A stretch of DNA of 59,811 bases. It comes from Candidatus Omnitrophota bacterium. Lineage in GTDB: Bacteria; Omnitrophota; Gorgyraeia; Zapsychrales; Fredricksoniimonadaceae. Shown one piece after another: positions 1 to 59,811 of the stretch. The notes beneath the pieces are model-generated. The model saw only the letters and a program-made list of their open reading frames with translations, ran no database searches and was not told the origin of the DNA. Made by a program: the position numbers and the translations under genes. The stretch is taken from contig JABDCU010000009.1 in assembly GCA_013287965.1 (NCBI GenBank), forward strand, positions 1 through 59,811. Reading direction: 5' to 3'. Within the stretch, counting starts at the first letter, position 1; each line of letters starts with the position of its first letter.

Positions 1-1
1 C

Positions 2-526
2 TCCGACATCGTCGGGATCGCCATGGTGCGCGTGTTGTCAGCCGTAATGACGGGCATTATTGTATCCGGCCGCATCGGGGCGTCTTTTGGGGCGGAGCTA
101 GCGATGATGCAGACAAACCAGGAGATCGACGCGTTTAAAACGTTGGGTGTTTCTCCTGTTGAGTTTTTGGTCCTGCCGCGCGTCCTGGCACTGGTCATGA
201 TGATGCCGGTCCTGACCATATACGCGGATTTTATGGGTGTATTAGGAGGCTTTCTTATCAGTGTCGGGATGCTTAACCTTAATTCCGTGGAATATTTGAA
301 TCATACCCAGCATGCCCTGAAATTCAGTTATGTGTGGATCGGACTTATTCACAGTTTTGTTTTTGGTGTGATCATTGCCATTGCCGGGTGTCTGCGCGGC
401 ATTCAGTGCGAACGGGACGCGGCTGGTGTGGGAAGGGCAACTACTTCGGCAGTGGTTACCGGGATCACCGGTATTGTCATTGCAACCGCGATCATCACAT
501 TTATTTGTCAGATATTGGGGGTCTAA
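2..526 (+). CDS. mlaE: MlaE/YrbE-family ABC lipid transporter permease, 5' end cut by the window
   Basis: This is the inner-membrane permease of an MCE (Mla-type) phospholipid transporter, which moves lipid between inner and outer membranes. The frame is open from base 2, so the start codon lies outside the window; the first internal ATG is at 23. The family core motif is visible (GRIGASFGAEL, then EIDAFKTLGVSP and FLVLPR), followed by hydrophobic segments to the C-terminus. The stop is 3 nt before mlaF, so the genes are clearly co-transcribed. Assignment to the family is firm; the exact lipid substrate cannot be read from sequence. Confidence 0.93.
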   Translation, partial: SDIVGIAMVRVLSAVMTGIIVSGRIGASFGAELAMMQTNQEIDAFKTLGVSPVEFLVLPRVLALVMMMPVLTIYADFMGVLGGFLISVGMLNLNSVEYLNHTQHALKFSYVWIGLIHSFVFGVIIAIAGCLRGIQCERDAAGVGRATTSAVVTGITGIVIATAIITFICQILGV

Positions 527-529
527 GCG

Positions 530-1285
530 ATGGACCCCACCATGCGGCCGGTGATCGAAGTGCTCGATCTTGATCTGGGGTATACCGGCCACACGGTGAT
601 GCGTGGTCTTAATTTTAGCGTGAATAAAGGCGATATTTTTATTGTCATGGGAATAAACGGATGCGGCAAGAGCACCTTGCTCAAAAGCCTGATCGGTCTT
701 AATGCGCCGACTAAGGGTAAGGTTTTATATTCCGGAAAGAGTTTTTGGGAGGAAGATGAAAAAGGGAAAAAGGATATTATGCGGCGTTTCGGGGTCCTTT
801 ATCAAGACGGAGCGCTTTGGAGCTCTTTGACAGTAGGGGAGAATGTGGCGCTTCCTTTACAATTATATACAAAGCTATCCGACCAGCAGGTATGGGAAAT
901 AGTATCGTTAAAACTTTCGTTAGTGGGCTTGGAAGGGTATGGGGATTTTTTTCCTGGGGGAATAAGCGGAGGCATGCGTAAACGGGCGAGCCTTGCACGG
1001 GCCATTGCCCTTGACCCGGATATTATTTTTTTTGATGAACCGTCAGCCGGGCTTGACCCCATCAACGCGCGAAAGCTTGATGACCTGATCCTTGAACTAA
1101 GGGATGGTTTGGGTGCCACGATAGTTGTCATTACGCACGAACTGGCCAGTATCTTTGCCATCGGGAATAATTCCGTATTTCTTGACGCAGAAAGTAAAAC
1201 CATGATCGCAGCCGGTGACCCCAAGGGGCTATTGGCTGGTTCTAAAGATCCCAGGGTCATCCGATTTTTAACGAGAGGGAATTAA
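530..1285 (+). CDS. mlaF: MlaF-type ABC transporter ATP-binding protein
   Basis: This 251-residue cytoplasmic ATPase powers the MCE lipid transporter. Walker A (GINGCGKSTL) lies near residue 40, the ABC signature (SGGMRKRASLARA) near residue 145, and Walker B (IIFFDEPSAGLDP) near residue 165, followed by the H-loop histidine in VITHE. SGG followed by M-R-K-R is typical of the MlaF/MCE branch. The start at 530 follows a G-rich ribosome site and sits 3 nt after mlaE. Length is normal for the family. Confidence 0.95.
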   Translation: MDPTMRPVIEVLDLDLGYTGHTVMRGLNFSVNKGDIFIVMGINGCGKSTLLKSLIGLNAPTKGKVLYSGKSFWEEDEKGKKDIMRRFGVLYQDGALWSSLTVGENVALPLQLYTKLSDQQVWEIVSLKLSLVGLEGYGDFFPGGISGGMRKRASLARAIALDPDIIFFDEPSAGLDPINARKLDDLILELRDGLGATIVVITHELASIFAIGNNSVFLDAESKTMIAAGDPKGLLAGSKDPRVIRFLTRGN

Positions 1286-1288
1286 AAA

Positions 1289-2005
1289 ATGAGCAGAAAG
1301 GTCAATAAAACAGCGATCGGGGTATTTGTGGTCGGGGCCATGGTAATGCTGATGGTAGGGATAGCGGTTTTTGGTTCAGGGGAACTTTTTAAACGGACGA
1401 CTAAATTTGTTTTATACTTTGACGGTTCTGTTAAAGGTCTTTCCGTAGGGGCACCGGTGATGTTCCGAGGAGTCAGTATCGGTACCGTCAAAGACATCAG
1501 CCTGATCTATGACCCAAAGGCCGGGACCATCATGCTTCCTGTCATTGTCGAGATTGAACAGGACCGTATCAAAGGGGCCCCCTGTTTTGGGGCATTGGGT
1601 GTGGACAAGAAGATGATCGCATTGGGCCTTCGCGGGAAACTTGAAGTGCAGAGTTTTCTGACCGGCCAGCTGATGATCTCATTCGATTTCTATCCGGATA
1701 AACCGGTGAAACTCCGCGGTATCCTCAAAGAGTATCCTGAGTTGCCCACCCTTCCCACTTCTCCGGATATTTTTGAGATCATGGATGAAATACCGATCAA
1801 AGAGATCACAAAAAACCTGGAGTCTGCCACCCAGGGGATCAATCGATTGGTCAATTCAAGCGACCTGCAAAGGAACCTTTACGAAATGCATAGTACATTG
1901 CAGGAGACGACACAGGCTATGCGTTCTGTCAGTTTGCTTACTGAATATCTTGAGCAGCATCCGGAAGCTATTTTAAAGGGAAAATCCGTTATTAAAGGAG
2001 AGTAA
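1289..2005 (+). CDS. mlaD: MlaD-type MCE domain substrate-binding protein
   Basis: A 238-residue inner-membrane-anchored periplasmic protein with one N-terminal membrane segment (about residues 8-30) and a single MCE domain (about 38-120), recognisable by the stretch GLSVGAPVMFRGVSIGTV. In the family this domain forms a hexameric ring carrying lipid across the periplasm. The C-terminal 100 residues look helical. It lies 3 nt after mlaF and 1 nt before the lipoprotein gene, in operon order permease, ATPase, MCE, lipoprotein. One MCE domain separates it from PqiB/YebT types, although the lipoprotein partner is PqiC-like. Confidence 0.93.
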   Translation: MSRKVNKTAIGVFVVGAMVMLMVGIAVFGSGELFKRTTKFVLYFDGSVKGLSVGAPVMFRGVSIGTVKDISLIYDPKAGTIMLPVIVEIEQDRIKGAPCFGALGVDKKMIALGLRGKLEVQSFLTGQLMISFDFYPDKPVKLRGILKEYPELPTLPTSPDIFEIMDEIPIKEITKNLESATQGINRLVNSSDLQRNLYEMHSTLQETTQAMRSVSLLTEYLEQHPEAILKGKSVIKGE

Positions 2006-2006
2006 G

Positions 2007-2627
2007 ATGAAGCAGATCAAGGTCAAATCCTGTTGGGGTCCAGGCGTTGTGTGCCTTACCTTGGTTTTAAGCGGGTGCATATCTACGTCCATTAGTCCGA
2101 CACCGCGTTTTTATATGCTTCAGGCTATCAATGGAGACCAATCAAGTAAAAAAATAGATATTGCTCCCGGCATGCTTATTGGCATCGGGCCTGTCAAGAT
2201 CCCGGAATATCAGGACAGGCCGCAAATAGTGACCCAGCGCAAAGAAAATACTCTTAAATTTGCTGAATTCGACCGCTGGGGAGAACCTCTTGACCTGGGG
2301 TTGGCGCGTTTGATCAGGGAGGACCTCACGGTCATGCTTCCCGGGGGAAAATTTACCTTGTACCCTTGGAACCCGTCCACTCCGGTTAAATACCAGGTGG
2401 CCGTGGAAATTGTCCGATTGGACAGTGAACTTGATCGTGACATGTTCCTTGCCGTGCAATGGATGGTCATTGATGTGAAAGACCTGAAAACACTGATCAT
2501 CAAAAGGTCCGAATTCCGTGCAGCCGTCATCCCGCAGGATTACTCCGGTTTAGACAAGACGTTAAGCACGGCTTGTGCGTCGCTAAGCAGCCAGATCGCT
2601 GAGGCACTGGCAAAACTTGAAACTTGA
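2007..2627 (+). CDS. PqiC-like ABC transport auxiliary lipoprotein
   Basis: A 206-residue probable lipoprotein. The signal peptide ends in the lipobox LVLSGC with Cys24 as the predicted lipidated residue. Downstream, the stretch PTPRFYML and the following beta-rich domain resemble the ABC-type transport auxiliary lipoproteins (PqiC/YmbA, PF03886). These sit at the outer membrane and receive substrate from the MCE tunnel. It is the last gene of the mla-like operon, and the first copy of the repeated promoter element (2643-2687) starts 15 nt after its stop. Family assignment rests on the motif and the operon context. Confidence 0.8.
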   Translation: MKQIKVKSCWGPGVVCLTLVLSGCISTSISPTPRFYMLQAINGDQSSKKIDIAPGMLIGIGPVKIPEYQDRPQIVTQRKENTLKFAEFDRWGEPLDLGLARLIREDLTVMLPGGKFTLYPWNPSTPVKYQVAVEIVRLDSELDRDMFLAVQWMVIDVKDLKTLIIKRSEFRAAVIPQDYSGLDKTLSTACASLSSQIAEALAKLET

Positions 2628-2642
2628 TCCAACATGGCTCCG

Positions 2643-2687
2643 TTATACCTTGGTACAATTGATTCTTTTTTGACCATCCCTAGGATA
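2643..2687 (+). promoter_or_regulatory. Repeated bipartite promoter element, copy 1
   Basis: The 45-bp element starts TTATACCTTGGTACAATTG, has 16 variable bases, and ends CCCTAGGATA. TTGATT serves as a -35 and TAGGAT (2681-2686) as a -10, 16 bp apart. The sequence just upstream of the -35 is an imperfect dyad (TATACC, two bases, GGTACA), placed where an activator would bind. Four more copies with exactly the same spacing lie at 4492, 9776, 14135 and 14624. It should drive 2739-4443 with a leader of about 46 nt. Confidence 0.8.
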
Positions 2688-2738
2688 ACAACAAGGAAGA
2701 TGTCCGTATAAACCAATAACGAGAAAAGAAGGTGTGCT

Positions 2739-3404
2739 ATGAAAGTAAATTACTTAAAGTTGTTTTTCGTCATGACAGCAGGGATCTTACTTGCTGGTAT
2801 CTCTGCGTTTGCGTCTGTTCCAGTACCAACGGTAAGCCAGGTGCCGGGAAGAGTGATGTGGGTGGATGTTAAGCTCGGGACAATGCAGATCAAGCTTGAT
2901 CAATCCTCCGGTTCAGGAGAAAAAAGAGAATACAGGATCACCCGCTATGAAACCCGCGTCAAAGATCCTTCGGATAAAAAGTTCCTCACCATTGATGATC
3001 TGCGGCCCGGTGAATATGTCACCCTTGACGTGATCGATGGCCAGGCAGATAAGATCATTGCCAAGATCGTTGCTGAATCATTGCAGGCGGCTGATTTTCA
3101 GGTGGCTTCCGGCCAGATCCAAACCATTGACGGGCAGGCAGGAACGCTCACCTTGCAAGAGAAGATGCGCAATGGTGTCCAAGAAGAGAGTAATCTATCG
3201 AGTTTTATCTTTGATCCCAATAATATCGTTGTTCTGCAAAGCCCCAGCATTCAGCCGGTGGCATTAGTACTGAAGCCTGGTGATTCAGTGCAGGTCCAAT
3301 TTGTGCTAAAAGATGAAAAGCAACAAGTATATTCCATTACGTTGTATGCACCACAGCATACAACGACAACCACGGTCACAACAACAACCAGCAGCACACC
3401 ATAG
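2739..3404 (+). CDS. Secreted protein with two OB-like tandem domains, unknown function
   Basis: A 221-residue protein with a clear signal peptide (cleavage after about residue 25, SAFA). The mature part seems to contain two related beta-rich units, residues about 30-110 and 115-210. Each has the pattern of a strand, V-D-x-x-x-G-T-x-x-L/I, a Thr/Asn-rich middle, then LRPGE or LKPGD followed by alternating hydrophobics, resembling DUF5666-like OB folds. The C-terminus is a low-complexity Thr-rich tail (about 15 residues). The ribosome site AGAAGG precedes the ATG. It is the first gene behind promoter-element copy 1. I do not recognise a specific function. Confidence 0.8.
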   Translation: MKVNYLKLFFVMTAGILLAGISAFASVPVPTVSQVPGRVMWVDVKLGTMQIKLDQSSGSGEKREYRITRYETRVKDPSDKKFLTIDDLRPGEYVTLDVIDGQADKIIAKIVAESLQAADFQVASGQIQTIDGQAGTLTLQEKMRNGVQEESNLSSFIFDPNNIVVLQSPSIQPVALVLKPGDSVQVQFVLKDEKQQVYSITLYAPQHTTTTTVTTTTSSTP

Positions 3405-3412
3405 AGGTCAAG

Positions 3413-3508
3413 ATGATGGACCAAGATTCAGATTGCTGGAGCCATTTGTGGCAGCTTATCAAGGCCAATGTCTTACGATTATTGGGTGACGCCAGGAGAG
3501 ACCTATGA
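3413..3508 (+). CDS. Possible 31-residue small ORF coupled to the next gene
   Basis: A short frame starting ATGATG behind a GAGG-type ribosome site encodes 31 residues (MMDQDSDCWSHLWQ...) and stops in an ATGA overlap with the start at 3505. That overlap is the same coupling arrangement used by many verified genes here. It fills the whole gap between two real genes. It has no signal peptide or known domain, and one Cys and two Trp. It could be a genuine small protein or only a translational coupler; coding status is unproven. Confidence 0.4.
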   Translation: MMDQDSDCWSHLWQLIKANVLRLLGDARRDL

Positions 3509-4443
3509 AGAAAATCTTTATAGTGGCGGGTCTGATCGTTATTGGCTTAGTGGGCATCGCCTTTGTTAAAGACCAGGTCATTAAGTCCGTGGTAACAGCC
3601 ATCGCTTCTAATGTCACAGGAGCACCGGTACATATGGATGGTTTTTCAATGGATATTTTCAGCTCAACCATCCATATTACCGGATTTAAAATGGGTAACC
3701 CCAGCGGCTTCCCGGAAGGGGTTCTGGTATCCTGCCCTAAAATAAACGTCATCTATGACAGTGCTTCCCTATTAAAGCAGGACCCTCATTTTTTACTGGT
3801 GGAGGTTGAGCTCAAAGAAATGGTGCTTACCAAGAACAAAGCAGGCAAGCTTAACGTTGATTCGTTAAAAATAGTGCATCCGTCTAAGTCTGCTTCATCT
3901 ACCCCCATGCGGATAGATCTTCTTAATTTAAGCATCGGCAAGATCGTGTACAAGGATTATACGAATGGCCCGGAACCCAGCGTTAAGGTTTTTGATATTA
4001 ATGGGCACAAAAGTTATAAACGGGTTCCCACGGCCCAGCAATTAGCCTTACTGGTGCTTGCAGAGCCCATGAAGGCTGCCGCGATCAAGAATGCTGAAAT
4101 CTATGGGGTTGCCATGTTCACCGGTGTGGCCATGCTGCCTATTGCTGTAGTGGCAACCTTTACAAGCAAAGACAGCGTGGAGCAGGTTGTTGATGCCGGT
4201 TTTGAACACACGTATGAGATCAGTCTTGAGGTAGTAAAGCGCATGGGAACAGTGACTGAACAGGATGAGTCAGGTGGGGCGATCAAAGCCAAGATCAACG
4301 GGTCCACGGTTGCTCTTATACTTAGGAAGGCTGAAGGCAATAAAACCGAAATAACCATTTCCGCACGAAAATACATGCTTCCCCAGCCGGATATCGCTGG
4401 AGGGGTTTTGTATCAGGTCCTTGATAAACTGCAATCCTCTTGA
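3505..4443 (+). CDS. AsmA-like N-terminus fused to a DUF3568-like domain, envelope protein
   Basis: A 312-residue protein with one N-terminal membrane anchor (residues 2-22). Residues about 25-170 resemble the start of AsmA-type proteins: amphipathic strands with HMDGFSMDIFSSTIHITGF and later a SLLKQDPHFLLVEVELKEM stretch. Residues about 225-312 have the DUF3568 pattern (V.....YE..LEV...MG.V.E.D..G..I.A.I.G..V.L.L....G..T.I.I), normally found as a small stand-alone secreted protein. A short hydrophobic or lipoprotein-like linker (MFTGVAMLPIAVVATF) joins them. It is second or third in the transcription unit of promoter copy 1. Function is unknown, probably at the envelope. Confidence 0.75.
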   Translation: MKKIFIVAGLIVIGLVGIAFVKDQVIKSVVTAIASNVTGAPVHMDGFSMDIFSSTIHITGFKMGNPSGFPEGVLVSCPKINVIYDSASLLKQDPHFLLVEVELKEMVLTKNKAGKLNVDSLKIVHPSKSASSTPMRIDLLNLSIGKIVYKDYTNGPEPSVKVFDINGHKSYKRVPTAQQLALLVLAEPMKAAAIKNAEIYGVAMFTGVAMLPIAVVATFTSKDSVEQVVDAGFEHTYEISLEVVKRMGTVTEQDESGGAIKAKINGSTVALILRKAEGNKTEITISARKYMLPQPDIAGGVLYQVLDKLQSS

Positions 4444-4491
4444 TTATTTTAAAGACCGCAATTTTATCCGTCGATAAATTCAAATCCGGCA

Positions 4492-4536
4492 TTATACCTT
4501 GGTACAATTGATATTATTTCGCCGCTGCCTAGAATA
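4492..4536 (+). promoter_or_regulatory. Repeated bipartite promoter element, copy 2
   Basis: TTATACCTTGGTACAATTG, 16 bases, then GCCTAGAATA. The -35 is TTGATA and the -10 TAGAAT (4530-4535). The first 24 bases agree with copy 1 almost throughout. It lies 49 nt after the preceding stop and should give a leader of about 52 nt for the autotransporter gene. Confidence 0.8.
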
Positions 4537-4593
4537 AGACCATTGAATCAACAATTTTAGTGATCAAGTACAACCTAAATGGAGGTAGTTCAA

Positions 4594-6744
4594 ATGAAGC
4601 GAATACTTTTTTCCACGTTTTTTGTTGCTGCTGTTGTGGCGGCTTGGTGCACATCAGCCTTTGCTGCGGCGGAGACCATTACCCGTACCGGAGGCGGAGG
4701 TAACCCCTATTCCTCTGAAGCAACCGGTCAGGCTGCGGGTTACTTTATGGCGGATGTAGGTGCTTCATATACCTTGAAGCTCACCAACGGTTTTCCTAAT
4801 ATTTTTACCAACAACTCAGCCGGCCCTTACATCAGTGCCGCTGTTGACACCGACACGGCTAGTTTTGCCAACCTCCTATTTGATACTGGCGACAACGCGA
4901 ACGTGTATGGGACCATTGGTGCTTCAAATCAGTTTTTAGACATCACCCTTACCGGTAGCGCCTCAGTTAATTTTGATGGGACGGTTAATACCACCACGAT
5001 GCATGTCGGAACCGGTACAGCGGACTTCTCAAGCGGGACCACGAACGTCGTATCCGGAGGCTCAACTTTTACTGGTGCTGCTGGTACCGGCACGATTGAT
5101 CTTGAAGCGAATACGGCATTCACAGGCGCTATTACGACCACGACGTCCGGTGCGGGCACGTTGGTGCTCAATAATAATACTACAGTGACTGGCGCAGTCG
5201 GCGGAACTGAGATTGGGGCGATCACCCTTCCCGGGACACTTGTTGACACAACAAGTCCAACCATCATTGGCGCGGTGAACGCCTTTACCTATAATCTGGG
5301 GGTAAACAGGTTGAATGTCCACGGTGCCCTAACGACCGGAGCAGGTGGGAATATCAATACGAGCCTGGCCAGCACGGCGATCTACGGCAACATCGCAGCA
5401 ACGGGAGCCTCAACTTTGGGAACAGCTTTCGTAGTCAATGTGACTCCTTTACAGTTGGTTGACATCCCGGCCGGGACCACGTTTTCTCTCGTCACAGCTC
5501 CGTCCGGCAATGCCCCTGCTGGGACAGTCACATCTTCCGGTGGTTTTACGTTCACCGTTGCGACCCTCGCCGGTCAGTTAACAATAACATCAACAGCCGA
5601 CATACCGGCAGTAATACCACCGGTAGCTGCTGCGGTGGCACCAGCAGTACTAACCATTACTAATCCGTCTCCTGGTTTCGCAACGGTCCAGAATTCAATC
5701 CTTGCTCTCAGCACCCAGGCGGCCGCCTCAGCGCTTGAACAGCTTAGCCCTTTGACTCCGGCTTTGGTAGCGCCTAAGGTGACATTCGAAGGGGCCAGGG
5801 AGTCTCAAAATCTTTGGTTGTCCCGCTTAGACATGTGTGATCAGTTCAGCAGTTTTTATAAAGATGATCCAAGCTGTCAGGAAAACAACCCGCAAAGCGG
5901 TTGGTGGACGAAAGGTTTCGGATATTTTGGTCACCGGAATGACAGGGGAGCCTTCCCAGGCTATGACTCCGTTATTGCCGGTGGCATGATCGCTTACGAT
6001 GTGCCCCTTAATGCTGACACGCGCGCGGGCTTAGGTCTTGGGTATACACGAAGCATCATCAATGGCAAAGAGTTCCGGGATCAGACTACTTTTGACAGCT
6101 ATCGGCCGACGGTCTATATCGGCCATGAGCAGGGGCCATGGTACGTTGATGGCAGTGCGTCATTTGGCTGGAACCAGTATGTAGGCACGCGGGACATTTC
6201 GTTTCCGGGTGTAGCTCGTAGGGCAAACGCCAAGTATGCCGGACAAGATTATACAGCTTATATTAACACAGGGTATCATATTGCCGCTCCCGCGAAATTC
6301 ATCGTGACACCGCTGGTATCGCTTCAATACAGCCGTGTGAACATGAATGGCTACACGGAAACAGGTGCCGGTGATATTGATCTGCATGTGAAGCCCCAGG
6401 GTTATCATTTTCTCGAGTCAGGCTTGGGAGCGAAGGTGGAGCGCCCCTTTAGCTTTCATAAGTGGACAATTATTCCTGATCTGCATGTCAAGTGGTTCCA
6501 TGATTTCATCAACCCGACGATGAAGCAGACGGCGGTGTTCACCACCCAAGGCGCGTCAGCGTTTACAACGCCGGGGTTAAGGACGTCCCGTGAGACCTAT
6601 GATGTCGGTACCGGCCTCACGCTCCTTTCGTGCAAATGCACCAAGAAGTACGATTGGTCGATCGCGGCTGATTACGATTATTTCTGGCGGAGTGACGGTT
6701 ATTCCGCCAATCAGGCGACACTGAGGTTTACACTTAATTTCTAA
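4594..6744 (+). CDS. Autotransporter (type Va secretion) outer-membrane protein
   Basis: A 716-residue protein. I start it at the ATG at 4594 because GGAGGT at 4581-4586 is the ribosome site; the upstream ATG at 4579 overlaps that site. The signal peptide is cleaved near residue 25 (SAFA). The passenger (about 30-390) is rich in Gly, Thr, Ser and Asn with repeating short beta units, as in a beta-helix. Residues about 436-716 form an autotransporter barrel beginning WWTKGFGYFG, and the last residue is Phe (LRFTLNF), the outer-membrane insertion signal. Two Cys pairs occur, one before the barrel and one in the last third. The passenger may be surface-displayed; its ligand is unknown. Confidence 0.88.
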   Translation: MKRILFSTFFVAAVVAAWCTSAFAAAETITRTGGGGNPYSSEATGQAAGYFMADVGASYTLKLTNGFPNIFTNNSAGPYISAAVDTDTASFANLLFDTGDNANVYGTIGASNQFLDITLTGSASVNFDGTVNTTTMHVGTGTADFSSGTTNVVSGGSTFTGAAGTGTIDLEANTAFTGAITTTTSGAGTLVLNNNTTVTGAVGGTEIGAITLPGTLVDTTSPTIIGAVNAFTYNLGVNRLNVHGALTTGAGGNINTSLASTAIYGNIAATGASTLGTAFVVNVTPLQLVDIPAGTTFSLVTAPSGNAPAGTVTSSGGFTFTVATLAGQLTITSTADIPAVIPPVAAAVAPAVLTITNPSPGFATVQNSILALSTQAAASALEQLSPLTPALVAPKVTFEGARESQNLWLSRLDMCDQFSSFYKDDPSCQENNPQSGWWTKGFGYFGHRNDRGAFPGYDSVIAGGMIAYDVPLNADTRAGLGLGYTRSIINGKEFRDQTTFDSYRPTVYIGHEQGPWYVDGSASFGWNQYVGTRDISFPGVARRANAKYAGQDYTAYINTGYHIAAPAKFIVTPLVSLQYSRVNMNGYTETGAGDIDLHVKPQGYHFLESGLGAKVERPFSFHKWTIIPDLHVKWFHDFINPTMKQTAVFTTQGASAFTTPGLRTSRETYDVGTGLTLLSCKCTKKYDWSIAADYDYFWRSDGYSANQATLRFTLNF

Positions 6745-6806
6745 ATGATTTTTTCTCCCGGGAGTCGGTGACTACGGCCTAGGAAGCAGTTAGTTGCCTC
6801 TTCTTT

Positions 6807-6842
6807 CTACCCGTCTTGTGTTTCTTAACACAAGGCGGGTAG
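6807..6842 (+). terminator. Strong stem-loop after the autotransporter gene
   Basis: A 14-bp stem (CTACCCGTCTTGTG pairing with CACAAGGCGGGTAG, one G-T wobble) closes an 8-nt loop. It lies 63 nt after the autotransporter stop. No U tract follows, so it is either a factor-dependent stop or a 3'-end stabiliser of the mRNA rather than a textbook intrinsic terminator. Confidence 0.5.
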
Positions 6843-6853
6843 AGACATTATCC

Positions 6854-6882
6854 TTGTATGGTAGGAGCTAAAAGCCTATCAT
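6854..6882 (+). promoter_or_regulatory. Predicted sigma70-type promoter for the receiver/kinase operon
   Basis: TTGTAT and TATCAT are separated by exactly 17 bp. Transcription would start near 6889, about 75 nt before the response regulator start. This promoter lacks the repeated dyad, so the two-component operon is probably not a member of the five-copy set. Confidence 0.45.
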
Positions 6883-6909
6883 GATGATGTAAAGTCCTTC
6901 TTCATAATA

Positions 6910-6930
6910 CCCTGACTGCTGACAGTAGGG
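6910..6930 (+). promoter_or_regulatory. Small hairpin in the leader of the receiver gene
   Basis: CCCT-G-ACTG, loop CTGA, CAGT-AGGG makes an 8-bp stem with one bulged G and a tetraloop. It lies in the predicted 5' leader, about 34 nt upstream of the start codon at 6964. A role in translation or RNA stability is possible but not shown. Confidence 0.3.
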
Positions 6931-6963
6931 AAAGCAATGTATTTTACAAAAGGTGGGAGTTAA

Positions 6964-7326
6964 ATGTCAGCAAATATCTATATTGTGGATGACGACGAGT
7001 CAGTGTGCCGCGCGCTCAAGACCCTCTTAATGACGTATGATTTTGAAGTAAAAACATTTAATTCGGCCCAAGGTTTTTTTGATAACGTGGCCCATGATGC
7101 TCCCGGCTGTCTGCTTCTTGACATCCATATGCCGGGGACAGACGGGTGGGAAGTCCAGCGCAAGATCCTTGCCTCCGGGTCGACCCGTCCGGTCATTTTT
7201 ATTTCCGCCGAGAAAAAAGACAATGCTTCTGTCCGCGCGCTACAGGTAGGGGCGGTGGGTTTCTTGCAAAAACCCGTTAACGGCCAGACCTTGGTGGACA
7301 TGATCAATGGCGCGTCAAAAAATTGA
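6964..7326 (+). CDS. Single-domain response regulator (receiver only)
   Basis: A 120-residue CheY-like receiver with no output domain. Acidic pocket residues are Asp9-Asp11, the phospho-acceptor is Asp53 (LLLDIHMPG), the conserved Ser/Thr position is Ser in FISAE, and the Lys lies in LQKPV. The sequence resembles the receiver halves of FixJ-type regulators and closely resembles the receiver at 9866. It has a G-rich ribosome site (GGTGGGAG). The kinase gene follows 13 nt after its stop, so it is probably a phosphorelay intermediate or phosphate sink for that kinase. Confidence 0.9.
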   Translation: MSANIYIVDDDESVCRALKTLLMTYDFEVKTFNSAQGFFDNVAHDAPGCLLLDIHMPGTDGWEVQRKILASGSTRPVIFISAEKKDNASVRALQVGAVGFLQKPVNGQTLVDMINGASKN

Positions 7327-7339
7327 CAAAGGGCTATCA

Positions 7340-8848
7340 ATGAAAAAGAAAATAATTGCCGTCACACCAAAGAAGATGAAAAAGCCGTTATTGAAAAAAA
7401 TATCCCGCATCAATCTGGAAGGACAGATCCGTCTGCTGACACGTGATTTGAACGTCATAAAAAGGCAATTAAAGCGAGGGGTCAGCAGGGAGAAGCTCTC
7501 CAAAGAGAAGTTCCGCGGGGAAGTGACCCAGGGCGTAAACAGGGAGAAATTAGGGGCAGATAGAGAAAAGCAGGGAGCAGATAGAGAGAGGCTGGGGGCG
7601 GACAGGGAGAAGCAGGGGGCTAACAGGGAAAAATTAGGGGCAGGCAGGGAAAGGCTTGCGGAAGAGCAATTTCGTTTGCAAACAGATGAAATAGAATTAA
7701 AAGACGGGCAATTAAGGGAAGGGGCAGACAGGGAAAAGCTTGCGGAAGAGCAAATACATATCCGTACTAAAGCGATGGAAGCTACATTCGACGGCATTTT
7801 TATTATCGATGCCCTGAAGCCGGATTTCCCTATTATCTATGCCAATCCGTCTTTTTACCATCTTACCGGTTTTACAAAAAATGAGGTCATTGGAAAGAAT
7901 TATTTCCTGCTTTATGGGGTTGTTGATAATTTGCACGCCCTGGAAGAAATAAAACAAGCCCTGCTTCAAGGAAGGTCTTTTCAGGGGGAGCTGCTCAATT
8001 CCAAGAAAAACGGCGAAAAGTTCTGGAGTTTACTGCGGATAACCCTGGTGCGTGATAAGAATGGGACCGTCACTCATTATGTGGGTAATAAAACAGATAC
8101 CACATTGATGAAACAAAGGAATTTAGAGATCGAAGAACAGCGTGAGGAGCTTTTGCATGTGACACGGGTCGGGAAACTCGCGGAATTTGTCTCGTCTTTG
8201 GCCCATGAGATCAGCCAACCCTTGACCGCCATCCTTTCTTATGCTCAAGCGGCCCAGCGTATGTTAAAGGACAGGGAGCCACAACTGCAGGAGGTCTTGC
8301 AGTATATTATCAATGATGACCAGCGGGCAGCTGAAGTTATCCGCCGCTTAAGGTATTTGTTAAAAAAGAGCAAGCCCACCTTTGAGCTTCTTGATATCAA
8401 TACATTGATCAAAGACACCATTACGCTGATGATGCCCCATATCACGGCAAAGAATAAAGTGATCAAATTCGAATCAGGCAGTAACCTTCCATCTATCCAG
8501 GGGGACCGGATACAATTGCAGCAAGTGCTCCTGAACCTTATCAGTAACAGTTTGGAAGCAATGGAGTCGAGCAATGATTCTCGTGAATTGGTGATCAGTA
8601 CATGCCTCAAGGATGCCGGGACGATCATGGTGAAGGTTAAGGATTCAGGATGCGGCATTCCGGAGGAAAATAAACTTAAGCTCTTCGGTCATTTTTTTAC
8701 GAGCAAGCCGGATGGTTTAGGCATGGGATTGTCTATCAGCCGTTCCATTGTGGAGGCGCATGGCGGCCGCCTGGAGGCAGAGAATAACCCGGATCGCGGG
8801 GCCACTTTTTATTTCACCGTTCCGGTTTATATGAAGAAAGGCCAATGA
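7340..8848 (+). CDS. Cytosolic PAS sensor histidine kinase (FixL-like)
   Basis: I start at the ATG at 7340 (502 residues) with AAAGGG upstream; the earlier in-frame ATG at 7307 lies inside the previous gene. No membrane segment is visible, so it is a soluble sensor. Order: basic N-terminus; a charged heptad-repeat helix (68-109); one PAS domain (about 140-260); HisKA with phospho-acceptor His289 in LAHEISQPL; HATPase with the N box NLISNSLEAM near residue 401, DSGCGIP and GLGMGLSISRSIVEAHGG. The HEISQPL form is typical of FixL/DctB/TtrS-type kinases that partner LuxR-type regulators, matching the next gene, which overlaps it by 4 nt. The signal sensed is unknown. Confidence 0.92.
   Translation: MKKKIIAVTPKKMKKPLLKKISRINLEGQIRLLTRDLNVIKRQLKRGVSREKLSKEKFRGEVTQGVNREKLGADREKQGADRERLGADREKQGANREKLGAGRERLAEEQFRLQTDEIELKDGQLREGADREKLAEEQIHIRTKAMEATFDGIFIIDALKPDFPIIYANPSFYHLTGFTKNEVIGKNYFLLYGVVDNLHALEEIKQALLQGRSFQGELLNSKKNGEKFWSLLRITLVRDKNGTVTHYVGNKTDTTLMKQRNLEIEEQREELLHVTRVGKLAEFVSSLAHEISQPLTAILSYAQAAQRMLKDREPQLQEVLQYIINDDQRAAEVIRRLRYLLKKSKPTFELLDINTLIKDTITLMMPHITAKNKVIKFESGSNLPSIQGDRIQLQQVLLNLISNSLEAMESSNDSRELVISTCLKDAGTIMVKVKDSGCGIPEENKLKLFGHFFTSKPDGLGMGLSISRSIVEAHGGRLEAENNPDRGATFYFTVPVYMKKGQ
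7541..7666 (+). repeat. Six tandem 21-bp units inside the kinase gene
   Basis: Six consecutive 21-bp units encode the heptad R-E-(K/R)-(L/Q)-G-A-(D/N/G), residues 68-109, ending in RERLAEE. Copies differ mainly at third positions and in the K/R and L/Q choices. A seventh, related unit (GADREKLAEEQ) lies at about 7718-7750 after an interruption. It likely forms a long charged helix or coiled coil ahead of the PAS domain and may vary in copy number among strains. Confidence 0.85.
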
Positions 8849-9465
8849 ATACTTCCATCATCTATATTGTTGATGACGACGCCTCGATATGCAAGGCCAC
8901 GTCCTTATTGTTAAGGTCGAACGGCTTTATCGTTGAGCCCTTTGTCCAGGCATCTGATTTCTTGGCTTTCAAGCATCTTAAGATGCCCGCATGCCTGCTT
9001 TTGGATATCCGCCTTCCTAATATCAACGGGTTTGCCCTTCAGGACATCATGGCCCAACAGGGGATCATTATTCCTATTATTTTTATGACCGGATATGGGG
9101 ACATTCCCATGAGCGTCAAAGCGATGAAGGCGGGGGCGGTCGATTTTCTGCCTAAGCCTTTTACTGAAAAGAAATTAATTGATGCCATCACACTTGCCCT
9201 TTCAAAAAGCAAGGTCCAGAATAAAAAACAAGCCGAGGTAGCAAAAATAAAGCAACGCGTTGACACCCTGTCACCGCGGGAATTGGAAGTTTTTCATTTT
9301 GTGGCCCAGGGAATGATGAATAAGAACATCGCTTCAAAGCGGGGGACTTCCCTGCAAACCATCAAGGTCCACCGCGGCAGGGTCATGCAGAAAATGCAGG
9401 CTAAAACCGTGACCGAACTCATCCACCTTGCCCAAAAAGCAGGCATCACTTCCGCTACAGTCTAA
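8845..9465 (+). CDS. FixJ-type response regulator with LuxR-type DNA-binding domain
   Basis: A 206-residue regulator. The N-terminal receiver has acidic residues 10-12, phospho-acceptor Asp54 (LLLDIRLPN), Thr in FMTGYGDIPMSVKAMKAGAVDFL, and Lys104 in PKPF; this extended motif is the hallmark of the FixJ/NodW group. Residues about 140-200 form a LuxR helix-turn-helix (LSPRELEVFHFVAQGMMNKNIA, then TIKVHRGRVMQKM). It overlaps the kinase gene by ATGA, so the two form a cognate pair. It is the only regulator with a DNA-binding output in this region and the best local candidate to bind the repeated dyad element. Confidence 0.94.
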   Translation: MNTSIIYIVDDDASICKATSLLLRSNGFIVEPFVQASDFLAFKHLKMPACLLLDIRLPNINGFALQDIMAQQGIIIPIIFMTGYGDIPMSVKAMKAGAVDFLPKPFTEKKLIDAITLALSKSKVQNKKQAEVAKIKQRVDTLSPRELEVFHFVAQGMMNKNIASKRGTSLQTIKVHRGRVMQKMQAKTVTELIHLAQKAGITSATV

Positions 9466-9483
9466 TATCTCAAGCAAAGATAA

Positions 9484-9714
9484 TTACGGCACGACAATGG
9501 ACGTCAGGCTGATGTTCTTATTATTCCTGACCACGGTCGCTGTTTGGACCATCTGATAAGCATTTTTTGAAGAAGGAGCCATGTTCGGGCCATTCAAGAT
9601 CACATGTGCCGGTATGGTGACAGAAAGATGGAATGTTGTAGTCGCGCAATAGGCAGGTATGCTTTGCAGGAAGATAACGGTTGTAAGTGCCAACAGGATG
9701 AAAAGTCTTTGCAT
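9484..9714 (-). CDS. Small secreted protein, unknown function
   Basis: A 76-residue minus-strand gene. I start it at the ATG at 9714 because GGAGG lies 5 nt upstream; an alternative TTG at 9726 would overlap that site. It has a typical signal peptide (MQRLFILLALTTVIFLQS, cleavage after YCA) and a short mature part rich in Thr, Val and Asn that may be a single small beta domain. It is divergent from the receiver at 9866, with promoter-element copy 3 between them. No family recognised. Confidence 0.7.
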   Translation of the reverse strand: MQRLFILLALTTVIFLQSIPAYCATTTFHLSVTIPAHVILNGPNMAPSSKNAYQMVQTATVVRNNKNISLTSIVVP

Positions 9715-9775
9715 TTCGTCCTCCAACTTAAATATAACATATATTCCTTTTCTTTGCCATCCACGTGGGTATTTA

Positions 9776-9820
9776 TTATACCTCGGTACAATTGATTCGT
9801 TTGGACGTGTCCCTAAAATA
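9776..9820 (+). promoter_or_regulatory. Repeated bipartite promoter element, copy 3
   Basis: TTATACCTCGGTACAATTG, 16 bases, then CCCTAAAATA, with TTGATT as -35 and TAAAAT (9814-9819) as -10. It lies between the divergent genes 9484-9714 and 9866-10231 and points at the latter, giving a leader of about 40 nt. It would transcribe the five-gene unit from the receiver through the hydrolase at 14127. The dyad half could also affect the minus-strand gene. Confidence 0.8.
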
Positions 9821-9865
9821 TGAATATGCAGGTAAAAAATTTACTGACTTAAGGAGCGTGACCAG

Positions 9866-10231
9866 ATGTTATTAGCAAAGAAACAGATCTTTATTGTCGA
9901 CGATGATGAGTCCGTGTGCCGTGCCCTTAAATTACTGATGATGACCTACGGGTTTGTGGTGGAGACATTTTCTTCCGCGGAGAAATTCCTGAGCGTGGTC
10001 TCCAACAGCACTCCGGGATGCCTGATCCTGGACATCCATTTGCCGGGGATGAATGGCTGGGACACGAAGAAAAAGCTCATGGAATCAGGCTCCAATCGTC
10101 CGGTCATTATGATCACCGCGGACAAAGAAGAAGGCCTCAAAGAGCGGGCTTTTAAAGCAGGGGCCTTGGGATCTTTGCAAAAACCATTTTATGACCAGCA
10201 GCTGGTTGATCTGATCAATTTGTCTTTTTAA
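9866..10231 (+). CDS. Single-domain response regulator (receiver only)
   Basis: A 121-residue stand-alone receiver with acidic residues 12-14, phospho-acceptor Asp56 (LILDIHLPG) and Lys in LQKPF. Much of it matches the receiver at 6964 (DDDESVCRALK, MTYGF, PGCL, LDIH, PGMNGW), which suggests duplication. AAGGAG precedes the ATG. It is first in a unit with GtrA, an acyltransferase, a glycosyltransferase and a hydrolase, and the promoter is copy 3 of the repeated element. It may tie the two-component system to this lipid/glycan operon. Confidence 0.9.
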   Translation: MLLAKKQIFIVDDDESVCRALKLLMMTYGFVVETFSSAEKFLSVVSNSTPGCLILDIHLPGMNGWDTKKKLMESGSNRPVIMITADKEEGLKERAFKAGALGSLQKPFYDQQLVDLINLSF

Positions 10232-10243
10232 GGAAAAGTATTC

Positions 10244-10675
10244 ATGGTAAAAGAAATGATCCGGTTTACGATCGCGGGGACCATTGTCACCGTGGTGGAT
10301 TTCAGTATTTACTATGTCCTGTTCCATTTTTTTCCATATAATGTGTCTAAAGGGGCTTCTTTTGTCTGCGCGGGCATTGTTGGGTACTTGCTTTACAAGT
10401 ACTGGACCTTTAAGAACATCCACCCGTCGCATACCGAAGTGCTTCGTTATGTGTTCATTAATTCTTTAGCTTTGGGGATCAATGTTTTCATCAATCATCG
10501 TGTCCTGAGCCATTGGCCTGGGGCTGTTCTCATGGCCTTGATCACAGCTACGTCATTAACGTGTTTATTTACCTTTATTTTCTTTAAATGTTGGGTTTTT
10601 AAGGTTTCTTTGATAGCAGAGAAGAGAGGTATTAAAAGTGGAGAAAACGATAAAAGCCCTTACCCTGCGACCTGA
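10244..10675 (+). CDS. GtrA-like membrane protein
   Basis: A 143-residue protein with four predicted membrane helices (about 7-27, 37-55, 72-92 and 96-118), a short basic loop and a soluble C-terminal tail. The opening RFTIAGTIVTVVDFSIYYVL and the YKYWTF motif at the end of helix 2 are typical of the GtrA family, thought to flip or assist undecaprenyl-linked sugars across the inner membrane. AAGGAAAAG is the ribosome site. Its 3' end overlaps the next gene by 38 nt. Confidence 0.85.
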   Translation: MVKEMIRFTIAGTIVTVVDFSIYYVLFHFFPYNVSKGASFVCAGIVGYLLYKYWTFKNIHPSHTEVLRYVFINSLALGINVFINHRVLSHWPGAVLMALITATSLTCLFTFIFFKCWVFKVSLIAEKRGIKSGENDKSPYPAT

Positions 10676-12110
10676 TGATCTTGTTATATTGAATTCAGGA
10701 GAAAAGATAGATCCGCAGGAGTTGGAGAAGTTCTACGCCAAGGTGGCTCCTGTCAAAGAGATCTGTGTTCTCACTGTCTCAGGAATGCATGGTGTCAGGA
10801 AATCAAGGGTCCTATGGGCCATCATTCAGCCGGACCTGGATAGTTTCAGGAAATTTGGCGAAGTGAATTTACGCGCCGTCATTAAGGAAAGATTTGATAA
10901 TGCCTCGCAATCGGTCCCTTTTAATAAAAGGCTTAAAGGTTTTACCATTACCCTTGAGGACCTGCCGCATACCACAGCTGATGAATTAGATAGGCCCGCG
11001 GTCAAGAAAATATATGAAACCAGGGTCATAGCAGGCAAAGAAGGGGCGCTTCCTGTATCAGGAGAGCTTCCAGCAGAGGACCTTTTGTTGACAAAGTCCG
11101 TGGTCGGCATAAGGATCCTGAAATGCCTGAAGCAACAAAGCGGTATTAGAAGACCGATCACGCCGTCGGATTCTTTAGAGCTGGACCTTGGCATAGATTC
11201 ATTAGGCAGGATAGAACTTGCTTCTTGCCTTGAGTCATCTTTTAGCGCTGATTTAAAAGTAGAAACGATCGCGCAGGCCTTTAGTGTCAAAGACCTTATC
11301 CTGGGAATAACAGATGCGTTAAGAGGCGCCAAAGAGATCCCTCCGGAGGACGAAGGGGTGGTTACAGGAGAAGATTATTGGAAAGAACGTTTACAAATAC
11401 TGCCAAAGAAAGAAACCTTGGATATGCTGGAATTGGGAGCTGGTTACTTCGCGTGGCTCTTTCGATTTACTTTAACAGCCGTAGATTTTTTGATCTTCAA
11501 GGTATTTTTTAGGGTCAAGGCAGAAGGTCCTGATAATGTGCCCAAAGAAGGGGCCTATATTTTATACGGCAATCATACGAGTTTTCTTGATGGGCCGGCC
11601 ATCGGTGCCAGTCTGCCGCGTAGACCGGGGTTTCAGATCTTTTATTTTGTTTTCGGTCCGTATTTCTTCAGGCCCTTCGTCAAGAATCGTGTCTTAAGGA
11701 ACCTGGTCAAGATGGGAAGGTTCATTCCTTTTGATTTTTCAACGCATTTTTTGGATGCCCTGCGCAGCTGTTATTTTGTGCTAAAACACGGCAAAGGTTT
11801 GTGTTTCTTTCCGGAAGGGTTACGCAGTGTTACCGGTGAAGTGGGGGAATTTAAAAAAGGCTTTGGCATTTTGGCTAAGGAGACAGGGGCAAAACTGGTA
11901 CCTGTGGCTATAGAAGGGGCCCATGAAGCCTGGCCGAGTACGTCAAAGTATCCCCGATGTCATCCGATCCGGGTGAGATTCGGCAAACCTCTTCTTCCGG
12001 AAGATCTGCAAAAGGAAGGCTTGAGCATGGGCACAAAAGATCCCTACGAAGCCATTTGCCTGGCCGCAAGAAAAGCGCTTATAGAGCTAAAAGAGAAAGG
12101 CACGCCATGA
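10638..12110 (+). CDS. AMP-ligase C-terminal subdomain - acyl carrier - PlsC acyltransferase fusion
   Basis: A 490-residue protein starting at GTG behind GAGAGG. Residues about 8-125 resemble only the small C-terminal subdomain of acyl-adenylating enzymes (LRPDDLVILNSGEKIDPQELE is the hinge/A8-type motif); the large ATP-binding subdomain is absent. Residues about 155-230 are an acyl carrier domain with the phosphopantetheine serine at Ser188 (LGIDSLGRIEL). Residues about 285-490 are a PlsC/LPLAT acyltransferase with NHTSFLDG (H-x4-D, about residue 312) and FFPEGLRS (about 390). It probably moves acyl groups from carrier to a lipid acceptor. The missing half is not a frameshift, because the intact gtrA gene precedes it. 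Confidence 0.85.
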   Translation: MEKTIKALTLRPDDLVILNSGEKIDPQELEKFYAKVAPVKEICVLTVSGMHGVRKSRVLWAIIQPDLDSFRKFGEVNLRAVIKERFDNASQSVPFNKRLKGFTITLEDLPHTTADELDRPAVKKIYETRVIAGKEGALPVSGELPAEDLLLTKSVVGIRILKCLKQQSGIRRPITPSDSLELDLGIDSLGRIELASCLESSFSADLKVETIAQAFSVKDLILGITDALRGAKEIPPEDEGVVTGEDYWKERLQILPKKETLDMLELGAGYFAWLFRFTLTAVDFLIFKVFFRVKAEGPDNVPKEGAYILYGNHTSFLDGPAIGASLPRRPGFQIFYFVFGPYFFRPFVKNRVLRNLVKMGRFIPFDFSTHFLDALRSCYFVLKHGKGLCFFPEGLRSVTGEVGEFKKGFGILAKETGAKLVPVAIEGAHEAWPSTSKYPRCHPIRVRFGKPLLPEDLQKEGLSMGTKDPYEAICLAARKALIELKEKGTP

Positions 12111-13396
12111 ATATTTTATTAATGACCAACACCTATAAGCCATTGGTAGGCGGATTGGAAAAATCCGTGAGCAGTTTTACTAAAGAATATAGAGAAGCAG
12201 GTCATAGGGTCATTATCATAGCCCCTGAATTCCCTGATATGCAGCCTGAAGAGGATGTGATCCGTATCCCGGCGTTCAAGCATTATAACGGGTCAAATTT
12301 CTCTGTGCAGCTGCCTATTCAGGGGACCCTGACAAAGGCTTTGGGGGATTTTCGTCCTCATATCGTCCATTCCCAGCATCCCTTCCTTATTGGGGACACG
12401 GCCTTGCGCATAGCGGCTAAGTATAATGTGCCCTTAGTTTTTACCCATCACAGCTTGTACGAAGAAAATGTCCATTATATGCCGGGTAATATCGAGGCCC
12501 TTAAACGTTTTATGATCGAATTATCAACGGGCTATGCGAATCTGGCTGACCATGTTTTTGCTCCCAGTGAAAGTGTGATGCAGATGTTGAAAGAAAGAGG
12601 GGTGATGACCGCCATTGACGTGGTCCCCACCGGTATTTACACAGAGCAGTTTTCCCGGGGAGCTGGAAAGGCTTTTCGTAAAAGATTTAATATCCCTGCG
12701 GATGCTTTTGTGGTGGGCCATGTGGGCAGGCTCGCCCCTGAAAAGAACCTGGAATTTGTCACGCGCGCTGCTGCCCAATTTCTTAAGAAGGAACCCAGGG
12801 CCCATTTTTTAATAGGGGGTACGGGTCCCTCTGAAGGTTCTATCAAGGAGATCATGGCCCAGGAAGGGCTCACCGACCGTTTACATTTGGCAGGTATGCT
12901 TAAGGGAAAAGACCTGGTGGATGCCTATCATGCCATGGATGTGTTTGTATTCGCGTCACAAAGCGAGACACAAGGCTTGGTCATTACTGAGGCCATGGCC
13001 GCCGGCATCCCTGTGGTGGCTGTTGACGCTCCTGGTGTCCGGGAAGTCGTGAAAGACGGCGTGAATGGCCGTTTACTTGCCCATGAATCAATGGAAGATT
13101 TTGTTGAGGGCCTAGTGTGGTTAAATAAATTATCTGCTCCTCAAGTCAAAAAGATCAAACACGCGTGCAAAGAAACAGCCCAACATTTCTTAATGAAGGA
13201 TTGCGCTCAGAAAGCCTTGAAGATCTATGTTTCACTTGCCACTAATAATGGCTTTTGCCGTCGCCATAAAGAAGAAGGCTTTTGGTCAAAAGCTGTACAT
13301 TCTATCCAGGCCCAATGGGGTACAGCTAAAAATCTGACCCATGCGACAGAAGCCTACATATCTCCAGCCCTTGTTCCGGAGCAAGCCGCTGCATGA
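12107..13396 (+). CDS. GT4 glycosyltransferase, glucosyl-diacylglycerol synthase-like
   Basis: A 429-residue GT-B glycosyltransferase. I use the ATG at 12107 (ATGA overlap with the previous stop); an in-frame extension to 11957 lies wholly inside the acyltransferase gene. The N-terminal fold has the Gly-rich acceptor loop (VGGLEKSV) and HHSLYEENVHYMPG, as in alpha-monoglucosyldiacylglycerol synthases. The C-terminal nucleotide-sugar half has GRLAPEKNLE, FASQSETQGLVITEAMAAGIPVVAVDAPG (E-x7-E). The last 40 residues look like an added tail. With the PlsC fusion next door it suggests membrane glycolipid synthesis. Confidence 0.85.
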   Translation: MNILLMTNTYKPLVGGLEKSVSSFTKEYREAGHRVIIIAPEFPDMQPEEDVIRIPAFKHYNGSNFSVQLPIQGTLTKALGDFRPHIVHSQHPFLIGDTALRIAAKYNVPLVFTHHSLYEENVHYMPGNIEALKRFMIELSTGYANLADHVFAPSESVMQMLKERGVMTAIDVVPTGIYTEQFSRGAGKAFRKRFNIPADAFVVGHVGRLAPEKNLEFVTRAAAQFLKKEPRAHFLIGGTGPSEGSIKEIMAQEGLTDRLHLAGMLKGKDLVDAYHAMDVFVFASQSETQGLVITEAMAAGIPVVAVDAPGVREVVKDGVNGRLLAHESMEDFVEGLVWLNKLSAPQVKKIKHACKETAQHFLMKDCAQKALKIYVSLATNNGFCRRHKEEGFWSKAVHSIQAQWGTAKNLTHATEAYISPALVPEQAAA

Positions 13397-14127
13397 AACA
13401 ATCGGGATATTTAACGACTTCAGACCATCATCGGATCCATTATGACCAATTTAAGGCTGGTCATAAGAGGGTCATCATTATTGCTCATGGTTTTTTCAAC
13501 AGTAAACAGGCCGTTGTTCTCAAGCGGTTGGCAGGATCGTTAAACAATGAATATGATGTTATTTTGTTTGATTTTAGGGGCCATGGCCAAAGCAAAGGAC
13601 TGTTTTATTGGACAGCAAAGGAATATTTAGACCTGGTGAGTGTTGTCGAGTTTGCCGGCAGGAGTTATGAGCGGATCGGGTTGATCGGCCTTTCTTTAGG
13701 GGCAGCCACAAGCATTATTGCTGCCTCCAAGACGTCCTTGATCAACAGTATTATTTCTATCAGCGCTCCGGTGGAATTTACAAAGATTGATTATCGTTTT
13801 TGGGAGCTTAATGTCAAAAATGACCTATTTTATAATTTGTTCGGTGAGGGCAGGCAAGGTAAGGGAGTCAGGCCGGGGCCTTTCTGGTTTAAGAAAGAAA
13901 AACCCCTCGCGGTAGTTAAGAAAACAAAAACCCCCATTTTTTATATTCATGGCGATTCTGATTGGGTCATCCGGTATTGGCATTCGGAGGAGCTTTATAA
14001 AAATACGACGGCTTTTAAACGGTTAAGCATTATTAAAAATGGACCGCATGCTGAGCATCTTTTTCTTGAGCACAAAGATGAGATGCTGCGTTTAATTCGG
14101 GAATGGTTCCGTGAAACTTTGAAGTAA
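13393..14127 (+). CDS. Alpha/beta hydrolase
   Basis: A 244-residue cytoplasmic alpha/beta hydrolase. The oxyanion region IIAHGFFNSK is near residue 35, FDFRGHGQSKG near 60, the nucleophile serine in GLSLGAA (G-x-S-x-G) near residue 98, the acid in HGDSDWVI, and the catalytic histidine in GPHAEHL. It overlaps the glycosyltransferase by ATGA and ends the unit. It is probably an esterase/lipase-type enzyme acting on acylated intermediates, but the substrate cannot be read from sequence. Confidence 0.88.
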   Translation: MKQSGYLTTSDHHRIHYDQFKAGHKRVIIIAHGFFNSKQAVVLKRLAGSLNNEYDVILFDFRGHGQSKGLFYWTAKEYLDLVSVVEFAGRSYERIGLIGLSLGAATSIIAASKTSLINSIISISAPVEFTKIDYRFWELNVKNDLFYNLFGEGRQGKGVRPGPFWFKKEKPLAVVKKTKTPIFYIHGDSDWVIRYWHSEELYKNTTAFKRLSIIKNGPHAEHLFLEHKDEMLRLIREWFRETLK

Positions 14128-14134
14128 GGCCGCG

Positions 14135-14179
14135 TTATACCCCAGTACAATTGTTTTTCTTTGTCCCCTCCCTAAAATA
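14135..14179 (+). promoter_or_regulatory. Repeated bipartite promoter element, copy 4
   Basis: TTATACCCCAGTACAATTG, 16 bases, then CCCTAAAATA. The -35 (TTGTTT) is weaker than in the other copies; the -10 is TAAAAT (14173-14178). It begins 8 nt after the hydrolase stop and precedes the small winged-helix gene, with a predicted leader of about 47 nt. Confidence 0.78.
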
Positions 14180-14231
14180 AGATCATAAACAATTCACATC
14201 CTTAACAGTAATGCTCAATGGGGGAAAAGCT

Positions 14232-14432
14232 ATGATTACACAAATTGGAGTTGCTTCAGGAGAGATTTTAAATCTGATCGATGAGAAAAAAAGACCGGTC
14301 AGCCTCAGTGAGATTGAATCCCATTTAGAAAATGAAAAGGAATTGACGTATATGAGCATTGGTTGGCTGGTGCGGGAAGGGCATGTGCATTTAGTTAATA
14401 AAGGAAGAGAAAAATATTTATGTAGTTGTTAG
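14232..14432 (+). CDS. Small winged-helix protein (DUF2582-like)
   Basis: A 66-residue protein starting at the ATG at 14232 behind GGGGAAAAG; the in-frame ATG at 14211 has no ribosome site. The pattern (IGVASGEILNLIDE, then PVSLSEIESHL, MSIGWLVREGHVHL) is that of a compact winged helix-turn-helix, close to the DUF2582 family. It may bind DNA or act as a protein-protein module. It ends with the pair Cys-Ser-Cys. It is the first gene behind promoter copy 4 and is followed by a 52-residue ORF. Confidence 0.8.
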   Translation: MITQIGVASGEILNLIDEKKRPVSLSEIESHLENEKELTYMSIGWLVREGHVHLVNKGREKYLCSC

Positions 14433-14456
14433 AAGGCACATAACAAGGAGGGTTCT

Positions 14457-14615
14457 ATGACAAATCAAAAAGACCGAAAGTTTTGTAAATTTAGCGACAA
14501 GGAGAAAGAATTTTCTAAGTCTATCCATGGTTGGTTAGCTCAATATGACGAAGAGGATGATTTTTTATGTGGGAAGGTTTCGCATTCTTTGCCGGAGTTT
14601 ACGGAAGAAGAATAA
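14457..14615 (+). CDS. 52-residue acidic small protein, unknown
   Basis: This frame starts at an ATG behind a perfect AAGGAGGG ribosome site and encodes 52 residues (MTNQKDRKFCKFSDKEKEF...). It is charged throughout, has two Cys and ends in an acidic EFTEEE. It lies 24 nt after the winged-helix gene and 8 nt before promoter copy 5. The strong ribosome site and tight packing make it a likely real gene despite its size. No signal peptide and no family recognised. Confidence 0.7.
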   Translation: MTNQKDRKFCKFSDKEKEFSKSIHGWLAQYDEEDDFLCGKVSHSLPEFTEEE

Positions 14616-14623
14616 TTCTATCG

Positions 14624-14668
14624 TTATACCCCGGTACAATTGATATTATTTTGCCTTTCCTTAGAATA
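14624..14668 (+). promoter_or_regulatory. Repeated bipartite promoter element, copy 5
   Basis: TTATACCCCGGTACAATTG, 16 bases, then CCTTAGAATA. The -35 is TTGATA and the -10 TAGAAT (14662-14667). Bases after the -35 (ATATTATTT) match copy 2. It drives the duplicated TPR-like secreted protein with a leader of about 20-30 nt. Confidence 0.8.
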
Positions 14669-14692
14669 GTATCAGGAAGTTAAAAGGAGTTA

Positions 14693-15565
14693 ATGGGGGT
14701 AAATATGAAAATATTAGGTATTGTTTTAAGTTGTTTGTTGGTAGCTGGTTTTGTCCCTGCTTTTGGGGCAACAGCCCGCAGTTTCGATTTCACTGATGAG
14801 ACTTCCAATGTGCTGGTGCAAAAAGCTTGGGGTGGCTTGACTGCCAAGGATTTAGAGGCAGTAGAAGCCTATGTTAACAAAGTTGACCAGATTTACGCCA
14901 GTAAAGCTGCAACCATGCAGGCGAGCCTTCAAGATTATGCCTCTGGCAGCAATGAGCAGATCTTTAAGTACTGGGCGCTGAACGATGTCAGCACCGCGTG
15001 GTTTATTTTGGGCAAGGCTTATCGTAATGCCGGTAAGAAAGATGAAGCTATCAAGGCCTACACTAAAGTCATCAATGATTTTTCTTATGGCCAGTGCTGG
15101 GATGTCAAAGGTTGGTTCTGGAAACCTGCCCAAGCTGCCAAAGAAGAAATAGCCATGATCCAGTCCGGTTCTAACGTGGATTTCGGTGATTATTCTTCCA
15201 GCACCCTGGTCCAAAAAGCTTGGGGCTCTTTAGCTGCCAAGGATTTAAGTTCAGTAGAGGCGTATGTTAACAAGACGGATGAATTTTATTCCAATAAGGC
15301 CAAAGACATGCAGGCAAGTCTTCAAACTTTTGCCTCCGGCAGCAATGACCAGATCTTTAAATATTGGGCGCTTAATGATCTCGGCACCGCATGGTTTATT
15401 TTAGGTGAAGCCTATCAAAATGCCGGCAAAAATGAACAGGCCACCCAGGCTTACAAAAAAGTCATCAATGAATATTCTTTTGCGCAATGCTGGGACCCTC
15501 AAGGTTTCTTTTGGAACCCCACTGAAGCCGCCCAACAGAAATTAGTGGAATTAGACATTAAGTAG
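14693..15565 (+). CDS. Secreted TPR-like protein with internal duplication
   Basis: A 290-residue exported protein. Two starts are possible: 14693 (AAAGGAG, short spacing) or 14705 (GGGGGT); both keep the signal peptide ending PAFGA. The mature part is two copies of a unit of about 120 residues (about 45-165 and 170-288). They share long stretches such as LVQKAWG, SVEAYVNK, MQASLQ, FKYWALND and TAWFILG, and each ends in an aromatic QCWD...FW motif. Within each unit AWFILG.AY.NAG...A...Y.KVI is a tetratricopeptide-like helix pair. Promoter copy 5 precedes it and an intrinsic terminator follows. Likely a periplasmic binding scaffold; partner unknown. Confidence 0.85.
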   Translation: MGVNMKILGIVLSCLLVAGFVPAFGATARSFDFTDETSNVLVQKAWGGLTAKDLEAVEAYVNKVDQIYASKAATMQASLQDYASGSNEQIFKYWALNDVSTAWFILGKAYRNAGKKDEAIKAYTKVINDFSYGQCWDVKGWFWKPAQAAKEEIAMIQSGSNVDFGDYSSSTLVQKAWGSLAAKDLSSVEAYVNKTDEFYSNKAKDMQASLQTFASGSNDQIFKYWALNDLGTAWFILGEAYQNAGKNEQATQAYKKVINEYSFAQCWDPQGFFWNPTEAAQQKLVELDIK

Positions 15566-15595
15566 AAGGGGTGCGTCAATATAAGTTAAATTAGG

Positions 15596-15622
15596 AAGGT
15601 CGCCTGAAAAGGCCGCCTTTTT
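15596..15622 (+). terminator. Intrinsic terminator after the TPR-like gene
   Basis: A 9-bp G/C-rich stem (AAGGTCGCC with GGCCGCCTT, one mismatch and one wobble), loop TGAAAA, and a run of five T. It separates the five-copy promoter region from the secretion operon. Confidence 0.7.
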
Positions 15623-15649
15623 AATTGGGTGGTTTTATTGCCATTTAAT

Positions 15650-15678
15650 TTGACAAATAATCAATATTATGTTATGAT
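15650..15678 (+). promoter_or_regulatory. Near-consensus sigma70 promoter of the trb operon
   Basis: TTGACA (15650-15655) and TATGAT (15673-15678) are separated by 17 bp. Transcription should start near 15685, leaving a leader of about 34 nt that contains the AAGGAG site of trbC. It is the best standard promoter in the window and unlike the repeated element upstream. Confidence 0.85.
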
Positions 15679-15718
15679 TCAGCAAAGTTAAAAAGGCGCA
15701 TAAAAAGGAGAAATTGTT

Positions 15719-16033
15719 ATGAAAAAGTTAAAAGTTTTTTTAGTTCTATCCGTGTTGATGATCTTGTTTGTTGGCAATGCATCCGCAACGACAAGCTCGC
15801 AAATTTTAGTGATGTCCAATCAACTGTATCAAATCGCTAAAGATTTAACAACGGGGATGTTCCCGACAGCCATTCTCCTCATCGCGATTGGTTTTTGGGG
15901 CATCGTTAATGCATTCGGAAAAGGCATCGGAGACGGTCTGCACCAGTTAACGAACATAATAGCCGTTGGGGGCATTGTATTCTTTGCCTCTTCCCTATTA
16001 GTCAACGCGGCCATGTTTTCAGCACAAGTGTAA
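15719..16033 (+). CDS. trbC: TrbC/VirB2-type pilin
   Basis: A 104-residue pilin precursor: signal peptide (MKKLKVFLVLSVLMILFVGNASA), then two hydrophobic helices (about 46-68 and 78-100) joined by a short polar, Gly-rich loop (GKGIGDG). This is the hairpin form of VirB2/TrbC pilins, and its place ahead of trbD and trbE agrees. Ribosome site AAGGAG. It would form the extracellular pilus of the type IV system. Confidence 0.85.
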   Translation: MKKLKVFLVLSVLMILFVGNASATTSSQILVMSNQLYQIAKDLTTGMFPTAILLIAIGFWGIVNAFGKGIGDGLHQLTNIIAVGGIVFFASSLLVNAAMFSAQV

Positions 16034-16039
16034 AAAAAT

Positions 16040-16357
16040 ATGATCGATCAAAAAACAAGCACACCGGTATTCCAGAGTTTGACCAGGCCGATCTTATTAT
16101 TAGGAGGGGAGCGGGAGAACATTATTCTTTTGGCTTGTCTCTCACTAAGCTTATGCACTGTCGGCCGGGATTTCATATCGCTTATTTTGGCCGTATTAAT
16201 ATGGACTATCGGGATCATCGCCAGCAAATGGATGGCTAAAACCGACCCCTGGGCCACCAAGGTATTTCTAAGGTCACTTTTATACCGGGATTTTTACGGC
16301 GCGCGGGAGAGGATAAATACGCCCGCGTGTATTTTAAAACGTAGCAGGAAGATCTAA
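16040..16357 (+). CDS. trbD: TrbD/VirB3-type inner-membrane protein
   Basis: A 105-residue protein with one or two membrane helices (about 28-65) after a short N-terminus containing VFQSLTRPILLLGG, the typical VirB3/TrbD opening. The family sits with the VirB4 ATPase at the base of the channel. There is no clear ribosome site, and the gene starts 6 nt after trbC, so it is probably translated by coupling. Confidence 0.88.
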   Translation: MIDQKTSTPVFQSLTRPILLLGGERENIILLACLSLSLCTVGRDFISLILAVLIWTIGIIASKWMAKTDPWATKVFLRSLLYRDFYGARERINTPACILKRSRKI

Positions 16358-16358
16358 T

Positions 16359-18752
16359 ATGCTGCCGGTCAAAGAATTCACAGAGGGCCCTGCGGGATTT
16401 CCTTCGCTCATCAATTACTTTGAATTTGTGGATGAGGGCGTTTTGTTCAATCGTGACGGGAGTCTTTTGGGTTGCTTTTACTATTGCGGCCCGGACATGG
16501 ATTCATCCTTAGGTCTGGAAGAAGACCAACTATCTTCCCAGGTCCAGTCGATCTTCCAGAATTTCGGCAATGGCTGGTCCGTGCATGTGGATTTGCTCAG
16601 GGTGCCTGCGATCGAGTATCCTCAAACCCATCATTTTAATAACCCGACTTCCCTATTAATTGAAAAGCAGCGGCGAAAGCAGTATGAGAAGGAAGGCGAT
16701 CATTTTGAAAATATCTATGCCATTAGTTTTTGTTATTTGCCTTCAGTGGTTGAAAAATCCACCCCAAGCCTTGAATTCATTATTGAAGTTTTTAACCAGA
16801 AATTAGGGGAATTCCAGGGAAATATTGCCAATAAAATACATATCAAACGCATGAGCTCCGCAGAGATGATGACCTTTCTTGATCGCTGCATCTGCGGCGG
16901 CAGATCAGAAATACCGGTCCCTCAGCCGCCTTGTTACCTTAATCATTACCTGGGCGCGCATGAGTTCGTAGGCGGCCATGAACCCATGATCGATGATAAT
17001 CATATCGGGGTCATCACACTGACCCAATTTCCTCACGAGAGTTTTGCCGGGATTTTGAATATCCTCTCAACCCTGCCGTTTGAATACAGGTTTTCTTCAC
17101 GGTTCCTTTTTTATGACCCCATTGATGCTTTAGGCATCGTCGAGGAATACCAGGGCAAATACTTGGGGATGAAATATTCTATCGGACAGATGATCATGGG
17201 TGCTTTTGGTAAAGATCCGCGTTTAAACCCTGATGCCGCCAACCGTTCTGTGTTGACGAAAATAGAGGAAACCAGGCAAGCCCAGGAAGCTATCGAAATG
17301 GGCCAAGTCAATTACGGCTATGCCACTTTTGTGGTGGTGATCTTAGACAGCAATAAAGCTGAGTGCAAAAGGAAGATGGAATACATCAGGGATTTGCTCA
17401 ACAACAATTGGTTTCCCTGCATGATCGAAAAAATGAATGCCATAGAAAGCTATCTTGGCAGTTTGCCGGGGGAAACCCTCAAAAATATCCGTAAACCATT
17501 TATCAATACCCGCAATCTGGCGAATATGCTGCCCCTGACCGATGTTTGGACAGGGGCCTTGTATAATCCTTGTCCCTATTATCCTAAAAATTCACCGCCG
17601 CTTTTTTATGCGGCCACCAACGGAACAACTCCTTTCAGGTTCAATGTGCATGTGGGCGATGTCGGGCATACCTTGATACTTGGGCCCACCGGAGCGGGTA
17701 AATCAGTTTTATTGTCCCATATTGCCAATTCAGCGTTGCGCTATGAAGGCGCCCAAGTCTACATTTTCGATAAGGGCCACAGCCAGTTTGTCCTGACCCA
17801 TGCCGTGGGAGGGGAGTTTTACGATATTTTGGGTGATGATGACGATCTATCGTTTTGTCCTTTAAGTAATTTAGAAGATTTGAGTGAGCAGAAATGGGCT
17901 TGCAGCTGGATTGAGCGGATCGTTGCCCTACAGGGGGTTGTCATGGGCCCGGCCATTCGCGCGGCCATTGAAGCAGCCATCCGCGATACCGGCAGATCTT
18001 CTTCCAAGACGCTGTCGGATTTTTATTTAAACCTTCAAAATGACCAGATCAAAGAAGCCCTGAAACCGTTTGTGCAGATCAAAGAGGGCTATATGTCTTC
18101 TCTATTAGATGCCAAGGAAGACGGATTTAAAAAGGGTAAATTCCAGACTTTTGAAATTTCAAACCTGATGGGATTGGATAACAGGCTAAGCACCCCTGTT
18201 TTGCTTTATTTATTTCATAAGATCCAATGTTCCCTTGACGGACGTCCGACCTTTATCATTATTGATGAAGGCTGGCTGATCATGCTACATGAAACGTTCA
18301 TGACCTACTGGATAGAATTTTTAAGGACCATCAGGAAAAATAATGCCTGTGTGCTTTTAGCCACTCAGAGCCTTTCAGATATTGTCAATTCACCCTATGT
18401 CAGTTTTATTAATGAAAGCTGTTTTACAAAGGTCTTTTTGCCTAATCCGGCAGCACGGGAAGCGGACAATAAAAAATTTTATCAGGCCTTTGGCTTAAAT
18501 GAGCGGCAAATTGAGATCATTAGTGAAGCTGTCCGTAAAAAACACTATTACGTGACTAGCCGTGATGTGGGGCATCGCTTGATTGACCTGGGGTTAAAAA
18601 ATTTAGAGCTGGCTTTTTATGGGGCAGGGACATCGCCGCAGGAAAGGCAAAAGGTCAAGGAACTAAGGAAGAATTTCGGGGACAAATGGGTCGCTGAGTG
18701 GCTTAAGGGTAAGGGATTGATTTCAGAAGCCCAAGAATGGTTAAAACTATGA
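16359..18752 (+). CDS. trbE: TrbE/VirB4-type secretion ATPase
   Basis: A 797-residue ATPase, the largest and most conserved part of a type IV secretion system. The N-terminal CagE/TrbE/VirB region spans about 1-400. Walker A (LGPTGAGKSVLL) is near residue 445, Walker B (FIIIDEGWLIM) near 632, and LLATQSLSDI follows. Length matches TrbE. Ribosome site AGGAAG. It supplies energy for pilus assembly and substrate transport. Confidence 0.96.
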   Translation: MLPVKEFTEGPAGFPSLINYFEFVDEGVLFNRDGSLLGCFYYCGPDMDSSLGLEEDQLSSQVQSIFQNFGNGWSVHVDLLRVPAIEYPQTHHFNNPTSLLIEKQRRKQYEKEGDHFENIYAISFCYLPSVVEKSTPSLEFIIEVFNQKLGEFQGNIANKIHIKRMSSAEMMTFLDRCICGGRSEIPVPQPPCYLNHYLGAHEFVGGHEPMIDDNHIGVITLTQFPHESFAGILNILSTLPFEYRFSSRFLFYDPIDALGIVEEYQGKYLGMKYSIGQMIMGAFGKDPRLNPDAANRSVLTKIEETRQAQEAIEMGQVNYGYATFVVVILDSNKAECKRKMEYIRDLLNNNWFPCMIEKMNAIESYLGSLPGETLKNIRKPFINTRNLANMLPLTDVWTGALYNPCPYYPKNSPPLFYAATNGTTPFRFNVHVGDVGHTLILGPTGAGKSVLLSHIANSALRYEGAQVYIFDKGHSQFVLTHAVGGEFYDILGDDDDLSFCPLSNLEDLSEQKWACSWIERIVALQGVVMGPAIRAAIEAAIRDTGRSSSKTLSDFYLNLQNDQIKEALKPFVQIKEGYMSSLLDAKEDGFKKGKFQTFEISNLMGLDNRLSTPVLLYLFHKIQCSLDGRPTFIIIDEGWLIMLHETFMTYWIEFLRTIRKNNACVLLATQSLSDIVNSPYVSFINESCFTKVFLPNPAAREADNKKFYQAFGLNERQIEIISEAVRKKHYYVTSRDVGHRLIDLGLKNLELAFYGAGTSPQERQKVKELRKNFGDKWVAEWLKGKGLISEAQEWLKL

Positions 18753-19444
18753 GATTGCTTATATCACTCATTATAACAATGATTTTTATTCCTATTGCCA
18801 TGGCCCAAGATGTGGCCACCGAGCACACTCAACTTTTGAATAATATTGAACTGGTCACAGCGGATTTACGCCAGCTTCAAAGCCTGGAAAACCAGATAGC
18901 CATGATCAAAAACCAGGTGGAAGGACTAAAGTCCGTGGCATCATATCAAAATAATTTCAGCGACATAGACGCGCTAAGGAATAATTTAGCCAATATCACC
19001 AATCAGGGGGCAGCGTTATCAGGTCAAACTCAAGGTCTATTGACACAAATGCGGCAAGAAATCAGTAATTTGCCGGTCAACGGGGCAATGACTGACAGGG
19101 AAAGTTCCATTGACCAAAGCACGATCAATATCCTTCAGAATTCTTTGAATAGGGTCACCCAGGAAAGGCAAAATTATCAACAGGAAACAGGCGCGGTCAA
19201 TGCCTTGATGGCCAAGAATGACCAGGCCGTGGGGCAGACCCAGGCCTTGCAGACTTCCAATGAGATCGCGGCACAAAGCATCGCGCAAATGCAGTCCACC
19301 CGTGAATTATTAAGCGAAAATATTATTGTGCAAGCCGCGACTGCCATGAGAGACATCCAGGAAAGGCAGGACATGATCAATACCATCAATCAAATGATCA
19401 CCTCCAGCGACAACAGCGACAGCAGCACCAACACGGAGAATTGA
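18749..19444 (+). CDS. trbJ: TrbJ/VirB5-type periplasmic protein
   Basis: A 231-residue secreted protein starting at the ATGA overlap at 18749 rather than the in-frame ATG at 18737. A signal peptide (ends PIAMAQ) is followed by EHTQLLNNIELV, the typical TrbJ opening, then a long helical, Gln/Asn-rich coiled coil. VirB5/TrbJ proteins are minor pilus-tip components. The position between trbE and trbL matches P-type loci. Confidence 0.85.
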   Translation: MRLLISLIITMIFIPIAMAQDVATEHTQLLNNIELVTADLRQLQSLENQIAMIKNQVEGLKSVASYQNNFSDIDALRNNLANITNQGAALSGQTQGLLTQMRQEISNLPVNGAMTDRESSIDQSTINILQNSLNRVTQERQNYQQETGAVNALMAKNDQAVGQTQALQTSNEIAAQSIAQMQSTRELLSENIIVQAATAMRDIQERQDMINTINQMITSSDNSDSSTNTEN

Positions 19445-19446
19445 GC

Positions 19447-20595
19447 ATGAATTCCACCATCATGTCCATATTTAACCAGCTCATCGGGCAATACAGCGGC
19501 AGTATCGCGGGCATACAATCAGGGAGCATTGTGCTGGGCAAGGAATTGTTCAATGCCATAGCGCTTTTGTCCGTCGGTCTATTGGGCATCAACCGGTTAT
19601 TGGTGAAAAATGTTGATATGGTTGATTCCAACATAGAGCTGGTGCGCTGGTTGATCTATCTTAATGTTTTTTATCTTTTCATAACCCAATATGATAATTT
19701 CCTTCCTCTGATCATCAATTCTTTTCAGCAAGCGGGCGCTTATTTGGGCGGCCAGGCCGGCGGATCTTACGCGGTGCCTACTCCGGCGAGCATCATCAAT
19801 AATGGTTTTGCCATCGCCTGGAAAATATTTGTCATCGGTTTAAAACAAACGTTACTTATCAATCTTGGCATAACCATGGTTTCTGTGGTGGTCATCGTGG
19901 TGGTTTTATACTGTTTCGGGATGATCGCCATTGAGCTTTTATTGCTTCAGATCGGCAGCCAGATCATTTTGGCGGGAGGTATTTTTTTATTGGCCTTTTC
20001 AGGACTGAAATGGACCAGGGATTACGCGGAGCGTTATGTGCACACCTTTTTTCAGGTGGGAATAAAAATGCTTTTTATGTATGTACTGGTCAGTATCGGC
20101 TCAGGGCTGACCGCTAATTGGGCCCAAACCCTGGACAATATCCCTCTCAATGAGACGTTCCAATATCAATTTGCGATAGTCATGGCCACCTTTGTTTATT
20201 ATGTCCTTTGCCAAAAGTTGCCTGAGCAAGCCACGGTTTATTTTACCGGCAGGTTTCCCATGGGCTTTAACGTTGTGCCTTCACTGCCGGATATTGTCAA
20301 AGGGGCCTATCGTTTAGGAAAACAAGCGGACGAGGCACATACTAAGTCGGAAGCCGGCAGGCAAGGGTATGACAAAGCCAGTGATGCGGCAAGACAGGCG
20401 GCCATCGCGAGTTTTCAGGCCCAGGGCAAAACAGCAAGCTCCCAGGAAATACAAAATGAAACCGTCAAGACTCTTGGGGAAGCCAGAAAAGCGATGAAAC
20501 AGGCTGAATGGGACAAAGAGGTTGACGATACCGAAGGCGGTAAAATAGCGGAGAGTATTTTAGATAATATTCCTAAGCAAGGCCTTAAGCGATGA
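19447..20595 (+). CDS. trbL: TrbL/VirB6-type channel membrane protein
   Basis: A 382-residue polytopic inner-membrane protein. I use the ATG at 19447 behind GGAGA. About six membrane helices occupy residues 20-280, with a Gly-rich periplasmic loop (YLGGQAGGSYAVP) as in TrbL. The last 100 residues are a soluble, Ala/Gln-rich helical tail. It forms the inner-membrane pore with TrbE. It overlaps trbF by ATGA. Confidence 0.88.
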   Translation: MNSTIMSIFNQLIGQYSGSIAGIQSGSIVLGKELFNAIALLSVGLLGINRLLVKNVDMVDSNIELVRWLIYLNVFYLFITQYDNFLPLIINSFQQAGAYLGGQAGGSYAVPTPASIINNGFAIAWKIFVIGLKQTLLINLGITMVSVVVIVVVLYCFGMIAIELLLLQIGSQIILAGGIFLLAFSGLKWTRDYAERYVHTFFQVGIKMLFMYVLVSIGSGLTANWAQTLDNIPLNETFQYQFAIVMATFVYYVLCQKLPEQATVYFTGRFPMGFNVVPSLPDIVKGAYRLGKQADEAHTKSEAGRQGYDKASDAARQAAIASFQAQGKTASSQEIQNETVKTLGEARKAMKQAEWDKEVDDTEGGKIAESILDNIPKQGLKR

Positions 20596-21257
20596 ATTCG
20601 AAAACCACTGATCCCTATATCAAAGCCCGGAAAGAATACGACGAGATCACGCATAACATCAATGCCTCAAAACACAATTGGCAGAGAATGGCCTTTGTGT
20701 TAGGGGCTGCCTTGATCATCAGTATCACGAGCAATATCTTGACGATTGGCAAAGCGCACATAGTCCCGTATATCGTCGAGGTGGATAATTTAGGCAGGGC
20801 GCAGGCCATGAATGAAGCCAGGGAGATGCCGTTAAATGATGAACGGATCATCAAGGCTTTTGTGTATCAGTATATTGATATGGCCCGTTCCGTTATATCA
20901 GACCCGGAGGCCTTAAGAAAAGATCTGGGCCAGGTTTATCAAGAATCCATCAAGTCCGTGCAAAGCAATTTTCTGGATGCTTACTACAAGGAGAACAACC
21001 CCTTTGACTACGCGCAAAAAACAGGTACCCGTCATGTTGAATTCCTGGTTTTTTTAAAAGAAGCTGAGAATACCTATTCGGTGGAGTGGCGGGAGATTGA
21101 ACGGAATTATGATAATCAGGTCTTGGGCGAAGCCCATTATAAAGCGTTGATCTCTGTCATTCAAATCCCGCATACTAATGAGGACCAATACAGGGAAAAC
21201 CCGTTAAACCCATTTGGTTTATATGTGACATCATTGTCGTGGGCGAAATTAATGTAA
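20592..21257 (+). CDS. trbF: TrbF/VirB8-type assembly protein
   Basis: A 221-residue bitopic inner-membrane protein: N-terminal cytoplasmic part, one helix (about 34-54), and a periplasmic VirB8-like domain with YIVEVDNLGRAQ near residue 60 and NPFGLYVTSLSW at the C-terminus, a hallmark of TrbF. It nucleates the secretion channel. The gap of 83 nt to trbG is the longest inside the operon and shows no strong promoter. Confidence 0.92.
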   Translation: MNSKTTDPYIKARKEYDEITHNINASKHNWQRMAFVLGAALIISITSNILTIGKAHIVPYIVEVDNLGRAQAMNEAREMPLNDERIIKAFVYQYIDMARSVISDPEALRKDLGQVYQESIKSVQSNFLDAYYKENNPFDYAQKTGTRHVEFLVFLKEAENTYSVEWREIERNYDNQVLGEAHYKALISVIQIPHTNEDQYRENPLNPFGLYVTSLSWAKLM

Positions 21258-21340
21258 GGCCGTTAATCTAATAAGAATTAAGGTGTCGGCACTTCGAATC
21301 AGAATTAAATGTAATGGAATTATAAAGAAGGGAGTTTATT

Positions 21341-22300
21341 ATGAAAAATCCAATATATGCGTTGATACTGATGACTTTGGCCTTCAGCGGCTGTGCCAGT
21401 GCCCCTGACAAAACTGACATGAAAGTTGATCAGCCCTTGATCCAATTACCGGCCAATGATCCGGGAACTCAAGTGAGATCAGCGGATAGCGACGATATAG
21501 GTTTTGAAGATACAAGCTTGTCCGCAAAAAGAAGACTGCAGGTCTTGACCAATAGAATGGAGATCGATAAACAGACAGATAATTACATTAATAACGGCCA
21601 GGCCGATGTGATCACCAGGCCTGATGGGACAATATTATTTCCTTATGGCTTGGCCCAAGTCAATTTGACCGCCAAAAGGATGATGTACAGCAAAATAGTT
21701 TTGCAGGAAGGAGAAAAAATAATGTCTGCCGCGGCCGGGGATACCACCCGATGGAATATTTTACCGAGTTATATAGGAAATACCTCCTCGTATACACCGG
21801 TCGTCTTGATCAAGCCGTTCATGGGTGGTTTACAGACAAGTTTGTCCATTATTACCGACAAGCGCGACTACGATATTGACATTCGGTCAGTGGATTCAGG
21901 CGATTATATGCCGCGCATCGGTTTTTATTATCCTCAGGACAGGGCCGATGCCATCAATGTGGGATTGCCTCCGGAGAAGATTGAAAATAATGAGAGCAAA
22001 CAGCCCAAGATCAATATTGAAAACATTAGATACGATTACAGGATCAAGGGCGATCAAAGTCTTAGCTGGTATCCGGCGAGTGTTTTTGAGGACGGCAATA
22101 AAGTGTTTATCAGGATGCCGGACCGTGTGGACCGTTCCCAGCTTCCTGTTTTCATGACCATTGACCACAGCGGCCAGACAGAGGTGGTCAATTACCGCTA
22201 TTTTAAGCCCTATTATGTTGTCGATACAATTTTCGACCAAGGCGTGCTGATCCTAGGGACAGATAAATACAGGCAAATTATAAAATTAGTAAGAATATAA
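21341..22300 (+). CDS. trbG: TrbG/VirB9-type core-complex lipoprotein
   Basis: A 319-residue periplasmic core-complex protein. The N-terminus is a lipoprotein signal (LAFSGC, lipidated Cys18). Since no TrbH/VirB7 lipoprotein gene is present, lipidation here may stand in for it; this is inference. The C-terminal VirB9-like beta domain (from about residue 175) includes NYRYRIKG-type sequence (IRYDYRIKGDQSLSWYPASVFEDG) and VNYRYFKPYYVVD. A good ribosome site (AAGGGAG) precedes it. Confidence 0.92.
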   Translation: MKNPIYALILMTLAFSGCASAPDKTDMKVDQPLIQLPANDPGTQVRSADSDDIGFEDTSLSAKRRLQVLTNRMEIDKQTDNYINNGQADVITRPDGTILFPYGLAQVNLTAKRMMYSKIVLQEGEKIMSAAAGDTTRWNILPSYIGNTSSYTPVVLIKPFMGGLQTSLSIITDKRDYDIDIRSVDSGDYMPRIGFYYPQDRADAINVGLPPEKIENNESKQPKINIENIRYDYRIKGDQSLSWYPASVFEDGNKVFIRMPDRVDRSQLPVFMTIDHSGQTEVVNYRYFKPYYVVDTIFDQGVLILGTDKYRQIIKLVRI

Positions 22301-22302
22301 GA

Positions 22303-23544
22303 ATGTTTAATCAAACGCCTCAGAAAATTATACAAACTAACCGCCTGCCATTTCTAATTGGGATCATTGTTCTCATACTGGTGATGGGGGTGTTCATGTA
22401 TAAAACCCAGATGAACCAAAAAACAGATATAGTTAGGCCCAAGCCCCGGCAATCCATAGATATTTCTCCTAAGGCCACAGAGACCTCTTGGTTTAATGAT
22501 GAAAAATTCAGGAATATAAGAATTAATAATGAATCTGTCCTGCACAAGCCAACAGCTCAAGAGATCGCCGCCCGGATCATTTCTAAAGAAGATTACTTGA
22601 CCGATTTGGAGATCAAAAAGATCGAGGACAAGAACAGGATCGATGAAAAAAAGCTCGAATTAGAGGCCATGAGGTCCCCGTTGAGTGTGGATGTTCCGCC
22701 CCCGCCCGGGACCAAGGCAGTAAGTAAAGAAAAACAATCAAGCAAGGACGACCTAACAAGCGGTTTGAATGAAATAACGAATATGGTCAGATCAATGACA
22801 GCTGCTAAGATGCCTGCTTTAACGGCACTGGGAGTTGGGTTGGCCGCCAATATCAACAATCAGGATGACAAGCATGCCTTCTTGAAAAAAACTGATCAGG
22901 ATGATGATTATCTCGCAAATTCTAAAAAGAAACCCCGTTCCCCCTATGAAGTTAAAGCAGGGACCTATATACCGGCGGCCCTGATAACCGGGATCAATTC
23001 AGATTTACCGGGGAGTGTTAATGCCCAGGTCACGGAAAATATCTATGACACAGTCACAGGCAATTATCTTTTGATCCCGCAAGGCGCAAAATTAGTCGGA
23101 GAATATAACAGTAATTTGACCTTTGGCCAGCAGCGCGTGCAGGTGGTGTGGAACAGGATCATCTTTCCGGATGGAGCGAGCCTTGACCTTGAAAAAATGC
23201 AGGGCGTGGATATTGCCGGCTTTTCAGGGTTCCATGACAAGGTGGACAATCATTATCTAAGGATCTACGGCAACGCGGTACTGCTGAGTTTAATGGGGGC
23301 CGGCTATGACATTTTAAACCAAAATACCCAGCAACAGCAGGGATACGGAAATCCCCGCGACATTATTGCTGCCAACGTTGGCCAGAAGCTGTCGGATGTA
23401 AGCTCTCAGACCTTACAGAAAAATATGGATGTCCAGCCGACATTGGTCATTGATCCGGGCTATAAATTCAAGATCATCGTCATGAAAGACATGGTGCTGG
23501 AAAATATCCAAGATGCTCAGGGAACACTCTCGTACACAGAATAA
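22303..23544 (+). CDS. trbI: TrbI/VirB10-type core-complex protein
   Basis: A 413-residue bitopic protein: short cytoplasmic part, membrane helix (about 16-34), a coiled, Pro-containing linker (PPPPGTK at about 130), and a C-terminal VirB10 domain. The latter has AGTYIPAALITGINSDLPG and IPQGAKLVGEYNS, then the antenna region and the lever motif GYKFKIIVMKDM. It spans both membranes and senses ATPase action. It starts 2 nt after trbG and its end overlaps trbB by 32 nt. Confidence 0.94.
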   Translation: MFNQTPQKIIQTNRLPFLIGIIVLILVMGVFMYKTQMNQKTDIVRPKPRQSIDISPKATETSWFNDEKFRNIRINNESVLHKPTAQEIAARIISKEDYLTDLEIKKIEDKNRIDEKKLELEAMRSPLSVDVPPPPGTKAVSKEKQSSKDDLTSGLNEITNMVRSMTAAKMPALTALGVGLAANINNQDDKHAFLKKTDQDDDYLANSKKKPRSPYEVKAGTYIPAALITGINSDLPGSVNAQVTENIYDTVTGNYLLIPQGAKLVGEYNSNLTFGQQRVQVVWNRIIFPDGASLDLEKMQGVDIAGFSGFHDKVDNHYLRIYGNAVLLSLMGAGYDILNQNTQQQQGYGNPRDIIAANVGQKLSDVSSQTLQKNMDVQPTLVIDPGYKFKIIVMKDMVLENIQDAQGTLSYTE

Positions 23545-24478
23545 ACTAAAGCAGGACTTAGGCCCGCTTGTCTTATCAGCGCTTTCGGATGACAGGATCT
23601 ATGAGGTCTTACTTAATCCTGACGGGACCCTGTGGGTTGACGGCTATCAGGGGAAACGCGAATATGGAGTGATGTCCGCGGCAGCGGCCAAGAACCTGAT
23701 CAATACAGTGGCGAGTGTGGCGGATGAAATGATCACTTCCAAGAACCCAAGTTTTGCGGGTGAACTCTGGGTGGAGATCGATGAGGAATTCAAATTATTC
23801 CGCTTTCAGGCTTTCATACCGCCGGTAGTGACCTATCCTGCCTTTGCGATCAGAAAACGCGCTGGCCAGGTGGTCCCTTTGCAGGATTACGTTAAAGATG
23901 AGATCATCACCCCGCGGCAGGAGAAAATAATAAAAGAGTCCGTGAACGCAAGAAAGTCCATTTTAGTCGTCGGGGGAACGCAATCAGGCAAAACAACATT
24001 TTGTAACGCAATTTTAGACTGCATCGCCCAAACACATCCGCAAGACCGGGTGATCATCATTGAAGACACGCAAGAGCTTAAATGTAATGTTAAAGACTCG
24101 GTGACCATGCGGGCATCTCCTTCAAAAACCATGAACGATTTGATTTTCGATTCAATGCGCATGAGGCCTGACAGGATCATTATTGGTGAAGTTCGTGGAA
24201 AAGAAGCGCATTCCTTGATAAAATCCTGGAATACCGGGCACCCGGGCGGATTGAGCACTATCCATGCTAATTCCGCTGAAAGCGGACTTTTAAGGTTGGA
24301 ACAATTAATTATGGAAGCAGGTGTGGCCCCTGTGCCTGAAGCGATCGCGGAAGCTGTCAATCTGCTGGTCTTTATAGAGAAGACAAATAAAGGCAAAAAG
24401 GGCAGGCAGGTGACTTCGGTCTTAGAATTGAAAGGGTATGACAAAAAAAAGGGATACTTAACCCAAGAAGCGGGATAA
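23513..24478 (+). CDS. trbB: TrbB/VirB11-type hexameric ATPase
   Basis: A 321-residue traffic ATPase. Walker A (VVGGTQSGKTTF) is near residue 155, the Asp box (IIEDTQELK) near 185, Walker B (IIIGEVRGKEAHSLI) near 225, and the His box (STIHANSA) near 252. In Ti and RP4 loci trbB is the first gene; here it is last, after trbI. The start lies inside trbI. Confidence 0.95.
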   Translation: MLREHSRTQNKLKQDLGPLVLSALSDDRIYEVLLNPDGTLWVDGYQGKREYGVMSAAAAKNLINTVASVADEMITSKNPSFAGELWVEIDEEFKLFRFQAFIPPVVTYPAFAIRKRAGQVVPLQDYVKDEIITPRQEKIIKESVNARKSILVVGGTQSGKTTFCNAILDCIAQTHPQDRVIIIEDTQELKCNVKDSVTMRASPSKTMNDLIFDSMRMRPDRIIIGEVRGKEAHSLIKSWNTGHPGGLSTIHANSAESGLLRLEQLIMEAGVAPVPEAIAEAVNLLVFIEKTNKGKKGRQVTSVLELKGYDKKKGYLTQEAG

Positions 24479-24960
24479 TGAAAAAATATACATTATTCTT
24501 CATATTGTTTTTGATATTTTCCAGGGCGGGTTTGGGGGCGGACAGCTCCCATGTAAACTATTTCAGTGATTATATTAATTCGCCTAAAGCCCCTGTTGTC
24601 AATGCGGCCGATAACAGTGTCAGCCCCAATAATGCAACGAACAATGAGGTCAGTAAGAATTCGGATGAAACGGGCCCCACTGCGGCATTGCAAGGGATCC
24701 CTGCTCAATGGAAAGCATGCACCATTGATAGTGATTGCACAGCCGGAGTGGTTGATTGCATGTCCTGGCAGCCGCTAAATAAAAAATATTTACATAAGCT
24801 GGTTAAAGATCTGGATCCTTGTTTGTCCTCTGTTGATCCCGGTTTCCAGCCGCAGGCGGTTTGCATTAATAAGGCCTGTCAAACAACAGATAAAAGCACT
24901 GATGTTACATGGGAAGAGTGGCTTAGTGAAATGCGTAAAGTGCCTAAAAACACCCCATGA
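24478..24960 (+). CDS. Cys-rich secreted protein at the end of the trb operon
   Basis: A 160-residue exported protein, start overlapping the trbB stop by one base (TAATG). The signal peptide ends near residue 20 (GLGA). An Asn/Ser-rich linker is followed by a domain of about 85 residues with five or six cysteines (CTIDSDC, VVDCMSW, DPC, AVC, KAC), presumably disulphide-bonded in the periplasm or outside the cell. The C..D.DC....C.W.P.NK pattern recurs in small secreted proteins I cannot name. Co-transcription suggests a secretion accessory, entry-exclusion or substrate role. Confidence 0.75.
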   Translation: MKKYTLFFILFLIFSRAGLGADSSHVNYFSDYINSPKAPVVNAADNSVSPNNATNNEVSKNSDETGPTAALQGIPAQWKACTIDSDCTAGVVDCMSWQPLNKKYLHKLVKDLDPCLSSVDPGFQPQAVCINKACQTTDKSTDVTWEEWLSEMRKVPKNTP

Positions 24961-25013
24961 AACTTTTTGATGGTCCGCGTTGTCTAAATTAATGAAGGGC
25001 AGGCAGTTTTATA

Positions 25014-25022
25014 TGGTAGAAT
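25014..25022 (+). promoter_or_regulatory. Extended -10 promoter of the His-rich protein gene
   Basis: TG-G-TAGAAT is an extended -10; no good -35 is seen. Transcription would begin near 25029, just ahead of the AAGGAG ribosome site. The -10 resembles that of the repeated element (TAGAATA) but the dyad is absent. Confidence 0.4.
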
Positions 25023-25043
25023 AATTTAGGCAAGGAGATCCAT

Positions 25044-25517
25044 ATGAGAAATGCACTTAGAATATCATTTGCTGTTTTGATCATAAGCCTGTTCATCATG
25101 CGGCCTGCTTCATCTTATGCGGATGGGCACCATGACGGGGATGGGCACAGTCACGATGGGGGTGGTCATGGTCACGATGGGGGTTGGCATGGTCGTGATG
25201 AGGGTTGGCACGGCCATCATGATCATTCCTATATTGGCGTTGGTTTTTCTATGTGGCCGGATGATTATTATTACAGCGCCCCTTATTACCCGCCACCGGA
25301 TGAGGTGCTTGTTTCTCCACCAGTAACGGTAGTCCAGCCGCCGACGGTCATTGAGCCTGAGGCCCCGGATTCATTTACCATTAATATTCCCAATAAGCAG
25401 GGCGGCTATACGGCTGTCACTCTTAGAAGATCAGGAAGCGGTTTTATAGGGCCGCAGGGAGAATTCTACACGCAATTCCCCACGGTCTATCAGTTACAAA
25501 CCATTTACGGAAAATAG
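25044..25517 (+). CDS. His-rich secreted protein, possible metal binder
   Basis: A 157-residue exported protein with a signal peptide (to about residue 26, SYA). Residues 28-62 are low complexity, rich in His, Gly and Asp (repeats such as GHGHDGGWHG), likely able to bind divalent metals. A Tyr/Pro-rich stretch follows. The last 50 residues form a small domain (FTINIPNKQGGYTAVTLRRSGSGFIGPQGEFY) of a type seen C-terminally in small exported proteins. Its stop overlaps the pyruvate kinase start by one base. Confidence 0.75.
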   Translation: MRNALRISFAVLIISLFIMRPASSYADGHHDGDGHSHDGGGHGHDGGWHGRDEGWHGHHDHSYIGVGFSMWPDDYYYSAPYYPPPDEVLVSPPVTVVQPPTVIEPEAPDSFTINIPNKQGGYTAVTLRRSGSGFIGPQGEFYTQFPTVYQLQTIYGK

Positions 25518-26959
25518 TGAAACTACCTTCCCATAAAACAAAAATTGTCTGTACGATCGGCCCCGCCTCGTCTTCTTTATCCAAGCTTGAAGGGATGATC
25601 GAAAGCGGGATGAACGTGGCCCGCCTTAACGGCTCGCATGGGGAATTCAAGGAGCACGCCCAAAATATCCGTAATATCCGTGCTGCCGCCTCCAAAATAC
25701 AGCGCATGGTCAGCATCCTGATTGACCTTCCCGGCGTCAAAATGCGCATCGGCATCCTCCGGAATAATTCAGTGATGCTTAAAAAAGGCGGGGACGTGGT
25801 GCTGACGACCAGGAATGTCCTGGGCACCCAGGAGCTCATCCCCGTTGAGTATAAAGAGCTTCCTAAAAGTGTTTCTAAAGGCACGATCATTTTTCTTAAT
25901 GACGGGTTTATCCAATTAAAAGTAGAAAAAATTTCCGGCCGTAATGTGTTTTGCAAGGTCTTGATCGGAGGAAAACTCACGACACATAAAGGGCTTAATT
26001 TGCCCGGAGTGAAATTAAACATCAATCCGATCACTGACAAAGACCTGAAAATAGTCGATTTTGGGTTAAAACACGGGGTCAATGTTTTTGGCCTTTCCTT
26101 TGTTGAGGGCCCTAAGGACATTATTAAAGTCAGGGAATTTGCCCAAAGGAGGGGCCATCATGTTTATTTGGTGGCCAAGATCGAGCGTGGGGCAGCGATA
26201 GAGAATTTTGATGAGATCCTCAAAGCCGCGGACGCGGTGATGATCGCGCGCGGGGACCTGGGTGTTGAGATCCCCATTGAAGAAGTGCCGGGCGTCCAAA
26301 AACGGCTGATCCAAAAAGCCAATATCATGGGGCGTCCCGTGATCACTGCCACCCAAATGCTGGAATCCATGACCCAGAATGTGCGTCCGACCCGCGCGGA
26401 AGTCAATGACGTGGCCAATGCCATTTTAGACGGTACAGATGCCATCATGCTCTCGCAGGAAACAGCCATCGGCGATTATCCCGTTGAAACCGTGCGTATG
26501 ATGGCCAAAATTGCCGTGACCACTGAACGTCAGCGCGATGAGGGGCAGTTGTCCGATGCGGCAGGCAGGCAAATAAGTAACAGGGTCATCCAGAATTGGG
26601 GGTTGACCATTACGGATATCACCGCCTTGAACGCTTTTCGCGTGACACAGGAACTGGATGTCCGTTATATACTGACGCCGACGACCAGCGGGAGCACGGC
26701 CAGGCGGATCTCCCGGTTCAAGCCGCATTGCTGGGTATTGTCTTTTAGCGCGAGCGCCCAGGTTTGCGACTTTTTAAATTTTTCTTACGGGGTACAGCCG
26801 TTCTTTTTAAATAAAAAGATCACCCATGATCCTCATGCGATACTTAAAAATCTTAAAAAATGCCATCTTCTTAAAAAAGGCGATACGGTGATCTTGACCG
26901 AACGCAGATTATCTCCTCATCCAGGGGACACGGATTCATTAGGGATAGTCACTTTATAG
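25517..26959 (+). CDS. pyk: Pyruvate kinase
   Basis: A 480-residue pyruvate kinase (PEP + ADP to pyruvate + ATP), last ATP-forming step of glycolysis. It starts at GTG (25517), whose G is also the last base of the previous TAG stop. Motifs: VARLNGSHGE (K+/ATP site), DLPGVKMRIG where many enzymes have DTKGPEIR, catalytic Lys in AKIERG, ARGDLGVEIP, TQMLESM and the long TRAEVNDVANAILDGTDAIMLSQETA. The C-terminal allosteric domain is complete. Its 3' end overlaps the convergent AsmA-like gene by 43 nt. Confidence 0.95.
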   Translation: MKLPSHKTKIVCTIGPASSSLSKLEGMIESGMNVARLNGSHGEFKEHAQNIRNIRAAASKIQRMVSILIDLPGVKMRIGILRNNSVMLKKGGDVVLTTRNVLGTQELIPVEYKELPKSVSKGTIIFLNDGFIQLKVEKISGRNVFCKVLIGGKLTTHKGLNLPGVKLNINPITDKDLKIVDFGLKHGVNVFGLSFVEGPKDIIKVREFAQRRGHHVYLVAKIERGAAIENFDEILKAADAVMIARGDLGVEIPIEEVPGVQKRLIQKANIMGRPVITATQMLESMTQNVRPTRAEVNDVANAILDGTDAIMLSQETAIGDYPVETVRMMAKIAVTTERQRDEGQLSDAAGRQISNRVIQNWGLTITDITALNAFRVTQELDVRYILTPTTSGSTARRISRFKPHCWVLSFSASAQVCDFLNFSYGVQPFFLNKKITHDPHAILKNLKKCHLLKKGDTVILTERRLSPHPGDTDSLGIVTL

Positions 26960-28596
26960 CTGGAGTAGGCATCCACGCGCTGGTCGATCATCCGTTCGAT
27001 AAATCCAAACATGTGCTGACGCACCCTGTCCTTAAGAGGGGAATTGTCCCATTGAAAATTCATCCGGTGCAGGTCGCCGGAAAGGCTGAATTCAAAAGGT
27101 AACGTCCATGCCCCACTGACCAAACCGATCAGCCTGCGGCCAAGGGGAGATTCGCCAAGAAGTTTTTGGGAGAAACGCAGGGAATTACGGCTTGAAACCA
27201 GGTCATCCGCGTCAAGATGGAAAAATCCGCTTAATTCAAAATCTTCCGTGTTCAGCTTCAGGTCATCCAGCATTTTTAGTTTCCCGTTGATCGTAAAACG
27301 ACTGGATATGTCCGCATTGGACACATGGCCCAAAGAGGGCATTTGCAAGGTCTTTGCCATCCACTGTTGGAGATCAGAACCGTTAAAATTACCATGATGT
27401 AATGCTACGCTGCCCGTGAGCTCCATATCTTGCGGTGCCTGCAGCTTGAACTTGCCGGATAAAAGACCATGGCCTGCCATGTCTATCCCTTCAAATTGGC
27501 CCTGACCTTTGACCTGCCAGGGCACGGAAGCGGTATTCAAGAAAATACGTCCATGCAAATGCCCCGCGTATATTTTAGCGGATAAAGCGATGTCTTCCTG
27601 GTCGGGATTAACAAGATGGATGCTGGCCCAAAGGTCCTCAAGAGGGAGCCTGTATTCATTACCATGGATTGAAAAGTTGCTTTGCATCTGTTTTATCCTT
27701 AATTTGAGCAAATGGCCATTGATGATCCGGGCCATTAGGTCTTTGAAAGCCAAATGCGCGTTTTGCAGATCAAAGGTCCCTTTAAACACAAGTCCTTGCC
27801 TGGTATTGTGGGCATAAAAATGCAGGCGGGTATTTTTAAAAGTGACATCAGCCTCGCATTGAAAAAAATCTTGTCTTAAAAAATGCCCGGAGGCAGTGAC
27901 ATTGTCGCCATTAAGGGAAAAGGTGAGTTTTTTAAGGACAATGTCCTTGCCTTGTGCGTTTAAATTCCCATCAATATCCAGGATATAAAACTTGTCATAA
28001 AAAATAAATCCCTTCCAATCGATGCTATGGGCATGCCATCTGCCCCATAGGTCCAGGGAAGACTGGAGGCCCCAAGACCCATGGGCACTGAAGCTGCCTT
28101 GGTCAAGACGAAGGTCCATTTTAAAGCCAATAGGGTCTCCGTTGGCAAGGCCGTGGGGGTAGAATTGTCCGTTAGACACAAGAAGCCGTATATTTTCCGG
28201 GGGAAGCCCTTTGGTCCTTGCGTATATTTTATTGCCGTACCAGACCCAATAATTTTTTAAGGCAGGTAGATCAATGGCCATGCCATCAATGGCTATATTA
28301 TTTAAAACCCCCACCGTTACCCGGGATGCCTGCAGCATAGGGCTTTTTTTATCAGGGCTGAATATTTTTACATTTTTTAAAATAATGGAGTTGGGAAAGT
28401 GGTAATGGACTGTTTCAAAAGTTATTTTTGTTTGGTACCCTTGGCCGATCGCATTGGCAAGGGCCAGGGAATAGGGGGTAAGCCAGCGATTGACCTGGAA
28501 ATCAAAAGCAGTCCCCATCGCACCGGTCACCAGCAGGATGAGGATTGTGTATTTCCATTTAAAGAGAAACCTTTGTAAATAGTTGGCCATTAACAT
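26917..28596 (-). CDS. AsmA-like envelope protein
   Basis: A 559-residue protein with one N-terminal membrane helix (about 15-33) and a long periplasmic part of repeated beta strands, with NAIGQGYQTKITFETVHY and ILKNVKIFSPD near the start. This is the organisation of AsmA/TamB-like proteins that form lipid-transporting grooves. Near the C-terminus SPLGRRLIGLVSGAWTLPFEFSLSGDL resembles the end of AsmA-like domains. The start may be 28596 or 28590 (MANYLQRF). It overlaps the upstream TPR gene by 38 nt and is probably coupled to it. Confidence 0.75.
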   Translation of the reverse strand: MLMANYLQRFLFKWKYTILILLVTGAMGTAFDFQVNRWLTPYSLALANAIGQGYQTKITFETVHYHFPNSIILKNVKIFSPDKKSPMLQASRVTVGVLNNIAIDGMAIDLPALKNYWVWYGNKIYARTKGLPPENIRLLVSNGQFYPHGLANGDPIGFKMDLRLDQGSFSAHGSWGLQSSLDLWGRWHAHSIDWKGFIFYDKFYILDIDGNLNAQGKDIVLKKLTFSLNGDNVTASGHFLRQDFFQCEADVTFKNTRLHFYAHNTRQGLVFKGTFDLQNAHLAFKDLMARIINGHLLKLRIKQMQSNFSIHGNEYRLPLEDLWASIHLVNPDQEDIALSAKIYAGHLHGRIFLNTASVPWQVKGQGQFEGIDMAGHGLLSGKFKLQAPQDMELTGSVALHHGNFNGSDLQQWMAKTLQMPSLGHVSNADISSRFTINGKLKMLDDLKLNTEDFELSGFFHLDADDLVSSRNSLRFSQKLLGESPLGRRLIGLVSGAWTLPFEFSLSGDLHRMNFQWDNSPLKDRVRQHMFGFIERMIDQRVDAYSSYKVTIPNESVSPG

Positions 28597-29083
28597 AAAG
28601 TTCTACTTTGTTGATGTAATAAACCAGTTGATGTTTGCGCTGAAAACCCGAAAGGAACTTAAAGTATTTTTTGTCATTAAAAATGAAAATAAGCTGGCGG
28701 AAAGAAGCTGCCTTGCTGCGGTATTCTTTCATATCATCAGGATGCTGCTGGAGTTGGGCTATTTTAATAAGATAGATCAGGGCGATCAGGGCTTCCTGGT
28801 GCTGCGGGTACTTGGCATAAAAATCCTTGAACTCATCAGAAGCTAGGCTCAAGTTGTTTTGCAGGAAATAATACTCTCCCTGGGCAAATGCCGCAGCCAG
28901 GCAATGGGGAGAGCTGGGGCAATCATCAAGGACCCCCCGAAAAGCCATGAAGGCAAAGTCATTTTCTCCCTGTTTGGCTAAACCTACAGCTTCATTCCAC
29001 TCAAGGTCCGCTTCCGAGGCTTCAACACAGGTCACCCATAAAAAACCCTGCAACAATAATGAAAGAATGATAACGTACAGCAT
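28559..29083 (-). CDS. Secreted TPR-type protein
   Basis: A 174-residue protein with a signal peptide (to about residue 22, CVEA) followed by helical repeats: WNEAVGLAKQGENDFAFMAFRGVLDDCPSS and ALIALIYLIKIAQL fit tetratricopeptide-like units. Two Cys flank the second repeat. The C-terminus (about 135-174) looks like a beta hairpin. It is transcribed with the AsmA-like gene, so it may be a periplasmic partner. Function unknown. Confidence 0.7.
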   Translation of the reverse strand: MLYVIILSLLLQGFLWVTCVEASEADLEWNEAVGLAKQGENDFAFMAFRGVLDDCPSSPHCLAAAFAQGEYYFLQNNLSLASDEFKDFYAKYPQHQEALIALIYLIKIAQLQQHPDDMKEYRSKAASFRQLIFIFNDKKYFKFLSGFQRKHQLVYYINKVELYVNGQLFTKVSL

Positions 29084-29110
29084 AAGACCACCCTGGCCTT
29101 CTTCAATTCA

Positions 29111-29138
29111 AGTATACCCTATATTGGCTTAACTGCAA
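29111..29138 (-). promoter_or_regulatory. Sigma70-type promoter of the TPR/AsmA-like unit
   Basis: On the minus strand TTGCAG and TATACT are separated by 16 bp. Transcription would start near 29104, about 20 nt before the start codon at 29083, with an AGGGTGG ribosome site between. Confidence 0.6.
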
Positions 29139-29146
29139 GGTGGGTG

Positions 29147-30439
29147 CTACGACGAGGAAAAATTAATTTTTTTAATTGTAAAATAGGTCATGCCAAAAAC
29201 ACCTGCTTCAATGATCGCGGTGGCCATGGCCGCTCCCACGTAGGAAAAAGAATAGATGAAAATAATGATCAAGGGCAGGCCGATGGCGGCCATGGTGATA
29301 TGTATCTTTGAGTAGGCATCGGTTTTGCCGCAGACCAAGAGGAACTGCACGCGAAAAGCATTCGAGCTGATAAAGAAAACAGCAATGAGCAAAAACCTCA
29401 ACGATAGTACTGCCGCGGGATAGGTCCCCCCGCAGACAAGTTTCACTATAAACGGCGCCAGAAGAAAAAACAAGGGCAGGAAGATCAAAGAAACAATGAG
29501 TGTTATCAACTGCACCTGCTGCATGATCTCAAAAGCCCGCATTTTATTCTTATGGAATATTTTGCTAAGCCGCGGGAAGATCGCCTGGGTGAAAGCAAAC
29601 AGCGGGAAGGTTTGCACCGCGTTGGCAATTTTTTCAGCGATGGAATAAAATCCGGTGAGGGTATTATTGGTCAAAAGCCCCACCGCAAAGATGCGGGTGG
29701 CGGTATAGGCGTTGATGGCAACCACGGAAATAAAAACATTCCATCCAGCCTTCAGCTGCCGGCGCAGGTCATTAAGGTGGGGAGGCTGCAAGGAAACTTT
29801 AAAACGGGTAAAAAGGACATATTGCCCTAAAATACCGATGATGAGCGCGGACAAGGAGGTGATGGTCGGCACTAACAGATAGTCGTTGGGCCCATGGATG
29901 AAAAGAAAAATACCAAAGGCATAGGCAAACTCCCCGATGATATTGATCTTGGCTGTGTAGCGCATGCTTTCCGATCCCTGGAAAAACCAGGCGGGAAAAA
30001 GAGTATTGCCGATCACTGCCCCAAAACTCAGCGCGTAGACCATCCAGTCATCTTTGAACCGCGGGACAAAATACACGACCATGCAAAGGACAAGCAAACT
30101 TAAAAAAGCCAGGATGATCTTGATGGTCATGACAGCGGAAATGACATTACAGATCTTGGGCTTATCCTCGTGGCAGAGCGAAATTTCTTTGGTCGCGGAA
30201 ACACTGAACCCATAATCAGTAAGGATCATGAAGTACTGCACAAAGGCCTGGGCAAAACAGATCAGCCCGAATTTCTCAGGGCCGATCACACGGAACAAAT
30301 AAGGCAAAATGATGATCGGAAAAACATAGGTGATCAACTGCAGCCAGGAAAGAGATCTCACATTATGCAAGACCTTGGCGCCTTCAAGGGGATCAACCAT
30401 CCGGTAAGTCTTTTGGACCAATTTAATGAGGGCGTGCAT
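29147..30439 (-). CDS. Oligosaccharide flippase (Wzx/RfbX-type, MOP superfamily)
   Basis: A 430-residue membrane protein with about twelve helices. The N-terminal VRSLSWLQLITYVFPIIILPYLFRVIGPEKFGLICFAQAF is the classic opening of RfbX/Wzx flippases, which move lipid-linked oligosaccharides across the inner membrane. It stands alone here rather than in a sugar gene cluster, with the GH1 gene divergent on the other side. The ribosome site is weak. Confidence 0.9.
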   Translation of the reverse strand: MHALIKLVQKTYRMVDPLEGAKVLHNVRSLSWLQLITYVFPIIILPYLFRVIGPEKFGLICFAQAFVQYFMILTDYGFSVSATKEISLCHEDKPKICNVISAVMTIKIILAFLSLLVLCMVVYFVPRFKDDWMVYALSFGAVIGNTLFPAWFFQGSESMRYTAKINIIGEFAYAFGIFLFIHGPNDYLLVPTITSLSALIIGILGQYVLFTRFKVSLQPPHLNDLRRQLKAGWNVFISVVAINAYTATRIFAVGLLTNNTLTGFYSIAEKIANAVQTFPLFAFTQAIFPRLSKIFHKNKMRAFEIMQQVQLITLIVSLIFLPLFFLLAPFIVKLVCGGTYPAAVLSLRFLLIAVFFISSNAFRVQFLLVCGKTDAYSKIHITMAAIGLPLIIIFIYSFSYVGAAMATAIIEAGVFGMTYFTIKKINFSSS

Positions 30440-30482
30440 GAGTTTAATTTACTCTTTACTTAAGTCTAAATAAACACATTTC

Positions 30483-30512
30483 TTGAGGATTTTTATTTGG
30501 CAGTGATATAAT
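30483..30512 (+). promoter_or_regulatory. Promoter of the GH1 gene, predicted leaderless
   Basis: TTGAGG and TATAAT lie 18 bp apart, and TG-A precedes the -10 to make an extended -10. Seven bases after the -10 is 30519, which is the A of the start codon, so the transcript should begin at the AUG. No ribosome site is present. Confidence 0.6.
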
Positions 30513-30518
30513 TTTACC

Positions 30519-31742
30519 ATGATCCAATTTCCCAAGAATTTCTACTGGGGTGCCGCGACATCTTCTTATCAGGTGGAAGGTAATAATGCTAACGCGGATT
30601 GGTGGCCTTGGGAGGCCCAAGCAGGCAAAGAAAGGTCCGGCCTGGCCTGCCGGCATTATGAATTTTACGAGAGTGATTTTGACCTGGTCAAAAGTTTAAA
30701 CCACAATGCCCACCGCCTTTCTATTGAATGGAGCCGCATTGAGCCCCGCGAAGGGGAATTTTCCAAAGAAGCCCTGCAGCATTACGTTAATGTGCTTATG
30801 ACCCTGCGTGTGCGGGGCATAGAGCCGATGGTGACCTTGCATCACTTTACCAATCCGATCTGGTTTAGCGAGTCAGGCGGCTGGCTGAACCCTCTTTGTG
30901 TTAAGCGTTTTTTGCGTTACTGTGATTTTGTCGTCAGGGAGCTGTCCCGTCATGTTCATTTTTGGTTTACCATCAACGAGCCTACGGTTTATTTTTCCCA
31001 TGCCTATCTTTGGGGCATGTGGCCGCCCCAGGAAAAGTCGATCTTTAAAATGAAGGCAGTTTGTGATTATCTTAATGACGCGCATATTGAGGCCTACCGG
31101 CTCATCCATAAAATTTATCAGGAAATAAACATTGCCCCGCCTGCTGTCAGCATCGCCCATCATATGCAGGCCATTGTCGGCTGCGATCAAAGTTTAAAGA
31201 ACCGTTTCGCTGTTGCTATAAGAAGGCAATTGTATAACTTGCAGATCCTGGACTATTTAACACGGCATAAAGCCCTTGATTTTATTGGGGTTAACTATTA
31301 TTCACGGCATCTGGCGCACGCGCATAGCTGGTGGATCGGCAATTTGCTGATGGAGACTTGCCAAGAGAAGCATCATCCGCTCAAGAAGAATTCTTTGGGT
31401 TGGGACATTTATCCGGAAGGTTTGGGCACCGTGCTTTTAGACCTTAAGGATTACAAGTTACCGGTGATCATCGCGGAAAACGGCATTTGCACTGGCGACG
31501 ATAATGAGCGCTGGGAATATATCCAAAGCCACCTTAAGAATGTCCACTTGAGCCTGCAACAAGGGGTAAATGTGACAGGCTATCTTTATTGGTCCTTGAT
31601 GGATAACTTTGAGTGGGCCCACGGCTTTGGCCCCAGATTTGGGTTGATCAATATTGATTACAACACGCAGCAAAGGACTGTCAGGGATTCCGCCAAAAAA
31701 TTTGCTGAAGTCTGCAAGACAGGTATTTTAGAAGTTATTTAG
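30519..31742 (+). CDS. GH1 family beta-glycosidase
   Basis: A 407-residue glycoside hydrolase family 1 enzyme hydrolysing beta-linked glucosides or galactosides by the retaining mechanism. N-terminal FYWGAATSSYQVEG is the family signature. The acid/base is Glu154 (TINEP) and the nucleophile is Glu320 (IIAENGI). The C-terminal SLMDNFEWAHGFGPRFGL is conserved. It is slightly shorter than the usual 440-470 residues. No signal peptide, so it acts in the cytoplasm. Confidence 0.93.
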   Translation: MIQFPKNFYWGAATSSYQVEGNNANADWWPWEAQAGKERSGLACRHYEFYESDFDLVKSLNHNAHRLSIEWSRIEPREGEFSKEALQHYVNVLMTLRVRGIEPMVTLHHFTNPIWFSESGGWLNPLCVKRFLRYCDFVVRELSRHVHFWFTINEPTVYFSHAYLWGMWPPQEKSIFKMKAVCDYLNDAHIEAYRLIHKIYQEINIAPPAVSIAHHMQAIVGCDQSLKNRFAVAIRRQLYNLQILDYLTRHKALDFIGVNYYSRHLAHAHSWWIGNLLMETCQEKHHPLKKNSLGWDIYPEGLGTVLLDLKDYKLPVIIAENGICTGDDNERWEYIQSHLKNVHLSLQQGVNVTGYLYWSLMDNFEWAHGFGPRFGLINIDYNTQQRTVRDSAKKFAEVCKTGILEVI

Positions 31743-31769
31743 TCTCGTCGAAAAAAAATCAATTCTCCG

Positions 31770-31797
31770 TTGACACTCTCCTCAAATGTTATAAAGT
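31770..31797 (+). promoter_or_regulatory. Promoter of smc, predicted leaderless
   Basis: A perfect TTGACA is followed after 16 bp by TAAAGT; an overlapping extended -10 (TG-T-TATAAA, 31787-31795) is the alternative. Either puts the transcription start within about 2 nt of the ATG at 31804. No ribosome site can fit in such a leader. Confidence 0.55.
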
Positions 31798-31803
31798 GAT
31801 GAT

Positions 31804-34800
31804 ATGTATTTCAGACGCCTGGAAATATTCGGTTTCAAGTCTTTTGCCCAGAAGACCATCTTGGAGTTCCAGCCGGGCATTTCTGCCATCGTCGGGCCCA
31901 ACGGCTGCGGCAAAAGCAATGTCTTTGATGCCATCCGCTGGGTCTTGGGCGAGCAAAGCGTCAAGGAATTGCGCGGCTCCTCCATGGAAGATGTCATCTT
32001 CAACGGCACCGACCAGAAAGCCCCCCTGGGCTTCGCGGAAGTTTCACTCACTTTTTCCAATGAATCGCGTATCTTGCCCATTGACCATGATGAAGTCATC
32101 GTCACCCGCCGGCTCTTTCGTTCCGGCGAGAGTGAATATTTGATCAATAAGAATACTTCCCGTTTAAGAGATATTGTTGAGTTGTTTTTAGGCACCGGTG
32201 TCGGGGCTGAAGCGTATTCGCTCATCCAGCAGGGCAAGGTGGACCTGGTTGTTTCCGCCAAGCCGGATGACCGCCGCGAGATCTTTGATGAAGCTGCCGG
32301 CATCACCAAGTATAAGAGTAAAAAGAAAGAAGCCCTAAGCAAACTTAAAGACACGGAAGACAATTTGCTGCGCATCAATGATATTGTCGTCGAGGTCAAG
32401 CGCCAGATCGCCACCATTGAACGCCAGGCCAAAAAAGCCCAGCGTTATAAAGAAGAATTTGAAGTCCTCAAGAATTATGAACTCATTTTTGCCCGCCATC
32501 AGATGGCCCGCTTTGATGAGGAGAGTCAAGGCATGGCCGCGGCCGTGGGTGCTTTGCAGGCACAAGAACTTGAATTGACCGCCCAATTAGAAGAATTAAA
32601 TAACCGCATTGACAATGAAGCCCTCCAATTAGAAGAGATCGACGAGCGCATTAATGAATTTAGGGCCCAGGACATCCATTTAGAAAATGAAGCAGCCATG
32701 AATACCAGCCAGATCTCTTTTAATGAAGAGCGCCGGCAGGGCATGGACGAGACTTGCCAGCGCCTGCAGGCGGACAAGGCCGCGGCCCTTCTGCGCTGCA
32801 GCACGCACCAGGCCAAGATCGAAGAGATCAAAGGGGCTTTAGCCCGCCTCTCTGAAAATTTATCCGGCCTTCAAGCCAAACTGCAGCAAAAACAAGTTGA
32901 CTTAAGTGTTTTAGTGCACAGCATTGATCAGGCCAAGGCATCCATTGAGCAGGTGGAAAAAGAAATAATGGGCCTCAACGGCCAGCAGGTGCGTTTTAAA
33001 AACCAGCTGACTGAAAATATGAAGCGCACCATGGAAGCCCTGGCGCGAAAGGCCCGTCTGGAACATGAAAATTCCAAGATCAATAATGAAAAAGTCCAGG
33101 TATACCAGCGTTGTGAAGATATCAATGCCTCCATTACCCAAGTGCAAACCCAATTGCAGGGGTTTTGGGCGGATTGCAAGACCCGGCGCCAGGCCTTGGA
33201 AGAACTTAAAAGCCGATTTAGCGCCCAGGAAACTTTGATCGATGATTTGGAGAAAAATCATGTGTTCCTTCTGTCCCAAAAAGAATTCATCCAAAAAATG
33301 CAGGTGCAGTACCAGGACATCCCTGACCCGATCGTGGAAGGACGCTTTTTAGCCACCGTGCGCCCGAGCGATAAACAAACCGGTATCATCGGCAAGATCA
33401 AAAATGTCAGGGTCATTCCAGCCACGGAACAGTCGCGGGAATTGTACGAGATCACCTACGAGACCAAATATGTGGAATTGGATTTGCAGTATTTGGATGA
33501 CCGCATTGCTGTTATCAACGAAAAATTGGCCCAGGCAAAGGGTGTTAAGGTCCAATTAGACGGTCAAATCCAGGAGCAGAATAATTCTGTTGAAGAAGTC
33601 CTTAAAAATATCCAGGAGCAGGAAAAGAAATTTTCCGTCCTGGAGTCCCAGAAAAATGATGTTGAGCTGGAGTCCGGTAAATTGACCGGTGAGTTGGATG
33701 TCATCAGCTCTGAATTTGCTGAAAGCGAGTCTGCCCTGGCTGCATTGAAAGTGCAGGAAGCTGAATTTTCGGCAAGTTTGCAGGGTATCGGCGGGCAGAT
33801 CACGCGCTGCCAGGAAGACATTAAATCCAAACATGGGTCTATTGCTGTCAAGGACCAGGAGCGCCAGGAATTCAATATCACTATCGCCCAACTGGAAGGT
33901 GAATTATTCGCCTTGTCCGATAAACGTAAAGGATTTGAAGAGAATTTGGCCCTGCATACCCAAAATCTTGACCGCGACCTGACAGACATCGCCCGTTTCG
34001 ACGCTGAAAACAGTGAATTGGAAGCTAAGAAAATTAAAATTGGTGAAGACATCATTCTCCTGCAGCAGGCGATCGACGGATTACAGCGTAAAAAAGAGGC
34101 CCTGGCATTGGTCTTAAATGAAGAGTCAGCCAAAAAAGAAGAAATGTCCCGCCGGCTGAATTCTTTACGCAACGGGATCCGCGGCAATGAGGATGAGATC
34201 ATCAAGATCAAAACCGACATGCATCATCAGCAGATGCGCCAGCAGGAAGTGCAGTTCAACCAGCGCGCCCTCAAAGAAAAATTATTGCAGGCCTATAAAA
34301 TAGATTGGGATCAAATTCAAAGTGAACCGCCAGCTGAGGCGCCTCAGGCAACAGAACCGTCCGCTGTACCGGCACCACAACTAAACATCGAAGAACTAAC
34401 CATCGAGATCGACAAACTCAAAAAACGCTGCGAATCCTACGGGGCGGTCAATCTGGTGGCCATTGAAGAGTTTGAAGAGCTCAAGGGCCGGTTCGAATTC
34501 TTGACCAAGCAGCAAAGCGACCTGTTAACGGCCCGCGAGCAGCTGATGTCAACCATCCAGAAGATCAATCGCACCACCCGGCAGATGTTCACCGATACCT
34601 TTGTGAAGGTCAACGAAGAATTTAAGGTTTATTTCCGTATGCTCTTTGGGGGCGGGGAAGCCCAACTAGTTTTGCTTGACCCGGACAATGCCCTGGAATG
34701 CGGTATTGATATCGTGGCCAGGCCTCCGGGCAAAAAATTGCAGAATATCAGCCTCATGTCCGGTGGTGAAAAAACCCTGACCGCTATTGCCCTTATTTTT

Positions 34801-35145
34801 GGGGTGTTTAAAGTCAATCCCAGTCCTTTCTGCGTTTTAGACGAGATTGATGCTGCCCTGGATGAGTCTAATGTGGGCCGTTTTGCAGGCATGCTCAAGG
34901 AATTTGCTAAAGTTGCCCAGTTTATCGTTATTACCCACAATAAAAGCACCATGTCCGCGGCTGATATCATGTATGGGGTCACCATGCAGGAGCGGGGAGT
35001 GTCGCGCATCGTGTCCGTCAAATTCAACGAGTACAAGGCCCAACCCAAATTGGCGCCTCACGTTACGAACAGTGCGGACGAAATAAATCAACCTTCTGCG
35101 CAGTCGAAGCAATTGGGCCTTTTGGCTGCTCCAGCCGCTGTCTAA
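31804..35145 (+). CDS. smc: Chromosome segregation ATPase SMC with an atypical, very short hinge
   Basis: A 1113-residue SMC protein that organises and segregates the chromosome. MYFRRLEIFGFKSF at the N-terminus fixes the start. Walker A (GPNGCGKSN) is near residue 32; the ABC signature (LMSGGEKTL) and Walker B (FCVLDEIDAALDE) are in the C-terminal head near 985-1020. The arms are coiled coils of about 170-500 and 560-860. Between them, where SMC normally has a globular hinge of about 150 or more residues with conserved glycines, only about 55-70 non-coiled residues are found (505-560, from DIPDPIVEGRF), with no recognisable hinge motif. A Pro/Ala-rich insert lies near residues 838-858. Confidence 0.95.
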   Translation: MYFRRLEIFGFKSFAQKTILEFQPGISAIVGPNGCGKSNVFDAIRWVLGEQSVKELRGSSMEDVIFNGTDQKAPLGFAEVSLTFSNESRILPIDHDEVIVTRRLFRSGESEYLINKNTSRLRDIVELFLGTGVGAEAYSLIQQGKVDLVVSAKPDDRREIFDEAAGITKYKSKKKEALSKLKDTEDNLLRINDIVVEVKRQIATIERQAKKAQRYKEEFEVLKNYELIFARHQMARFDEESQGMAAAVGALQAQELELTAQLEELNNRIDNEALQLEEIDERINEFRAQDIHLENEAAMNTSQISFNEERRQGMDETCQRLQADKAAALLRCSTHQAKIEEIKGALARLSENLSGLQAKLQQKQVDLSVLVHSIDQAKASIEQVEKEIMGLNGQQVRFKNQLTENMKRTMEALARKARLEHENSKINNEKVQVYQRCEDINASITQVQTQLQGFWADCKTRRQALEELKSRFSAQETLIDDLEKNHVFLLSQKEFIQKMQVQYQDIPDPIVEGRFLATVRPSDKQTGIIGKIKNVRVIPATEQSRELYEITYETKYVELDLQYLDDRIAVINEKLAQAKGVKVQLDGQIQEQNNSVEEVLKNIQEQEKKFSVLESQKNDVELESGKLTGELDVISSEFAESESALAALKVQEAEFSASLQGIGGQITRCQEDIKSKHGSIAVKDQERQEFNITIAQLEGELFALSDKRKGFEENLALHTQNLDRDLTDIARFDAENSELEAKKIKIGEDIILLQQAIDGLQRKKEALALVLNEESAKKEEMSRRLNSLRNGIRGNEDEIIKIKTDMHHQQMRQQEVQFNQRALKEKLLQAYKIDWDQIQSEPPAEAPQATEPSAVPAPQLNIEELTIEIDKLKKRCESYGAVNLVAIEEFEELKGRFEFLTKQQSDLLTAREQLMSTIQKINRTTRQMFTDTFVKVNEEFKVYFRMLFGGGEAQLVLLDPDNALECGIDIVARPPGKKLQNISLMSGGEKTLTAIALIFGVFKVNPSPFCVLDEIDAALDESNVGRFAGMLKEFAKVAQFIVITHNKSTMSAADIMYGVTMQERGVSRIVSVKFNEYKAQPKLAPHVTNSADEINQPSAQSKQLGLLAAPAAV

Positions 35146-35146
35146 A

Positions 35147-35165
35147 AAAATAATGACATTATTTT
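35147..35165 (+). terminator. A/T-only hairpin after smc
   Basis: AAAATAAT, loop GAC, ATTATTTT forms an 8-bp perfect stem directly after the smc stop, preceded by A and followed by T. The stem is weak but could end transcription in either direction. Confidence 0.4.
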
Positions 35166-35226
35166 ATTTCGTGTATAAATTGATTATTTTCAGTTAGTTA
35201 CGTTACATGTAAGAGCAAGCGCTTCC

Positions 35227-35255
35227 TTGACAGCCCCCTGGCCGCATGTTATACT
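35227..35255 (+). promoter_or_regulatory. Near-consensus sigma70 promoter of cvpA-dnaG-rpoD
   Basis: TTGACA and TATACT are 17 bp apart. The start would be near 35262, leaving a short leader of about 19 nt without an obvious ribosome site before the ATG at 35281. Two short palindromes (TTACATGTAA at 35203-35212 and AAGCGCTT at 35217-35224) lie just upstream and could be operator sites. Confidence 0.75.
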
Positions 35256-35280
35256 TGCCCATAGCTCGTAGAATAAAATT

Positions 35281-35853
35281 ATGATAACACATTTAATTAA
35301 AACCATTAATTGGGTCGATGTGGCTTTGGCTTTTTTGTTCATACGGATGATCTTTGTCGGTGTTAAAAGCGGTTTTATTGCTGAATTTTTTAAGTTTTTA
35401 GGGGTTGTAGCAGCGGTCTTTGTCAGCCTTCATTTTTATAGCTTTTTGGCCGCGTGGGCAGCCCAGAAAACCAATTTTTCCCAGGATTATTGGGATTTGG
35501 CGGTATTTGCGAGCCTTTGGCTTGGCGTAACGTTTTTTTTCAAGCTTCTTAGAAGCGGTATCCTGATTCTTTTTAAGGTGGAGACCAACCATCAGGGATT
35601 TGATAAGTACGCGGCAGGTGTGGTGGCGATCGGCCGGGGAATTTTAGTGTGCAGTTTGACGATCTTTTTGGTCTTATTGGCCAATAAGCCGGCCCTGACG
35701 CGCATGACCTTGCATTCTTATGGTTATAAAATAGCCGGACGCGCGGCGGTTGGCACCTATAGTTTTTTGTATAATAATTTGGTCGATAAATTATTTACGG
35801 GTGAGCATTACAATACCGCTGCAGCTCAAGTTTTGAATCCGGTTGGTAAGTGA
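35281..35853 (+). CDS. CvpA family membrane protein
   Basis: A 190-residue inner-membrane protein with four hydrophobic helices in the first 140 residues. NWVDVALAFLFIRMIFVGVKSGFIAEFFKFLG is the typical CvpA-family opening. In other bacteria the family is linked to colicin V production and envelope stress; the molecular role is unsettled. It leads a macromolecular-synthesis-type operon with dnaG and rpoD. Confidence 0.85.
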   Translation: MITHLIKTINWVDVALAFLFIRMIFVGVKSGFIAEFFKFLGVVAAVFVSLHFYSFLAAWAAQKTNFSQDYWDLAVFASLWLGVTFFFKLLRSGILILFKVETNHQGFDKYAAGVVAIGRGILVCSLTIFLVLLANKPALTRMTLHSYGYKIAGRAAVGTYSFLYNNLVDKLFTGEHYNTAAAQVLNPVGK

Positions 35854-35854
35854 T

Positions 35855-37633
35855 ATGGGATTGATCCCGAATGATGTCATTAATCAGGTCATTGAACGCA
35901 GCGATATCGTTGAACTGATCGGCAATTATACGGCCTTAAAAAAAGCAGGCCGTAATTTTAAAGCTCTTTGTCCGTTCCATAATGAGAAAACACCGTCCTT
36001 CGTGGTCAATCCGGACAAGCAGATCTTTCATTGCTTCGGGTGCGGTGTCGGCGGTAACGTAGTCGGCTTTTTGATGCGCCAGGAACATTTGGAATTTCCT
36101 GAGGCAGTACGGTTTTTGGCCAACAAAGCCGGAGTGGTTATCCCCGACGACGAATCAACCGCTCCAAGCCCGTCGCGGCAGCTGCGTGAGGATATCCTGA
36201 AGGTCAACGGGTTGGCAGCGGATTTTTTTCATGGTATACTCTTAACGAACCACGAAGCTGATGTCAAATCCGCCCGGGAGTATCTTAAAGCCAGGGGAGT
36301 TAATTTAGAAACGGTCAAGAAATTTCAGTTGGGTTTTGCGCCCAATGAGTGGGACGCTCTTTTAAAATATTTGAGATCTAAAGGGGTCAGCGAAGAGCTG
36401 ATCGCCAAGGCAGGATTGATCATTGCCCGTGAGGGCAAAAGCGGATTTTACGACCGTTTTCGCAATCGCATTGTATTCCCGATCCTTGATGTTCAAAACC
36501 GCCCGGTGGCCTTTGGCGCCCGGGCCATGAAGGATGACGACGGGGCTAAATACATCAATTCGCCGGAGACTGCGGTTTACACTAAAGGCCAGCATATGTT
36601 CGGCCTGCAGCTGACCAAGGGCGCGGTCGGTAAATTAGACAAGATCATCGTGGTAGAGGGTTACATGGACATGATCATGCCCTTTGTCCACGGAGTGGAA
36701 AATATAGCGGCATCTTTAGGCACGGCGCTGACCGTTGATCAGATCAGATTGGTCCGCCGCTATACGCATAATGTCGTCATGCTCTTTGATACAGATGCCG
36801 CCGGACAATCAGCGATCGTGCGCAGTCTTGATCTGCTGATCGACGAAGGCATGAATGTGCGCGTGGCGAGGCTGGCTCAGGATGAAGATCCAGATTCATT
36901 CATCCGTCAGCAAGGCACAGAGGCCTTTAACGCGCGTGTTGAGAACGCTTCGTCGCTGTTGGATTTTAAATTTGACTGGCTTGAGCGCCAACATGACCCT
37001 AAGACAGCTGAGGGCAAAGCAAAGATAGCCCAAGAATTGCTTGGTACGATCGCACGGTTTAAAAGTGAAGTGGCTAAGTATGAATTGACCAAGAGCCTGG
37101 CCCAAAAGATGGATATCCCTGAAGGGGTATTGCTTAAGCAGGCAGGTCAGGTAAAAGATAAATTCGCAGGAGCGCCCCTGGCGGTCGCCCGTAATGAGGC
37201 AGAAACAAAAATATCCGCCTCAGCGTCAACCGGTCAGGAATTACTGCTGGCCTTATTCTTAAAAGACCCGGCATGGGTCAAGGCCGCGCGGGAGCATATC
37301 GGGCCTGAAGATTTTCCTGACGGCCTGGTGCGTCAGGTGGTAGAAGCCATTTGGTCATTGGCCAATGAAACAAGCGATTGGTCGACCAATGATCTTTTAG
37401 TACGTTTAAATGATGAGGCGGTACAGAGTTTGGTAACACGTCTTATCAGTATTGAAGAAGGGAAATTAATTGATCCGGCACGGATCTTCCAGGACTGCAT
37501 CGGGAAGATCCGGCAAGAAAAACAAAAGAAAGCCAGAGGCCGCCTGGTGCAAGCCATCCGTCAGGCAGAGGCTTTGAAAGATAAAGAAAAAGCAGACCAG
37601 CTTACAGAAGAGTTAAATCAGTTGTTTAAGTGA
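35855..37633 (+). CDS. dnaG: DNA primase DnaG
   Basis: A 592-residue primase that lays down RNA primers at the replication fork. I use the ATG at 35855 directly after the cvpA stop; an earlier TTG would overlap that gene. The N-terminal zinc site is C..H..C..C ([11 protein letters not shown] then CFGCG, about residues 40-65). The TOPRIM core has VEGYMDMI and [11 protein letters not shown]. The C-terminal helicase-binding region is helical. Overall length is normal. Confidence 0.95.
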
Positions 37634-37640
37634 GGTATTT

Positions 37641-39254
37641 ATGAAAGAACCGATCAAAGAAAAAGAGCCAAAAGACCCCAAGGACCTTCAAGGTGATTTG
37701 GACAAGTTAGTGACGCTGGGCAAAAAGAAGGGCTTTTTGACCTATGAAGACGTCAACGAAACCTTGTCCGATGCCATTGATTCGTCCGAGGACATTGACC
37801 AGGTCTTTGACGTTCTCGACGGACAGGACATCAAGGTCGTTGATTCCGGTGAAGAGACGCCTGTGATCGCTGAAGAAGCGGTGGAAGAAAGCCGTGAGCA
37901 GCAGGTGCGCCGCTTGCGTGAGGAGAACAAGGAAGATGATGTTTATTCCGACAAGTTCATTCCTCTGGATGACCCGGTGAAGATGTATTTAAAGCAGATG
38001 GGTTCCATCCCGCTTTTGACCCGTGAGGAAGAGATCGCGCTGGCCAAACGTATCGAAGAAGCGGAATTGCGTTTCGCGGAATCTTTATTCAAGACATATT
38101 ACGCGCGTAAAGAAGCTTTAGCCATCATCAATCAGGTTTTGAACGATGAGATCAATGCCGAAGACGTGATCAAGGATGAATTGGAACGCCGCGGCCGTTT
38201 AATGAAAGACCTGGCCAAGATCCTCGAGCATGTGCGCCATACAAGGGTAGGTTCTGATATTTCCGCTAAATCCATCGCAGAATTCAAATTGACCTCCACC
38301 ATCAATGAGGAGATCGTCATCAAGATCTCTGATCTGATCGGCAACATTGAGCGTGTGGAGCGGCACTTGAAGGTCAAGAAACTGCCGGCCAATGCCGCGG
38401 AGTTCAAGCGCCAGTCGATCGCCTTGCATAAAGAATTAGGCGAGCCGGTGGAAAAGGTCAAAGAGCAGCTGCGCGAGATCAAGACACGCCAGTCGCGTTT
38501 CAATAAAGCCAAAAAATTGCTTGTTGAGGCGAACTTAAGACTGGTCGTGTCCATCGCTAAAAAATATATCAACCGTGGTTTGTCTTTTTTGGATTTGATC
38601 CAGGAAGGCAACATGGGCCTGATCCGTGCCGTCGAGAAATTCGAATACAAGCGCGGTTATAAATTCTCTACTTATGCGACATGGTGGATTAGACAGGCCA
38701 TCACGCGTTCCATCGCGGACCAGGCGCGCACCATCCGCATCCCGGTGCATATGACCGAGACCATCAACAAGATCATCCGTGTCTCGCGCGTTTTCGTGCA
38801 GGAATATGGCCGTGAGCCATCCGCGCAAGAGATCGCCAAGGAAATGCGTCTGCCGGTGACCAAGGTCAAAGAAATTCTAAAGATCTCCCAGGTGCCGATC
38901 TCCTTGCAGACACCGATCGGGGACGAAGGGGACACGCATTTCGGGGATTTCATCGAAGATAAAAAAGCTGTTTCTCCGGCGAATGCGACCTTGCATTCCA
39001 TGCTCAAGGAAGAGATCACCTCAGTGCTCTCGACTTTGGATGACCGTGAGCGCAAGATATTGGAATTGCGTTTCGGGATCATGGACGGGACTTCTCGCAC
39101 CCTGGAAGAGGTGGGAGCGGAATTCAACGTCACCCGTGAGCGTGTGCGCCAGATCGAATCCAAGGCCTTGCGCAAACTGCGCCATCCGACACGTTCCCGA
39201 CGCATCAAGTCCTTTTTGGACATGGCGGCCAAAGAAGCCGAAGCCACTATTTAA
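37641..39254 (+). CDS. rpoD: RNA polymerase primary sigma factor RpoD (sigma70)
   Basis: A 537-residue primary sigma factor. Region 1.1 (acidic, [20 protein letters not shown]), region 1.2 ([22 protein letters not shown]), region 2 ([60 protein letters not shown]), region 3 (IRIPVHM) and region 4 ([29 protein letters not shown]) are all present. Region 2.4 and 4.2 look standard, which agrees with the TTGACA/TATAAT promoters seen across the window. It is 7 nt after dnaG. Confidence 0.97.
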
Positions 39255-39274
39255 TATCAGCGCTATTCATCGCA

Positions 39275-39453
39275 GGTCTGTATAGATAGGTATTATGTAT
39301 TTGGCACGGAATATTTTCGCCGTCTGCTTCGGTTTACAATAAATCTGTTTTATAGCAGCATTAGTATATGAACAGATTTATTGTAAAGCCTCGCAGACAT
39401 TTGGCGAAAAATTCCTGATTGTGCCAAATACATAATACCTATCTATACAGACA
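39275..39453 (+). repeat. 179-bp near-perfect inverted repeat between rpoD and aroD (MITE-like)
   Basis: The outer arms (39276-39307 and 39421-39452) are 32 bp and exact reverse complements. The pairing continues inward with short bulges through GGAAT, TTTTCGCC and GTCTGC to a 17-bp perfect inner arm (TTTACAATAAATCTGTT with its complement), leaving a loop of about 21 nt. Flanking CGCA occurs on both sides (39271-39274 and 39454-39457), a possible 4-bp target duplication. It contains no ORF of note. It reads as a non-autonomous inserted element or a very long hairpin filling the gap. Confidence 0.85.
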
Positions 39454-39463
39454 CGCAATTAAC

Positions 39464-40141
39464 ATGCCTAACATTAATTCTCAAATCGCTCTAGTGATCA
39501 CCGACCACGAAACTAATGCCCAAATCAAGAATTTGGGCGTTGGTTTACTTGAACTGCGCGCGGACCTGTTTAAAAAATTAGACCCTGCCTACATTGTTGC
39601 TCAGATCAAACACCGCAAACTCTTAAGAATTCCATTATTATTGACCCTGCGCAATCAGAAAAAAGAGGGCGCTGTAAAAGTGTTTTCCGATGAGAAGAAG
39701 TGGCAAATTATCTCCGCTGCTTTGCCTTTGGTGGACATGATCGATATTGAGCTAAGTTCGCCCTTGTTAAGAAAAGTTTTGGTCTTGGCCCGTCAATTAA
39801 AGAAAAAGGTCATTGTTTCCAGCCATCATCTGCAGGGCATGCCGCACGATTTGGGATCTATTTTCAAAAAGTCTTTAAGCACAAGGGCTGATATTGTGAA
39901 AATTGCAGCCAAGGCGAATTCTTTTGATGATGTGATGACGATGCTTGAGTTTACCCATCGTCATCATAAGCATCCTTTGATCACCATGTCCTTGGGGCCT
40001 TTGGGCACCATATCGCGTCTGGTCTTGCCGGCCGCGGGGAGCCGTTATACCTATACCTTCCTTAATAAGCCAACAGCGTTGGGTCAAGTTGATGTTAAAA
40101 CTCTCAAGTCTCACATGAAGATTTATTATCCTCATGAGTAA
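39464..40141 (+). CDS. aroD: Type I 3-dehydroquinate dehydratase
   Basis: A 225-residue shikimate-pathway enzyme converting 3-dehydroquinate to 3-dehydroshikimate through a Schiff base. [10 protein letters not shown] holds the substrate-binding Glu/Arg, the catalytic His is in VSSHHL, and the Schiff-base lysine is Lys146 (DIVKIAAKA). [13 protein letters not shown] and [11 protein letters not shown] complete the fold. I start at the ATG at 39464; an in-frame extension would begin inside the inverted repeat. No ribosome site precedes the start. It overlaps the SDR gene by 8 nt. Confidence 0.93.
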
Positions 40142-41675
40142 AATCCTCGACGCAAAGTACTCCCAGGAAGAAATCCAACAATGCATCAACCTGCTTGATG
40201 ATCTGGTTAAGAACAGCGTTGAGCTGGCCCATCTGACCAAAGAACAGAGGATCGCCATCCTCAAGGCCGCGGGAGAAATTTCCCGTCCTGACCGTGACGA
40301 GATCCGCAAACGAAAAAAGGACAGGATCCGCCTTAAAAAACAGCGCATTGATGATCATGAGCGCAAATTGCGCAGGGCAACAGGGATCCGCGCCGCACGT
40401 GAGAAAACTGTATTTAAAGCGCCCAAGGCCATTTTACACGCAGATGAAAGATCAGCATTCCTGGAACAGGAATTAATAAATCCGCGCGCCTGTTATATCT
40501 GCAAGGCCTTTTTTACCAAGGTCCATTTTTTCTATGACACCATGTGTCCGTCTTGTTCTGAGCTTAATTATGCCAAACGTTTCCAGACGGCTTCACTCGA
40601 GGGACAGGTTGCTCTGATCACCGGGGCGCGTTTAAAGATCGGGTATCAGGCGTCTCTCATGATGTTACGCGCCGGGGCACACGTCATTGCTACGACGCGT
40701 TTTCCCGTTGATGCAGCCCTGCGCTATGGCCGTGAAGAAGATTTTCAAAAGTGGGCACGCAAGCTGGATATTTATGGATTGGACCTCAGGCATACGCCCA
40801 GCGTTGAGCTTTTTTGTAATTATGTTGAACAAAAATATCCCCGTTTAGATCTATTGGTCAATAATGCCGCGCAAACAGTGAGGCGTCCGCCGGGTTTTTA
40901 TGCGCATCTGCTGGCTAATGAATCGCTTCGGGCTAAAGACCTGCCGGCAAGCGTACAGCCTTTGCTTGAGAATTTTGAAGCCTGCAAAGCCAAGGTGATG
41001 TCTGGCGTTGCCTCCGTCAATTCCTTAGCTCCGGCACTAGCTTGGGATGGGACAAGGCAGGGCATTGGGTTAAGCGCCTCTGCAAAACTCTCACAGATCC
41101 CGTACACACACGATCACACCTTACAAGTCCAACAAGTTTTCCCTCAAGGTAAATTAGATGCGGATTTACAGCAAGTGGATATGAGGACAATGAACAGCTG
41201 GCGTTTAGGCATTGGGGATATCCCCACAGCTGAGATGATAGAATTGCAACTGGTCAATGCCATCGCCCCGTTTGTTTTGTGCAATAAACTTTGCTCCATG
41301 ATGAAAAAGGAAAACACCGGGCAAAAACATATTGTGAACGTCTCTGCCATGGAAGGGAAATTCCATCGTTATACAAAAACTGACAAGCATCCGCATACCA
41401 ATATGGCCAAGGCTGCGCTCAACATGCTGACGCATACATCAGCCAGTGACCTGGTCAAGTATGGCATTTACATGAATGCGGTGGACACCGGATGGGTTAC
41501 CGACGAGGATCCCATTGCTTTATCCGCGCGCAAGCAGGAAAACCATGATTTTCAGCCGCCTTTGGATATTGTGGATGGGGCAGCCCGTGTCTGCGACCCG
41601 TTCTTTCACGGCATCAACACAGGCACGCATTGGTGCGGCAAATTCCTCAAAGATTACTTCCCCGTTGATTGGTAA
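40134..41675 (+). CDS. SDR oxidoreductase with an N-terminal Cys4 extension
   Basis: A 513-residue short-chain dehydrogenase/reductase. Residues 1-110 are helical and very basic ([16 protein letters not shown]). Residues about 120-142 carry CYIC and CPSC, a probable zinc site. The Rossmann part begins near residue 160 with [18 protein letters not shown] in place of the usual TGxxxGIG, then LVNNAAQT and a long insertion. The catalytic Ser lies in VNVSAMEG and the Tyr/Lys pair may be [14 protein letters not shown], where H-x3-K sits at the Y-x3-K position. The substrate is unknown. Family clear, architecture unusual. Confidence 0.8.
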
Positions 41676-41870
41676 CTATTCGTTTTCTCTTTGAACATCC
41701 AGGGTAATGATCTCTTCTCCCCGTATGTGCAGACGCACAACGATCGGAGCGCAGCAGACCTCGCAATCCACCACAAATTCCTGATGGGCGCCGCCGCTGA
41801 CATCAACCAATAGCTCATTGGTCTCACCGCAATAAGGACAGAGAAAACTCTCAAATTCTTCCAAAGACAT
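41676..41870 (-). CDS. CPXCG-motif Zn-ribbon protein
   Basis: A 64-residue cytoplasmic protein with two Cys pairs, CPYCG near residue 11 and CEVC near residue 36, forming a zinc ribbon. The motif matches the small CPXCG Cys-rich family. Its stop abuts the stop of the convergent SDR gene. It ends a minus-strand run with the glycosyltransferase and PEGA genes. Function unknown. Confidence 0.88.
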   Translation of the reverse strand: MSLEEFESFLCPYCGETNELLVDVSGGAHQEFVVDCEVCCAPIVVRLHIRGEEIITLDVQRENE

Positions 41871-41879
41871 GACTTTATC

Positions 41880-43520
41880 CTATTTTGTCCGGTGCTTATC
41901 GGTGACCCAGAATTCCAGGTATTTGCCGAGCATCAGCCGGGTCTGGGCGTGCAGGGCGGGAAGCGCACTGAATAAAACCAGGATCAAGGGCACCATCAGC
42001 CATTCAAAGGCATGGCCTATTTTTAATAGCCAGCGGTGGCGCGTCTTTGTCTTGGGCAGAAGGGACAAGGACAGGACAATGGTGATGCATACCGCAAAAA
42101 ATCCCAGGGAAAAGATCGTATTGGCGATATCAGGCACATTGTAATAAACCACTGAAGAGCTAAATTCCCGTCGGGCAAAAACAACCGGAAGCCAGCCGAT
42201 GAGCGAGAGGATGAACCCCGAAGTGGCCCAGGAAAGGTGCCCTTCAAAAAGTTTAAACCCGAGGCGCAGCCGTTGATACAAAGGGATTTTTTTTGATTTA
42301 AGAAAAGCCCGTGTTACGATCGGAAAGTTTTCCACTCCCCAGGCCCAGCGCTGTTTTTGTTTATAAACATTTTGAGCTGTCTGCCACCAATTATCAGCGC
42401 AGACAACATCCATGGATAGCGTGACATACATGGGAACCACCCGGTATTGGCCGTCATAGTGGATATAAGCCTTCCAAAAGATGGCCGAGTCGTCCGAGAT
42501 CATGTCCACCGGCCAGTAATCCACGTCAACCAGTGCTTTGAAACTCATGCTATGGCTGGAGAAGGTGACTAATTTTTCAGGGTTGGTGGCTTCGATCAAG
42601 AGAAAAAATGAAGAACCTGTTTCTACGACACGGGCAAAGCCGGGCACATTCCATATATTGTTGTGGTAAACCGGAATGGGCTGGAAACTGGCGCGCAGGC
42701 GGTCCGGGCAGACCATAAAGTGATAGGTCAGGCAGGCAAAATAATTAGGACTTACGACGGTGTCCGCGTCAAAACAGGAAACAACCACGTTTTCAAAGTG
42801 TATTTGACGGTTTTGGAAAAACGCCGCGGATTCTTTGGCAGCACTAGTGACATTGGCCCCTTTGACCCGGGCTTCTCCCGGTACCGCGGCCGGATGCATG
42901 ACGGTGAAACAATCAAAAAAGACGTTTTTGTATTTTTTTACCAGTTCAATGACGGCCTTTTGGACCAATGGGGCCGCACGTTCTTCCAGGGCGAAGACAA
43001 TGACTATTTGCTTGAGCGGAAAGTTTTGCCGGCTGATGGCTTCAATGGCAGGCTCCAGGATATCGCGGCCTTCTTTGATGACCGGAAATAAAACTAAGTG
43101 ATAAATATTCCCGGACGCCGGCGGCAGGTCCTTGCTGGTGAGAAGTTTATCCAATTGATCCAGGTGGATCTTGTGCGAAGCACGCTGGCGCCAGTGACGG
43201 CCGAATTTTTTAGGCCTGATTTTTTCTAAATAGGGACCCAAGTCATCGATGCCTTGGATGCGGTGCATCCAGTTTGTCTTGCTTTCAATATTCAATTGTA
43301 TGTAGGAAAATACCAGAAAAATGGTGGAATACATGATCCTCATGATCCAGGAGAGATAAAAAGCCACAATAAGGATGGCCGCGCTGAAGGGAAAAAAGAT
43401 CGAAAGGAAGACCAGCCCCAACAAAATTGTCCAACTGCAGGCGCCGGGCAGTATTTCAAGAAATCTCTGTAGCTTGGCCGCTCGAGGTTTTAGGTCCTCT
43501 TTAGAATAATGGAATTTCAT
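41880..43520 (-). CDS. Membrane-embedded GT2 glycosyltransferase
   Basis: A 546-residue membrane glycosyltransferase. Two N-terminal helices (about 28-78) precede a GT-A catalytic domain: the metal-binding CFDADTVVS (D-x-D) near residue 250, the acid in SDDSAIFW, and QKQRWAWG (the Q-x-x-R-W acceptor motif) near 390. Three or four C-terminal helices follow. This resembles cellulose/hyaluronan synthase-like processive enzymes, though no PilZ domain is present. It overlaps the PEGA gene by ATGA, so the two are coupled. Confidence 0.88.
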   Translation of the reverse strand: MKFHYSKEDLKPRAAKLQRFLEILPGACSWTILLGLVFLSIFFPFSAAILIVAFYLSWIMRIMYSTIFLVFSYIQLNIESKTNWMHRIQGIDDLGPYLEKIRPKKFGRHWRQRASHKIHLDQLDKLLTSKDLPPASGNIYHLVLFPVIKEGRDILEPAIEAISRQNFPLKQIVIVFALEERAAPLVQKAVIELVKKYKNVFFDCFTVMHPAAVPGEARVKGANVTSAAKESAAFFQNRQIHFENVVVSCFDADTVVSPNYFACLTYHFMVCPDRLRASFQPIPVYHNNIWNVPGFARVVETGSSFFLLIEATNPEKLVTFSSHSMSFKALVDVDYWPVDMISDDSAIFWKAYIHYDGQYRVVPMYVTLSMDVVCADNWWQTAQNVYKQKQRWAWGVENFPIVTRAFLKSKKIPLYQRLRLGFKLFEGHLSWATSGFILSLIGWLPVVFARREFSSSVVYYNVPDIANTIFSLGFFAVCITIVLSLSLLPKTKTRHRWLLKIGHAFEWLMVPLILVLFSALPALHAQTRLMLGKYLEFWVTDKHRTK

Positions 43521-44317
43521 AAGTTAGGTTCTTTGTTTGAAGTTTTAAACCTCAGTGCTTCAGGGATAGGGATATCCACTATGGGGTGGACCGGTAAAAT
43601 TTGGATTTCGGATAAGAAGCCGGCTTCATCCAGATAAAAAAGCTCCCCGCTTTTTTCATCGAAATACATCTTTGTTCCAGGTTTTGAACTGGTTATATCA
43701 TACGCTTGCAAGCCGCCAAAATCTTCTTTAATGCGCAGCTGGACCCATTTTCCCTTTTTAGTCAGCAGGTCTTTATTGTCGTTAATAAGAAATACCTCCG
43801 GAGCAGGGAAAGAAGCCCGCGCATTCAACAGATCATTGCTGACCTCTTTGATGAGGGGTGGATTTTCTTTTAAATTGATCTGGAAGTGGTGTGTGGCTGA
43901 GACAGCGATCAACATATCATCAGCAGCTGGGGTGATGTTTTGAAAGGGCCGGTCGGAGATCCTTTTGATCGGCCATTCCTGGGGGATGAGCAGGGTGTTG
44001 GCCAAAACAGTCGCTTTTTTGCCGACAATGGGGATGTTCATTTCCCAGTCGTTATAGCCGCTATGTTCAATGCGGATAAAATGTTTTCCCGGGGCCAGGT
44101 CTCTGATGGCTGTCGGTGTTTTTTGATGGGCCCTGCGGCCGTCGATGTAAACGGTCGCGTCCGGCGGGTTGGTGGAAACATAGACCAGGCCGGTCTTCTC
44201 CAGGTGATGTGTCAAAGGGTTGATGACAAAGCCCAGCATGCGGGCCACGATCAAGGGGCATAAGACCAAGTATATAACGGCAAAAATATAGAATATGATC
44301 TTCCTAAGCAAAAGCAT
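43517..44317 (-). CDS. PEGA domain membrane-anchored protein
   Basis: A 266-residue protein with an N-terminal membrane helix (about 5-28) and a PEGA domain at about 43-110 (VYVSTNPPDATVYIDGRRAHQKTPTAIRDLAPGKHFIRIEHSGY). The remaining part (about 120-260) looks like irregular beta strands resembling propeller-type repeats. PEGA domains occur on surface and envelope proteins. Coupled to the downstream glycosyltransferase, so a role in export or anchoring of its product is plausible. Confidence 0.82.
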   Translation of the reverse strand: MLLLRKIIFYIFAVIYLVLCPLIVARMLGFVINPLTHHLEKTGLVYVSTNPPDATVYIDGRRAHQKTPTAIRDLAPGKHFIRIEHSGYNDWEMNIPIVGKKATVLANTLLIPQEWPIKRISDRPFQNITPAADDMLIAVSATHHFQINLKENPPLIKEVSNDLLNARASFPAPEVFLINDNKDLLTKKGKWVQLRIKEDFGGLQAYDITSSKPGTKMYFDEKSGELFYLDEAGFLSEIQILPVHPIVDIPIPEALRFKTSNKEPNL

Positions 44318-44334
44318 GGTTTCATCATAACAAG

Positions 44335-44363
44335 TTGAATTATGATTTTCAAGGGGTTAGAAT
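44335..44363 (+). promoter_or_regulatory. Promoter of the tolC efflux operon, predicted leaderless or nearly so
   Basis: TTGAAT and TAGAAT are 17 bp apart. The start of transcription would fall near 44370, one base before the ATG at 44371. AAAGG lies upstream of the ATG in DNA but would not be in the transcript if this promoter is used. Confidence 0.55.
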
Positions 44364-44370
44364 AAAGGTC

Positions 44371-45693
44371 ATGAATGTAAGGATTTTTATTTTGGTCTGT
44401 TGGTGCGTTTGTTTTGCCTCCGGTGCTATGGCGCAGGGGAGCAGTCAGATGCCGGTCCCTCTGACCTTGAAAGAGGCCCTGCAAAGTGTGGATAGTATTA
44501 ATTTTCAAGTAATGATGGCCAATGCCCGGCTCCAACAGGCCATTGCCCGGATATCCCAAGCGCAGTCGGACCTGCTTCCTCACGTCGAGGGACTTGTCAG
44601 CGGCGGCCGTCAGACCACGGACCTGCGTTCCCAGGGCGTACAGTTCCCGGGGGTCGGGCCGCATGTAGGCCCGTATAATAATTTTGATGCCCGGGCCCGC
44701 GTGACCATCGCCCTTTTTGACCCTTCAGCTTTTGAAAGGTTTCAAGCGGCTAAAAAGGGTGCCAATCTCTCCCAGGCAGAGTTGGAGAAAACACGTGAAG
44801 ATATTTTGGCCTTGGTGGCGACCTTGTTTATTGATGCACAGCGTAAGCAGCAGACGGCCGGGTTTATGAAAACCCTTTTGGACCGTGACCAGATGGCCTA
44901 TGATCTAAGTGAAGATAGCCTGAACCAGGGCACAGGGACTGTATTGGATTCTAATAAATTTAAATCAGACCTGGAGCAGACCAAATATTTATACGATCAG
45001 GCCAAACTTCAAGCGCAAGAGGCTTGTCTTGATCTGGCAGCCGCCTTGCAGCTGCCTTTGGGCAGGCCCTTGGTCTTTATCGACGATAAATATTTCACGG
45101 ATGCGTTGGAGAAAAACGCGGCCATTGATTTTAATAATGCGGCCAATGCTGATACGGCGCTGGCTTCTTCTCAGTTAGAGGCCCGTCAAGCTGATCAGAA
45201 AGCCGCTGTCGCGGATTTTTTGCCGAAGGTATCAGGCAGTGCTGACTATGGCCGCTTGGGTGAATCTCCGGGCCATGGCAGTAATACATACTCTATTGGT
45301 TTGAAGGCAACTGTTCCTCTTTGGGAAGGCGGAGAAACCCAAGCCAAGCTCAAAGAAGTGAAAGGTGAGATCGAAGAAGCGCAGATGGCCCTGCTTGATG
45401 CCGGCCAGCAGCAACGGGTGAATGTAGCCAAGGCCCGCGCTGCCATTGAGGAGGCCGACGATCTAAGGCAGGCTAAAGCCCAGGAACGCCAGACTGCCCA
45501 GAGAGCTTTGCTTATTGCTTTCCATGCTCAGGCAACCGGCAGTGGTACCGCGTTAGCCGTGATACAGGCAAAAGCGGACCTGGCAACAGCGGAAGATGGA
45601 TACAATGAGGCCCAGGCCGCTTGGGTGATGGCACACATTGACGTGCTTCATGCCCAAGGACGATTAAGGGAATTAGTTAAACAAGGAGAATGA
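44371..45693 (+). CDS. TolC-family outer-membrane channel
   Basis: A 440-residue outer-membrane efflux protein. I start at the ATG at 44371, giving a normal signal peptide ending SGAMAQ; an upstream TTG extension would spoil it. LTLKEALQSV...ARLQQAIARISQAQSDLLPHVEG is the standard opening, and the two halves show the TolC helical repeat (again at LEARQADQKAAVADFLPKVSG). It is first in an operon with a fusion protein, an ABC ATPase and a permease, together a tripartite efflux pump. Confidence 0.9.
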   Translation: MNVRIFILVCWCVCFASGAMAQGSSQMPVPLTLKEALQSVDSINFQVMMANARLQQAIARISQAQSDLLPHVEGLVSGGRQTTDLRSQGVQFPGVGPHVGPYNNFDARARVTIALFDPSAFERFQAAKKGANLSQAELEKTREDILALVATLFIDAQRKQQTAGFMKTLLDRDQMAYDLSEDSLNQGTGTVLDSNKFKSDLEQTKYLYDQAKLQAQEACLDLAAALQLPLGRPLVFIDDKYFTDALEKNAAIDFNNAANADTALASSQLEARQADQKAAVADFLPKVSGSADYGRLGESPGHGSNTYSIGLKATVPLWEGGETQAKLKEVKGEIEEAQMALLDAGQQQRVNVAKARAAIEEADDLRQAKAQERQTAQRALLIAFHAQATGSGTALAVIQAKADLATAEDGYNEAQAAWVMAHIDVLHAQGRLRELVKQGE

Positions 45694-46364
45694 TCGTGCG
45701 AGTTTTCATAGGAATATTGGCTGTCATTTTCATTTGCGGCTGCGGCCAGCAAAAAAATATCAAGAACATGACCTTCTCAGGGACAATGGAATTGACCGAG
45801 CATGTGCTGGGCGCCAAGACAGCCGGGCGCCTGACAACGCTTAGTGTGGATGAAGGTGATCTTGTCAAAAAAGGCCAGCTCCTGGCGACCCTGGACCGTT
45901 TTGAGCAAAGTAAAAAAGATTTTGACCGCGTCGGTGTCCTTTATAAGAATGGCGGTGCTAATCAGCAGTCTTTGGAATATGCCCAATTGACCATGGAAGA
46001 CCAGGAGATCATTGCTCCGATAGACGGTGTTGTTTTGATCAAGGATGTTGAAACAGGCGAGATCATTCCTGCCGGCGGAGGGGTGGTCGTTATCGGGGAT
46101 ACGCATGACCAGTGGATCAAGATCTATGTATCCGAAGACATGGTGCATCAGTTGAGCATTAACCAAAAGGCATCCATCGCGGTGGATGGCAGCAAGGAAA
46201 CGTACAAAGGCCATGTGACCTTTATTTCCGACAAAGCTGAATTCACGCCGCGCAATGTGCAGACCCCGGAAGAGCGCGTCACCCAGACCATCGCCGTTAA
46301 AATTACCGTTGATGATCCTGATGAAAATCTTCACGCGGGTGTTGCCGCGGATGTGAGATTTTAA
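45690..46364 (+). CDS. HlyD/MFP-family periplasmic adaptor, hairpin-less lipoprotein
   Basis: A 224-residue membrane-fusion protein that links the inner-membrane pump to TolC. A lipoprotein signal (IFICGC, lipidated Cys18) is followed by the two halves of the lipoyl/barrel-sandwich domain: TAGRLTTLSVDEGDLVKKGQLLATLD and EIIAPIDGVVLIKDVETGEIIPAG. Only about 35 residues separate them, where most adaptors have a coiled-coil hairpin of 60-100. A beta barrel follows. It overlaps tolC by ATGA. Confidence 0.85.
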   Translation: MIVRVFIGILAVIFICGCGQQKNIKNMTFSGTMELTEHVLGAKTAGRLTTLSVDEGDLVKKGQLLATLDRFEQSKKDFDRVGVLYKNGGANQQSLEYAQLTMEDQEIIAPIDGVVLIKDVETGEIIPAGGGVVVIGDTHDQWIKIYVSEDMVHQLSINQKASIAVDGSKETYKGHVTFISDKAEFTPRNVQTPEERVTQTIAVKITVDDPDENLHAGVAADVRF

Positions 46365-46365
46365 A

Positions 46366-47334
46366 ATGCCTGACATTGCGATTAGCGCGGATAAATTGAC
46401 CAGGAAGTTTGGAAAGTTCACCGCGGTCGATGAAATTTCTTTTGAAATTCCCTACGGGTCTATTTTTGGTTTTTTGGGGGCCAATGGCGCGGGTAAAAGC
46501 ACCACCATCCGCATGCTCTGCGGTATTTTAGCGCCCAGCAGCGGTACGGGCAAGGTGGGCGGCTTCGACGTGCAGACCCAGCCGGAGCAGATCAAGACGG
46601 TCATCGGGTATGTTTCCCAGCGCTTCAGCCTTTATTCAGACCTGACTGTCATGGAAAACCTGCTTTTTTACGGGCAGATCTACGGCCTCGAGGGTACTGA
46701 TCTTTCTGTCCGCATTAAAGAAGTTTTGACCCTGAGCGGCTTGGACCATTTTCGTGATCGTCTTTCAGGTGAGCTTTCCGGGGGATGGAAACAAAAATTG
46801 GCCATCGCCAATTCCATCCTGCATAAACCCAAGATCATTTTCCTGGATGAGCCCACCGCGGGCCTTGACCCTTTGTCCCGCCGGGCCATTTGGGAACTTT
46901 TATATCAATTGGCTGAAGGCGGCACGTCTTTGTTCGTGACCACCCATTATATGGAAGAGGCCGAGCGCTGTAATACCATTGCTTTTATCAGCAACGGTAA
47001 AATATTAAAAATAGGCCAGCCCACCCATTTAAAACAGGAGCTTAGCCGGCAGATCCTGGAAGTGGCTTGCCGGCCTTTGATGAAAGCGTCGCGCATTTTT
47101 TCAAAATTAGAAGGTGTCCGAGGGGTCACGGTCTATGGCACCACCTTGAACTTGAACGTCAGTGACCAGAAAGCAGTGGAAGCGCGCGTGAAGGATGCTG
47201 CTGGCAAAGAAGGGGTGGAGATCAGCTCTATTAAACCCATCCCTGCTTCGCTGGAAGATGTGTTCTCTGATTTAGATACTAACCATGTCATTCCCGCGAA
47301 AGCGGGAATCCAGGGGACCGAAAGTAATGCGTAA
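46366..47334 (+). CDS. ABC exporter ATPase (ABC-2 type)
   Basis: A 322-residue ATP-binding protein of an ABC-2 exporter. Walker A (GANGAGKST) is near residue 40, signature LSGGWKQKLAIA near 138, and Walker B (IIFLDEPTAGLDP) near 158. The C-terminal regulatory region ends with NHVIPAKAGIQGTESNA, of which VIPAKAGIQ is the translation of the inserted palindromic repeat at 47287-47313. The repeat thus extends the protein and overlaps the permease start. Confidence 0.93.
   Translation: MPDIAISADKLTRKFGKFTAVDEISFEIPYGSIFGFLGANGAGKSTTIRMLCGILAPSSGTGKVGGFDVQTQPEQIKTVIGYVSQRFSLYSDLTVMENLLFYGQIYGLEGTDLSVRIKEVLTLSGLDHFRDRLSGELSGGWKQKLAIANSILHKPKIIFLDEPTAGLDPLSRRAIWELLYQLAEGGTSLFVTTHYMEEAERCNTIAFISNGKILKIGQPTHLKQELSRQILEVACRPLMKASRIFSKLEGVRGVTVYGTTLNLNVSDQKAVEARVKDAAGKEGVEISSIKPIPASLEDVFSDLDTNHVIPAKAGIQGTESNA
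47287..47313 (+). repeat. 27-bp palindromic repeat (VIPAKAGIQ type), copy 1
   Basis: GTCATTCCCGCGAAAGCGGG plus AATCCAG, with an inner hairpin (TTCCCGC, loop, GCGGGAA). It lies in-frame at the 3' end of the ATPase gene, where it encodes VIPAKAGIQ. The +1 frame (FPRKRESR) would lengthen the permease N-terminus. This sequence is a known dispersed repeat of many Gram-negative genomes. An identical copy is at 50271. Confidence 0.9.
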
Positions 47335-48430
47335 CATCAAAGCTGTTGCTTATAAAGAATTCATCCAGGTCTCGCGAGACCGCCGCACCTTGATGCTGCT
47401 TATCCTGATGCCCATCATGCAGGTGATGATCTATGGCTATGGCATCAACACCGATGTCAAGCATCTACCTACCTATGTGTATGACCAGGACCGTACGTAT
47501 TTAAGCCGGCGCCTGGTTGATTCCTTTACCCAAAGCGATTATTTTACGGTCAGGACCCAGGCGAAGTCCCTTGCCGAAGTGTATTCGGCCCTGGATAAAG
47601 GTTTGGCCCAGTCAGCTTTGATCATTCCGCCTAATTTTACCGGGGACTTGCTCAAGAAAAAAGGTGCCCAGGTCCAAATGATCATTGACGGCACAGACTC
47701 CACTCCGGCGACGGTGGCGCTTAATTCCAGCCAGGCCATCATTAATGCTTTCATGCAGCATGAAGGACTGATCCCTATCCAAGTGCTTCCCATTGATTTC
47801 CGTCCGCGGCTTTGGTATAACCCTGACCTTAAAAGCACATATTTTATGCTTCCCGGATTGATCGCTCTGGTCCTGCAGTTTTTGGTCCCCATGATCACCG
47901 CCACGGCCATTGTGCGCGAGAAAGAAAGGGGGAATATCGAACAGCTTTTAGTGACCCCTATCAAACCTTATGAGTTGATCTTAGGGAAAATAATCCCTTA
48001 CATAGCCATTGGTGTCGTCATCGCTACCAGTATCATTACAACCATGCATTATCTTTTTGTGGTGCCCATCCATGGCAGTATTGTTACCCTGTTTTTTATG
48101 ACCTTGATCTATTTGGTCGTATGCTTAGGGATAGGGCTGTGGGCTTCGACGGTAGCGGACAATCAGCAGCAAGCCTCACAACTAGTCATGTTTTTAGCCA
48201 TGCCTTCGATCCTGCTTTCAGGTTTTATTTTTCCCAGGGAATCCATGCCCATCTGGGTCAAGGACATCAGTTATCTTATCCCCATGACGTATTTTTTGCA
48301 GATCGTCAGAGGCATTATCCTTAAAGGGCTGGGGTTCTTTGACCTGATCGGTCAGGTCTGGCCTTTGCTTTTGATGGCAGTCCTGGTCATTGTTTTTAGT
48401 ATTCGACGTTTCTCCAAAAGGATGGCTTAG
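47327..48430 (+). CDS. ABC-2 type exporter permease
   Basis: A 367-residue inner-membrane permease: one N-terminal helix, a large periplasmic domain (about 45-170), then five or six helices with the ABC-2 motif EKERGNIEQLLVTPIKPYELILGKI. I start at the ATG at 47327 (MRNIKAVAYKEF), since the upstream in-frame extension is made of the inserted repeat. It resembles YbhS/YbhR-type drug exporters. Its stop overlaps the convergent CDF gene by 4 nt. Confidence 0.93.
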   Translation: MRNIKAVAYKEFIQVSRDRRTLMLLILMPIMQVMIYGYGINTDVKHLPTYVYDQDRTYLSRRLVDSFTQSDYFTVRTQAKSLAEVYSALDKGLAQSALIIPPNFTGDLLKKKGAQVQMIIDGTDSTPATVALNSSQAIINAFMQHEGLIPIQVLPIDFRPRLWYNPDLKSTYFMLPGLIALVLQFLVPMITATAIVREKERGNIEQLLVTPIKPYELILGKIIPYIAIGVVIATSIITTMHYLFVVPIHGSIVTLFFMTLIYLVVCLGIGLWASTVADNQQQASQLVMFLAMPSILLSGFIFPRESMPIWVKDISYLIPMTYFLQIVRGIILKGLGFFDLIGQVWPLLLMAVLVIVFSIRRFSKRMA

Positions 48431-49323
48431 GCAGGTTCGATATGCACCAGCACATCAGCAATGCCTAAAGAAGATGTGATGAGTGCGTCTTTGACGTCAT
48501 GGGCGATAGCATGGGCTTTATGGACCGGCATATCTCCGTTGACTTCCACATGAATATCCACGAATAAGCTCAGTCCGCTTTTGCGTACCCGGCATTTTTC
48601 AATAGCGGCAACTCCCGCGACCCGTCCAGCGATGCTGCGGATGGTCTCCTCGGTCTCAGGATTAGGGGCATAGTCCATGATCTCTTTGACGGTTGCCTTA
48701 AGCATGTTAATGCCGTTAAAAAGGATGATCCCGCTGGCTGCCAGGGCCGCCCAGTCATCCGCGCTTTCATAACCCTTACCGCCGATAATGGCAATGGATA
48801 TGCCGATAAAGGCAGCGGCCGATGTCAATGCATCCGAGCGGTGATGCCATGCCTCTGTTTTGAGCGAAAGGCTGTTGACTGATTTTCCGACGGAAAACAA
48901 ATATCTAAAGAGGACCTCTTTGGCGATGATGACCACCACGAGGACGACCAGGGTAAAGACCGCCGGGGTGTGATGGGGCTGCATGATGTCAAGGGTGCTT
49001 TTGACCGCAATGCCGATACCTGCCATCAAAAGCATCAAGGATACGGTCATCGCGGCCAAGGATTCCGCCTTGCCGTGGCCGTAAGGATGGTTTTCATCCG
49101 CGGGCAGGGAACTGATCTTGATGCCTCCTAAAACCACCGCCGATGAAAAAATATCCATGGTAGACTCAATGCCGTCTGCCATCAAGGCGTAAGAATTCCC
49201 TAAAATACCGGTGATGATCTTAATGGCCGCGAGGATGACATTTGAGGAGAGCCCAACCAGCACCGTGCTGACACCGCGGTCAAAACGGTTTAGGGGCTTA
49301 TGGTTATTGACGGATCTAAGCAT
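48427..49323 (-). CDS. Cation diffusion facilitator (CDF) metal transporter
   Basis: A 298-residue divalent metal efflux protein starting at the ATG at 49323. Six helices span about 20-210, followed by a cytoplasmic dimerisation domain. The metal site has ADGIESTMD (E-x3-D where Zn/Fe enzymes usually have D or H-x3-D) in helix 2 and WHHRSD (H-x3-D) in helix 5. The C-terminal part VEVNGDMPVHKAHAIAHDVKDAL is typical. It is divergent from slyD with overlapping -10 boxes, so the two are probably regulated together. Confidence 0.9.
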   Translation of the reverse strand: MLRSVNNHKPLNRFDRGVSTVLVGLSSNVILAAIKIITGILGNSYALMADGIESTMDIFSSAVVLGGIKISSLPADENHPYGHGKAESLAAMTVSLMLLMAGIGIAVKSTLDIMQPHHTPAVFTLVVLVVVIIAKEVLFRYLFSVGKSVNSLSLKTEAWHHRSDALTSAAAFIGISIAIIGGKGYESADDWAALAASGIILFNGINMLKATVKEIMDYAPNPETEETIRSIAGRVAGVAAIEKCRVRKSGLSLFVDIHVEVNGDMPVHKAHAIAHDVKDALITSSLGIADVLVHIEPA

Positions 49324-49335
49324 TTGAATATAATA
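49307..49335. promoter_or_regulatory. Overlapping divergent promoters between CDF gene and slyD, both predicted leaderless
   Basis: Plus strand: TTGACG, 16 bp, TATAAT (49329-49334), with transcription starting near 49341, one base before the slyD ATG. Minus strand: extended -10 TGC-TATTAT (49330-49335), with the start at about 49323, the A of the CDF gene ATG; no good -35 on that side. The two -10 boxes share five bases, so both promoters cannot be occupied at once. Confidence 0.55.
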
Positions 49336-49341
49336 GCACAA

Positions 49342-49812
49342 ATGAGCAATCAGGTAATTTCTTTTGATTATGTGTTAACAGCCAAGGCTGGCCAAGTGAT
49401 CGATGCTTCCGCCAAGGGCAAACCGTTGATATTTATCTCCGGCTTGGGACAGATCATTCCGGGCCTGGAAGTTATTTTGTTGGCCATGGAGCCTCTCCAG
49501 AAAAAAACAGTGACCATCGAAGCCAAAGAAGCTTATGGAGTTTATGATGAGGCCTTGGTCTTTAAAGTCGACCGTTCCAAATTACCTACTGCGGAATTTC
49601 AAATGGGCGATATGTTTGAAGTAGGCGAGGGGGATCGGCTTTCCCCTGTCAGCATCACTGCCATCAACGGTGATGAAATTACCCTGGACGGTAATCATCC
49701 TTTGGCCGGAGAAGACCTGACCTTTGCGGTTGAGATCGTTGCCAAGAGGCCAGCCACTGCCGAAGAATTGGCCCACGGCCATGTGCATGGGGCCGGCGGC
49801 TGTCACCATTGA
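49342..49812 (+). CDS. slyD: SlyD-like FKBP-type peptidyl-prolyl isomerase
   Basis: A 156-residue FKBP-type isomerase and chaperone. I start at the ATG at 49342 (MSNQVISFDYVLT). The FKBP and insert-in-flap parts show PLIFISGLGQIIPGLE and KTVTIEAKEAYGVYDE. The C-terminus is a short His/Gly/Cys metal-binding tail (HGHVHGAGGCHH). SlyD assists folding and nickel delivery in other bacteria. No ribosome site; see the overlapping divergent promoter. The adjacent metal exporter supports a metal link. Confidence 0.92.
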   Translation: MSNQVISFDYVLTAKAGQVIDASAKGKPLIFISGLGQIIPGLEVILLAMEPLQKKTVTIEAKEAYGVYDEALVFKVDRSKLPTAEFQMGDMFEVGEGDRLSPVSITAINGDEITLDGNHPLAGEDLTFAVEIVAKRPATAEELAHGHVHGAGGCHH

Positions 49813-49817
49813 AACCT

Positions 49818-51014
49818 ATGCGGTATCAGCGCGCGCTTATCCTGGTCCTTGTCGGGTGGTATTTGGTCCTGGCCCTGGGGCATTATTTCAATCAGCGTCC
49901 CTTGTGGAACGATGAGCAGTGCGTTTTAAATAGTATCATCCAATTAAAGCCGGCTTCTTTGTTCTCCCAGCCTTTGTTAAGCGACCAGGCCTTTCCCCGT
50001 TTATATTTGTGGTGTATCCAGCAATTCACTCAGCCTTTTCATCAAAATCTTTTGAGCCTGCGGCTGTTTTCTCTGATGGCCATGATCGGGGCTTTTTTTG
50101 TTTGGCTTAAAGTAGCCCGACGGGTATTGAGCCATTCAGGGAACCTGGTCCTATTTATCGGCTGTTGGTGCGCTTCCATGCCTTTGGTCTATTATGCGGC
50201 TGAGCTAAAGCCGTACAGCATGGATGTTTTGGCCGCAGGTCTGATAGTTTTGTTCTTACTAAATAGTAATGTCATTCCCGCGAAAGCGGGAATCCAGTAC
50301 AATGCAATATTATTCTTTTTACCCTTGCTTGGCCTGGCGTCCTATCCTGCGCTTTTTCTTCTTTTACTGCCTTTGTACAATTTGGTCCGTGACTGTGTAG
50401 ACAAGCGCCGCTGGCTTCCCGAATTGTCCCTTTTTTTAGGGAGCTATCTATTGGTGCTGGCGCTAGTTTATTTTTTCGATTTTCGCGTCAGCGCGCATTA
50501 TCTTTTAGAAGAATTCTGGCATGATTATTTTATTTCTCTGCATTCCATGAAAGACTTTTTAGGGACATTGGGCAAGGGCATGAATAATTTAATTGCCCGT
50601 CGCTTTGCCGAGAGCCCCCGGTGGGTCAAGGTGCCGTCCCGCATTTTTATAGGCTTGGGGGTTGGATATATGCTCGTGGCGTTCTGGGGGCAGTTTAAAA
50701 AAGACCGTTTTGTCCTGCGTTCGATCGTACCGATTTCCTTGGCCATGTTTTTGATGCAACTGGTATTGGCTGTTTTGCGGGTTTATCCTTTTGCCGTGCC
50801 GCGGATGTCCTTATTTTTTACGCCCTTGCTTTTATTGATAACGATCATGGGCATTCATTTCATCTACCAGCAGCATCAGGCCGTGGGGAGAATCCTTCGT
50901 ATTATTTTTGCCGGGTATTTGATCTTTGTTTCGTTTGGGATCGCTTCGGACGTGTTTATAAAAGGGGACTTAGGCGCGGAGTCAACACTTTATGGCCTTA
51001 AGCATCTGCTATGA
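49818..51014 (+). CDS. GT-C/ArnT-like membrane glycosyltransferase, probable
   Basis: A polytopic protein of about 398 residues (TTG at 49809 is an alternative start overlapping the slyD stop). About ten helices. An acidic pair (WNDEQCV) in the first periplasmic loop and AELKPYSMDVL further on are typical of dolichyl-mannosyl/ArnT-like GT-C enzymes that use polyprenyl-phosphate sugars. The 27-bp palindromic repeat (50271-50297) is inserted in-frame in a loop, encoding VIPAKAGIQ. The 3' end overlaps the convergent sulP gene by 17 nt. Confidence 0.7.
   Translation: MRYQRALILVLVGWYLVLALGHYFNQRPLWNDEQCVLNSIIQLKPASLFSQPLLSDQAFPRLYLWCIQQFTQPFHQNLLSLRLFSLMAMIGAFFVWLKVARRVLSHSGNLVLFIGCWCASMPLVYYAAELKPYSMDVLAAGLIVLFLLNSNVIPAKAGIQYNAILFFLPLLGLASYPALFLLLLPLYNLVRDCVDKRRWLPELSLFLGSYLLVLALVYFFDFRVSAHYLLEEFWHDYFISLHSMKDFLGTLGKGMNNLIARRFAESPRWVKVPSRIFIGLGVGYMLVAFWGQFKKDRFVLRSIVPISLAMFLMQLVLAVLRVYPFAVPRMSLFFTPLLLLITIMGIHFIYQQHQAVGRILRIIFAGYLIFVSFGIASDVFIKGDLGAESTLYGLKHLL
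50271..50297 (+). repeat. 27-bp palindromic repeat (VIPAKAGIQ type), copy 2
   Basis: Identical over 27 bp to the copy at 47287. It sits in-frame between two membrane helices of the GT-C-like protein (LLNSN before, YNAILFF after), apparently tolerated as a loop insertion. Both copies read in the same frame, which avoids stops. Confidence 0.9.
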
Positions 51015-52665
51015 TCTTTTTTGCAAAGGCCACAGAGGTCTTGATGTCATAGTAGAAATGGTCTTCACCGAGCATCTTTATAATTCCCGCTTCTTTCATC
51101 ACCTTCAGCGGCTGGGCTTGCACTCCTGAAAAAATAACTTCCATTTTGCTTTTCTTGGCCTTGCGCAACAGATCATCCAGGGCGCTAAGACCTGTGGCAT
51201 CCATGGCAGGGACAAAGCGCATGCGCAGGATCAGCACCTTGGGGCGGCGTTTCATCTGGCTTAAGGTGTCCCTGAATTTATCCGCAGCGCCGAAAAAGAA
51301 TGGCCCATTGATCTCAAAGATCTCGATGCCCGGAGGCACATTGATGGCATCCATCATTTCCGGGTCAAGCACCCATTCATCAGATTCACTGCCTTGATTA
51401 AGATATTTGACTTCGGTGACTTCCATCATGCGCTTCATGAATAGGAAGGCCGCGAGCACGATCCCCACTTCAATGGCCACGGTCAGGTCCACCAATACTG
51501 TTAACAGGAAGGTTGTGAGCAATACCATGATGTCGCTCTTGGGGCTGTGGAATAATTTGGCGAACATGGACCATTCGCCCATGTTATAGGCCACCAGCAC
51601 TAAGATGCCGGCTAATGTTGCCATCGGGATCAGGGAAGCCCATTGTCCTAAGAAGAGAAATAGGACCATTATTGTCAAGGCGTGCACTATCCCTGAAATG
51701 GGAGTTTGTCCGCCGTTCTTGATATTGGTCGCGGTGCGGGCAATGGCTCCGGTGGCGGGTATGCCGCCAAATAAAGGAGAGGCAAGATTCGCGATCCCCT
51801 GAGCAACCAATTCCATGTTGGAGCGGTGGCGCCGGCCGGTCATCCCATCGGCAACAACAGCGGAAAGCAGGGATTCGATCCCGGCTAACAAGGCAATGGT
51901 CAAGGCCGGACGCGACATTTTGACAATAAGGTCCCAATCCATGTGAGGGATGTGAGGGGCCGGAAAAGAATGTGGTACGCTGCCAAAACGTGTGCCGATG
52001 GTCTGCAGAGGCCAATGAAAAAAATGGGCGATGCCCGTCGTTACCAGGATGGCGATCAGGGGACCGGGCAGGCGGTCAGTGACCTTACGCCAAAACAGGA
52101 TGATCAACACCGTAACAACGCTGGTAGCGACGGCATAGATGTCAAAAGCAGGGATGTTTTGGGCATAGGCGATCCATTTGTCTAAAAATCTTTCGGGCGT
52201 ATGGGCTAAATGGAGCCCAAAAAAATCAGGGACCTGGGAGGTAAAGATAATGACGGCGATGCCGCTGGTAAAACCAATGGTCACGGGAAAGGGGATGAAT
52301 TTGATGACGTCTCCCATTTTGGCGATGCCCATGATGATGAGCATCACTCCGGCCATAAGAGTTGCCAGGCACAGGCCGTCATAGCCGTATTTTTGGACAA
52401 TGCCAAAGACAATGACGATAAAGGCACCCGTGGGCCCGCCAATCTGCACCCGGCTGCCGGAAAAGGCTGATATCAAAAACCCCGCGATCACCGCGGTAAT
52501 CAGGCCTTGCTCGGGTTTGACGCCTGAGGCAATGGCAAAGGCAATGGACAAGGGCAGGGCCACGATGCCAACGATAATGCCGGCCCAAAGGTCTTGTCCG
52601 AAGAGTTTAGCGGTGTATCCTTCCCTTAAAACAGTGACTAATTTTGGTTCAAACTCACGGTTCAT
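50998..52665 (-). CDS. SulP family anion transporter with STAS domain
   Basis: A 555-residue secondary transporter of the SulP (SLC26) family. The N-terminal LFGQDLWAGIIVGIVALPLSIAFAIASGVKPEQGLITAVIAGF is the family signature. About 12-14 helices run to residue 420, then a cytoplasmic STAS domain (about 440-550, VLILRMRFVPAMDATGLSALDDLL). The substrate may be sulfate, bicarbonate or another anion. AAAAAGGA is the ribosome site. Confidence 0.93.
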   Translation of the reverse strand: MNREFEPKLVTVLREGYTAKLFGQDLWAGIIVGIVALPLSIAFAIASGVKPEQGLITAVIAGFLISAFSGSRVQIGGPTGAFIVIVFGIVQKYGYDGLCLATLMAGVMLIIMGIAKMGDVIKFIPFPVTIGFTSGIAVIIFTSQVPDFFGLHLAHTPERFLDKWIAYAQNIPAFDIYAVATSVVTVLIILFWRKVTDRLPGPLIAILVTTGIAHFFHWPLQTIGTRFGSVPHSFPAPHIPHMDWDLIVKMSRPALTIALLAGIESLLSAVVADGMTGRRHRSNMELVAQGIANLASPLFGGIPATGAIARTATNIKNGGQTPISGIVHALTIMVLFLFLGQWASLIPMATLAGILVLVAYNMGEWSMFAKLFHSPKSDIMVLLTTFLLTVLVDLTVAIEVGIVLAAFLFMKRMMEVTEVKYLNQGSESDEWVLDPEMMDAINVPPGIEIFEINGPFFFGAADKFRDTLSQMKRRPKVLILRMRFVPAMDATGLSALDDLLRKAKKSKMEVIFSGVQAQPLKVMKEAGIIKMLGEDHFYYDIKTSVAFAKKIIADA

Positions 52666-52690
52666 TATATATTCCTTTTTATTTAGAATA

Positions 52691-52699
52691 TGCTATACT
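52691..52699 (+). promoter_or_regulatory. Extended -10 promoter of the ppx/gppA gene
   Basis: TG-C-TATACT forms an extended -10; the start would be near 52706, with a leader of about 57 nt that includes the AAGGGA ribosome site before the ATG at 52763. The -35 is poor. The region is shared with the divergent sulP gene. Confidence 0.4.
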
Positions 52700-52762
52700 C
52701 TTGTAAATTTCACGTAATTTTTATCGTATTATCATTTTGTTAGGTTAAAAAGGGACAATAAT

Positions 52763-54298
52763 ATGCGCGCCGCCGTTATAGATATCGGTTCTTCTTCCAT
52801 CAAGCTTTTGATCGCGGAAAGCCACGGGGAAGATGTCAAGATCATCGAATCACTTAAAAATGTGATCCCTTTGGGCAAGCACGTCTTTATTAAAAACCGC
52901 ATCCCTCAAAGTATTATAAACCAAACTGCCGCTGTATTACAGAAATACAAAGATTCCTTAAAAGAATATGATGTCCAGAATGTCATGGTCATTGCCACGA
53001 CAGCCGTGCGCGAATCGCGTAACCGGGATATTTTCCTAGATACGGTCCTGCGCAAGACCGGTTTTAAAATTGATGTTTTAAATGCGGGGGACGTGGTTTA
53101 TTACATTGATTATTTCTTGAGCCATAAATTAAAGAAGACCTATCCGGTGGACAAGAAAAACCTTTTGATAGCGGAGTTAGGTGCCGGCTCTCTGGACATC
53201 TCGGTGATGGAAAAGGGGCTGACGCTCATGAACATCGGTTTTCCCATCGGAACGCTGCGCTTATCACAATTCATGGAAACCCTGGATGGTTCCCTGCAGG
53301 AAGTGCATGAAGCGACCGAAGAGTATATCGAGAATGAAGTTTTTTTCTTAAAGAAGAACAATGCCAATTTGGACATTGACGACATCATCCTCATTGACGA
53401 GAATTATTCAGTTTTTATCCAGAATGTACTGCCCAATAAACGCCGTGATTCGGATTTCTTCAAATTCAAGGCCACTGAAGCCCAGGAATTGCTGACGCGT
53501 TTAAAGCAGATGAACGTTGAAGAAATTGCCAATACCTACAGTGTTCCCACGGACATTGCCTCGACCATCACAGGCTTTGCCATCATCCTTAACACCTTGT
53601 TCAAATTCAATAAGAATGAGTATGTTTACATCCTCGAGGCTTCTCTGTCCGAAGCCATCCTGGCGCATTTATTGTTTAAATTCGACATGGAGGAGGGTGA
53701 CAATAAGCTAAGCCAGCTGGTGTCAGTGGCGCATTTTCTTTGCCGTAAATACGGCATGGACTTAGACCACTTGAAACACGTAGCATCCATGACAGAGCAG
53801 CTTTTTGACGCTTTCAAGGACATCTTGGGTTTGGAAGAGAAAGACCGTTTGTATCTTCTTCTGGCTTCTTATCTGCACGATATAGGGATGTTTGTCAATA
53901 ACCGTTCGCACCACAAGCATAGCGAATACATCATCAGCTCTTTGAATTTATTCAGGCTCACCGAGCACGAGATCAATATCATCGCCTGTATTGCCCGCTA
54001 TCATAGGCGTTCAGCGCCTTTAAAGACCCACTTGTTATACAATTCTTTGGCATCTGCCGAGCAGATCCTGGTGCAGAAATTAAGCGCTCTTTTACGCATC
54101 GCCAATTCTCTGGACCGTTCGCATAAGCAAAAGGTCAAAAAGCTGGAAGTCAAATTCAATGCCGCAGGGGATGCGACCATCGTGGCGTATACGCACGAGA
54201 ATTTCTTGTTGGAAAAAGAGAACTTTTTGGAGAAGAAGGAACTGTTCGAGGAGATTACAGGTAACAAATTGACGTTGACAGTAAGGACTCAGGATTAA
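52763..54298 (+). CDS. Ppx/GppA family phosphatase with C-terminal HD domain
   Basis: A 511-residue exopolyphosphatase / pppGpp phosphohydrolase-type protein. The N-terminal ASKHA fold has AVIDIGSSSIKLLIAE, ATTAVRESRN and IAELGAGSLDISVME. The C-terminal HD part (about 320-510) has YLHDIGMFVNNRSHHKHSEYII. In this family such enzymes degrade polyphosphate or pppGpp. The gene sits upstream of ppk, separated by the long inverted repeat at 54297-54459, so synthesis and breakdown of polyphosphate are encoded side by side. Confidence 0.9.
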   Translation: MRAAVIDIGSSSIKLLIAESHGEDVKIIESLKNVIPLGKHVFIKNRIPQSIINQTAAVLQKYKDSLKEYDVQNVMVIATTAVRESRNRDIFLDTVLRKTGFKIDVLNAGDVVYYIDYFLSHKLKKTYPVDKKNLLIAELGAGSLDISVMEKGLTLMNIGFPIGTLRLSQFMETLDGSLQEVHEATEEYIENEVFFLKKNNANLDIDDIILIDENYSVFIQNVLPNKRRDSDFFKFKATEAQELLTRLKQMNVEEIANTYSVPTDIASTITGFAIILNTLFKFNKNEYVYILEASLSEAILAHLLFKFDMEEGDNKLSQLVSVAHFLCRKYGMDLDHLKHVASMTEQLFDAFKDILGLEEKDRLYLLLASYLHDIGMFVNNRSHHKHSEYIISSLNLFRLTEHEINIIACIARYHRRSAPLKTHLLYNSLASAEQILVQKLSALLRIANSLDRSHKQKVKKLEVKFNAAGDATIVAYTHENFLLEKENFLEKKELFEEITGNKLTLTVRTQD

Positions 54299-54459
54299 AC
54301 AGGTTTTGGAAACAATTTTTGAAGACCACTGTTGTCCCGCCAATCTTCGACACCGATTCAAAAACACAGCCCGAAGGGCGTTGTGTTTCTGAAAGATTAG
54401 AAAAGATTGGCGGAAAAAGACAACTCGTGGTCAAAAAAATTCGTTTCCAAAACATGTTT
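54297..54459 (+). repeat. 163-bp imperfect inverted repeat between ppx/gppA and ppk
   Basis: The left half (GTTTTGGAAAC at 54303, then GACCAC, GTTGTC, CCGCCAATCTT) pairs in order with the right half (AAGATTGGCGG, GACAAC, GTGGTC, GTTTCCAAAAC ending 54453), with small bulges. The tip is AAACACA, GCCC, GAA, GGGC, a 2-nt bulge, TGTGTTT. The hairpin overlaps the ppx stop and ends 5 nt before the ppk start, so it fills the gap. Its arms do not match those of the 39275 element, though the layout is alike. Confidence 0.85.
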
Positions 54460-54464
54460 CATCT

Positions 54465-56498
54465 ATGAATAATACTATGGAAACTAAAGAGAAATTTATA
54501 CATCGCGATCTAAGCTGGCTGGAGTTTAACCGCCGGGTCTTGGAAGAGGCTGCTGATGAACATAATCCGCTTTTAGAGCGCATTAAATTCCTGGCTATTT
54601 TTACCAGCAATCTCGACGAGTTTTTCATGGTCAGGATGTCAGGGGCCCATAAGCTTTTGGCTTCCGGTTACAATAAGCGCGACCAATTTGGTTTTTATCC
54701 CCAGGAACTCTTCGCGGAGATCAAAACACGCACCGACGATCTGGTGAAGAAATTCTATGAGGTCTATGAAGGCCCTATCAGGGACGCTTTGGAAAAGGAA
54801 AAGATCTATATCAAAAAACCTGAAGGCTTAAGTCTGGAACAAAAAAAATACGTGCAGCGTTTTTTTGATACCACTCTTTATCCGATCATCACCCCCATGG
54901 CGGTCGATGGCGGCCATCCTTTTCCGGTGCTGCCTTCGCGTACCATTGCTTTCGCGGCCAACATCATCCGTTCTGAAAAAAACCATCTGGCCATTATTCC
55001 CATCCCGAAATCCGTGCCCCGTTTATTGAAAGTCCCGGCGGAAGGCGAGGAGTCGGTGTATGTGCTGACGGATTATCTGATCAAAGAGAATTTGGGGCAA
55101 TTTTTTAAAGGTTATAAGATCCAGGATGCATCGATCTTCAGGGTGCTGCGTGATAGTGAGCTGGAAGTTGATGAAGGTTTTGCGCCGGATCTCCTTAAAG
55201 CCCTGGAGAAAGAACTGAAAAAGCGCTCGAGCGCCAAGGCGGTGTATTTGCAGATGCAGGAAGGGACAACGCCGGAGCTTTTGGAGGTTTTGTGTAACGG
55301 GATTGATTTTCCCAAAGAAGAGGTGGTGTTTACCGCCTCGGACCTGGACCTGAATTTTCTTTACGACCTGTCCGCGTCAACGGACAAGCCGCAGTTGCGT
55401 TTCTCCAGCTTCACACCTGCCAAATCCGTTTATGAGAATATTTTTGATAAGATCAAGGATGAGGATTTTATTATCCACGTGCCTTTCCAGTCTTTTATGC
55501 CGACCTGTGAACTCATCGCTGCGGCGGCCAAAGACCCGGATGTTTTAGCTATTAAGATGACGCTTTATCGCACCAATGAGGATTCAGCCATTATCAAGGC
55601 CCTGATGGAGGCAGCCAAGAACCGTAAGCAGGTCACGGTGGTCGTTGAGATCAAGGCCCGGTTTGAAGAAGAAAAGAATATCCAGTGGTCGCGCGAATTA
55701 GAGCAGGCCGGCTGTCACGTGATCTATGGGATCGCGGGCCTTAAGATCCACTCAAAGATGAGCTTGATTGTGCGCAAGGAAGAAGGCCGCATCCGGCGTT
55801 ACGTGCATTTATCGACGGGAAATTACAATGAAAAAACAGCCAATGTTTACACGGACATCGGGTTTTTTACGTGCAATGATGATTTTGCCCGCGACATCGC
55901 GGATGTGTTTAACGTCATCACCGGCTATTCCCTGCCCAGTCCCTGGAAAAGGGTCATCTCATCCCCGCATGACCTGCGTAAATATTTCTTTGACCTGATC
56001 GACAAGGAGATCGAAAACCAGCAGGCGCACAAGAATGGTTTGATCATTGTCAAAATGAACGCCCTGGAAGATGTCCAAATTATTGAGAAATTGTACGCGG
56101 CTTCCAATGCCGGTGTTAAGATCAGGATGATCGTGCGCGGTGTTTGTTCCCTGGTGCCGGGGGTGGAAGGTTTAAGCGAGAACATTGAAGTGCGCAGCAT
56201 CGTGGGCCGTTTCCTGGAGCATTCACGTGTTTTTTATTTTAACAATAATGGTAATGGCCGTGTCTTTTTGTCGTCGGCAGACTGGATGACCCGTAATTTT
56301 GACCGCCGCATTGAGCTTTTGTTTGAGATCACCAAGCCTGAGATCAAATCTCACGTGCAGTTTATCCTGGACAGCTATTTAAAAGACACCCGTAAAGCCA
56401 GGGCTTTAAGGAGCGATCGCAGTTACAGCCGCATTAAAAAAGAAGGCGGCGCGGCTTTTGACGTGCAGGAATATTTTATCAATCATTATACAAGATGA
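54465..56498 (+). CDS. ppk: Polyphosphate kinase Ppk1
   Basis: A 677-residue polyphosphate kinase that builds polyphosphate from ATP. HRDLSWLEFNRRVLEEA and NLDEFFMVR open the protein. Catalytic residues lie in the two PLD-like domains: His429 (GLKIHSKM), the phospho-His position, and His586 (LEHSRVFYF). MALYRT-type MTLYRTNEDSAI and HLSTGNYNEKTA are also present. Length is normal. The start may be 54465 or 54477; neither has a ribosome site and both directly follow the long hairpin. Confidence 0.95.
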   Translation: MNNTMETKEKFIHRDLSWLEFNRRVLEEAADEHNPLLERIKFLAIFTSNLDEFFMVRMSGAHKLLASGYNKRDQFGFYPQELFAEIKTRTDDLVKKFYEVYEGPIRDALEKEKIYIKKPEGLSLEQKKYVQRFFDTTLYPIITPMAVDGGHPFPVLPSRTIAFAANIIRSEKNHLAIIPIPKSVPRLLKVPAEGEESVYVLTDYLIKENLGQFFKGYKIQDASIFRVLRDSELEVDEGFAPDLLKALEKELKKRSSAKAVYLQMQEGTTPELLEVLCNGIDFPKEEVVFTASDLDLNFLYDLSASTDKPQLRFSSFTPAKSVYENIFDKIKDEDFIIHVPFQSFMPTCELIAAAAKDPDVLAIKMTLYRTNEDSAIIKALMEAAKNRKQVTVVVEIKARFEEEKNIQWSRELEQAGCHVIYGIAGLKIHSKMSLIVRKEEGRIRRYVHLSTGNYNEKTANVYTDIGFFTCNDDFARDIADVFNVITGYSLPSPWKRVISSPHDLRKYFFDLIDKEIENQQAHKNGLIIVKMNALEDVQIIEKLYAASNAGVKIRMIVRGVCSLVPGVEGLSENIEVRSIVGRFLEHSRVFYFNNNGNGRVFLSSADWMTRNFDRRIELLFEITKPEIKSHVQFILDSYLKDTRKARALRSDRSYSRIKKEGGAAFDVQEYFINHYTR

Positions 56499-57451
56499 AC
56501 TATTACATCGGTCTCGACATAGGCGGTACCAAGATCGCCGGGGCTTTGGTTTCAGCCTCGGGCAAGGTCCTGACCCGCACCAAAACATCCACTCCCAAGA
56601 AGGTCAAGCCCAAAGATATTTACACTTGTATAACTGATGCCATTGATGAGCTGGTCCATTCGGGTGGTGTTAAATACGCGTATATTAAAGGTATCGGGGT
56701 TGGTGTTCCCGGTATTGTGGACACCCGTAATAATCATATTTTGGCAGCTCCGAATATCGCGCTTACCGGTTTTCCTTTAAGTGCTTCGTTAAAACGTAAA
56801 TTTCGAATGCGGGTGGTGATGGCCAATGATGTCAATGCCGGGCTTTTAGGAGAAGCTTGGCTGGGTGCTGCCAAAGGACTATCGCATGTCATTGGTATCT
56901 TTCCGGGTACCGGTGTCGGAGGGGCGGTCATCAGCGACGGTAAATTGCTTTTAGGCGCCCAGGGTGCTGCCACGGAATTGGGCCATGTGATCGTGAGCAT
57001 CGATGGACCGCTGTGCCATTGCGGCAATCGCGGGTGCCTGGAAGCGCTGACCAGCCGCTGGGCCATTGAACGCGATATCCGTTTGGCTGTCAAAGCCGGA
57101 CGAAAGACGATCATTGCCAAGCTCAATGACGGCAAATTGGACACGATCAAAAGCAGGGTTTTAAAAGAAGCGCTGAGTAAAAATGACGCGGTGGTCAAAT
57201 CAGTCATTACCAAAGCCGCGACCGTTTTGGGCAAGACAGCTGTTTCTTTAAACCATACTTTTAATCCCCAGGCTATTATTTTTGGCGGGGGGGTGATCAA
57301 GGCCTGCGGGGACTTTATCCTGCCTATTGTAGCCAAAGAACTTAACGCAGACCCTTTCTTTAAAAAGTTCAACACCTGCCGCATTTTACCCTCCAAATTA
57401 GGGGACGACGCCGTACTCCTGGGCGCCGCCCGCTTAGTCCAACAGCCCTAA
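56495..57451 (+). CDS. ROK-family sugar kinase
   Basis: A 318-residue ROK kinase, ATGA-coupled to ppk. The N-terminal DIGGTKIAGALV is the phosphate-binding loop; GVGVPGIVD and the catalytic Asp in ANDVNAG follow. The zinc site GHVIVSIDGPLCHCGNRGCLEAL (C-x-C-G-x2-G-C-x-E) is intact. It is likely a glucokinase. Co-transcription with ppk raises the possibility of a polyphosphate-dependent glucokinase, as in some other ROK proteins; this is inference from context. Confidence 0.9.
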   Translation: MNYYIGLDIGGTKIAGALVSASGKVLTRTKTSTPKKVKPKDIYTCITDAIDELVHSGGVKYAYIKGIGVGVPGIVDTRNNHILAAPNIALTGFPLSASLKRKFRMRVVMANDVNAGLLGEAWLGAAKGLSHVIGIFPGTGVGGAVISDGKLLLGAQGAATELGHVIVSIDGPLCHCGNRGCLEALTSRWAIERDIRLAVKAGRKTIIAKLNDGKLDTIKSRVLKEALSKNDAVVKSVITKAATVLGKTAVSLNHTFNPQAIIFGGGVIKACGDFILPIVAKELNADPFFKKFNTCRILPSKLGDDAVLLGAARLVQQP

Positions 57452-57470
57452 GCTCCAAAACAGCTTTGCC

Positions 57471-57499
57471 TTGTTTTCCTTTATACAATATGGCATACT
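57471..57499 (+). promoter_or_regulatory. Probable promoter of the large exported protein
   Basis: TTGTTT and CATACT are 17 bp apart, and TG-G precedes the -10 as an extended -10. The start would be near 57506, three bases ahead of the ATG at 57509, so this transcript would also be nearly leaderless. No ribosome site is seen. Confidence 0.45.
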
Positions 57500-57508
57500 T
57501 CCTATATC

Positions 57509-59811
57509 ATGCGGAAAATACGAAAAGCCATTGCCATCGTTGTTTTGGCGGCTTTTATTACAACTTCGGCCCATAATCCGGCTTATGCCCAATTATCCCA
57601 GGAGCCTTTACCTGCGCCTGGGATAATGATTCATTTAAGTCAGGAATTTACGCCTGCGCATTTGACGGGTTTGACCATCCACCCGGACAATGCCCTTCAA
57701 TTCGATTTTCTCATCCACCGCGGGGATGAGCCTTTAACTGGTCCTCAAAAACGGCAAGAATACAAAAAATTAGTCAAATATTTCCTCGCTTCATTGACCA
57801 TACCTGATGAAGACCAGTGGGTCAACTTGTCTCCCTATGAAAAGGACCGTATTATCAAGGATGATTTTGGCAAGACCGAAATGGGCCGTGACCTTCTGAG
57901 TCAAGATTACATGCTCAAGCAAATCACTTCAAGTTTGATCTATCCGGAAGATGGTCTGGGCAAGAAATTTTGGGAAAGGATCTACGAGCGCGCTTGGAGC
58001 GAATATCACACCACTCAAATTCCAGTGAATACTTTTAACAAGGTCTGGATTATCCCAGACCAAGCCATTGTCTATGAAAGCGGCAATACCGCCTATATCC
58101 TCAAAAGCCATTTAAAGGTGATGTTAGAAGAGGATTATTTGTCACTTCAAAAACATAACAAAAATAACACCCACTCCATCGACTCCCAGACTATCCGTGA
58201 AATAGTCCTTCCGGCATTAGAGGAAGAAGTTAACGAGGGCAAGAATTTTTCAAACTTGCGGCAAATGTACAGCGGAATGATACTTGCGACTTGGTATAAG
58301 AAAGCTTTGAAAGAGTCCCTTTTAGGAAAAATTTACGCGGACAAAGCCAAGGTCAAGGGTGTTGACCAAGATCCAAAAACCAATGAGGTCATTTATCAGC
58401 GATACTTGAAAGCTTTTAAAAAGGGTGTGTTTAATTATATCAAAGAAGACGTGGACAAATACACCAATGAAGCTATTGCAAGGAAGTATTTCTCCGGTGG
58501 TTTTACGAAAAATACTTTGGTTGATGGAGCAATGATTGTCGTTAAATCTGGGGACAGGGAAACACATTTTTTAAACCCAGAGGAATTTGAAAATGCCAAA
58601 AGAGAAGGATTGAAGTCGGATATTGTATACGTTGTTTTGAACAATTTTTCTAATACTTTAAAGGATGCGTTAGCAGGGCACGGATGGTATCTAAAAGGCG
58701 ACGGCCCCGACGCGGCGATGAGGGCTGATGAAGTGACGGAGATCCAAAGATATGATGAAGAAGTGGTGGGGAGATTAGGTCCCAAGGAAACCGGCCATGC
58801 TTGGCAAGGATATAAAATGGGGGAGATAACTTTTTTTGGCCTGCCATTTAAAGAGGGGATGAATGCGTATGTCTTAGGCATAACATACAAGGGAAAGGAC
58901 CGACGGCTTGTGATTGTCCCAGGTTCCTCAGATCAACTTTCTTATATGCTCGTTCAATTATATCAGGACGGGAATTGTCGGCGAGATATGAAGAGTTTAT
59001 TGCGTCAGGGGAAAACGGATGATGATTTAGCGGACTATTTGGTCAATAGGATTCAAAAGATCATGCAGGTAAATGCTTTTCATAATGGATTTGAGAGTGG
59101 GGTGTTGCGTCAATACGATGATGCTTTGTTAGAAAATGTGTTTCAGAATGTGATGAAGGTTGTTGAAAAAGCGGGGCAGGAAAGGCGTGATTTGATTACC
59201 TACCATAATCCTTATCATTGGAACGAACTTTTACATTTTATTGATGAGTATGTCAAAACACAACCGCTTTCCCAGCAAGCAATAAGGCTTTTACGGGAAG
59301 CTGTATACCGCCATGATGAAGGTTATTATTCAATGCGGACGCCCCACGAGCAAGACAAGTGGCTTTCAGACGGACATGAGAACGTAGCGATGAAAAGGGT
59401 TAAAACAGAAGCTCCTTGTTTTGAAACAGATATTGTCGCATTTTTAATAGACCACACAAAGGTAATTTTTGACCGTCAATTCAATACAGATACATTGAAG
59501 AAACCTGATCTGCCTGCCATCGATGAAATGATGCAGCGTGAGAAGGATGTTTATCTGGATATTGTTGAAAAATTAAATAATGGAAGAAGGGCGTTGAAGG
59601 ATTCTACAATGGATTTTTTGAGGGTGAATTTTCCTCATTGGAGTTCCGAAGATCTGCCTTTTGAAGACCTGCCTTTAATCCGAGATATTCTTGTGGGAGC
59701 CAGGATGATCGCTGTGGCTGACATATACGGCCATGACAGGAATATGGTTCCACTGACCGTCGGCCTGTGGCGGGAATTTGATGTGGAACGAAATCCCGCA
59801 AAACAAGCGAC
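57509..59811 (+). CDS. Large exported protein with HD-like domain, Omnitrophota type, 3' end cut by the window
   Basis: The frame stays open for 767 codons to the window edge. A signal peptide (MRKIRKAIAIVVLAAFITTSA..., cleavage near NPAYAQ) is followed by PLPAPGIMIHLSQEFTPAHLTG. A long conserved region comes next: WVNLSPYEKDRIIKDDFGKTEMGRDLL, SLIYPEDGLGKKFW, PVNTFNKVWIIPD and KAKVKGVDQDP. I recognise this as the N-terminal block of very large secreted proteins in Omnitrophota. Residues about 560-640 (YHNPYHWNEL, RHDEGYY, DGHENV, IDHTK) look like an HD-type phosphohydrolase metal site. Function unknown. Confidence 0.85.
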   Translation, partial: MRKIRKAIAIVVLAAFITTSAHNPAYAQLSQEPLPAPGIMIHLSQEFTPAHLTGLTIHPDNALQFDFLIHRGDEPLTGPQKRQEYKKLVKYFLASLTIPDEDQWVNLSPYEKDRIIKDDFGKTEMGRDLLSQDYMLKQITSSLIYPEDGLGKKFWERIYERAWSEYHTTQIPVNTFNKVWIIPDQAIVYESGNTAYILKSHLKVMLEEDYLSLQKHNKNNTHSIDSQTIREIVLPALEEEVNEGKNFSNLRQMYSGMILATWYKKALKESLLGKIYADKAKVKGVDQDPKTNEVIYQRYLKAFKKGVFNYIKEDVDKYTNEAIARKYFSGGFTKNTLVDGAMIVVKSGDRETHFLNPEEFENAKREGLKSDIVYVVLNNFSNTLKDALAGHGWYLKGDGPDAAMRADEVTEIQRYDEEVVGRLGPKETGHAWQGYKMGEITFFGLPFKEGMNAYVLGITYKGKDRRLVIVPGSSDQLSYMLVQLYQDGNCRRDMKSLLRQGKTDDDLADYLVNRIQKIMQVNAFHNGFESGVLRQYDDALLENVFQNVMKVVEKAGQERRDLITYHNPYHWNELLHFIDEYVKTQPLSQQAIRLLREAVYRHDEGYYSMRTPHEQDKWLSDGHENVAMKRVKTEAPCFETDIVAFLIDHTKVIFDRQFNTDTLKKPDLPAIDEMMQREKDVYLDIVEKLNNGRRALKDSTMDFLRVNFPHWSSEDLPFEDLPLIRDILVGARMIAVADIYGHDRNMVPLTVGLWREFDVERNPAKQA

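Follow-up and report, generated by a model that had tools for sequence, protein, structure and literature searches.

What is the long inverted repeat that lies between rpoD and aroD in this Omnitrophota genome, a mobile insertion or a fixed RNA structure? The repeat was recognized in a window of 59,811 nucleotides, which is the whole stretch of DNA that was analysed, and all its features are given on the forward strand. The gap of 209 nt (39255..39463) lies between the rpoD stop codon (39252-39254) and the aroD ATG at 39464. Both gene names were supported by NCBIfam, with the AroD model at 134.2 bits, just below its cut-off of 139.3. The original prediction described a 179-bp inverted repeat filling this gap, with exact 32-bp arms, pairing continued inward and a 21-nt loop, and these coordinates were confirmed. 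The hairpin indeed sits in the gap, but it covers most and not all of the 209 nt.

The left outer arm (39276..39307) is the perfect 32-bp sequence GTCTGTATAGATAGGTATTATGTATTTGGCAC, and the right outer arm (39421..39452) is its exact complement; 0 such pairs were expected in shuffles. Further inward, the inner left arm (39322..39349), which begins with GTCTGC-TTC-GGTTTA, and the inner right arm (39371..39398), which ends with TAAA-G-CC-TC-GCAGAC, were 86% complementary. They enclose the terminal loop of 21 nt (39350..39370), which is variable between subfamilies. Two conserved one-sided bulges follow, ATTT at 39399..39402 (NTTT in most copies) and the 5-nt TGATT at 39416..39420 on the 3′ arm, which is shorter in some distant copies. 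The part common to other copies, the conserved core, spans 39306..39422 and is oriented along the forward strand; the covariance model described below matched 39307-39426. Folded as RNA, the hairpin had a minimum free energy of -104 kcal/mol compared to -41.9 ± 4.2 kcal/mol in dinucleotide shuffles (z -14.9), which agreed with the predicted very stable RNA hairpin.

The hairpin has many relatives. A search for further copies returned about 15 copies of the core, which is ~120 nt long, together with remnants in the window genome (1.52 Mb, 69.5% complete). The core family was also present in five of six congeners (G001-G005) and in some other genera of the same family, and G006 kept only a family remnant. 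With a covariance model built from 33 copies and nine candidates scored per genome, the family was found in 93 of 384 Omnitrophota genomes and 62 of 282 genera, in a patchy spread. The core was seen in all 19 members that were re-read by eye. A degenerate exact pattern matched 45 stretches among the genomes of 84,980 species, all of them Omnitrophota. Viral contigs, phages and plasmids gave no match, and a viral, phage or plasmid origin was rejected. A copy with a gene inside its loop was also considered and rejected, because the left half-cores that seemed unpaired had, in those re-read, a right half nearby; the one exception, a left half-core in G021, falls within an open frame and seems to be a chance match. 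No literature on such repeats in Omnitrophota was found, and the family is apparently undescribed before in this mostly uncultured phylum.

The same gap in close relatives was then compared. The rpoD-aroD junction was empty in G005 (TAATAAATG) and G006 (TAAATG), and the gap held another, unrelated hairpin in G003 and G004 (GGGGACACTTTAAAGTGTCCCC in the latter). G002 carried another copy of the family in this gap, which is probably an independent insertion because its distance from the stop codon differs and its core belongs to a subfamily of its own. At nine other loci of the window genome, the relatives were mostly empty. Only one site was common, and there G001 holds a core-deleted derivative. 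Thus, the absence of any other copy together with conserved presence, which would have pointed to a fixed regulatory RNA, did not occur, and the hairpin is neither unique nor a fixed RNA.

The start of aroD was re-examined as well. The ATG has no Shine-Dalgarno sequence, as was first noted, and the insertion had been suspected of displacing the native signals. The congeners without the window-type element also lack an aroD Shine-Dalgarno sequence, except for G004 with AAGGA (by eye). In two congeners without an insert, aroD begins at or a few bases from the rpoD stop and has no ribosome site. Since the empty congeners lack one too, no aroD ribosome site was displaced. What the insert breaks, if anything, is the stop-start coupling of rpoD and aroD.

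Other hairpins were observed in the same kinds of gap. Hairpins of the GGGGACACTTTAAAGTGTCCCC type fill gaps that hold the window family elsewhere, namely the rpoD-aroD gap in G003 and G004 and, in G001 and G004, the site corresponding to C6a of the window genome. The arms of some G005 copies of the window family contain GGACACTTTAAA, as do GGGGACACTTTAAAGTGTCCCC-type hairpins. At the G001 site matching C13a of the window genome (L269, C9:35135-36489), about 700 bp were found that hold a different large hairpin and an ORF resembling a GIY-YIG nuclease (by eye). The window itself contains a second palindromic hairpin of another family at 54283-54470 (z -10.0 as DNA), also with a one-sided bulge, which extends from a gene's stop codon to before the ATG of the next gene. 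This second family had about 9 matches in the window genome and at least 16 in G005, and was also present in G001, G003, G006, G011 and G019. In G011, members of both hairpin families are neighbours at two places, C7:26439-26735 and C12:15422-15714, with no more than about 60-80 bp between them.

Comparison of the copies showed a constant core within variable arms. The core consensus was CGGRATATTTTNGCC-GTYTGC-TWC-GGTTTA ... TAAA-N-CC-TY-GCARAC-NTTT-GGC...ATYCC-TNATT-GT, with one-sided bulges on the 3′ arm. The outer arms and the inner stem-loop differ between copies and stay complementary, and conservation drops outward. When the 33 copies were aligned, both sides had changed at 24 of 39 core pairs, and such changes filled 171 cells compared to 50 ± 5 after shuffling; sliding the partner destroyed this signal. 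At the outer pairs, all four Watson-Crick states were present. In sister copies, the arms had changed independently of the core: L091 and L092, both of G005, had 0 differences in 110 core positions and 6 changes in 22 arm positions, all six matched on the opposite side, and L083 and L086 of G002 had 2 core changes and 7 arm changes, the latter all matched. It is unlikely that the arms are built anew from target DNA whenever the element inserts, because sister copies still agree in about 70% of their arm sequence.

The modules also occur in different combinations. In the window genome, near-identical inner stems of the CAATAAATCTG type occur in C9, C10, C6a and C2a with different arm classes. 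Moreover, the core appears inverted relative to the outer ends in L110, L084, L079 and perhaps L091 (G005 and G002; by eye). Because the same stems occur in different arm classes and some cores appear inverted, this pattern indicates that cores and arms are exchanged or that the core moves. Several derivatives with perfect or near-perfect arms had lost the core (L016 1576-1609, L068, L106 and L297), as expected for deletions at hairpin tips.

The ends of the repeat were also considered. The original prediction suggested a non-autonomous miniature inverted-repeat element, a description that is broadly right, as the repeat is non-coding, short, multi-copy and insertion-polymorphic. However, its outer arms do not form conserved terminal repeats of the kind known from a textbook MITE. 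The suggested 4-bp duplication CGCA (39271-39274 and 39454-39457) lies one base off the arm on each side, and direct repeats at the arm ends of 71 copies were no commoner than in shuffled flank pairs, so that CGCA was rejected as a target duplication. Next to many copies the motif ACGC appears again, as part of the element. CGCA is thus chance or element sequence and poor evidence of a target duplication.

The ends in G005 were of another kind. Three kinds of hairpin, the window family and two unrelated interiors, lie there inside the ends GGYTCTTTGAAATTTTGAATGGGTA, and four of the five terminal-repeat pairs detected automatically had perfect 8-bp duplications, a count that covers few elements. 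One of these pairs, L297, has the arms of the window family without the core. G005 also has resident ISL3 transposases, whose own end begins with GGTTCTTT. Such ends and 8-bp duplications are typical of ISL3 elements. We take the G005 ends to be of this type from 8 shared terminal bases and from these general features of the family. Because ISL3-like terminal repeats and 8-bp duplications bound palindromes in G005, an ISL3-type transposase likely moves them there. The two unrelated palindromic interiors were seen within these ISL3-like ends at L311-L315, L316, L322 and L325, and at L310 an unrelated interior with these ends adjoins a remnant of the window family. In the window genome, which is an incomplete assembly, a search for the mover found none: no ISL3 transposase was detected and ISL3-like ends were absent. 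None of the copies examined had a transposase of its own.

These ends raise the alternative that the repeat is an ordinary MITE, that is, an element with terminal inverted repeats and target duplications that is moved by a DDE transposase, for instance of the ISL3 type, and has an interior that is palindromic by chance. The bounded palindromes of G005, the ISL3 transposases in G005 and G011 and the similar ends around copy L372 in G228 agree with it. We nevertheless regard it as somewhat unlikely, since in most genomes, that of the window included, conservation is found in the centre and is missing from the outermost arms, which is the reverse of a MITE. The lack of duplications at the arm ends of the 71 copies and of ISL3-like ends in the window genome also speaks against it, and G007, G012 and G013 have ISL3 transposases without detected copies of the family.

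A second alternative is that the hairpin core itself spreads, either by inserting at the centre of palindromes that are already present, ISL3-type elements among them, or by being swapped in there. We hold this to be unlikely. If true, it would produce nested palindromes with locus-specific matching arms, and would imply a phylum-wide system in which hairpin tips move through recognition of a bulged, folded DNA strand.

The matched changes could be maintained at the DNA or the RNA level. Selection on one transcribed strand would tolerate G-U and not A-C mismatches. Over the core, inner and outer pairs, 49 G-U and 63 A-C mismatches were counted, and the core alone had 2 G-U and 0 A-C in 1,034 cells. 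In tRNA acceptor stems from the same loci, used as a control, there were 10 G-U and 0 A-C. Since G-U and A-C were about equally frequent, unlike in the tRNA control, these results argue for upkeep of the palindrome at the DNA level and not for RNA selection. In E. coli, template switching during replication is known to improve the symmetry of quasipalindromes (PMC7202029), and we infer that it may act on the Omnitrophota palindromes.

The genomic context of the copies was surveyed as well. Among the copies with genes on both sides, 39 of 45 lie between co-directional genes, often right after a stop codon, and of these 30 run in the sense of the flanking genes and 9 against it (p = 0.001), with the flanking genes called by ORF length only. 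This bias, together with the very stable fold and the conserved bulges and internal loops, would suit a structured RNA transcribed in operons, where the hairpin would control processing, stability or termination of the rpoD-aroD transcript, and the mobile ERIC and NEMIS repeats have been reported to affect mRNA stability (PMC2229807). Such a role is improbable as the main explanation: no Rfam family reached its gathering score, with only sub-threshold microRNA matches, sites are empty in close relatives so that the genomic position is not conserved, and G-U is not enriched over A-C. The sense strand has no terminator-like T-run, and an intrinsic terminator was rejected for want of a match on that strand. 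Secondarily, the hairpin may still have some effect as RNA. The orientation bias is a point against a purely DNA-level repeat, of which it is not required; an effect at the RNA level, the avoidance of harm or the replication strand might each explain it.

The repeat could also be a REP/REPIN-type element moved by an HUH (Y1, RAYT) transposase recognising a folded single strand. In favour of this are the bulged asymmetric hairpin and compensatory changes, which are as in REPs and REPINs (PMC8266576, PMC3116915), and a Y1 transposase of RAYT size in the window genome. We give this little credence, because the Y1 gene has its own short hairpins (AATGTGTCCCGG) on either side, and Y1 genes and the family do not track each other across genomes, so that a RAYT/Y1 link was rejected. 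The aligned copies have no constant GTAG-like foot (GTAG or CGTC tags were looked for), and a REP is several times smaller than the core. At L198 (G000 C3:55529-55855), short hairpins containing AATGTGTCCCGGTTTTT were recorded on both sides of a Y1 transposase of RAYT size.

Taken together, the rpoD-aroD hairpin is probably a single insertion of a mobile, non-coding palindromic DNA repeat that is dispersed in Omnitrophota. The element would carry no gene, and a protein acting in trans would recognise its core once this has folded into an asymmetrically bulged DNA hairpin, either single-stranded or in cruciform. The arms would serve as a scaffold that drifts or is replaced, with template switching across the palindrome during replication copying each arm change to the other arm. 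Cores at different loci would be exchanged through recombination, gene conversion or re-insertion. With unusual clarity for a natural system, the family displays matched changes in the two palindrome arms at the DNA level, and it warns that strong covariation by itself is no proof of RNA function. Identical cores with different self-matching arms also provide a test bed for palindrome evolution by template switching, gene conversion and tip exchange.

Several known repeats resemble this family. The double-hairpin elements of fungal mitochondria are likewise mobile hairpins with compensatory stem changes, but they are organellar, GC-rich and much shorter. For ERIC and NEMIS/Correia repeats, we know of no report of modular arms with exchanged cores. 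They share with the Omnitrophota repeat the character of mobile repeats of ~107-155 bp in transcribed intergenic gaps with possible effects on mRNA (PMC2229807). MITEs, including the ISL3 type, are similarly non-autonomous, short, palindromic and multi-copy, and G005 adds hairpins inside terminal repeats with 8-bp duplications, whereas the window genome has no constant terminal repeats or duplications. REPIN/REP elements with RAYT share the extragenic hairpin, compensatory changes on both sides and a one-sided stem irregularity (PMC3116915, PMC8266576), and E. coli REP hairpins need a bulge for recognition by their transposase (PMC8266576). However, REPINs have conserved ends and a variable centre (PMC3116915), while the Omnitrophota repeat has a conserved centre and variable ends, and lacks a GTAG tag and a linked transposase. 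By the features tested, the repeat fits neither the MITEs, as constant terminal repeats are confined to G005-type copies and 8-bp duplications to the ISL3-like ends of G005, nor the REPs, as the tag and a linked RAYT are missing. YPAL/RU-2 of Yersinia is also ~170 bp and intergenic, with internal and not terminal inverted repeats and mobility evident from empty and filled sites (PMC2229807). YPAL differs in making 3-26 bp duplications and targeting dyad symmetry, neither of which was seen at the Omnitrophota arm ends, and it belongs to another phylum. With its internal repeats, intergenic position and mobility, YPAL is the closest in kind to the Omnitrophota repeat.
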